This document shows, in pieces, positions 1 to 40,873 of a stretch of DNA of 40,873 nt (its first letter is position 1; every line of letters begins with the position of its first letter). The stretch is taken from assembly GCA_937859745.1 (NCBI GenBank), contig CALMAQ010000187.1, forward strand, positions 1 to 40,873, written 5' to 3'. The position numbers were made by a program, and so were the translations under genes. Source of the stretch: an uncultured Verrucomicrobiota bacterium. GTDB taxonomy: Bacteria > Verrucomicrobiota > Verrucomicrobiia > Chthoniobacterales > SZAS-18. The notes under the pieces were generated by a model, which saw only the letters and a list, made by a program, of their open reading frames with translations, was not told the DNA's origin and searched no databases.

Positions 1-55
1 GATAGAATAGAGGTTTCCTAAACCTTTGATCCGGGTTCGATTCCCGGCGGGAACA
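1..55 (+). tRNA. tRNA-Arg (CCU), partial at 5' window edge
   Basis: Anticodon arm AGGT-TTCCTAA-ACCT with anticodon CCT; T arm CCGGG-TTCGATT-CCCGG at 31-47; acceptor strand CGGGAAC plus A at 48-55. Confidence 0.8.
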
Positions 56-954
56 TTGATTATGAATGAGTTATGAAACGATGCAACCAACAACAACCTC
101 GCATAACGCTGGAAAACTAGCCTAAAACTGCCAGCAAACTGCCAGCGGTGCGTCATCTACCGGCATGAACGAACACCGCCGAGTTTTGTGGATGCTGGAC
201 AATGAAATGCCACCCCATGACTTCGAACGGCTTAGCGTAGACCTGCTTGACCGCGAGGGGTACCACCATATCGTTCCCACCGGCAGCACTCAGGACCATG
301 GCAGGGATGCGGAATGCAGATTCTGGCGAGGTGTATCCAGCCAGTCTTCGGTGGTGGCATTCCAGTTCAGCCTCCAAAAGAAATGGGAGTTCAAACTCCT
401 CAAGGATGTCGAGAAGATCGCCGCGAGTTGCCCAGATGTTTCCGAACTGGTTTTCGTCAGTTCGCGCGAAATCACAGGCAAGAAGCAGGACACGTTGCGC
501 GAACAATTGAGATCGCAACGTGGTTGGAAGCTGACGATGTATAGCCGCGAGTGGTTGCGGCATCGACTGACCGAGTTCCACCAAGACTTGACGAAAAAAT
601 ATCTGGGGATCGCCCTGCCGCCCACCATCGGGTTCGGGGTCATGGCAGTTGATTTCCTCGACTCTGATGAGGAACGGCTGGCGGAGGGGTTCAATCAGGC
701 AACGCGCGACACGGCTCGGGCGGCGATCTTGGAAAGCACGCGCAAAGAGCCTGCGAACCTAGGGAACTGGCACCGGCTAGCCAAGATCAACTTCGCAATG
801 CAAAACTTCGAAGAAGCTTTGCAAGCGATTAACGAGGCGTTGCGCTTTGCGAACATCGAACCGGTTTTGTGGCTGAACATGACCTACCTTCAAGGGGCGG
901 CGTTGGCGGAACTTGGCATTCGGGACCGCTCACGGCCACTGCTTATCCAAGCTA

Positions 955-2059
955 CTGAGCGTTGCGTTGAAAACTTATCACCGAAGGTCGAGTTTTGCGC
1001 CGCCAAAGCAAGCCTGGATGAGGCGAGGTTTGCCGCGTAAACGGCAGATTGCTGCGGTGAGAGCGTGCCGGAGTTCTGGCAGGGCATGGCAGCAAACATT
1101 GCCAAGATCGGTCTCCTTGAGCAGGTGCCAGACGCCCGCGTCCAGCGGGTTGAGATCCGGCGCTTAGCCGGGCAGACGCTCCAAGACGAAGGATTCGGCG
1201 GCAGACGTGGCCAGGAACTCGCGCATGGCCTTGAAGCGATGGATGGGCGAGCCATCCCAGATGGACGAGCAGCTTGTCGCCGGGCAGTTGGCTGCGTAGG
1301 TGCCAAAGAAAGGCCACGCTGTCCAAGCTGTTGAGCGAACGTTCCCGCACGCGGGTGTAAAGCTGGCCGTCCATGGTCACCGCCGCCATGACCGAGAGAT
1401 GATCGTAGCGGCACGGCGCGCGCCGCACCGGGGTTCGAGCGCGAGGAGCATAGGTGCGCCGTACGGCAGGCAGCAGGTAAAAGCCGCTTTCGTCGATAAA
1501 TACTAGCGGCCAGCCGTTTGCGCGCGCCTTTTTTTGAGCAGCGGCCAACGCTCGGCCCGCTAGGCGGCGAGGGCGGCTTCGTCGCGCTGGCTGGCGCGCT
1601 GGCTGGCGCGCTGGCTGGGCCGTTGCGGCGTCCACTTCAAGGCGTTTGAGCAAACGCGAAACATGGGCGCGGCTGTAGCGCACGCCAAACTCCTCCGCGA
1701 TGACGGCGGCCACCCGCGCACACGTCCAAAGCTCGCCGCGAAAGCCCCAAACTTCCGCCCCATGGTTGAGCAGATCGGGCAGCAAACGAAGCTGCGCGGC
1801 ATCCACCTTGGGAGCGGCTCCACGCGAGGGCCTGGCAGTCTGCCAGCGGCCGCTCGCCAACCACTGGCTGACCGCCGCCTGCGAGATGCCCAGAGCCTTG
1901 GCGATGGCGTGCTGGCTCCAGCCTTGGACGTGCAACTCGAAAGCGCGTCGACGCCGCGCCTCGCGCCAGTGCGGCGGCTTGGGTTTGGAGCTTTGCTTCA
2001 CCCGCCATCATCGCTCAATCTGCCGGTGAGGACTGATAAGTTTTCATTGCAACGCTCAG
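955..2059 (-). mobile_element. IS630-family element with terminal inverted repeats and TA duplication
   Basis: Left end CTGAGCGTTGCGTTGAAAACTTATCA and reverse complement of right end CTGAGCGTTGCAATGAAAACTTATCA; TA at 953-954 and 2060-2061. Confidence 0.85.
975..2001 (-). pseudogene. IS630 transposase, frameshifted and with a nonsense codon
   Basis: N-half MKQSSKPKPPHWREARRRRAFELHVQGWSQHAIAKALGISQAAVSQWL...FIDESGFYLLP; C-half in another frame reads WDGSPIHRFKAMREFL...ERLPG*APDLNPLDAGVWHLLKE. Confidence 0.85.
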
Positions 2060-2237
2060 TATTTCCAATAAAATACCTATTGGCGCTATCGGTCCGGCAT
2101 TCGTAAGCGTTAGTATGATGAAAACACTCGGCGCGTAGGTCAGGTCATTCACTTCGTTCCAAAAGCGACGATTTTTTGAGAAAGTGCTCTGCTTTGGAAC
2201 AGGTCCCACTGCTCTCTGAAGTTGCTCAGAAACCATG

Positions 2238-2666
2238 TCAAGGCGTCCTGAGATGCGCTGCCAGTTCATTGGACGCCAGTTGGCGGAAATTATCCAAGTT
2301 CCAGGTGTAGATAGCTTCTGCCTTCGACTTCTCGGCGCAACGCAGGATCATCGCATCGTAGATTTTCCCGCCCCCGGCGCCCCGCCCGGCGGCAGTCGTA
2401 ATGACCTCGTAAACCTCCTTCTCTGAAAGCGCCACGACGCTGAACCGCTCCCGAATCGACTCGACAAACAGCAGCCCCTGCTCAGGACTAATCCGGGGCC
2501 GCACGGGCAGCCGTGTCATCACCGAGTACGCTTCCGCCAGCGTGTGGGCGGCGCAGAACGCGGTCTTTTTGCTGGCCGTAGCGATGACAGCCATACTCGC
2601 CTCGTGGTGGACGTGCTGGCCGTAGAACGCGGCCACGAGCACTGAACTGTCGAAGAACGCCTTCAC
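2238..2666 (-). CDS. PIN-domain toxin (VapC-like)
   Basis: MKAFFDSSVLVAAFYGQHVHHEAS...AHTLAEAYSVMTRL...IYDAMILRCAEKSKAEAIYTWNLDNFRQL. Confidence 0.85.
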   Translation of the reverse strand: MKAFFDSSVLVAAFYGQHVHHEASMAVIATASKKTAFCAAHTLAEAYSVMTRLPVRPRISPEQGLLFVESIRERFSVVALSEKEVYEVITTAAGRGAGGGKIYDAMILRCAEKSKAEAIYTWNLDNFRQLASNELAAHLRTP

Positions 2667-2995
2667 GCTTTTTCTTCCCCTTTTGGAGTCCCTCCCCCGA
2701 GCAGTGCGACGGCGCGTGCCTCCCGGTCATCGGCCACCAGCGTCTCGCCCGTACCCGTTCCCGCTTGCGCTTGGCCGGTATAGACCCAAAAGCCGTGCCG
2801 CTTCTCCAGCGGCAATGTCTGGCGCACGGGCTTGAGGGTAATCTGTTCCTTGGCCTCGGAAAGCTCCAGCACGTCGCCCGGTCCCAAGCCCAGCCGATCG
2901 CGCAGTTCCTTGGGGATGAGCACGCGCCCGCCCGTATCCACGGTAATCTGTGTTTTCGTACAATGGGATTCTATGCCGCTAAATCCCATTCCCAA
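2663..2995 (-). CDS. AbrB/MazE-like antitoxin (start codon uncertain)
   Basis: TKTQITVDTGGRVLIPKELRDRLGLGPGDVLELSEAKEQITLKP; 4-nt overlap with the PIN gene. Confidence 0.85.
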   Translation of the reverse strand: MGMGFSGIESHCTKTQITVDTGGRVLIPKELRDRLGLGPGDVLELSEAKEQITLKPVRQTLPLEKRHGFWVYTGQAQAGTGTGETLVADDREARAVALLGGGTPKGEEKA

Positions 2996-3043
2996 AGCTC
3001 AGATTTAACCCATTCACATTCTCCCATTTTCCTTGTCTTCTGC

Positions 3044-3077
3044 TCAAGTATTGATAATCGGTTTTATCCATACTTGA
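3044..3077. promoter_or_regulatory. 34-bp near-perfect dyad (14-6-14) between the two divergent TA modules
   Basis: TCAAGTATTGATAA-TCGGTT-TTATCCATACTTGA; arms match 13/14. Confidence 0.6.
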
Positions 3078-3127
3078 ACCGGCGGACGGGGGTTTGTGCC
3101 GACCGGGCGCAAAAAAGGACGCTTGCA

Positions 3128-3148
3128 TAAAGGTGAAGTTCACCTTTA
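3128..3148. promoter_or_regulatory. 21-bp perfect palindrome, candidate TA operator
   Basis: TAAAGGTGAA-G-TTCACCTTTA ending 13 nt before the antitoxin ATG at 3162. Confidence 0.65.
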
Positions 3149-3161
3149 ACATGGCTGGCAC

Positions 3162-3416
3162 ATGAAAACTGTCTCTATGCTGGAGCTGCGCCAGAACTCG
3201 GAGGTCGTGGTCAGCGACCTCCAACGCGGCCTGCCGCTGACCCTCACCTACCGCGGTAAGCCGTTGGCACGGCTCGTGCCCGTCCTGGCGGACCCAGAGG
3301 AAATCACCGCCGACGATCCGCTCTACACCTTGGCGGACCACGCTGAGGCGGGTTCTCCGGACAACGCGTCGCTTGGCAACGAGGAGATCGACCGCGTGCT
3401 CTATGGCCAGCCGTGA
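3162..3416 (+). CDS. Phd/YefM-like antitoxin
   Basis: MKTVSMLELRQNSEVVVSDLQRGLPLTLTYRGKPLARLVPV. Confidence 0.8.
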   Translation: MKTVSMLELRQNSEVVVSDLQRGLPLTLTYRGKPLARLVPVLADPEEITADDPLYTLADHAEAGSPDNASLGNEEIDRVLYGQP

Positions 3417-3864
3417 ACCGGGATCAAAACGCGGCGGCGCGACGGCAGACGCCAAAGAGGTGTTTGTGGACACCAGCGGCTTTTTCGCCCTGCTCTGCAC
3501 CAGGGACCCGGCCCATGCCGAGGCTAAGCGGCGCATGCAGGCGTTCGCCAAAGCCAGGCGGCGCATGGTGACCACCGACGGCGTGCTCGACGAAACGTTT
3601 TCTCTTTTGAAGGCGCGAGGGATGCGTCATCTCTGTGCTCGCTTCTGGGCCATGGTCGAAGGCTCGCGCAGCCTGCGGGTGGAGTGGACGCAGCCCGCTC
3701 GTTTTGCCCAGGCAGCCGAATTTTTCCTCAAGCAGATCGACCAGGATTACTCGTTGACCGACTGCGTGAATTTTCTGGTGATGCAGGAGCACGCTTTAAT
3801 GGAGGCGCTGACGACCGACCACCACTTCCAAATCGCTGGCTTCCGCGCCCTGCTGAAAAGTTGA
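3403..3864 (+). CDS. PIN-domain toxin (VapC-like)
   Basis: VFVDTSGFFALLCTRDPAHAEAKRRMQ...TTDGVLDETFSLLKARG...YSLTDCVNFLVMQEHALMEALTTDHHFQIAGF; overlaps antitoxin end. Confidence 0.85.
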   Translation: MASREPGSKRGGATADAKEVFVDTSGFFALLCTRDPAHAEAKRRMQAFAKARRRMVTTDGVLDETFSLLKARGMRHLCARFWAMVEGSRSLRVEWTQPARFAQAAEFFLKQIDQDYSLTDCVNFLVMQEHALMEALTTDHHFQIAGFRALLKS

Positions 3865-3887
3865 GTGGCTGTTTTCCTTCGATCTCC

Positions 3888-4289
3888 ATGAACCAGCAAC
3901 AAACGCTGACGACAATCACTAGGCAATCGCGGGCCTTGACCGCCCCCGAGTTCCAGGGCCTCGCCGCGATGCCGGCAGAGTTGGAGTGGTTCGCCAACAT
4001 CGACAACCCGCGCACACGCCGGGCTTACCGCATCGACGTGGCCAGTTTCATGGCTTTCGTCGGCATCCAGCGCCCGGAGGAATTCCGCATCGTCACCCGC
4101 GCCCACTTCATCGCTTGGCGGCGCGACCTGGAAGGACGCGGAATTTCCGCGCCCACCAGCTTATCAGCAATTCATGCGGCAGAGCGAGCGCTTGGACCAG
4201 CCACGCTGGGACCGTCGCAGGAAAAAGCCACGCCGCTTCTCACAACATGTCAAGTTGTTAAACTGCATGTTATGCGGTTATCGGGATAG
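3888..4289 (+). pseudogene. Truncated tyrosine recombinase/integrase (N-terminal core-binding domain only)
   Basis: LEWFANIDNPRTRRAYRIDVASFMAFVGIQRPEEFRIVTRAHFIAWRRDLEGRGISAPT, then unrelated residues; catalytic domain absent. Confidence 0.7.
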
Positions 4290-4641
4290 ATCCAAACCGG
4301 GGCCGCGCGTGCGCGTTTGTGTTTGGCTATGAACGGCCGCAGGGTTTCTCGTGCGTACGGCCACGTATGGGCGCGTCGGGGCAACAATAGGTGCGGCGGC
4401 AGTCGTACGTTCCATCGCTCCCACGCGGGCAAACTGCTCCTTTTGGATCGTGCGACGCCTTCGGCCACCTTCACGTTCGTGCAGCACGTCGAGCGCGGCT
4501 TGCCGGTCGCCCGCGCGCGGCAAGCCTGCAAAGAGACTTTCCTTCTCTGGCGTAAAAACCGTGCAGCTTTGCCGACCGCGTGAGCAGGCGACGTAGGCCG
4601 CCTTGCTGTCTAGTATTACAATTGTATGTAGTGGATATTAG

Positions 4642-5110
4642 TTAAATGACAGGTTGATGGTTGTATTCATGAATAAACAGGCGCAAGGCGAGTTCGTGCA
4701 TCCGGTCGCACTTGGAGAAGGAGAGCGTTTTTCGAACGAAGCGGCCCAGGCGTTGACGCAGCGTGTTGTTCCAGCGTTCGACGTGGCAGGTTTCGCCTTC
4801 GCCCTTGTCGCACAAGCGGTGTGTCCGGCGAGGAAAGACCTCATCGTAAGCCCGCCAGGAGTCGCTGCGCGTGGCCCGGCAGCGGTAGTCCAGAGGGATG
4901 CGTTCACGTGGGGCACGGGCACTCTCGGCCGAAGGGTCGCCCACAAAGTACGCCACGACTTGGCGGGTCTGGCGGCAGAAGGCGATCCAGACCCAGCGAG
5001 CGTTGGCTTTGGAGCCCACGAAGCTCCAAAGTTCGTCCAACTCCAGCACGTCGCCCGCCTCGGCGGGCAAAAGCGTCTCGCTTAGCGGTGGGCAGGCTGC
5101 GGCTTTTTTT
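4642..5110 (-). CDS. insB: IS1 InsB-like transposase (likely made by -1 frameshift from insA)
   Basis: LLPAEAGDVLELDELWSFVGSKANARWVWIAFCRQTRQVVAYFVGD...GEGETCHVERWNNTLRQRLGRFVRKTLSFSK; A7 run at the frame overlap. Confidence 0.8.
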
Positions 5111-5384
5111 CTAGCCAGCGCGAGATCGTGTGCCGGGCCACGCCGAACACCCGCTCCGCCGCCCGCAGGCTCAAGCGTTCGGTGGCCACGGCGCGCAGCA
5201 CCTCGTTCTTGCGCTCCGGGGCGGTCTCCCGGCTCTTGGGACGCAAGACCCGGCACGCCCCGCACGCCCGGCAGCGAAACTGTTGGTGTCCACAGACGTT
5301 TTTGCCGTTTTTGACGATGCGCTCGCTGCCGCAACGCGTGCAACGCGGAGCCGCTTCCACCGCCAACGATGATTTTCGTGCCAT
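5082..5384 (-). CDS. insA: IS1 InsA-like protein
   Basis: APRCTRCGSERIVKNGKNVCGHQQFRCRACGACRVLRPKSRE...AERVFGVARHTISRWLEKK. Confidence 0.85.
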   Translation of the reverse strand: MARKSSLAVEAAPRCTRCGSERIVKNGKNVCGHQQFRCRACGACRVLRPKSRETAPERKNEVLRAVATERLSLRAAERVFGVARHTISRWLEKKPQPAHR

Positions 5385-5686
5385 CGCCCAGCATCGCAGA
5401 TGATCCCATCGCTTTCATCTAACTGATACCCACTACCCCCGTTTTACTTGAACCCGCGGCGTAACGCCGACCGCACGCTTCGTTATTCTGCCTGTTGCTG
5501 TCCCTTTCTGCTCTGACAGCCCAATCCGCGGAATCAAAGAAGGATCACCGAGATGGCTCGGCCCGCAGATGGCACGTACGTGCTATGCCGCTGCCAGCCT
5601 GCGGGTCAGCGAGAAAGAGGTCTGGGCAATGAGACTCGGATTTTCGATTGACCGCTTCGCATAAAGCCGATACTGCTCGGCACTTT

Positions 5687-6412
5687 ATGGATAAAAACAC
5701 GGCGGGTTCTTTGGCGATCAAGGGGTTGACGGGGGCGGTCGCGCTGGCTGGCACCACCCAGGCTTATGGCACGGTGGTCGCCGGGCACCTGCCTTTGGCG
5801 ACGGTTGTCACCGGCACTGGCACGGCCGGCCACACCGGAGGCTTCACCGCCTGGGACATCGACGGCGATGGGGTGTATGACTTCACCATTGGCGCGGTGG
5901 TCTTCCGGGCCGGTGGGCAGGTGCCGTTACAGCGGCCGGATTCCATCACCAGCGTCAACGGGTTTTACCCCATGGAAATGGTGGTCGGCTATGCCGGCTA
6001 CAGTCCGGTGTTCGGAAAAACGATCTACAGCGCGGATCTTGCGGTCGGTGCCGTGGTGGGTTCCACCAGCGCGTTCACGGGACTCAACAATGCTTACGGC
6101 GTTCTCGGCAACCGGTATGGCACCACGACCAACGGGCAGTTCCCGAACACGATCGGCTTCATCGGTTTCAGGTTCCTGGAGAACGGCGCGCTGCACTACG
6201 GTTACGCGGAGTTCAGCAGCGTGTTGACGGGCAGCACCAACGCGGATGCGTCGTGCACGATCACGTATCTCGGCTCGTACTACGAGACCGTGGCGGGCGT
6301 GCCCATCGTCGTCGGCGCGGTGCCCGAGCCGGGTTCGCTGGCAGCGCTGGCCTTCGGCGTGGCGGGCGCGGCGGGCGTCGCGGCTTACCGCCGGCGCCAA
6401 CCGGATGCCTGA
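5687..6412 (+). CDS. PEP-CTERM sorting-domain protein, copy 1
   Basis: N-terminal hydrophobic signal; C-terminal VPEPGSLAALAFGVAGAAGVAAYRRRQ. Confidence 0.85.
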   Translation: MDKNTAGSLAIKGLTGAVALAGTTQAYGTVVAGHLPLATVVTGTGTAGHTGGFTAWDIDGDGVYDFTIGAVVFRAGGQVPLQRPDSITSVNGFYPMEMVVGYAGYSPVFGKTIYSADLAVGAVVGSTSAFTGLNNAYGVLGNRYGTTTNGQFPNTIGFIGFRFLENGALHYGYAEFSSVLTGSTNADASCTITYLGSYYETVAGVPIVVGAVPEPGSLAALAFGVAGAAGVAAYRRRQPDA

Positions 6413-6530
6413 TGCCGGGTGACTCCGCCGGCGAGGAAACACCGCCTGCACGGCTGACCCGGGCGAAGGGAACATAAGGTGAAAGATTACCGTTGACGCT
6501 TCGGCGCATTCTTTATATCCCAGGGCGCTT

Positions 6531-7277
6531 ATGGATAAAAACACAGCGGGTTCTTTGGCGATCAAGGGGTTAACGGGGGCGGTCGCGCTGGCTGGCACGA
6601 CCCAGGCTTACGGCGCGGTCGTCGCGGGCAACGCTCCGCCCTCGACCGTGCTTCATTCCACGGCCATCCACGGCCTCGACCACGAGCGTTGGGACATCGA
6701 CGGCAACGGCACCCCCGATCTTTTGCTTGGCGCGAACACGTTTGCGGCTTTTCCGCAGTACGGCATTACGGCGGCAAACTCTTTCGGCGGTTTTGCCGGC
6801 TACAACAGCACGCGCAACACCGTCAGCCAGGTGGTCGGCTACCTCAAAAACGCCGGCATCTTCGGCACCGTCGCCTACGCCTCTAACCTTCCGCTGGGCA
6901 CGACCGTTGGGCCGAACAGCAGTTTCAAGTACGTCTCCGGCAACTACAACTTCCTCGAAGGCCGCCGGTATGGCGTCAACGGAGGCCAATTCGGGGGAGC
7001 CCTCGGCATCACCGGGTTCGAGTTTTTGGAGAACGGCGCGCTGCACTACGGTTACGCGGAGTTCAACGTCGTGTTGACGGGCAGCACCAACGCGGATGCG
7101 TCGTGCACGATCACGTATCTCGGCTCGTACTACGAGACCGTGGCGGGCGTGCCCATCGTCGTCGGCGCGGTGCCCGAGCCGGGTTCGCTGGCAGCGCTGG
7201 CCTTCGGCGTGGCGGGCGCGGCGGGCGTCGCGGCTTACCGCCGGCGCCAACCGGACTCCGCGCAGCCGGCGGCCTGA
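6531..7277 (+). CDS. PEP-CTERM sorting-domain protein, copy 2
   Basis: Near-identical N- and C-termini to copy 1; VPEPGSLAALAFGVAGAAGVAAYRRRQ. Confidence 0.85.
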   Translation: MDKNTAGSLAIKGLTGAVALAGTTQAYGAVVAGNAPPSTVLHSTAIHGLDHERWDIDGNGTPDLLLGANTFAAFPQYGITAANSFGGFAGYNSTRNTVSQVVGYLKNAGIFGTVAYASNLPLGTTVGPNSSFKYVSGNYNFLEGRRYGVNGGQFGGALGITGFEFLENGALHYGYAEFNVVLTGSTNADASCTITYLGSYYETVAGVPIVVGAVPEPGSLAALAFGVAGAAGVAAYRRRQPDSAQPAA

Positions 7278-7382
7278 TTCCTCGCGCGTCCGGCCGCAGG
7301 TGGGAGGTGCTTGATTCCACGCTCTGCCCCGGGGAGCGGGCATTTCCTTTGCCACGGCGGCCGGGCCATTTCATCTCCCGTG

Positions 7383-9473
7383 ATGTCCGAACCTCTGACC
7401 AAACGCGTCCTGCTCCTCGGCTGGGACGCCGCGGATTGGAAGATTATCCATCCGCTGATCGACGCCGGCGAGATGCCCGTGCTCAAGGCGCTCGTCGAGG
7501 GTGGCAGCAGCGGCAACCTGGCCACGCTGCACCCGATCATCTCGCCGATCCTCTGGAATTCCATCGCCACGGGCAAGCGCGCCGACAAACACGGCATCCT
7601 GGGTTTCACCGAGCCGCTGCCGGACGGCCGGGGGGCGCGGCCCGTTTCCTCGACCTCGCGGCGGGCGAAGGCCTTGTGGAACCTCCTCGGCCAAGCCGGA
7701 CGGCGCAGCGCGGTGGTCAATTGGTTCGCCTCGCACCCGGCCGAGCCCATTGCCGGGACGGTCTTCACCAACTACTTCAGCGAGATCGTGCATCGGCCCG
7801 ATGGGGCAGTCGCGCCACTGGACCCCCGCGCCGTCCATCCGCCCGAGCTTTACGAACTGGCAGAGTCGTTCCGCGTGCTGCCTCGGGACATCACCCCGCG
7901 GCAGATCCTCCCCTTCCTCGCGGGGGTGGTGCCGGACGACCGGGAAGACCCGCGCCTGGGTATGCTGGCGAGCCTGCTGGCCAAGTGCGCCAGCATCCAG
8001 AACGCTGCCACCTACCTTGCGGCGCAGGATGATTGGGATCTGCTGGCCGTGTACTACGACACCATCGACCACGCGTGCCACGGGTTCATGGAGTACCACC
8101 CACCGGCCATGGCGCACGTCAGCGCGGAGGACGCCAAACTCTTCGGACCGGTGGTCACGGGCGTGTACCGTTTCCATGACATGCTGCTGGGGCGGCTCCT
8201 TGGCCTGGTGGGCGAGGAGACGACGGTGCTCATCCTCTCCGACCACGGCTTCCACAACGACGGCCTGCGTCCGCCCGTGGCGCGTCACACGCGTGAGCCG
8301 GGCGAGAAGTTCGGGCCTGAAATGAACCCCGTGGCCTGGCACCGCGAACAGGGCATCCTGGTCGCGGCGGGTCCGGCGGTCCGGCGCGACGAAATCATCC
8401 GCGGGGCCACGCTCCTGGATCTCGCGCCGACCGTGCTGACCCTGCTCGGGGTGCCCGTGCCCGACGACATGGACGGGCGCGCGCTGACGAACCTTTTCGT
8501 CGGTCCGCCGACGGTGCCGGAGCGGGTAGCGTCCTACGAAGCGCCGCATCCCCTCGACGGGATGCACCGGGATCTGCCCGCCGAGGAAGCGGATCCCTGG
8601 GCGGCGCGTCAGGCGATGGAACAACTCGCCGCGCTAGGCTATATTGAACTGCCAGCCGACGATGATCCGGCGAAGATGGCGGCGGCCGCGCACTGGGACC
8701 GGCGCTGGAACCTAGCGCAGGTGTACCTGACCTCCAGCCGGCCGACGTTGGCGGAGCGTTTGCTGCGGGAGATGCTCTCGGAACGCGACCAGCCGCCGGT
8801 GCGCACCCACCTTGCCGCGTGTCTGCTGGCGCTGGGTCGGCCGGACGAGGCGGCCGAAATGGTCGCGCCGTTGCTGGAAGACAATGCCGCCGCGCCGGCG
8901 GCGCGCCTGCTGATGGGCCGCGCCAAACTGCGGCTGCGAGACACCGAGGAGGCGTTGCGCTGGCTGGAACCTCTGCGCGCGGAGGAAATGCTGCTGCCCG
9001 CCCTTTCGCTGGCCCTCGGCCAGACCTACCTGCGGTGCGGGCTACTACCCGAGGCCGAGGTGGCTTTCCGCCGGGTCTTGGAGCGCGACGAGTACAGCGC
9101 GCAGGCTCACGATGGACTGGGAGTCGCCCTGCGCCGCCAGGGACACTATGAGGACGCGGTGTACGAGCACATGCGCGCGGCCTCGCTGCAGCACAACCGG
9201 GCGCAAACCCACACCAATTTGGGTATCGCGCTGGCGCGCACCGGACAGGTGGACTGGGCGATCCGGGCGTTCGAGCAGGCCGTGGCGCTGGCACCCGACG
9301 AGATGTTCCCGCACCGTTGCCTGGCCCGGCTGTATCACGGACCGAAGAAGGACCGCGCCCGGGCCCGGCAGCATGCCGCCGAGATGCTGCGTTGCCGCCA
9401 TTTGTACCGCGCCGGACAAGCCGCGGCGAAAGATAGCGAAGCCGCGCGGCACCCGCAACCTGCCCAAACATAA
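7383..9473 (+). CDS. Alkaline phosphatase superfamily (type I phosphodiesterase/nucleotide pyrophosphatase) with C-terminal TPRs
   Basis: LLLGWDAADWKIIHPLIDAGEMPVLKALVEGGSSGNLATLHPIISPILWNSIATGKRADKHGI...ILSDHGFHNDG; C-terminal AEVAFRRVLERDEYSAQAHDGLGVALRRQGHYEDAV. Confidence 0.85.
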   Translation: MSEPLTKRVLLLGWDAADWKIIHPLIDAGEMPVLKALVEGGSSGNLATLHPIISPILWNSIATGKRADKHGILGFTEPLPDGRGARPVSSTSRRAKALWNLLGQAGRRSAVVNWFASHPAEPIAGTVFTNYFSEIVHRPDGAVAPLDPRAVHPPELYELAESFRVLPRDITPRQILPFLAGVVPDDREDPRLGMLASLLAKCASIQNAATYLAAQDDWDLLAVYYDTIDHACHGFMEYHPPAMAHVSAEDAKLFGPVVTGVYRFHDMLLGRLLGLVGEETTVLILSDHGFHNDGLRPPVARHTREPGEKFGPEMNPVAWHREQGILVAAGPAVRRDEIIRGATLLDLAPTVLTLLGVPVPDDMDGRALTNLFVGPPTVPERVASYEAPHPLDGMHRDLPAEEADPWAARQAMEQLAALGYIELPADDDPAKMAAAAHWDRRWNLAQVYLTSSRPTLAERLLREMLSERDQPPVRTHLAACLLALGRPDEAAEMVAPLLEDNAAAPAARLLMGRAKLRLRDTEEALRWLEPLRAEEMLLPALSLALGQTYLRCGLLPEAEVAFRRVLERDEYSAQAHDGLGVALRRQGHYEDAVYEHMRAASLQHNRAQTHTNLGIALARTGQVDWAIRAFEQAVALAPDEMFPHRCLARLYHGPKKDRARARQHAAEMLRCRHLYRAGQAAAKDSEAARHPQPAQT

Positions 9474-9537
9474 GCGTCTATCCGAATGATATTGCCCCGG
9501 TTCTGAGGACCAGACGGAGTGCCAAGTTTTTGTTGTT

Positions 9538-9987
9538 TTAGTTCAGGTGGTGTTCGAAGTCCACGGGGGAGTGGTAGCCGCACGCGCCGTGGAACCGCGC
9601 GCGGTTGTAGAAGACCTCGATGTAGTGGAAGATCGCGCTCCTGGCCTCCGCACGTCTGGCGTACACCTGCCCGTCGATGAGTTCGATTTTCAGCGTGGCC
9701 CAGAAGCTCTCCATCCTGGCGTGGTCGTCGCAGTTGCCCGCGCGGCTCATGCTCGGGACCACGCCGTGGGAGCGCAGCAGCTCACGGTACGCGTCGCTGG
9801 CGTACTGGCTGCCGCGGTCCGAGGGATGGAGCAACCCGGGCGAGGGCCGTTGCGTCTGGATCGCCCGCTCGCAGGCGCGGGCGACCAGGGCGATGGACAT
9901 GGCCTCGTCCGACGCCCAGCCCACGATCTGGCGCGAGCACGCAGCCAGCACACCCGCGACGTAGAGCCAGCCCTCTCTGGTGGCCAC
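9538..9987 (-). pseudogene. IS3 OrfB (rve integrase core), N-terminal half missing
   Basis: VATREGWLYVAGVLAACSRQIVGWASDEAMS...LLHPSDRGSQYASDAYRELLRSHGVVPSMSRAGNCDDHARMESFWATLKIELI. Confidence 0.85.
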
Positions 9988-10393
9988 ATCGCTATCTTTA
10001 ACGCGGGAGTTCGGAGAAGATGGCGAGCGCCTTTTTTACCGGTATGAACCGGGTGGACGCGCCGCTCGGCGGTGCGATGCGAGAAGGAGGAGAGATCTTG
10101 CCACTGCCCCGGTCAACCGTCGTAAGGTGGTCATCAATCCGGGTAACGGGCGAGGTGGAACACACTCCACCCACCACCACGCACCCGCCGCCGAGAGTGC
10201 GTCCAACGCAAGCCGTTCACCTCTTGGGGCTGGCCGAAACAATCCTTGGGTCCTTGAACCCGCTTTTTTATCTGGCTCCCCGCCACGGCCCACCCGGTTG
10301 AGGCTTGACCTCGAAGAGATCAGTGCCGTTCGGCCCATCGCAGGGCTTGGTTGCGACTGAGCGTCCTCTGCCAAACGCCAAGGAAAGAAAAAA

Positions 10394-11708
10394 CCAACTC
10401 TGATCCGCTACAGCGGCCTGGACGTGCATGAAGAGGTCGTCCAAGCCTGCGTTATCGATGAACAAGGTCGCCGGTTGGAAAGCCACCGGTTGCCCTGCAC
10501 CAAAGAGAGCCTGGAAGCGTTCGCCCGCGAGCGACTTTGCATCACTGATCACATCGCCTTGGAAGCGACGACGAACACCTGGGCCGTGGGTGGCACTCCT
10601 ACGTCCACACGTCGGGAAGATCGTGGTGGGTAACCCGCCGCGCACCCGTGCCATCGCCGAGGCCAAGGTCAAGACCGACAAGGTCGACGCCGAGGTGCTC
10701 GCCCAACTGCTACGCTGCGACTACTTGCCCAGCGTGTGGCAGCCCGATGAGGACACCCAGCGGCTGCGCGAACTCTCGGCGCACCGCGCGGGCCTGGTCG
10801 CCGACCAGACCCGGCTCAAGAACCGGGTGCGCAGCCTGCTGGCCCAGCGGCTGATCGACCCACCGCTGCCCACCCTCTTCGGTGTCAGCGGTCGAACCTG
10901 GCTGCGCGAGACGACGCTGTCGGCGGCGGACCGGCTGGTCACCGACGGCTTTTTGCGCCTGCTCGATCAACTCGAAGCGGAACAGGCCGGGGTCGAGAAG
11001 ACGCTCGAACAGATCAGCTACTTCAAAGAAGAGGTGCGCCTGCTCATGACGCTGCCGGGCGTGGGTGCCGCCGCGGCGCAATCGCTCGTGGCCGCCTTGG
11101 GTGACTGGCGGCGCTTCCCGGACGGCGACGCAGCGGCGAGCTACCTGGGGCTGACTCCGTCCGTGCGCCCGTCGGCCAACACCTGCCACTACGGACGCAT
11201 CACCAAGGCGGGTAACCCACAAGCGAGGTGGCTGCTTACGCAGGCTTCCCAGCAGGTCGCGCAGCACCCCGGTCCACTGGGGGTGTTCTTGCGGCGGCTC
11301 AAGGCCAAGAAGAACCACCACGTGGCCGTCGTTGCCACCGCCAGAAAGCTCGTGGTCATCGCGCATCTCATGCTCAAGAACAACGAACCTTCTCGCTACG
11401 CACTGCCGGAGACGACGCGCGGCAAGCCCGCCGATCTGCGGGTGGCCGCCACGGGCGAGCGGCGCAAGAAGTCAGGCTCGTTGCGCGAGCCGATGCAGCG
11501 GCGAGAACCGGGCGTGAGAGCGAGAAAGACGCCGGCTCTCAACGAGGTCTGCGCCGACGAGGCGCTGCCCGCTGCCAAGGCGCTGGCGGAACTTGCCGCC
11601 GGTGAGCAGAAGGCGCTGGCGGCGATGGGTGTCACGACACACGTCGAGCAGGTACAGACTCGCCAGATCCGGCTGGAAAAAAGACGCACCCTGCAAAAAA
11701 CCGGTTGA
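10394..11708 (+). pseudogene. IS110-family transposase, one frameshift in the N-terminal DEDD domain
   Basis: YSGLDVHEEVVQACVIDEQGRRLE...ALEATTNTWAV in one frame, then VALLRPHVGKIVVGNPPRTRAIAEAKVKTDKVDAEVLAQLL...LMTLPGVGAAAAQSLVAALGD...GRITKAGNPQARWLL in the next. Confidence 0.85.
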
Positions 11709-11749
11709 CCGGTTCAGAGATAGGATCGTGCGCTGCTCGGTGCCGGTCG

Positions 11750-12009
11750 GCGTTCTCACGCTCCAAGGCACGAATGCGTCGTTCCAACTCCTGGACGCTC
11801 ACGCCAGGAGCGAAGGCGGTGGGCGACACGCCGGGCCCTTGGCCAGTGCTGCCGTACTGCTGCTTCCAGCGCGACATGCGGTAGGGACTCGCGCCCAGGG
11901 CGCGGGCGACCTGCTCTTGTCGTGCGCCGGGCCGGCACGCCAGCGCGGCCACCTCGCGCTTGAACTCCTCGTCAAATCGCCTGCCATACTTGCTCTGTGA
12001 TGTTGCCAT
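11750..12009 (-). pseudogene. IS3 OrfA, 3'-truncated
   Basis: MATSQSKYGRRFDEEFKREVAALACRPGARQEQVARALGASPYRMSRWKQQYG...ELERRIRALERENA. Confidence 0.8.
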
Positions 12010-12060
12010 ATCCGTCGTGCTCTGCTGGAGCACACCCGCTGGGCCTCAGAACCGGGGCAA

Positions 12061-13024
12061 GATCAGGCGTGCCATCAGGCAGGAGCAAGAGCTTGCCGTG
12101 TGCCCGCTTGTTTTGGCTCAGTTCGAGCGCCGTCCGCCAATCTTCCAGGCCAAAGGTGCGCGCGATTGGCACGCTGAAGCGCCCCTCGGCGGCAAGCTGC
12201 GCGAAGGGGGCAAGCGCATCGTAGCGTGGCACCAGACCCGGTTCGTTCCCCGAGGTACGCACGCCGAGCTTGCCTTCGTCGGCGTCACCGATGCTCATGA
12301 CCCGGCGAGGATCACCGTCCACGATCTGGATGAGGTCCGGCAGCACGCCCGTTACCTGTGCGGTGTGCAACACCAGGTCGGGCGCTCCCCCCGCGATCTC
12401 ACGTACCCGCGCGACCATGCCCGCGCCGTAGGAGGTCACCTCCGCGCCGAGATCACGCAAGCGGCCCGCGAAGGTCTCGCCCGCGGTGACGATCACCCGT
12501 GCTCCGCGCTCCAGCGCCACCTGCACGGCCGCAAAGCCCACCATCGTCCCACCCCCGTTGATCAGGATGGTCTGACCTGCGGACAGACCGAGCAGATCGA
12601 GACAGCGGACCGACGTTTCGACCGCCATCGGCAACGCCGCCGCTGCCAGGAGGTCCAAGCCTTTGGGAACAAATTCTCACACTGCCAAGATCGCGTAATC
12701 TGACGCCCCGGCGGTCGGATAACCCATGAAGTCAGGAACCCCGAAGACGAGGTCGCCAATCCCGACGCTCTCGACGCCCTCGCCGACGGCATCCACGGTG
12801 CCGGACACGTCCAGCCCGATTCCGCGTGGCAGCGTGGCGGCCATGAATCCTTGGCACAGCGCCCAATCCGCCGGGTTGAGCCCGCACGCATGGACCCGCA
12901 CGCGGATCTGGTTTGCCTTCGGGGTAGGAACGGCGGTTTCCTCCAGGCACAGCACGTCGGCCGGTTCGCCGTAGCGGTGGAAGTGCAGAGTTCTCATGGT
13001 GGTAGCAGGTTCAGGATGGGACAT
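12061..13024 (-). pseudogene. Zinc-type alcohol dehydrogenase/quinone oxidoreductase family, in-frame TGA
   Basis: MRTLHFHRYGEPADVLCLEETAVP...GLDVSGTVDAVGEGV...DYAILAV*EFVPKGLDLLAAAALPMAVETSVRCLDLLGLSAGQTILINGGGTMVGFAAVQVA; same frame both sides of the stop. Confidence 0.8.
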
Positions 13025-13033
13025 GGTGAAGTG

Positions 13034-13930
13034 TTAGTTAAAATACTCCGGCCGATTGATGTCGCGGATCAGACCGGGTTCCCTTGGCTCCCATCCGAGA
13101 CGTGCCCTAGTCCGGGCGCTGGATGCCGGGCCGTTGCCCGCGGCCCACATGGCGAGGGGACCGAAATGTTCAGTCGCCTCCTCGGGCGAAAGGGACCGAA
13201 TCGGCACGCCCAACTGCTCGCCGATGGCATGGGCAATCTGCCGGAACGGCACCCCCCCATCGGCCACCGCGTGGAACGGGCCGCCCCGCGCACCGTGCTC
13301 CAGCGCGAGACGAAAGACGCGCGCCGCGTCGAGCCGATGCACCGAGGGCCAGAGGTTCTCCCCGTCGCCCACGTAAGCGGAGACGCCTTTCTCCCGCGCG
13401 AGGGTTGCCAGCATCGGCACGAAGCCATGCCGCTCACCCAAGCCATGCACCGAGCGCGGCAGGCGCACCCAGGCGGCACGCACGCCTTTTTCCGTGATGG
13501 CAAAGCCTGCCTGCTCCTGAGCGCGGGGAAACCCCGGGATGGTCGGCGCAACGAGCAGGTCCTCGGTGAAGGTCTCGCCCGCGGGCAAAAAACCGAAGCC
13601 GCTTGTGATGATCACGGGTCGCTCGGACCCGGCGTAGACCTCGCCGAAGGCTGCAATCGCTTGCGCTTCTTCGCGGGCCATCTCGACGATCTTGGAAAAG
13701 TCGAGGCCGAAAGCCAGGTGGATGACGCCATCCGCTTGGGAGGCTACCCGCTTGAGTGTCTCCACATCGCAGAGCGAGCCGAGCAAGGATTCGGCACCCA
13801 AAACACGCAGCGCCTCGGCCTTCTCTTCGGAGCGAACCAGGCCGACGACCTGATGGCCAGCCGCGACCAACTCGGGGATCAAGGCGGAGCCCACCCATCC
13901 GTTTGCACCAGTGACAAAGACACGCATCAT
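13034..13930 (-). CDS. NAD-dependent epimerase/SDR family oxidoreductase
   Basis: MMRVFVTGANGWVGSALIPELVAAGHQVVGLVRSEEKAEAL...VIHLAFGLDFSK. Confidence 0.85.
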   Translation of the reverse strand: MMRVFVTGANGWVGSALIPELVAAGHQVVGLVRSEEKAEALRVLGAESLLGSLCDVETLKRVASQADGVIHLAFGLDFSKIVEMAREEAQAIAAFGEVYAGSERPVIITSGFGFLPAGETFTEDLLVAPTIPGFPRAQEQAGFAITEKGVRAAWVRLPRSVHGLGERHGFVPMLATLAREKGVSAYVGDGENLWPSVHRLDAARVFRLALEHGARGGPFHAVADGGVPFRQIAHAIGEQLGVPIRSLSPEEATEHFGPLAMWAAGNGPASSARTRARLGWEPREPGLIRDINRPEYFN

Positions 13931-14063
13931 TTTTCCTTTCGAGGTTTCATTGGTTTTGAGTTGATCCCCTCCCGTGGGTCTTCTGGACACTTGAGAGCAG
14001 CCACAACCCGGCAAGCCACCGCGCCGACGTTTCGTTATGTCAGTCTATGACTCTAAAACATAA

Positions 14064-14078
14064 TGACAGTGACTGTCA
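14064..14078. promoter_or_regulatory. Perfect palindrome, candidate TetR operator
   Basis: TGACAGT-G-ACTGTCA between the SDR gene and the divergent TetR gene. Confidence 0.6.
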
Positions 14079-14097
14079 AATCGGTTACACGATAACA

Positions 14098-14688
14098 ATG
14101 CCTCGCAGCGGAGAACCAGCGCGCCGACGCTTGCAGCAAGCCGCCGTCGAGCTGTTCTGCGAGCGTGGCTACGACCAGACGACGACCGCCGAGATCGCCG
14201 CGAGAGCAGGGGTGACCGAGCGCACCTTCTTTCGCCACTTCCCCGACAAGCGGGAGGTGCTCTTCGACGGCCAAGCCATCTTGCGCGAGATGCTCACCGT
14301 TGCCATCGCCGAGGCACCTGTGACACTCCAGCCGCTGGAAGTGCTGTACCGGGCGTTTCGTTCGGTCGAGCAACTCCTGGAGGACAACCGGCCCTTTTCC
14401 GTCCCGCGCCAGCAGGTGATCGACCGCGCCCCCGCGCTGCAAGAGCGGGAACTGGCGAAAGTGGCGGCTCTGGCCGAGGCGCTGGCGCTGGCGCTGCGAC
14501 AACGCGGCGTGGGCGAGCGGCTGGCGGCCCTGGCGGCCCAGACCGGGATGGCGACTTTCCGTTACGCGGTCGCGTCATGGTTCGCCGATCCAGCGGGCGG
14601 GTTGGGGACCCACCTGGACCGTGCCTTCGACGAGCTGGACGGGCTGGCAGCGTCATCTTCCACGAGGAAAGCGCGGCGTCGCCGGTGA
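14098..14688 (+). CDS. TetR-family transcriptional regulator
   Basis: RRRLQQAAVELFCERGYDQTTTAEIAARAGVTERTFFRHFPDKREVLF. Confidence 0.9.
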   Translation: MPRSGEPARRRLQQAAVELFCERGYDQTTTAEIAARAGVTERTFFRHFPDKREVLFDGQAILREMLTVAIAEAPVTLQPLEVLYRAFRSVEQLLEDNRPFSVPRQQVIDRAPALQERELAKVAALAEALALALRQRGVGERLAALAAQTGMATFRYAVASWFADPAGGLGTHLDRAFDELDGLAASSSTRKARRRR

Positions 14689-14769
14689 AGGGCCCGCTGT
14701 TTTCCAGCGCGATCAGTATTGCTGGGAAGCGGCTTCTTGCGGCACCCCAACAGAGCCGCAACGAGGGTG

Positions 14770-14898
14770 GATGCTGTCTTTAGGACCACCGCCCAGCAGG
14801 ACCTTTACTCGGCGCAAAGCACCCTCATCGGCACGCGCGCCGACCGCCTGGCGAATCTGATCACGCTCTAAAAAGCCTCGGGCGGCGGCTGGCGTTAG
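14770..14898 (+). pseudogene. 3' relic of a NodT-type outer-membrane efflux protein
   Basis: DAVFRTTAQQDLYSAQSTLIGTRADRLANLITL*KASGGGWR resembles the C-terminal NLVTLYKALGGGW motif with a nonsense codon. Confidence 0.6.
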
Positions 14899-15037
14899 TT
14901 GCTTTCTGTTTTGTTGACCGCGGCCTGCTTGTCATGGTTTCGGCAAGACAGTGACCCATCGTTAGGCAAGAGCGGATAAGAAAGAGCGTGTCCCGGTGGC
15001 TTGGAGACCTTGGATGCCAGCGGCTTCGAGGTCTGGT

Positions 15038-16102
15038 TCAGGCTCCAGGCTGCTCCGCGAAATAACGCAGGGCCGGAATGATGAACTCGGTCCGCTCCCA
15101 GGTCGGGTGCTGTGCGCGGACCTGCCCTTCCAGTTGGCGCACAGTTTCTGCCCCAACGGCTTTGCCTCCGCCGGCGGCCACCAACTGGCGGGTGGCTTCC
15201 AGGTAGGCGCGCACCTGCTCGGCGATCTCCGTGCCGCCCAGATTGCCGTGGCCGGGCACGACGATGCGTGGGGCTTGGGCGGCGATTTTCGTCAGAGCCG
15301 TTTGCCAGGTCCGCACGTTGATGTCCGCCGCGGCGATGAGCGGAGGAAAGAACGGGACGATGGGAAACATGCGTTCTTCGATGAGGTCGCCGGCGAACGT
15401 CACCTTTTGATCGGGGACGGTGATGACTTGGTCGCCAAGACTGTGCGCGGTGCCCAAGGTCCAGAACTCCACCTGGCGCCCGCCGAGGTCGATGGACGCG
15501 TGGTCGCCCTCGTAAACGTCGTCGGCCAGCGTGACCTTGACCCCGTCAAGCAGAGAAGCCTGCCCGGGCGGCAGCATCGTACGGAACCCCGCCAACAGCT
15601 TTTCGCCGTCGCGCGCTAGGTAATCGCGCTGGAGTTTGTTGTAGTGGATTCTGGCCTGCCCGTGGAACACCTGCGCGCCGAAGGTGTGTTCGGGGTGCGC
15701 GTGCGTGACCGTCAGGATCAGCTCGCGCTGGCCTGCGATGGCGCGCGCGGCGTCCAACACGTTGCGCCCGCTCTCGGGATTGAAGCCGCCGTCGATGACG
15801 AGCACCGCTTTGCTGCCCTCCACGATGCCGATGTTCGGCACGAGCGGAGTGCGCTTGTCGGGAATGATCCAGACCCCGTCGGCGATCCGGCAGGGAAAGC
15901 GTGCATCCACGATGGGCAAGGGCGGCGCGCTCACGGTGGGTACGGGAGCCTCCGCCGCCTGTGCAGGAGCGGCGTTCCAGAGCGGCAAACTCCCGACGGT
16001 GCCCACGACCCCCAGCCGCAGGAAGGTCCGCCGGTCCAACTGCGAGCCAGAGGGGTTCTCTGCACCGTGGGTTGGTGTGGTGTACTGGCGTTGCTGTTTC
16101 AT
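15038..16102 (-). CDS. Tat-exported MBL-fold metallo-hydrolase
   Basis: DRRTFLRLG Tat motif; VLVIDGGFNPESG...TVTHAHPEHTFGAQVF...VTFAGDLIEERMFP...VVPGHGNLGG. Confidence 0.85.
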   Translation of the reverse strand: MKQQRQYTTPTHGAENPSGSQLDRRTFLRLGVVGTVGSLPLWNAAPAQAAEAPVPTVSAPPLPIVDARFPCRIADGVWIIPDKRTPLVPNIGIVEGSKAVLVIDGGFNPESGRNVLDAARAIAGQRELILTVTHAHPEHTFGAQVFHGQARIHYNKLQRDYLARDGEKLLAGFRTMLPPGQASLLDGVKVTLADDVYEGDHASIDLGGRQVEFWTLGTAHSLGDQVITVPDQKVTFAGDLIEERMFPIVPFFPPLIAAADINVRTWQTALTKIAAQAPRIVVPGHGNLGGTEIAEQVRAYLEATRQLVAAGGGKAVGAETVRQLEGQVRAQHPTWERTEFIIPALRYFAEQPGA

Positions 16103-16226
16103 GGAAAGTCAATTAGTCGAGCACCGCGCCTTGCCTACGAACAAACCTACGCTGGCCCTCCGCCACCAGCAAGTAGCTTCGGCACGCGGGTCCGTCCTGG
16201 TATCGGTGGAAAACAATTCCAGTCTC

Positions 16227-16670
16227 CTAAACACGGTCATCTGCGGCGAGCAACACCGAGGCATGTGCCAGGTAATCAGTGATCGCGCGAAATTCCTCTT
16301 CGCTGTATTTTGCCAGCAGTTTCGACATGCGCCGATAGTGCGGCGCGTATAAGCGTGCGATCTCCCGAAGCTTTTCTGGAACGGCACGGATGGTGACCCG
16401 GCGGCGATCCTGGCTGCCACGCTCCCGCGCAACGTAGCCCGCCTGTTCGAGGCGGTCGATCAAGGCCGTCACCGCCGCTCCGGTCAGACCGATCTTCTCC
16501 CCGATCTCACCCGGCGACAGCGGTCCAGCGCCGAGGAGTTGAAGGGCCTTCAGGTCCGAGGCGTGCAGGTCCAGTTGCTCGGCAACGGTGGCGTGGAAGA
16601 GAAAGGCGCTGGATACGAACCTCTGGATCAAGGGGACGTAAGTCTCCATACGTGGGATTGCCTTGGACAT
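16227..16670 (-). CDS. MarR-family transcriptional regulator
   Basis: LHASDLKALQLLGAGPLSPGEIGEKIGLTGAAVTALIDRLEQAGYVARERGSQDRRRVTI. Confidence 0.9.
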   Translation of the reverse strand: MSKAIPRMETYVPLIQRFVSSAFLFHATVAEQLDLHASDLKALQLLGAGPLSPGEIGEKIGLTGAAVTALIDRLEQAGYVARERGSQDRRRVTIRAVPEKLREIARLYAPHYRRMSKLLAKYSEEEFRAITDYLAHASVLLAADDRV

Positions 16671-16674
16671 TTAA

Positions 16675-16703
16675 TTAGATAATCTAACGATATGATAATC
16701 TAA
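16675..16703. promoter_or_regulatory. Candidate MarR operator: palindrome plus second half-site
   Basis: TTAGAT-A-ATCTAA at 16675-16687; GATAATCTAA repeats at 16694-16703, 16 bp downstream. Confidence 0.6.
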
Positions 16704-16735
16704 ATACATCCCCGCTTGCAACCAAAGAGTGCGAC

Positions 16736-17044
16736 ATGGCGACGCTGAACACTGGGTGCGTTTCGCTCTACCACGAAATCATCGGCGAGCCGGCACATCC
16801 TCCCGTCCTGCTCATCTCGGGCCTCGGCGGCATGGGGCGAAGCCGGGGACCGCAGATCGAACGGTTCGCCGAAAAGTATCGCCTCATCCTCCCCGACCAG
16901 CGGGGCACGGGGCGGAGCACCCGTGCGCAGGAGGGTTACACGACCGGACAACTCGCCGCCCACTTGGCTTCCCTCGTCAGGCACCTTGGACTTGGCCCCC
17001 GTGCACTTCGTCGGCTCGTCGACGGGCGGTGCCATCGCGGGTAG
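16736..17044 (+). pseudogene. Alpha/beta hydrolase N-terminus, frameshifted and truncated at an IS1-type relic
   Basis: LYHEIIGEPAHPPVLLISGLGGMGRS...YRLILPDQRGTGRST; nucleophile segment VHFVGSSTGGAIAG is in a different frame just before the relic. Confidence 0.75.
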
Positions 17045-17866
17045 TGATTAGCGCGGGGTTGTCAGTGGGTGGTTGGTGCGATGATTGTGGAGGCTTTCGA
17101 CCACGCCTGATCCAGGCGTGCCCGCACTGGCGCGGGCGAACGGCTCGACAAGAACGGGCACACGGGGTGCGGGGCGCAGCGGGCCAGGGGCAAGGACTGG
17201 CAGCGCACGTTCACCCTGGCTCCCCAAGGACCACGCCACAGCCCGGCCCTCAAGGCACAGGTGCCCAGCGCCTACCAGGACCGGATGAGCCGGCGGGGCA
17301 CGCACCGCACCTTCGGGGCTTGCTACACGACGGTCATGAAGTGGCTGGGGGGAAAGAAACGCCAGCTCTGCCCGCGTTCAAGGACACGCGGCTGCCCAGC
17401 GAAAAAGGTGACGTGCCGGAGTGGGATGAACTCTGGAGCTCCGTGCAGAACAAGGCGCAAACTCTCTGGCTGGGGATCGCCCCTTGCCGCCGGACCCGCC
17501 AGCTCGTGCGTGGCCTGGAGCTTGGGCGGCCGCAGTGAACACGGCGCGGCGGACTTGGCGGGCCGGCCGGCCGCCTGCCTGCCGGCGTTGTGCCACGCGC
17601 GGCGATCTTTGGCGGGCCTGCCAGGCCGCTTTTCCAGCGCGCGCGCATCGCTGTTGTGCAAAAGCAGAGGGCGAGACCTGTCACGTCGAACGCTGGCTTT
17701 GCACCCGGTGCCCGCGGGTGAGCCGCTTAGTCAGAAAGGCACTCTCCTTTTCCAAGCACGCCGGAAACCACTTGGGTGCTATCCACCTCTTCATCCCCCC
17801 CCCTTACCACCTCCAAACCAAGCAGACGGCAACCCTCAACCAATCATTGCCCAAAATTTCCTAACC
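17045..17866 (+). mobile_element. Decayed IS1-family element (boundaries approximate)
   Basis: Frames piece together AYQDRMSRRGTHRTFGACYTTVMKWLGGKK / LPSEKGDVPEWDELWSSVQNKAQTLWLGIAPCRRTRQLV / CAKAEGETCHVERW...RVSRLVRKALSFSK. Confidence 0.7.
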
Positions 17867-17905
17867 GTGCCGCAAATCTCTTGGCCGTGGTGATAGAGTG
17901 ACTGC

Positions 17906-19378
17906 GTGAGCGGTGAAACTGATCGAAACCAAGATGCGCTGGGTGGCCAGCACGATGTCGCGCGCGTGGCTCGCAACCATTTACTTACCGGGTTGGTTAC
18001 AATCTGCGCTGCGGAAGGATGGTCCATCCATTTGATGTCGAGGCATGGCGACTTCGTGCAAGCTGGTGAGGCGGTGAAATTTGCCGCATCAGGCGTGTTG
18101 GCTGGCATCTTTTATTGGGCAGGCGGGCGACAACTCACCCGAGTGATCTTTCCGGGAAAACAAAGTGCTTGGATTTTTTGGTCGACCACTGTGGTTTTGC
18201 GACTCGTGATGCTGCCGGTCGTGCCTGGCGATGATCTGTGGCGATATCGCTGGGAGGGCATGATCCAGCTCCACGGATTCAACCCGTACCAAGCCAGTCC
18301 GGATTCACCGATGCTGCTCCGCTTCCGGGACGCCACTTGGCTGAAGATAAACCACCGGGACTATGCCGCGATTTATCCGCCGTTGACCGAGACAGTTTTT
18401 GCGGGCATCGCCGCATCGGGCAACGCGGTGTGGAGCTACAAGGTGATCTTCGCGCTGGCGGATCTTGTCGGCATCGCCGTCTTGCGGCGGTTGCTCACCC
18501 GGTCAGGCGCAACCGCCGATCACGCGGTCTGGTACGCTTGGAATCCGTTGGCGGTCTATGCGTTTGCCGGTGCGGCGCACTTCGACAGCCTGATGATCCT
18601 GGCGTTGCTGGGAGCGGTTTGTACGCTGGACGAATGCCTGCGCGCACGCATGCCTTTCAGCGGTGGCAGCGATCCGCCCGGCGCTTCTAATCTTTATTGG
18701 GCGAGTGCGGGGCTACTTGGACTAGCCGTCGCCTTGAAGATCGCCCCATTGGCATTGGTGCCGGTCTGGGCATTTGCCGTTCATTCTTGGCACCGGGTGA
18801 CAGGATTGCTTGCCTTGACCATCGGGCCGCTCGCTGTCTCGGCGCTCGCGTACGGCTATCCCGCCACACCGGTATTTGCACCCCTGCGACAATTCGGCAA
18901 TGGCTTCCGCGTCAACGATCCGGTCTGGTGGCTCGTGGAGGCCATGGTGTGGCCGAACCCCTCGGGAAGTAATGGTTTCTACGGCGGTTGCGCTCTGGTG
19001 GTGTGTCTCGCTCTGGCGTGCTGGTTCCGGAACGACTGGCGACGCGGACTGTTCTGGGTGTGGAGTGCGGCACTTCTACTGAGTCCAGTGGTCCACGCTT
19101 GGTACGTGGTCTGGGTGCTTCCGTTGGCGGCGTGGCGCGGTGCGGACGCGCGGGCGTGGTTCGTGTTTTCCATCAGCACGTTTGGGTACTTCCTGCTCTG
19201 GGAGGTGAACCATGCGAGCGGCAAGGCATGGCAAGAGCCGCTCTGGCTGCGACTTGCCATCCTGTTGCCGCCGTTGCTGGCACTGACGTGGAGGAAAATT
19301 GTCCGGCGGCTCAACGACGGCGCTGGCAAAGGGGAGTCAAAGCCATTGAATTCCGACGGCTCCGCAACGACAAGTTAA
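17906..19378 (+). CDS. GT-C-type polyprenyl-linked mannosyltransferase-like membrane protein (GT87-like)
   Basis: PGDDLWRYRWEGMIQLHGFNPYQASPDSP...INHRDYAAIYPPLTE; many TM segments. Confidence 0.7.
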   Translation: MSGETDRNQDALGGQHDVARVARNHLLTGLVTICAAEGWSIHLMSRHGDFVQAGEAVKFAASGVLAGIFYWAGGRQLTRVIFPGKQSAWIFWSTTVVLRLVMLPVVPGDDLWRYRWEGMIQLHGFNPYQASPDSPMLLRFRDATWLKINHRDYAAIYPPLTETVFAGIAASGNAVWSYKVIFALADLVGIAVLRRLLTRSGATADHAVWYAWNPLAVYAFAGAAHFDSLMILALLGAVCTLDECLRARMPFSGGSDPPGASNLYWASAGLLGLAVALKIAPLALVPVWAFAVHSWHRVTGLLALTIGPLAVSALAYGYPATPVFAPLRQFGNGFRVNDPVWWLVEAMVWPNPSGSNGFYGGCALVVCLALACWFRNDWRRGLFWVWSAALLLSPVVHAWYVVWVLPLAAWRGADARAWFVFSISTFGYFLLWEVNHASGKAWQEPLWLRLAILLPPLLALTWRKIVRRLNDGAGKGESKPLNSDGSATTS

Positions 19379-19382
19379 CGCC

Positions 19383-20240
19383 ATGCCGCACCGCCATGCT
19401 CGACGATCACTCCCTTCGTCGTCGGTGCGTCGAATCGCCCTGATTTTGCCCGCGTGCCATGAGGAGGAAACCATCGGGCCGGTGCTCGATGAACTGCGCG
19501 ACAAACTCGATTCCGGGCGGGAATGGATCGTCGCCGTGGGTGTCAACGGCTCTCCCGTCGGGGCGGACCGCACCGCTGCTCTTGCCCGCCAGCATCCGTT
19601 GCGTCCGGTGGTGGCCGAAACGCCCGCGCAGGGCTACGGCTTCGGGTGTCAGGCGGTAATCGACCGACTGGGAGAAATCGGAATCATCCCCGACGCCTAC
19701 ATTTTTTTCGCCGCCGACGGTGCCAATGATCCGTTGGACCTAGCCCGGCTCTTGGCTGCCTACGAGCGCGGCAGCGACTTCGTGCTCGGTTGCCGTACCC
19801 GGTTTCGGCAACGTGGAAACATCGCCGTCATGGGTTGGTCTCACCTGCTCGCCAACCGTTTGCTGGGCGCATGGTGCGGATGGCTGACGCGCCGTTGGTT
19901 CCACGACATTGGTCCGTTGCGGCTGATCGAGCGCGCCTTGTTCCATCGTCTTTGCTTGCGCGAATGGACCTTCGGCTGGACCATTGAGGCACAGGTAGTC
20001 GCCGCGCAACTTGGGACCGTGATGACGGAGGTCCCCGTGAGCGAACGCCCCCGCTTGGCCGGACAGCAAAAGGTGTCCAAAGTCAACTGGTGGCGTACCC
20101 TTTCCATCGGCTGGCAAATTGCGCGGGCTGGCTGGCGCGCGAGTTGTCGTCCCCTGGCGTATATCCAGGAGCGCACCTCGGTTCCCGCTCGGGATGAGAA
20201 TTTGCCCGGCCGCATTTCCGAACCCGCCGACGTGCGCTGA
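19383..20240 (+). CDS. Glycosyltransferase family 2
   Basis: LILPACHEEETIGPVLDELRDKL...AYIFFAADGANDPLDLARLLAAYERGSDFVLGCRTR...HDIGPLRLIERALF. Confidence 0.8.
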   Translation: MPHRHARRSLPSSSVRRIALILPACHEEETIGPVLDELRDKLDSGREWIVAVGVNGSPVGADRTAALARQHPLRPVVAETPAQGYGFGCQAVIDRLGEIGIIPDAYIFFAADGANDPLDLARLLAAYERGSDFVLGCRTRFRQRGNIAVMGWSHLLANRLLGAWCGWLTRRWFHDIGPLRLIERALFHRLCLREWTFGWTIEAQVVAAQLGTVMTEVPVSERPRLAGQQKVSKVNWWRTLSIGWQIARAGWRASCRPLAYIQERTSVPARDENLPGRISEPADVR

Positions 20241-20266
20241 CGTCCTCCCGCAAGGCTTACTGTTTT

Positions 20267-22699
20267 ATGCCGATCCCCTCCGTGCTCGCCAAAGTTTTCC
20301 TTCCGATCACCGGCTACACGCATTGGCTGCACACGCGCTGGCCGGCGGGCACGGTGGAGCATCTGCCGGAGGTTGGTCCCGACGGCGAAACAAAATTGCC
20401 GGGCGTGCGGATCGTCGGCGATCTGAGCGGCATCCCGCTGCTAAAATTTTCCGCCGACACCGGGGCGCGGGCGGTGAGGGCGATTCTGCGTGAACCAGAC
20501 TTCAAAAAATCGGGCGGCGGCAACAAAGATACGCTTGACCTTGCCATCCTCGGCGGCGGCGTTTCGGGGATTTCGGCGGCGTTGGAAGCGAAGAAAGCCG
20601 GGTTGAAGTTTCAGGTGTTCGAAGCGGCAGAGCCGTTCACGACCATCGTCAATTTTCCGAAGGCCAAGCCGATCTACACTTATCCTACCGACATGATCCC
20701 GTCGGGGGAGATGCAGTTCCACGCCGATATCAAGGAGGCATTGGTCGAAGAATTAGAGCGGCAACGCAAAGACGCAGGGATCGAGGTGACGAACGCGCGC
20801 GCGGACCGGGTCGAGTCGAATCGTGATGGGGTGACGGTCCACTTTGCCGGTGACAATCCACTACCCGATGCGAAGGCGCGCCGGGTGATTGTCGCTATTG
20901 GCCGAAGCGGCGATTTTCGGCGTCTCGGCGTGCCGGGCGAAGACTCCGACAAAGTGGCCAACCGGCTGCACGATCCCGCTGACTTTGCCGGGAAGAACGT
21001 TCTGGTGGTCGGCGGCGGCGACTCGGCATTGGAAACCGCAATTGCGTTGGGTGGAGCAGGTGCACGCGTGACGTTGAGCTACCGCAAGAAAGAGTTCAAC
21101 CGACCCAAGAGTGAGAACGTCGAGAAGCTCAAGAAGCTGGGGTGCGAACCCGACGCAGGGGGGCAGGTGGAGCCGCCGCAATCCAACAAGGCAGGCACCG
21201 CCGCGACGACGGCCACGCAAAATGGCAAGAAAGGCGGCGCGCTCGCGCTCGCGCTGGGCAGCGAGGTGGTTCGCATCGAAGCGGCCAGCGTCACGCTCAA
21301 GGACGAAAACGGCGGGCGCACGATGGACAACGACGCCGTGTTCACGATGATTGGCCGGGATGCGCCGTTGGAGTTTTTCCGCCGCTCGGGGCTGCCGATC
21401 CGCAACGAATGGACGTGGTGGCGCGTGCTCGGGTGCGTGGCGTTCGTCTTGTTTTGCTTCGCCTTCTACCATTGGAAGGGCGGGCACCCGCAGGAACTGA
21501 CGTTCGGCGGAAAATCGCTCCAGCAGATTGCCGGGGAACGCCATTGGTTCCCGCTCAACCTGCCGGGCGTGTTGGAACGCTCCGGGGGAAGGCTTGCGGA
21601 GTGGTCCAACCGCGAAGGAAATCTCCTCCACACGATCAAACTGGGGCTGGGTGACGCATCGTGGTACTACGGGTTCCTCTATTCTGTCGTCGTGGTCATC
21701 TTCGGAATCCGTCGTATCCGCCGCCGACGGACGCCTTACGTGAAGTGGCAGACGATCACGCTGATGGCGATCCAGGTCGTGCCCCTCTTCCTGCTGCCGG
21801 ACCTCCTCTTGCCGTGGATGGGCCGCAACGGTTGGTTCGGGCCTGGACATCCGTTGCGCGGGCTGGCCGATCACCTTTTCGAGAGCTACGACGGCATGCG
21901 CGGCCACGAACGCGCGTACTGGCGCGCCATCGGCTTCCTGCTCGCGTGGCCGCTGCTCATCTACAACGTGTTCACGGAACAACCCAACTACGCCTGGCTG
22001 GGCATCTCCTTCGTGCAGACGTTCATGATTATCCCATTCATCGTCTGGCGCTGGGGCAAGGGAGCCTATTGCGGCTGGCTCTGCACTTGCGGCGCGCTGG
22101 CTGAAACCCTCGGCGACGCCCAGCGCCGCAAGATGCCCCACGGCTCCGGCTGGAACCGCCTGAACATGCTCGGGCAGGTCGTCCTCGCGTTCGCTTTCGC
22201 GCTTCTGGGCCTGCGCGTCGCGGGCTGGGTGATGGGTCCGCAGTCGCTGCCGTCCGCGTGGTTCAAGCGCGGTTTCGAGACGATCCCGTATTTCAATTAC
22301 CAATGGGGCGTCGATCTGTTCCTGAGCGGCGTGCTGGGAATCGGATTGTACTTCTCGTTCAGCGGGCGGACGTGGTGCCGGTTCGCCTGCCCGCTGGCGG
22401 CGCTGATGCACATCTACGCGCGGTTTACGCGGTTCCGCATCTTCGCGGACAAAAAGAAATGCATCTCGTGCAACGTCTGTACGAGTGTCTGTCATCAGGG
22501 CATCGACATCATGAGCTTTGCCAACAAAGGCGAGCCGATGGCCGACCCGCAATGCGTGCGTTGTTCGGCCTGCGTGCAGGAATGCCCCACGGGCGTGCTT
22601 TCGTTCGGACGCTACGGCGGCAACGACGGCAAGGAAATCCTCCTCGACTGCCTGCCCGCCTCGCCCGTGCTCATGAAGGAACACGACCGAGGCAAATAG
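20267..22699 (+). CDS. Fusion: FAD/NAD(P)-binding oxidoreductase plus membrane 4Fe-4S ferredoxin (NapH-like)
   Basis: LAILGGGVSGISAALEAKKAG, VVGGGDSALETAIALG, TM segments, CGWLCTCGALAE, CRFACPLAALM, CISCNVCTSVCHQG, CVRCSACVQECPTG. Confidence 0.85.
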   Translation: MPIPSVLAKVFLPITGYTHWLHTRWPAGTVEHLPEVGPDGETKLPGVRIVGDLSGIPLLKFSADTGARAVRAILREPDFKKSGGGNKDTLDLAILGGGVSGISAALEAKKAGLKFQVFEAAEPFTTIVNFPKAKPIYTYPTDMIPSGEMQFHADIKEALVEELERQRKDAGIEVTNARADRVESNRDGVTVHFAGDNPLPDAKARRVIVAIGRSGDFRRLGVPGEDSDKVANRLHDPADFAGKNVLVVGGGDSALETAIALGGAGARVTLSYRKKEFNRPKSENVEKLKKLGCEPDAGGQVEPPQSNKAGTAATTATQNGKKGGALALALGSEVVRIEAASVTLKDENGGRTMDNDAVFTMIGRDAPLEFFRRSGLPIRNEWTWWRVLGCVAFVLFCFAFYHWKGGHPQELTFGGKSLQQIAGERHWFPLNLPGVLERSGGRLAEWSNREGNLLHTIKLGLGDASWYYGFLYSVVVVIFGIRRIRRRRTPYVKWQTITLMAIQVVPLFLLPDLLLPWMGRNGWFGPGHPLRGLADHLFESYDGMRGHERAYWRAIGFLLAWPLLIYNVFTEQPNYAWLGISFVQTFMIIPFIVWRWGKGAYCGWLCTCGALAETLGDAQRRKMPHGSGWNRLNMLGQVVLAFAFALLGLRVAGWVMGPQSLPSAWFKRGFETIPYFNYQWGVDLFLSGVLGIGLYFSFSGRTWCRFACPLAALMHIYARFTRFRIFADKKKCISCNVCTSVCHQGIDIMSFANKGEPMADPQCVRCSACVQECPTGVLSFGRYGGNDGKEILLDCLPASPVLMKEHDRGK

Positions 22700-22703
22700 C
22701 CCG

Positions 22704-23621
22704 ATGGACGTCTGGATCGACACCGACCCGTCCATCGGCGTGCCACTTCACGAAGCCGACGACGGCTTCGCGTTGATCCAGGCATTCCACAGCCCCGAAC
22801 TTCACCTCCGGGGAATCAGCACGACCTACGGCAACGCCGGTCTTGCCACGACCACGCGCATCACCCGCGAAATGGCCGCGCGTTTCGGCGGTCCCGCCGG
22901 GATCAACGACACCCACGTCTTCCCCGGAGCTGCCTCCGCCCACGATCTGGGAAAACCCACCGCCGCCACCGAAGCCCTCCGCGCCGCGCTCGCCGAACGC
23001 CCGCTCACCTACCTCGCCCTCGCGCCGCTGACCAACCTCGCCACGTTCCTCACGCTCCACCCCGAGGCCGCGCGCCGCATCGAGCGCGTCATCTTCGTCG
23101 GCGGGCGCACCCCCGGCGTCCGCTTTCGCGCCGGACGCTGGAACCCCTACGAATTCACCGACGGCAATTTTCACAAGGACAACGCCGCCGCGGCGATCCT
23201 CCTGGCCGTCGGCTCGCCGTTGACGCTCGTGTCTGTGGAATGCGCCCTCCAACTCCTCCTCACCCCGCGCGAACTCACCCGCCTCGGCCGCGAGGGCGGC
23301 GATCCCGGCTGTTACCTCGCCACGAAAGCCCGCCTCTGGATGAATCTCTGGTGCTTCTGCTTCGCCGTGCCGGGCGCGGCGATCTTCGATTGTTTCGCCA
23401 TCCTGGCCGCGACGCACCCGTACCTGCTGGCAAGCGAGAAACGTTACGCGCAGATTTCTCCGGCGACCCATCATGACCAAGTGCCAACACCCCGGCAGAT
23501 TCATCTGATGGCGAGCCGCGAACCGCCAACATCGGGCGAGAGGGCGGTGACTTTTTGCTCCGAACCACTCTCCGAAGCACGCGAGGTGATCCTTGCGCGG
23601 CTGCTAGGCGCTACGGGTTGA
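22704..23621 (+). CDS. Inosine/uridine-preferring nucleoside hydrolase family
   Basis: VWIDTDPSIGVPLHEADDGFALIQAFHSPELHLRGISTTYGNA...LTYLALAPLTNLATFL...IERVIFVGGRTPG...EFTDGNFHKDNAAAAILL. Confidence 0.85.
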   Translation: MDVWIDTDPSIGVPLHEADDGFALIQAFHSPELHLRGISTTYGNAGLATTTRITREMAARFGGPAGINDTHVFPGAASAHDLGKPTAATEALRAALAERPLTYLALAPLTNLATFLTLHPEAARRIERVIFVGGRTPGVRFRAGRWNPYEFTDGNFHKDNAAAAILLAVGSPLTLVSVECALQLLLTPRELTRLGREGGDPGCYLATKARLWMNLWCFCFAVPGAAIFDCFAILAATHPYLLASEKRYAQISPATHHDQVPTPRQIHLMASREPPTSGERAVTFCSEPLSEAREVILARLLGATG

Positions 23622-24588
23622 CAAGCGCACCGCCGCAACTGCTCCCGGCTCCGGCGGTGCAGGCGTAGCAATGGTCGCCGGTGAGGATCTCCCGGTTCTC
23701 CACCAGCGCGGGGTCAAGATCCCACAGCGACAGACCACGTCCGCCCTGCCCATCGCGCCATTGCATCTTGAGCATCTGGTTGAAGTCGCAGTCGAACACC
23801 TCGCCCGTCCAACTCACGTTGATCGTGTCCCGGCACATCAGCCCCTCGACCGCCGCCGGATTGAACGATTCCACCAGCAAATCCATGTACTGCCCGAGCT
23901 GGTTGCTGTGGCGCAGGTAGGAGGCGAACCGGCTCACGGGAACGTTGGTGATCGTGTAGAGACGGTTGAACACGATGCCGAAATGCGCCCTGAGTTCGCG
24001 CTTGTAGTCCTCTTCCAGTTCCGCCTGCGGACCGGGCAGGGAAATGCCCTGCGGATTGTAAACAAGGTTCAGCGGCAACGCCTCGTCGCGTCCGTAGCCG
24101 AGGCGGTTGAGCAGTTGGAGCGCCTTGATGCTCGCGTCGAACACGCCGTCGCCGCGCTGGGCGTCCACGTTCGCCACCGAATAACACGGCATCGACGCCA
24201 CGATCTCCACGCGGCGCTCGGCCAGGAACTCGGCCATGCCGTCGAAGGCGGGTTCGAGCAGGATCGTCAGGTTGCAGCGGTCCATGACATGGCGGCGCGG
24301 AGTCATGGACGTGAGACGTTCGACGAAGTAGCGGAAGTCGGGGATCATCTCGGGCGCGCCGCCGGTCAGATCGACCACAGGGATGTCGGTGTGTTCGAGC
24401 CAGCCGAGGATGCGGTCGGCGGTCTCGCGCGTCATGATCTCCTTGCGCTTGGGGCCCGCGTTGACGTGGCAATGGGCGCACGTCAGGTTGCAAAGCTTGC
24501 CGACGTTAACCTGGAGGACTCTCGTGCGTGTCCGCCGCAACGGGGCGTTGTGACCGGCCAAGGTGGTGTCGAACCGGTTGAGAGCCAT
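23611..24588 (-). CDS. arsS: Arsenosugar biosynthesis radical SAM protein ArsS
   Basis: QVNVGKLCNLTCAHCHVNAGPKRKEIMTRETADRIL...VVDLTGGAPEMIPDFRYFVE...LNLVYNPQGISLPGPQAELEEDYKREL...GDHCYACTAGAGSSCGG. Confidence 0.9.
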   Translation of the reverse strand: MALNRFDTTLAGHNAPLRRTRTRVLQVNVGKLCNLTCAHCHVNAGPKRKEIMTRETADRILGWLEHTDIPVVDLTGGAPEMIPDFRYFVERLTSMTPRRHVMDRCNLTILLEPAFDGMAEFLAERRVEIVASMPCYSVANVDAQRGDGVFDASIKALQLLNRLGYGRDEALPLNLVYNPQGISLPGPQAELEEDYKRELRAHFGIVFNRLYTITNVPVSRFASYLRHSNQLGQYMDLLVESFNPAAVEGLMCRDTINVSWTGEVFDCDFNQMLKMQWRDGQGGRGLSLWDLDPALVENREILTGDHCYACTAGAGSSCGGALVNP

Positions 24589-24728
24589 TGCTCAAGCTAC
24601 GACCCGGGGAGGTTTCTGGCAAGGAGGACGACGCCCGATGCATCCAGCGGCGCGATTTCACCGGATTGCAACAGAATCGTCACAATTCACTGGTCGCCAG
24701 CGGACAAGTTCACTACATCAGAAACGCC

Positions 24729-25859
24729 ATGATCTTCATCCTGCTTCTCCTTGCCACGTGTTTCCTGGCGTTTTCCAACGGTGCGAACGACAACTTCAAG
24801 GGTGTCGCCTCCATCTACGGCAGCGGCACGGCGGGTTACAAGGTGTCGATCTCGTGGGCAACCGCGACGACCTTCGCCGGGTCGATCACCTCAATCCTTC
24901 TCGCGCAGGCACTGCTGAAGAAATTTTCCGGCAAGGGGTTGGTGCCAGACTCACTCGTCGGATCGGAGTATTTTCTTTTGGCGGTGACGCTCGGCGCGGG
25001 GCTGACCGTCATCCTCGCCACGCGGCTGGGTTTTCCCATTTCCACGACCCACGGTTTGCTGGGTGCGCTGATCGGTGGTGGATGGGCAGCGGTGGGTTTC
25101 GGCGGGGTGGACCTCAGCGCGCTCGGGAAAAGCTTTGTGATACCGCTGCTGCTCAGTCCGGTCATCGCCGTCGCGCTGGGTGCGTTCCTGTACGTGATCT
25201 TTCACTCCGTGCGCTACCTGCTGCGCATCCCGAAGGAATGGTGCGTGTGCATCGGCCAGGAAACGCGCGTTTCGCCGATGCCTGCCGCGGACGGGATGCT
25301 GGCCATGCGCACGATGACCGCGCCGCTGTTGGCGGTAGAGGGTGAAACCATCACCAGTTGCCAGGAACGCTACGGCGGCGCGGTTGCCGGCGTGGACGCG
25401 CAAACGCTCGTCGACACGGGCCATTTCCTGAGCGCGGGCGTGGTCTCCTTCGCGCGTGGCCTCAACGACACGCCGAAAATGGCGGCACTCCTGCTGCTGG
25501 TAAAATGGCTCACGCCCGCGTCGGAGATCGGCATTGTGGCGGCGGCCATCGCCTTCGGCGGGCTGCTCGGGGCACGCCGTGTGGCGGAGACGATGAGCCA
25601 CAAGATCACGTCGCTCAATCCGGGGCAGGGTTTCACGTCCAACCTGACGACGGGGATCCTCGTCATCCTGGCGAGCACGTATGGGTTGCCGGTCTCGACG
25701 ACCCACGTTTCGGTGGGCGCGCTGTTCGGCATCGGCGTGACGACGGGGCAGGCAAACGTCAAGACGGTCATGGGCATCGTGCTGTCGTGGATCGTCACGC
25801 TGCCCTGCGCCGCGTTGATCGCGGGAACGATTTATTTCATGGTCAGCAAATTGCACTAA
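24729..25859 (+). CDS. Inorganic phosphate transporter, PiT family
   Basis: [22 protein letters not shown]...[19 protein letters not shown]...[17 protein letters not shown]...[20 protein letters not shown]. Confidence 0.9.
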
Positions 25860-25866
25860 CCCGGCC

Positions 25867-26301
25867 ATGGCAAAGCAGAAAGTCCTGTTCGTCTGCGTCC
25901 ACAACAGCGCGCGCAGCCAGATGGCCGAAGCGTTCCTCAACGGAATGGGTGGCGACCGCTACGAGGCGGAAAGCGCAGGGATCGAACCGGGCAAGCTCAA
26001 CCCCGTGGTCGTCGAGGTGATGCGCGAAGCGGGGATCGATCTCGCCGGATGACCGACGAAATCCGTTGCGTCGATGATCGAGCGCGGCCCGTATTTCGAC
26101 TGCGTCGTGACCGTTTGCGACGAGACCAGCGCGGAACATTGCCCGGCCTTTCCGGGACCAGCCCGGCGGCTCCATTGGCCTTTCGCGGACCCGTCGAGCT
26201 TCACCGGCACCCCCGAGGAAAAACTGGCCGGCACGCGGCAGGTGCGTGATTCCATTCGTGAACGCATCGAAGCGTGGTGCGCTGCCGATGAAAACGCATA
26301 G
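25867..26301 (+). pseudogene. arsC: Thioredoxin-type arsenate reductase with one in-frame TGA
   Basis: [21 protein letters not shown]...GIDLAG*PTKSVASMIERGPYFDCVVTVCDETSAEHCPAFPGPARRLHWPFADPSSFTGTPEEKL; single frame apart from TGA at 26050-26052. Confidence 0.85.
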
Positions 26302-26388
26302 CATCAATTTCGCAAAGCGGGAATCCAAGGTGCCGGTTTGGGCGGAGAAGCTTTGACACTGGACGGTCAAAATTTTTAATCCTCAAGC

Positions 26389-28986
26389 ATGGCTTCTCCC
26401 GATGATCTCTCCGGCAGCGGGGTTTCCCGCCGCAAGTTCCTGCGCGAATCGCTGCTGGGCGCGGGTGCGCTCGGCACCCTTGGGCTGGCTCCCGCCTCTG
26501 CCCCCGCGGCCAACGAAGGCAACTACCCGGCGACGGGCGACGCGGCGAGCCAGCAGTTTGATTTCACGAAGGCTTCGAGCGCGCTCCAGGCCGACCGGGT
26601 GGTGGACAGTGCCTGTCAGTTCTGCAATTCGCTCTGCCGTCTGAAAGTCCACCTCAAGGATGGCCGGATCATTGATGTGACCGGTGAAACCGCTGATCCC
26701 GTCCAGGCCGGGGGCCTGTGCGTCAAGGGTGAACAACTCATGACCCAACTCGTCTACAACCGTTTCCGGTTGAAGACGCCGCTCAAGCGGCTGGACGGTG
26801 AAAAAGGTTCGCCGGACTCGCGTTTCGAGCCGTGTTCGTGGGACGAGGCCCTCGACATGGTTGCCAGGAAGTTGCTTTCCCTGCGAGATGCAGGCGAGGC
26901 TCACACGGTTGCCAACAAGACCAGCGGCCGGCTAGCGCGGGGCGTTGGCTCGTTGGCGGGCCGATTCTTCACCTTGCTCGGCAGTCCCAACGACACAGAC
27001 GTAGGCCCGGTGTGCAACGACGCGGGCGGCAACGCGCTGGCCTGGACCTTCGGCCTCGGCAATTTCACCAACGGCTACGGCAAGGATGAATCCACCGGCA
27101 AGGAAGACCTTGGCTCGGCCAGATTTTTCCTGTTTTTCGGCACCAATCAGGCCGAAACGCACCCGGTCACCTTTTCCTACCTGCTGCGTTCGCGGGCCGC
27201 AACCGGCGCGAAGCTCGTCGTGGTCGACCCGCGCCTGACGCCCACCGGCGCGCAGGCCGATGCCTGGATCGCGCCGAAGCCCGCCACCGACCTTGCGCTG
27301 GTGCTGGCGATGCTCCATCACATCATTGACCGGGGATTGTACGACGCGGCATTCGTCGAAAAATGGGTGCTCGGGTTCGAGGAATTGCGGCGGCACGTCA
27401 CGGAAAAAGGTTACACCCCTGACTGGGCGGCGGGTGTCACCGGCTTGCCAGCGGCGACCATCCGTCAACTGGCCGAGGATTATGCGACGGCCAAGCCCGC
27501 TGCCATCTTCTGCAACGCCGGAATTTCGCACCAGATCGGCGCTTTCGACACCTACCGCACGCTCGCGTTTTTGGCGGCGATCACGGGCAACGTTGGCGTC
27601 AACGGCGGTGGGTGCAACTTCATGCACAACACCTGGCCGGGCGACCTGAAGCTGCCGGCCGTCGGCCCGGTGGCAACGGCCAAGCCCGCGCCCGCGCTGC
27701 CGGAAACCGAGCACCCGGAAGTCGTTGATCAACCCGCCGCCACGCCGAAAAAGAACGCCGCTTTACCGGTTGGTCCGGATTGGTTCGCGGAGGCAATTCT
27801 CCACGGCAGGCCCTACCCGCTCAAGGCGGTGATCATGGAAGGCAACCCGGCATTGGCGTCGGCGAACGCGAACAAGGTCAAGGAAGCCTACCGCAAACTC
27901 GATTTTCTCGTGTACACCGGGCTGTTCATGGAGGAGACGGCGTACTATGCCGACATCATCCTGCCGGTGTGCAGCGGCTTCGAGATGGAGACGGTTTACA
28001 TGCGCCGAGACGACCGGGCGATCCGGTGGCAGCATCAGGCCGTCGCGCGAGTGGGGGAATCCCGGCCTGACTGGGAAATCTGGATCGACCTCGCCGCGGC
28101 GATGGCCCGGCACGATCAGGTGAACCCGCCCGAATACTGGACCGACAACCTGCGCTCGGAGTGGCGCGACTACAAAAAACTCTGGAATGTGTTCTTGGAG
28201 AACACTCCCGGCATGGGTGGCATGACCCAGGAACGCATGGCCGCGCGCACCGAACCATTACGCTGGCCGTGCCCAACGCAGGAGCATCCCGGCGTCAGCA
28301 CTCTTTACCTGGAAGGGCCCTCTTGGGAGGCCGCCGTCACTGCGTTAAACCCGGCACACAAGGGGAAACGGTTCCTCACGCCCAGCGGCAAGGTGGAGAT
28401 ATTCACACCTGAAATCGACACGAAACTAGCGCGGGTGGGGCATGGCGCGCTGCCGGTATTCTATACCCATCCGGAGGTCACAGGCGGTTTGCCGACGGTC
28501 GAGTACACCGATGAACTGGTCGAAAATCCGGTCAATCCGCAGTCCCTTACACCCAAGGTTCGTCTGGGCGTGGCAAGGAGCGGCGGGCAGTCCGCTGAGT
28601 TCCCGCTGATGGGGATAGCAGGTCGTCCGAGCGTGGTGCATTTCCACTCGTTGACGCAATGGACCTACACCGGCAAGCAGATGAACGGTGTCCGGCTGGT
28701 GCAGATTCACCCGAAAGCTGCCGGGCGCGCCGGCATTGCCAACGGCGACGAAGTGACGGTGAGGAGCCCGCGCGGATCAATCAAAGCGACCGCGCTGTTG
28801 TGGGATGGCATCCGCGAGGACACGATCTTCGTGCCGATCTCCTTCGGGCCGGCGCAGAAGATGGCCGAGGAACTCGGCACGCCGTTTTATGAGTCGGTCA
28901 ACACGTTGTTGGACGACCGGTACTTCGATAATTTGTCCGGTCAGCAGGCATTCAAGTGTTTCGCTTGCCGGGTGCAGAAGGTCTAG
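26389..28986 (+). CDS. Tat-exported molybdopterin oxidoreductase (DMSO reductase superfamily)
   Basis: SRRKFLRESLLGAGAL Tat motif; CQFCNSLCRLKVHLKDGRIIDVTGETADPVQAGGLCVKG; FFGTNQAETHPV...VVDPRLTPTGAQADAWIAPKPATDLALVLAM. Confidence 0.88.
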   Translation: MASPDDLSGSGVSRRKFLRESLLGAGALGTLGLAPASAPAANEGNYPATGDAASQQFDFTKASSALQADRVVDSACQFCNSLCRLKVHLKDGRIIDVTGETADPVQAGGLCVKGEQLMTQLVYNRFRLKTPLKRLDGEKGSPDSRFEPCSWDEALDMVARKLLSLRDAGEAHTVANKTSGRLARGVGSLAGRFFTLLGSPNDTDVGPVCNDAGGNALAWTFGLGNFTNGYGKDESTGKEDLGSARFFLFFGTNQAETHPVTFSYLLRSRAATGAKLVVVDPRLTPTGAQADAWIAPKPATDLALVLAMLHHIIDRGLYDAAFVEKWVLGFEELRRHVTEKGYTPDWAAGVTGLPAATIRQLAEDYATAKPAAIFCNAGISHQIGAFDTYRTLAFLAAITGNVGVNGGGCNFMHNTWPGDLKLPAVGPVATAKPAPALPETEHPEVVDQPAATPKKNAALPVGPDWFAEAILHGRPYPLKAVIMEGNPALASANANKVKEAYRKLDFLVYTGLFMEETAYYADIILPVCSGFEMETVYMRRDDRAIRWQHQAVARVGESRPDWEIWIDLAAAMARHDQVNPPEYWTDNLRSEWRDYKKLWNVFLENTPGMGGMTQERMAARTEPLRWPCPTQEHPGVSTLYLEGPSWEAAVTALNPAHKGKRFLTPSGKVEIFTPEIDTKLARVGHGALPVFYTHPEVTGGLPTVEYTDELVENPVNPQSLTPKVRLGVARSGGQSAEFPLMGIAGRPSVVHFHSLTQWTYTGKQMNGVRLVQIHPKAAGRAGIANGDEVTVRSPRGSIKATALLWDGIREDTIFVPISFGPAQKMAEELGTPFYESVNTLLDDRYFDNLSGQQAFKCFACRVQKV

Positions 28987-28998
28987 CGAATTGCGCTG

Positions 28999-30066
28999 AT
29001 GATTCGTAAAGCCGATTTCCTTGCCCTCCATCCCGGCGTCTATTTTCTCGATGTAACCGATGTCCCCACGCTGAACGTGTATCTCACGGACGGAGGAAGG
29101 CTGGGTCCGCTCGAAGCCTTGATCAGCGTGGAAAAAGCGGGCGAGGGCAACATGAACTGCACGGTGCGGATCCGCACCTCGTCGGGCAGTTTTATCCTCA
29201 AGCAGTCGCGTCCCTGGCTGGAGAAATATCCGCAGATTTCCGCACCGTTCGACCGGGCATTGATCGAAGCACGTTTTTATCACCTCATCTCTGCAACAGA
29301 GGCGGTGGCAAGCCGGATGCCCCGGCTGCTGTGGGCGGACGAGCAGGCGCACACCCTGGCCCTCGAAGACCTCGGCCCGGCGAGCGATTTCTTCCCGCTC
29401 TACGCGCGTCAGATCGCGCTGTCCGATACCATTCTCTCCGCCTTGGTGAATTATCTCGCCGCCCTGCACCGACTGGCACCGGAACGGGGCGAGGATCGCA
29501 AACGATTCACGAACCACGAAATGCGGGTGCTCAATCACGAGCACATGTTTGCATTGCCGCTACGCGAGCCGAATGGCCTCGATCTCGACGCTCACACGGG
29601 GACACCGGGCCTGACCGCGGTCGCTGCTTCGCTGAAGGCTGATGCCGCTTATGGGCAAGCGGTGGCTGCGTTGGGCGAGCGGTATCTGCACGGAGAGGGC
29701 GAAAATTTGTTGCACGGTGATTTTTTCCCCGGCAGCTTTCTGCGAACCGCAGCGGGTGTAAGGATCATCGACCCAGAATTCTGCTTTTGCGGTGACGCGG
29801 AGTTGGACCTGGGTGTTCTGGCCGCACATCTGTTGCTGGCCGGTGAACCTACCGACCGCGTGGAGAGCATCTTATCTCTCTACCACGCGGCGGGCGGCGG
29901 TTTTTCTTCTGCGTTGGTCCGGCAGTACGCCGGGGTCGAGATTATGCGCCGATTGATCGGCGTGGCGCAGATCCCGACTCTCAAAGCCGGCCTTGCGCGC
30001 AAGACGGATTTGCTGGCGTTGAGCCGGCAACTGCTGCTGGCACCGGAGCAATCGTTCTCCGTTTAA
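28999..30066 (+). CDS. 5-methylthioribose kinase-like phosphotransferase
   Basis: GEGNMNCTVRI, ILKQSRPWLEKYP, FDRALIEARFYHL, LALEDLG, LLHGDFFPGSFL, IIDPEFCFCGDAELDLGVLAAHLLLA match the MtnK-type layout. Confidence 0.7.
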   Translation: MIRKADFLALHPGVYFLDVTDVPTLNVYLTDGGRLGPLEALISVEKAGEGNMNCTVRIRTSSGSFILKQSRPWLEKYPQISAPFDRALIEARFYHLISATEAVASRMPRLLWADEQAHTLALEDLGPASDFFPLYARQIALSDTILSALVNYLAALHRLAPERGEDRKRFTNHEMRVLNHEHMFALPLREPNGLDLDAHTGTPGLTAVAASLKADAAYGQAVAALGERYLHGEGENLLHGDFFPGSFLRTAAGVRIIDPEFCFCGDAELDLGVLAAHLLLAGEPTDRVESILSLYHAAGGGFSSALVRQYAGVEIMRRLIGVAQIPTLKAGLARKTDLLALSRQLLLAPEQSFSV

Positions 30067-30075
30067 CGCGGCTGT

Positions 30076-31236
30076 TCAACAGCAACTGTCGGCATCGCAG
30101 CAATTACTGGCCCCGGTGGTTACAGTGTAATCCTGGCCCTTCGTCTCTTTCGGGTGGCGCAGGGCAGCAGCGCGCGGTCGGTCGAATGGTTTCGCTTGCT
30201 CCAGCGGAACCGTCTCACGAGGTTCGACGAAGTCGAATTGTTCCGTGTACGGCGCCTTGCGGTACAGATTGTAGGTCTTGTCGCACACCGCGTACCGGCG
30301 TCCGCGCTCCATCCGGTGGCCGTCATCGTCGAGCACCTCCTTGAAAGGCCCCTTGTACACGACCGCCTGATTGCGTTCCAAACACGGCCCCTGCTTGCCC
30401 TTGAACGCCTCGATAGTCACCGAGCGGAACTCGATTCCCTCGACCGTTTGCCAAGGGTCCACGTCGCGCTTGAGAACTTGAATCCCATAGAATCCCGCCT
30501 GCTCGAACGCTTCAAGGAAGCCGTCTTCGGTCAACGCTCCCGAGATGCAGCCGCTCCAGAGTTCCGGGTCGTCTTGCAGGTGCGCCGGGCTGGCTTCGTC
30601 GCTGACGATGTCGGAAATCACCGCGCGACCACCGACTCGGAGCACACGGAAAATCTCCTCGAAAAGCCGTGGCTTGGATCGGGAATCCACGAGGTTGAGC
30701 ACGCAATTGCTCACCACCACGTCCACGGATTCATCCGCGACGAGCGGGTGTTTGAGCCGCAGTTCGGCGGCGAGTTCATCCGCCTTGAGGAACGAGGCGG
30801 CGTCGGTGATGGGTCGCTCGCGCAGGACGGAGTCGAAGCGTTCCAGGTCAAGACCGAGGTCCTGGATGCGCCCTTTGCGGAATTCCACGTTACCGTAGCC
30901 GATCCGCTCCGCGACCACCGGCGCGTTGCGCCGGGCCACGTCGAGCATCTCATCGGTCATGTCCACTCCGATGACCTTGCCCTGCGCGCCCACGACCTGC
31001 GCTGCAATGAAGCAGATTTTTCCCGTGCCGCTGCCCAAGTCCAGGACGGTCTCACCGGAGCACAGGTATTGGCTCGGATCGCCACAGCCGTAATCGCGCT
31101 CGATCACCTCTTGGGGGATGACCCTCAGATACTGCGGGTCGTATTCGACCGGGCAGCACAAGGCAGCCTCACGGGCCTGTGCGCCGCTGGCGTAACGTTC
31201 TTTGACGGCGGACTCCGGATTGATGGTCGTGTGCAT
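30076..31236 (-). CDS. arsM: Arsenite S-adenosylmethionine methyltransferase
   Basis: ALCCPVEYDPQYLRVIPQEVIERDYGCGDPSQYLCSGETVLDLGSGTGKICFIAAQVVG...GVDMTDEMLDVARRNAP...VVVSNCVLNLV; Cys-rich tail NCCDADSCC. Confidence 0.9.
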   Translation of the reverse strand: MHTTINPESAVKERYASGAQAREAALCCPVEYDPQYLRVIPQEVIERDYGCGDPSQYLCSGETVLDLGSGTGKICFIAAQVVGAQGKVIGVDMTDEMLDVARRNAPVVAERIGYGNVEFRKGRIQDLGLDLERFDSVLRERPITDAASFLKADELAAELRLKHPLVADESVDVVVSNCVLNLVDSRSKPRLFEEIFRVLRVGGRAVISDIVSDEASPAHLQDDPELWSGCISGALTEDGFLEAFEQAGFYGIQVLKRDVDPWQTVEGIEFRSVTIEAFKGKQGPCLERNQAVVYKGPFKEVLDDDGHRMERGRRYAVCDKTYNLYRKAPYTEQFDFVEPRETVPLEQAKPFDRPRAAALRHPKETKGQDYTVTTGASNCCDADSCC

Positions 31237-31344
31237 GAGATTGGGGCATCTGCCGATGGAATCCGCTCGGATGCCAGGAAATCGATTGGCTTCCCTCGTC
31301 GGGAGACCCATAGTACCACCGGTAGCACCTGCCGCCAAGCCACC

Positions 31345-32073
31345 ATGAGAAAAAGCCTGCTTGCTCTGCTGCTTAGCCTTGCTTTGGTTTCGGTTTCCCG
31401 CGCGGAGGATGCCTGGACCGAGGATTACAATCGCCTGCTGGCAAAATACGTGACGCCGAGCGGGGTGAAATACGCCGTGTGGCATGACAATGCCGCCGAC
31501 CGGGCCTCGCTTGCGAAAGTAGTCGATGCCATCGCCAAAGAAAAACCCACCGGCGGCAAAGACGAAAAACTCGCTTTCTACATCAACGCTTACAACGCCA
31601 ACATCCTGGCAGGAGTGCTCGACCGGTATCCCATCAAGACGATCCGCGACATCGCCCCGCTCTTTGGCTTTTTCACACAGGATCGCATCACGGTGGCGGG
31701 CGACAAGATGAGCTTCAACCATCTGGAAAAAGACATCATCCACGGCTTCGGCGAGCCGAGGATGCATTTCGTGCTTAACTGCGCGAGCGCGAGCTGCCCG
31801 CCGCTGCTCGACAAGGCATTCGCGGCCGAAACCCTTAAAGTGGAGATGGACCGGGCGGCGACTGCCTTTCTCAACGACAACCCGCGCGGGATCGAGGTGA
31901 GCGACGGAGGCAAGAAGGTCGAGGTCTCGAAAATCTTCGACTGGTATGCCGGTGACTTTCAGGCTTCGGGGGGGGTGGTCGCCTTCATCGACAAGTACCG
32001 CCAGCCACCGTTGCGGGGCGACACCAAACTTTCTTTTCAGGATTACAACTGGAGCCTCAATGCCGCCGACTGA
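31345..32073 (+). CDS. DUF547-domain protein with signal peptide
   Basis: LAFYINAYNANILAGVLDRYPIKTIRDI...FNHLEKDIIHGFGEPRMHFVLNCASASCPPL. Confidence 0.88.
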   Translation: MRKSLLALLLSLALVSVSRAEDAWTEDYNRLLAKYVTPSGVKYAVWHDNAADRASLAKVVDAIAKEKPTGGKDEKLAFYINAYNANILAGVLDRYPIKTIRDIAPLFGFFTQDRITVAGDKMSFNHLEKDIIHGFGEPRMHFVLNCASASCPPLLDKAFAAETLKVEMDRAATAFLNDNPRGIEVSDGGKKVEVSKIFDWYAGDFQASGGVVAFIDKYRQPPLRGDTKLSFQDYNWSLNAAD

Positions 32074-33571
32074 CCTCGCTTCCCCGGCGGCCCTTCCGGT
32101 CGCTCCCATCGATCCTTGCATTGGCCTGCCGACGCATCCCGGCAAGTGGCGTGCCCGCTGGCAGGCGTTCCGGCATCCTATCGCGGGCGAGAAGGCCGAG
32201 TTGCTGCGTAGCCGCTGGGCGTTGTTGCCGCCCGAGCTGAAGACACCCAACCAGATCAGTGGGCGGCACCTGACCCACTGCGGATTCACGACGGGCGCGA
32301 GCTATTGCTCGTTTCATTGCACGCATTGCTACCTGCCCAAGAACGCCAATCAGGTGCCGATGCCTTCGCTGGCTCAGATGAAGGAGCAGATCGACGCCAA
32401 CCGTCGGTTCCAGGGGCCGGGCGGCGGCTTGCAACTCACCGGCGGCGACGTGGCCGACGCCTACTGGCGCAGCGGGCGGCAGGACGAACTCGTCGAGATC
32501 GTCCGTTACGCGATCAAGACGGGCCTCGTCCCGATGCTCATGACCCATGGGCAAACGCTCATTGAGCATCCGGAATTTCTGGAAAAGCTTATGGTCGAAG
32601 GTGGCTTGCGACAGGTGGCCGTCCACATCGACATGACCCAGGCCGGGCGGCATGGTTATCCCATTGGCCGGGTCAAGAGCGAGGCCGATCTGCACCCGGT
32701 CCGCGAGGCTTTCACGAAACTCGGCCTGGACCTGCGCGCAAAAACCGGGCTGCCGTTGGAGTTCGCCCATAATTGCACCGTGACGGGTCGCAACGTGGAG
32801 TTCGTGCCGGAGATCGTCCGCTGGGCCTTGGAAAGACCCGAACGCACCTACCTTTGGCGGCTCTTTTCCTTCCAGCCGGAAGCCGACACCGGGCGTACTT
32901 ATTTTTCTGCAACCCCGGCGACTCCCACCGCCGCTTGGCAAAAACTCTGCGAGGGCACGGGGCTGCCGCTGGAACGGGAATTTTCTATTTTTGGCCACCC
33001 CGACTGCAACTCGTGGACGCCGTTGCTCGTTTCGCGGCGGTCAGGGCGTTTCATCGTGTTTCCGCCGCAGGATGCGCGCACGAAACAGCTTTACGAGGAG
33101 TTGCTCGCCAGGGTGGGCGGCGTTTCCTTCGTGTCTGACGACGCGCGTACAACGCCCTTCCGGTTGCTCGGGATTTTGTTCCAAAATCCGCTGCTCATCG
33201 TTCGACTGCTCGCGCATCTTTCCTGGCTTCTGCTCACGGGAAGAATCCCCGCCGAGTTCATCGGCGCGCTTGCGGCGGGGAAAGCGCACACGGTCGGCTT
33301 CGGCATCCACAACTTCATGGACGCCGTCCAAGTCGCGGACGCGCCAAACAACCGGACGATCCAATCCCGGCTGGATTCCTGCGTGTTTAAGGGTGCGGTC
33401 AAGAACCGGCAAAGCGGAGAATGGGAAGCTGTTCCCATGTGCGCCATGAACCAGCAACGCTGGGGCGATGTTTACGAAGAGCGTTTGCAAGACCCGCTCT
33501 TGGCTCGCGAGGCGCAAGCGACAAGCCCGGCGTCGGCGGATCGACCCGAGTCAATCCTGGAAACACGGTAG
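32060..33571 (+). CDS. Radical SAM protein (second in cluster)
   Basis: CSFHCTHCYLPKN (Cx3Cx2C), QLTGGDVADAY; ATG overlaps DUF547 stop by 14 nt. Confidence 0.8.
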   Translation: MPPTDLASPAALPVAPIDPCIGLPTHPGKWRARWQAFRHPIAGEKAELLRSRWALLPPELKTPNQISGRHLTHCGFTTGASYCSFHCTHCYLPKNANQVPMPSLAQMKEQIDANRRFQGPGGGLQLTGGDVADAYWRSGRQDELVEIVRYAIKTGLVPMLMTHGQTLIEHPEFLEKLMVEGGLRQVAVHIDMTQAGRHGYPIGRVKSEADLHPVREAFTKLGLDLRAKTGLPLEFAHNCTVTGRNVEFVPEIVRWALERPERTYLWRLFSFQPEADTGRTYFSATPATPTAAWQKLCEGTGLPLEREFSIFGHPDCNSWTPLLVSRRSGRFIVFPPQDARTKQLYEELLARVGGVSFVSDDARTTPFRLLGILFQNPLLIVRLLAHLSWLLLTGRIPAEFIGALAAGKAHTVGFGIHNFMDAVQVADAPNNRTIQSRLDSCVFKGAVKNRQSGEWEAVPMCAMNQQRWGDVYEERLQDPLLAREAQATSPASADRPESILETR

Positions 33572-33625
33572 GACCTTGCGACGGGTGATCCGCCAAGCCC
33601 TCTCTGCGACGGCAACCTTGTCGGT

Positions 33626-34408
33626 ATGGTAGCGCGCTTCACCTCGATGGTTGTCTCGGCGGTAACCGGTCCACGTGTGACCGCAGGTCCTCCGGAGCCA
33701 TCCGACAAGGCGGAAGCCACGATCAGTATCATCGTGCCATGCTGGCGGGGTGACGCCGTGCCGCCTTCCCTTGCAACACGCTGGCTGGAGTACCCGGGCG
33801 TCTGCGAAATCATCGTGGCAACCGCCGATAAGGAGATGGCGACACAAGACGGATTGCCCGGGTTGCGCACGATCCACTGTACCCGTCACGGCCGGGGGAA
33901 CCAGATGAACGAGGCGGCCCGCACGACGACGGGCGATATCCTGCTGTTTCACCACGCGGATACGGAGTTGGCCGCAACGCATCTGCACAGCTTGCAAATT
34001 GCGATGGCGGCTGATTCGACGCTCGGCGGCGGTGCATTCCGACGCCAGTTCGATGAGCGCCACCCGCACCTCCGTTGGCTCGAACCCTGGGAAGCACTCC
34101 GCTGCCGCCGCTTTGGTCCGCTTTTCGGCGATCAATCCATCTTCGTACGGCGAACGGTATTCGAGGCACTTGGTGGGTTCGCTGACTTCCCGTTAATGGA
34201 AGACGTGGATTTTTCCTGTCGGCTGCGGCGTCATCAAAGGATTGCCTTGCTGGAACCAGCAATCCGATCTTCCACGCGCAAGCATTTCCAGCAAGGACGT
34301 TGGCGGACAACGTTTACCAATGCTTTTTTTCTCTTACTTTTCGTTTGTGGAATGTCTCCGTCTCGCTTGCACGCTCTGTATTATCGTCACACCGCAGCGA
34401 TTGATTGA
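33626..34408 (+). CDS. Arsenosugar-associated glycosyltransferase (TIGR04283-like, GT2)
   Basis: ISIIVPCWRGD...EIIVATADKE...CTRHGRGNQMNEAARTTTGDILLFHHADTEL...GGGAFRRQFD...GDQSIFVRRTVFEALGGFADFPLMEDVDFSCRLRR. Confidence 0.85.
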   Translation: MVARFTSMVVSAVTGPRVTAGPPEPSDKAEATISIIVPCWRGDAVPPSLATRWLEYPGVCEIIVATADKEMATQDGLPGLRTIHCTRHGRGNQMNEAARTTTGDILLFHHADTELAATHLHSLQIAMAADSTLGGGAFRRQFDERHPHLRWLEPWEALRCRRFGPLFGDQSIFVRRTVFEALGGFADFPLMEDVDFSCRLRRHQRIALLEPAIRSSTRKHFQQGRWRTTFTNAFFLLLFVCGMSPSRLHALYYRHTAAID

Positions 34409-34789
34409 CTGCCTGTTCAAAAAGACCAGGCGCTGCACACCTGACGTTGGCCGATGGAACGTTCGAGGGGGTGATCTTGCCGGTGAGTCCGCAGCACGAA
34501 AATTCTCATGCGCCAACGCAGGCAGTTGGCGGTGCGAAGAAGCTCACCGGCAAGACTTGCCCGAAGGTGCGGATGGAAGCGGGCCGGCACGCAGGTCCGA
34601 CGTCCGTGGTCGCCTTTGCACCTCTCGCAGGCCACGGGTGCTGTCGCCATGTGGAGGTGTTTTACTCCATCAAAAGGTCGCGACAATCTTTAGCCTTCTG
34701 CACATCCCATGGATCGCTCCATCCTGCCCATTGACATCCTGGCGGCGCTGCGTGCTGCTACGGGCGGAGCGCATCGTCAGCTTGAAGCC

Positions 34790-35019
34790 TCGGTCGAGGT
34801 CGCCGTGGCGCGGCGCTTGGGCTGTAACACTCGGCTCGCTCCACAGGCTCGGCAGCGGAACTGTTGGTGGCCGCAGATATCCTTGCCGTTTTTCACGATT
34901 CACTCGCTGCCGCACGCCGTGCAGCGCGGGGCGGCTTGCATGGCCAGGGAAGATGTTTTTGCCATCGTGCATCCTCACCGATGATCCCGTCTTTGGCAGT
35001 TAGCTGTTAGCCACTACCC
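34790..35019 (-). mobile_element. IS1-family relic (insA fragment and one end)
   Basis: MAKTSSLAMQAAPRCTACGSE*IVKNGKDICGHQQFRCRACGASRVLQPK; end GATGATCCCGTCTTTGGCAGTTAGCTGTTAGCCACTACC resembles the 4628-5436 copy. Confidence 0.75.
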
Positions 35020-35149
35020 GCGCGACCAGTACGGCGGAAGCGGCGTGGGACTGGCTATCGTCAAGAACGTGGTCGAGCGGCACGGCGGGCGCGTGTGGGT
35101 CGAGTCGGAGCTTGGCCAAGGAACGACTTTCCATTTCACCCTGCGCTGA
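35020..35149 (+). pseudogene. Histidine kinase C-terminal fragment (HATPase)
   Basis: [41 protein letters not shown]. Confidence 0.75.
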
Positions 35150-35152
35150 TCC

Positions 35153-35412
35153 ATGCCGGGCTGGAGTTCCTGGATGGATTGCAGGCGCTGGGTGGCAAGC
35201 TGGTGTTCCCAACGGTCATGCTCACCGGCACCGGCAGCGAGATGGTGGCGGTGGACGCCATGAAGGCTGGCGCGCAGGATTACCAGATGAAGAACCGCCT
35301 CCAGCCCGAGGCACTGCACCGCGCCCTCCACGCCGCCGTTTACAAAGCCACCGCCGACCGGCTGCTGGCCCGGCAGCACGTCGAACTCGGTCGGAGGAAA
35401 CTTTTCGGTTGA
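35153..35412 (+). pseudogene. Response regulator receiver, C-terminal half
   Basis: MPGLEFLDGLQALGGKLVFPTVMLTGTGSEMVAVDAMKAGAQDYQMKNRLQPEALHRALHAAVYK; phosphoacceptor half absent. Confidence 0.65.
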
Positions 35413-35790
35413 TCCGTCCGAGGATCATCAGGACAGTGCCCGGGTACTCAACGCGTTGATGCGCCGCCGGGGCTACCGGGTCTTCCACGCGGCCACGGCT
35501 GCGGAGGCCACGGCCCTCTACCAGAGCGAGCCGGTCGATGTGATCGTCAGCGACCTGGGGTTGCCGGATAGCAGCGGCCTGGACCTGATCCGCGACCTGC
35601 AGACCATTCACTTCGCGCTAAGCATCATCCTGAGCGGCCACGGGGAAGCGGAAGCGGTTGTCAGCAGTTTGGAGGCAGGCGTCCAGGAACATCTCACCAA
35701 GCCTGTCGATTGGTCCCGCCTTGGAGACGGCGCTCCAGCGGGTGCTACAGCGTCCAGCGTGACTGGCAACCATCGGCTCTGCGCCGATAT
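35402..35790 (+). pseudogene. Response regulator receiver domain fragment
   Basis: SEDHQDSARVLNALMRRRGYRVFHAATAAEATALYQSEPVDVIVSDLGLPDSSGLDLIRDLQTIHFALSIILSGHGEAEAVVSSLEAGVQEHLTKPVD; reading frame then runs antisense to the symporter. Confidence 0.65.
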
Positions 35791-35830
35791 GAGGTGGATC
35801 GCCTTGGGCCCCGGGGGCGGCATCCCGGCC

Positions 35831-36856
35831 TCAGACGGCTGGCCCGGCGGCCTCGGCCTGCTGTGCCCAGCGGCCCGCCAGCACGCCGCAGACGAGCAGT
35901 TGCAGCGGGTGGTAAATCATGATGGGCAACAAGATCAGGCTGATGCCCGCGTGGCCGCTGAAGATAAGCTGCGCCATCGGCACGCCGGACGCCAGCGTCT
36001 TTTTGGAACCGCAGAACACCGCCGCCGCCCGGTCCGCCGGGCTGAAGCCGCAGGCATTGCTGACGGCCTGCGTGCCGAGCAGCACAATGAAAAAAATCAA
36101 AGTGACTCCGATGAGGGTGGTCATCACGGGCAGAAAGCCGCTGTGGGACCACACGCCGGTCACGAAGGACTCGCAGAACGACGTGTAAACCAGCAGCAGG
36201 ATCGTGCCGCGGTCTACCTTGCTGACCAGCGCCTTGTTGCGCCGGGCCCACTCGCCCAGCAGCGGGCGGCTGAGTTGACCCAGGGTCAGCGGCAGCACCA
36301 GCCACAGCAACAAATCCACGATCACGCTGCCCATCGGCATGGCGTTGGCCGCGCCGGAAGTGCTGAGCAGCCAGCCGAGCCACAGCGGCGTCAGGAAAAC
36401 GCCGATCAGGCTGGACAGCGTCGCGTTGAAGACCGCCACGGGCACGTTGCCGCGTGCGGCGGCGGTCATCGCCACCGAGGAGGAAACCGTCGAGGGCAGC
36501 GCGCACAGGAAGAAAAAGCCGATGTGCAAGTCCGGCGGCAGCCACCTGCCCGCCACGAACAGCAGCGCGATGCCCAGCAACGGGAAAAACAGGAACGTGC
36601 ATCCCTGCACCACCAGGTGGATCGGCCAGCGCAGCGTACCCGCCCGCATCGCGTCGAACGAGATGCTGACCCCGTGCAGGAAGAACAACAGCGCCACGCC
36701 CAGTTTGGTGAGCAGTTCGGGGTGCAGCATCCCTCCGTGCGCCCCTGGTCCCGGCAGCAACGCCGCCAAGCCGACGGCGGCCACCATTCCAACCATGAAC
36801 CAATCGACCGTGAATTTTCGGGTGGTGGTCATTTCAACTTTCCGCGCACGGACCAT
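35831..36856 (-). CDS. Bile acid:sodium symporter family protein
   Basis: FFLHGVSISFDAMRAGTLRWPIHLVVQ...LPSTVSSSVAMTAAARGNVPVAVFNATLSSLIGVFLTPL...FCGSKKTLASGVPMAQLIF. Confidence 0.85.
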   Translation of the reverse strand: MVRARKVEMTTTRKFTVDWFMVGMVAAVGLAALLPGPGAHGGMLHPELLTKLGVALLFFLHGVSISFDAMRAGTLRWPIHLVVQGCTFLFFPLLGIALLFVAGRWLPPDLHIGFFFLCALPSTVSSSVAMTAAARGNVPVAVFNATLSSLIGVFLTPLWLGWLLSTSGAANAMPMGSVIVDLLLWLVLPLTLGQLSRPLLGEWARRNKALVSKVDRGTILLLVYTSFCESFVTGVWSHSGFLPVMTTLIGVTLIFFIVLLGTQAVSNACGFSPADRAAAVFCGSKKTLASGVPMAQLIFSGHAGISLILLPIMIYHPLQLLVCGVLAGRWAQQAEAAGPAV

Positions 36857-36899
36857 TGTATCCGCGATTCAGCAGCGCAACATCCTCTATCCATCTCTC

Positions 36900-37733
36900 A
36901 TGAAAATCGCCGTTCTCGGTCTCGGTATCATCGGCAGCGCCTGGGCCACCAACCTGATCGCCGACGGCCATCAGGTGCGTTGCTGGAACCGCACGCCCAA
37001 AGACTTTCCGCACTTCTGCGCCTCCCTGACGGAAGCCGTCGAGGACGCAGAGGTCATCTTCCTGGTCGTGGCGGACCCGCCCGCCGTGCAATCCGTGCTC
37101 GACGGCATCCTGCCCAGGCTCCACACCGGCCAGACCCTCATCCAGTGCAGCACGATTTCCGCCCACTGGACGTTGCAGTTCGCCGGTCAGGTGGAGAAGA
37201 CCGGCGCGGCGTTCCTGGAAGCGCCGTTCACGGGCAGCAAGCTCGCCGCGCAGGACCGCAAGACCGTGTACTACGTCGGCGGCGAGCCGGACCTCATCGC
37301 CAGGGCGCGCCCCATCCTGGAACCGATCTCCGGCGCGATCCTGCACATCGGCCCGCTCGGCACGGCGTCCTCGCTGAAGCTGGCCATGAACATGAACATC
37401 GCGGGCATCGCCCAGACGCTCTGCGAGAGCCTGAGCCTGTGCCGGGCCGCAGGCGTGAGCGACGACGTGTACTTCGAGGCCCTGGCCCGCAACGTGGCGC
37501 ACTCCCCCCTGGCGGACCTCAAGCAGCCTAAGCTGCGGCAGGCGGATTACAGCCCGCAGTTCTCGCTCAAGCACATGGGCAAGGATCTCCGGCTCGCCCT
37601 GGAAACCGCCGCCGAATTTTCCCTCTCCCTGGGACAGACCGAACACCTGAAAGCTTCCTACGACCGCGGGATCGAAGCCGGGTGGAAAGAGGACGACTTC
37701 ATCGGCCTGATCCGGCTGCTGGAAAAACGGTGA
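36900..37733 (+). CDS. NAD(P)-dependent 3-hydroxyisobutyrate dehydrogenase-like oxidoreductase
   Basis: MKIAVLGLGIIGSAWATNLIADGHQVRCWNRTP...FLEAPFTGSKLAAQDRKTVYYVGG...LGTASSLKLAMNMN. Confidence 0.88.
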   Translation: MKIAVLGLGIIGSAWATNLIADGHQVRCWNRTPKDFPHFCASLTEAVEDAEVIFLVVADPPAVQSVLDGILPRLHTGQTLIQCSTISAHWTLQFAGQVEKTGAAFLEAPFTGSKLAAQDRKTVYYVGGEPDLIARARPILEPISGAILHIGPLGTASSLKLAMNMNIAGIAQTLCESLSLCRAAGVSDDVYFEALARNVAHSPLADLKQPKLRQADYSPQFSLKHMGKDLRLALETAAEFSLSLGQTEHLKASYDRGIEAGWKEDDFIGLIRLLEKR

Positions 37734-37820
37734 CGCCCGGCGCTTGACGAACGGCCTGCCGGGGCATCCTTTATTGTGGCACCCGGCCAGCTTCCCCCCT
37801 TTTGACGGAGCAAACGTTCT

Positions 37821-39113
37821 ATGAATCCATTTTCTTCGGTCCTCTTCGGTCGTGGCACGCTGCCGGTGATCCTGCCGGACGATTGCCAGGCAACGGTGAT
37901 CGAGAAGCCGCGGATGCCGGTCATGCCCGACCCGGCGGTGATGGTGACGGCGGCGTTTGCCTCGCCCGTGGACAGCCGGCCGCTGGCCGCACTAGCCCAA
38001 GGGGCGCGCTCCGCCTGCATCCTCATCTGCGACATCACGCGGCCCGTGCCCAACGGGCTGATCCTGCCGCCGCTCATCCGGACGCTGCTGGCGTCGGGGA
38101 TTCCCGCCGAGCGCATCACCGTGCTGGTGGCGACCGGATTGCACGGTCCGAACGTCGGCGACCAACTCCGCGAACTCGTGGGCAGCGACTGGGTGCAGCG
38201 AACCGTGCGCGTAGAGAACCATGATGCCGAGGATGACGCCGCCCATGTGGAGGTGGGTGTCACCAGCCGGAGAACGCGCGTGAAGCTCGACCGCCGGTTC
38301 GTGGACGCGGAACTCAAGATTGCCACCGGCCTGGTGGAGCCTCACTTCATGGCGGGATATTCCGGCGGGCGCAAGGTGATCGCCCCTGGCGTGGCGCATG
38401 CCTCGACCATCCGCACGTTCCACCACACGCGTTTCATGGAGGACAGGGCGGCGCGCAACTGCAACCTTGACGGCAACCCCCTGCACGGGGATCAGCTCGA
38501 AATCATGGGGATGATCGGGGCTGCCTACGCTGTCAACACCTGCCTGGACCCCGAGCGTCACCTGGCTTTCGTCAACTTCGGCGAGATCGTGGCCAGTCAC
38601 CGCGAAACGGTGGCGTTCATGCGACAGTACGCCGAGATTCCGCTGACGCAGGATTTCCGCTGCGTCATCACCTGCGCGGCGGGCTACCCGCTCGACCAGT
38701 CCTATTACCAGACGGTCAAGGGCATGATCGCGCCCCTGGGTTTGCTGGAAAAGGGCGGCAGCCTCCTGATCGCCGCCGAGTGCGCGGGCGGTTTCGGTTC
38801 CGAGGCGTTCCGTCAGGCGCAGGCGCTGCTGGTGGACGAGGGCATCAACGGTTTCCTGCGGGCGGCGCGCAGCCGGGATTTCGCCAATACGGACGAATGG
38901 CAGACGGTCAAGCTCATCGAAGCGTTGCGCGACTACCGGGTGCATCTTTACGCCCCGGGCCTGAACGAAGCCCAACGTCGCCTGACGGCGGTGACGTGCC
39001 ACGATGACTGGTCGGCGGCCATCGCGGCCGTCCTCGCGGAGACAGGCAGCCGAGACGTGGCCGTAATCCCGGAGGGGCCTTACGTGATCCCTTCTTATCG
39101 GGTGGCCGCGTAG
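37821..39113 (+). CDS. LarA-like lactate racemase domain protein
   Basis: CDITRPVPNGLILPPLIRTLLASGIPAERITVLVATGLHGPN...DAELKIATGLVEPHFMAGYSGGRKVIAPGVAH. Confidence 0.85.
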   Translation: MNPFSSVLFGRGTLPVILPDDCQATVIEKPRMPVMPDPAVMVTAAFASPVDSRPLAALAQGARSACILICDITRPVPNGLILPPLIRTLLASGIPAERITVLVATGLHGPNVGDQLRELVGSDWVQRTVRVENHDAEDDAAHVEVGVTSRRTRVKLDRRFVDAELKIATGLVEPHFMAGYSGGRKVIAPGVAHASTIRTFHHTRFMEDRAARNCNLDGNPLHGDQLEIMGMIGAAYAVNTCLDPERHLAFVNFGEIVASHRETVAFMRQYAEIPLTQDFRCVITCAAGYPLDQSYYQTVKGMIAPLGLLEKGGSLLIAAECAGGFGSEAFRQAQALLVDEGINGFLRAARSRDFANTDEWQTVKLIEALRDYRVHLYAPGLNEAQRRLTAVTCHDDWSAAIAAVLAETGSRDVAVIPEGPYVIPSYRVAA

Positions 39114-39167
39114 CGGTCCGTCTCAAGCTACGGCCGGGCCAGAGGCCCGATCCTACCTCGTTTTGGA

Positions 39168-40784
<1,617 letters not shown>

Positions 40785-40873
40785 AAGGGAGGGAAGTTTA
40801 GGTTGACGGGGCAGGGGGGGGACGGCGGCATATCCGCCGCCGCTGCCCATCCGGTTCTACCTGCCGCCCGGCA

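Follow-up and report, generated by a model that had tools for sequence, protein, structure and literature searches.

What does an exported molybdenum enzyme do beside an arsenate reductase gene when the subunits usually found with such enzymes are missing? The question is raised by a locus in a Verrucomicrobiota genome of 4.13 Mb (401 contigs), which we studied in a window comprising the whole analysed stretch of 40,873 nucleotides. A first-pass annotation had placed a Tat-exported molybdopterin oxidoreductase with an N-terminal cluster motif between arsC and a kinase gene and had considered arsenic, inorganic or organic, among its possible substrates. The genes of interest are given below, with the basis of each assignment in brackets.

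20267-22699, + strand: flavin/NAD(P) reductase joined to a membrane ferredoxin of NapH type, 810 aa in all (profile search, Pfam)
22704-23621, + strand: nucleoside hydrolase, IU_nuc_hydro (Pfam PF01156)
23611-24588, - strand: ArsS, arsenosugar-biosynthesis radical SAM enzyme (TIGR04167, 432 bits, cut-off 300)
24729-25859, + strand: PiT-family (PHO4) phosphate/arsenate-type transporter (Pfam PHO4)
25867-26301, + strand: arsC, thioredoxin-type (LMW-PTP-like) arsenate reductase with an in-frame TGA (direct reading; 56% identity to the ArsC beside the Chthoniobacter ortholog)
26389-28986, + strand: single-subunit, Tat-exported molybdopterin oxidoreductase, 865 aa (ORF reading, Pfam, alignment, structure model)
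28999-30066, + strand: kinase of the APH fold, nearest to S-methyl-5-thioribose kinase among curated families but scoring under the cut-off (profile search, Pfam)
30076-31329, - strand: ArsM-family arsenite methyltransferase (NF040538, 335 bits, below the cut-off of 500, which is arsinothricin-specific)
33626-34408, + strand: TIGR04283-type arsenosugar glycosyltransferase (174 bits, just below the cut-off of 182)

The gap between arsC and the enzyme gene is 87 bp and that between the enzyme and kinase genes 12 bp, which bears out the gene order first reported; the PiT, arsC, enzyme and kinase genes all lie on the same strand. ArsS scores above its curated cut-off and is accompanied by the ArsM-family match, which is 75% identical to the ArsM beside an ortholog in genome G030 (locus L009). 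Judged by these family assignments, the window holds an arsenosugar-type cluster of ArsS, ArsM, nucleoside hydrolase, kinase, PiT and arsC, to which a DUF547 gene and the glycosyltransferase gene also belong. Neither these organoarsenical surroundings nor the recurrent phosphate/arsenate-type transporter described below had been noted in the first-pass annotation.

Several details of the cluster deserve mention in their own right. The nucleoside hydrolase is a candidate for cleaving the 5'-arsinoyl-deoxyadenosine made by ArsS. Together with ArsS and the methylthioribose-kinase-like gene it recalls methionine salvage: the family assignments suggest a route in which an adenosylated arsenical loses its base and the resulting dimethylarsinoyl-ribose is 1-phosphorylated. 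The 810-aa fusion, in which a YpdA/TrxR-like flavin domain is joined to a NapH-like membrane ferredoxin, is an unusual architecture adjoining arsenosugar genes and is possibly a local electron-transfer protein. As a general electron partner of the oxidoreductase it was rejected, since it is absent from all other orthologous loci.

The in-frame TGA of arsC (26050-26052) is codon 62, between GIDLAG and PTKSV, at a position that is non-catalytic in related ArsC proteins. It is possibly a nonsense mutation, an assembly error or a selenocysteine codon. The last of these is disfavoured by the non-catalytic position and by an ordinary downstream fold, as the RNA 3' of the TGA folds no more strongly than shuffled sequences (z -0.23).

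The open reading frame of the enzyme encodes 865 residues, with coordinates exactly as first noted. Three Pfam domains exceed their gathering cut-offs, namely Molybdop_Fe4S4 (residues 70-120), Molybdopterin (127-570) and Molydop_binding (744-857). The N-terminus carries an SRRKFL twin-arginine signal followed by a hydrophobic stretch. The twin-arginine motif is present in 71 of the 72 relatives with complete N-termini, from which we predict that export is a trait of the whole family; a lipobox-like site is additionally found in 7 of these 72.

The [4Fe-4S] motif reads C76-x2-C79-x3-C83-x27-C111, and all four cysteines are invariant in an alignment of 52 relatives. The putative molybdenum ligand is C209 (codon 27013-27015), within VGPVCNDAGG. 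It aligns with residue 140 of FdhF (Cys/Sec) and with the ligand-cysteine position of FdnG, NapA, PhsA and ArrA, and it is invariant in 75/75 relatives, in agreement with the cysteine ligand suggested at the outset. The stretches DVGPVCND and GGGCNFMHN are signatures of the family's active site. An AlphaFold model (pLDDT 85.7) used in a fold search matched FDH-H and the monomeric NapA of Desulfovibrio (TM 0.70 for the latter), with ArrA lower among many matches from the DMSO reductase family. In general, the three domains, the overall fold and a cysteine ligand at the conserved position place the enzyme in the DMSO reductase / Mo-bis(pterin) superfamily.

Searches with NCBIfam and Pfam profiles found no Fe-S or anchor subunit adjoining the enzyme among the window neighbours. 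Clustering of the neighbours at 77 loci, which is blurred by spurious ORFs, revealed no recurrent partner-subunit family either. The reported absence of an adjacent ArrAB-, ArxAB- or PsrABC-type partner is borne out in the window. By analogy, the monomeric Desulfovibrio NapA may serve as a precedent for an enzyme that works without a partner.

To which family does the enzyme belong? All NCBIfam matches lie far below their cut-offs: 325 bits against 666 for Fdh-alpha, 277 against 694 for PhsA, 193 against 1600 for ArrA (NF041714) and 72 against 359 for AioA (TIGR02693). In the tree, the relatives fall into a single clade (100/100), separate from the FDH/Nap/Nas enzymes and from the DMSO/TMAO reductases. 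A clade with FdhF, FdnG and a homolog from genome G066 is rejected (p-AU 3e-8) and a sister grouping with ArrA alone is weakly rejected (p-AU 0.034). A position as sister of the PhsA and ArrA pair is compatible with the data (p-AU 0.36), with the deep placement unsure because the reference branches are long.

Residues near the active site differ as well. Where FDH has His141 and Arg333 (FdhF numbering), the relatives have invariant Asn210 and His413, and the His/Ser of ArrA type ahead of the ligand cysteine is absent from the family. Of the residues that we take to contact the substrate in the ArrA structure, one arginine is kept (here R181); because they are mostly not conserved, the enzyme pocket would differ from that of the known arsenic enzyme. 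The family has T[ST]GR[LM] (SGRL in the window) where ArrA has (R/K)GRY and ArxA has XGRGWG (PMC6549141). On profile cut-offs, motifs and trees we rejected identity with ArrA, ArxA, AioA, FDH, NapA and PhsA, and the earlier proviso that the protein might fall inside a characterised clade did not apply. These comparisons point to a member of an unnamed, uncharacterised family of exported single-subunit molybdenum enzymes.

A scan of GTDB species genomes yielded 76 loci. Orthologs, which are 57-74% identical, are thinly scattered over Verrucomicrobiota, Cyanobacteria, Actinomycetota, Acidobacteriota, Planctomycetota, Myxococcota and a few other groups. Within an order-level sample of 197 genomes, an ortholog was present only in the window and in two others (73 and 69% identity); one same-order ortholog is that of Chthoniobacter flavus Ellin428 (G138). 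The gene is also carried by Nostoc and Streptomyces plasmids, and no relative was found in the viral contigs searched. The sparse presence, the high identity across phyla and the plasmid carriage suggest that the gene has spread horizontally. No AioA references were found in Verrucomicrobiota. The closest outgroup found is a 35% identical relative with an N-terminal ferredoxin-like extension on a Pseudohalocynthiibacter plasmid (L090, 9281-12208), where the neighbours include a hybrid-cluster reductase, a Rieske protein and betaine genes.

Is the association with arsenic genes a peculiarity of the window? As controls for 79 loci we took 20 windows, each of 20 kb, in five gene-carrying genomes, and both sets were searched with the same neighbour seeds, which were taken partly from the counted loci. 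Arsenic-specific genes or a bsnM+bsnN pair lay within about 10 kb at 41/79 loci and at 0/20 controls (Fisher p 5e-6), counts that are non-independent because many actinobacterial (Streptomyces) loci descend from a single ancestral operon, and the Fisher p-values accordingly overstate independence. The first-pass annotation had made its case depend in part on such linkage elsewhere, and it was found. No arsenic-specific gene was detected in reach at 38/79 loci, several of them on short contigs; these 38 include 14/16 cyanobacterial loci (most Nostoc copies among them) and 4/4 myxobacterial ones. The link between the enzyme family and arsenic is well supported.

Additionally, a phosphate-type transporter (Pst or PiT) is found near the enzyme at 34 of the 79 loci and at none of the 20 controls, and ars, ArsR or bsn genes are present as well at 32 of these 34 loci. 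The transporter place is taken by unrelated families in different lineages. PiT homologs occur near the enzyme at 11 loci besides the window; acidobacteria (L024, L075) have PiT as the window does, and actinobacteria have Pst or PiT. A full Pst operon is present at L009, PstBA at L048, and Pst at most Streptomyces loci. In two cyanobacteria (L025, L066), PstS alone accompanies ArsR, AqpS or ACR3, ArsH and ArsC. At 23 actinobacterial loci the enzyme adjoins AroA-like and iPGM-like (gpmI) genes of the bsnM/bsnN type, and some actinobacterial loci with Pst additionally carry ArsC, TrxAB, ACR3 and ArsO. The enzymes BsnM and BsnN have been proposed to convert As(V) to arsonopyruvate in bisenarsan biosynthesis (PMC12159101). 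Co-occurrence of the enzyme (1/397) and a close BsnN (2/397) in Actinomycetota samples gave too few positives to be informative. The repeated arrangement is that of an exported oxidoreductase, an arsenate-capable importer and the host's own arsenic pathway.

Starting from features read in the sequences (the export signal, the cofactor motifs, the ligand position, the distinct clade, and the arsenic and phosphate-transport linkage), we infer the substrate, the direction of the reaction, the electron acceptor and the uptake of the product. Inorganic arsenic would be what the linked pathways, chemically different as they are, have in common. An exported enzyme that makes arsenate for import would suit bsnMN, whose substrate it is, and the arrangement parallels aioBA-ars-pst islands. 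With no quinone-linked partner and largely aerobic hosts, an oxidase with a soluble acceptor fits better than a respiratory arsenate reductase. We therefore favour, at close to even confidence, oxidation of arsenite outside the cytoplasm, with Pst or PiT importing the arsenate formed; the enzyme would be an analogue of Aio but a member of neither Aio nor Arx. Somewhat more tentatively, the family may be a further type of arsenite oxidase, distinct from both, that is single-subunit, Tat-exported, spread over at least six phyla and supplies arsenate for organoarsenical biosynthesis.

In such a scheme, a monomeric Mo-bis(pterin) enzyme with one [4Fe-4S] cluster would sit at the outer face of the cytoplasmic membrane and oxidise arsenite to arsenate at the Cys209-ligated molybdenum centre. 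A diffusible acceptor such as a c-type cytochrome, in place of a dedicated FeS or anchor subunit, would receive the two electrons by way of the 4Fe-4S cluster. Arsenate would then be imported by a phosphate-type transporter (PiT in the window, Pst or PiT elsewhere). The host of the window would reduce it with ArsC and methylate or adenosylate it with ArsM and ArsS in an arsenosugar-type route; actinobacteria would use it directly in BsnM/BsnN-type reactions, and cyanobacteria would simply deal with it by ars resistance genes. The context does not fix the direction, because both ArsC and ArsM of the window work on the reduced side, and where Pst adjoins arsenic genes its role may be to acquire phosphate in the presence of arsenate and not to take up arsenate.

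How does the enzyme compare with known systems? AioA carries a 3Fe-4S cluster and holds its molybdenum without a protein ligand, whereas the present enzyme has the four-cysteine 4Fe-4S motif and a cysteine ligand, and a Rieske AioB is not among its window neighbours. Like Aio, it is a predicted extracytoplasmic Mo-bis(pterin) enzyme linked to ars and pst for which the same reaction is proposed; known arsenite-oxidase islands join aioBA, ars and pst (PMC3834237). With Arx it shares Tat export, the DMSO reductase family and arsenic linkage, but it lacks ArxB/C/D neighbours and XGRGWG. ArrAB resembles it in Tat export, the 4Fe-4S cluster, the cysteine ligand, a GSPN stretch ahead of the ligand and one arginine near the active site; no four-cluster ArrB subunit, however, is adjacent in the window or recurrent at other loci. 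PhsA/PsrA are also Tat-exported with a cysteine ligand and the GSPN stretch, but PhsB/PhsC neighbours are missing here. The monomeric periplasmic NapA of Desulfovibrio is alike in its single subunit, one 4Fe-4S cluster and cysteine ligand, yet identity is 24%, the NapA reference falls in another clade and the residues around the ligand differ. With the bisenarsan (bsn) clusters of actinomycetes the common feature is that genes of the bsnM/bsnN type, together with Pst, lie beside the actinobacterial orthologs; the review PMC12159101 does not mention a molybdenum oxidoreductase for bsn.

Among other readings, it is conceivable, though unlikely, that the substrate, oxidised (or reduced) outside the cytoplasm, is an organoarsenical such as methylarsenite or a trivalent arsenosugar or arsonate intermediate, and that the reaction serves self-protection or tailoring. 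The presence of ArsM and ArsS in the window and at L009, and of bsnMN, often with ArsO-type flavoenzymes, at actinobacterial loci would agree with this. Yet the products of these pathways are wholly different (methyl/ribosyl as against arsonopyruvate-derived), while the enzyme stays 60-70% identical, and the ars-linked loci of Chthoniobacter (L010) and cyanobacteria (L025, L066) have no detected organoarsenical gene. We find it rather improbable that the enzyme works in the direction of ArrA, as a periplasmic arsenate reductase providing arsenite for efflux, methylation or respiration. Such activity would suit the ArrA match in the fold search, the tolerated PhsA/ArrA sister placement and the arsenite requirement of the downstream ArsM. 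Against it stand hosts of the genera Nostoc, Streptomyces and Chthoniobacter, which are aerobic, the lack of a recurrent quinol-oxidising partner nearby, the missing (R/K)GRY and His/Ser features of ArrA, and bsnMN and importers that call for arsenate and not arsenite.

The transporter linkage at 34 loci and the overlapping chemistry of phosphate and arsenate would also accommodate oxidation of a phosphorus oxyanion (phosphite to phosphate), with import by Pst or PiT and a secondary arsenic linkage. This is very improbable, as 32 of the 34 transporter loci carry ars, ArsR or bsnMN and the accompanying ArsC, ArsH, ACR3, AqpS, ArsM and ArsS are arsenic-specific. An ordinary molybdoenzyme unrelated to arsenic, such as a formate dehydrogenase or nitrate reductase placed here by chance, would explain why Fdh-alpha is the best generic profile and a formate dehydrogenase the best PDB sequence match. 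With that profile far below its cut-off, both FDH residues replaced, the clade with FdhF, FdnG and the G066 homolog rejected and the ars linkage recurrent, we give this explanation the slightest chance.

Arsenite oxidation is generally attributed to two enzymes, Aio and Arx (PMC6549141). If the proposed arsenite oxidase is real, it would be a third one, present in aerobic soil bacteria and cyanobacteria, and it would alter how arsenic oxidation is read from genomes, as surveys of aioA and arxA would overlook it. By generating arsenate for uptake, it would also account for the first steps that have been missing from arsenosugar-type and arsonate-type biosynthesis, and the arsenate produced would feed detoxification or organoarsenic biosynthesis. 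Culturable hosts of the family (Chthoniobacter flavus, Streptomyces, Nostoc) make direct testing feasible.

The orthologous loci offer some further observations. At L089 (3010-16379), a CTP-synthase-like amidotransferase, the molybdoenzyme, bsnM/bsnN-type AroA and iPGM, pstS/pstCA/pstB and ArsR are clustered, and this arrangement is repeated in many Streptomyces (L029, L033, L035, L045, L046, L056). The cyanobacterial ars clusters (L025, 9824-16743; L066, 1-6599) contain a stand-alone PstS without permease, which could be a sensor or binder of arsenate or phosphate. In an acidobacterium (L075, 12519-16198) the genes after the ortholog encode PiT, a radical SAM protein of the Tes/TrsS type and a methyltransferase resembling ArsM, possibly another organoarsenical cluster. 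Between arsM and arsS at L009 (11860-16991, G030) lie genes for a metallophosphoesterase and an ABC transporter. The transporter is encoded by four genes, has a binding protein of the SBP_bac_6 type (phosphonate/iron-type) and possibly serves an organoarsenical. In Polyangium (L082, 9046-9876; L080), the gene immediately upstream, which lies on the other strand, encodes a tungstate-binding lipoprotein similar to TupA (154 bits, cut-off 400), and the cofactor metal of these orthologs might be tungsten.
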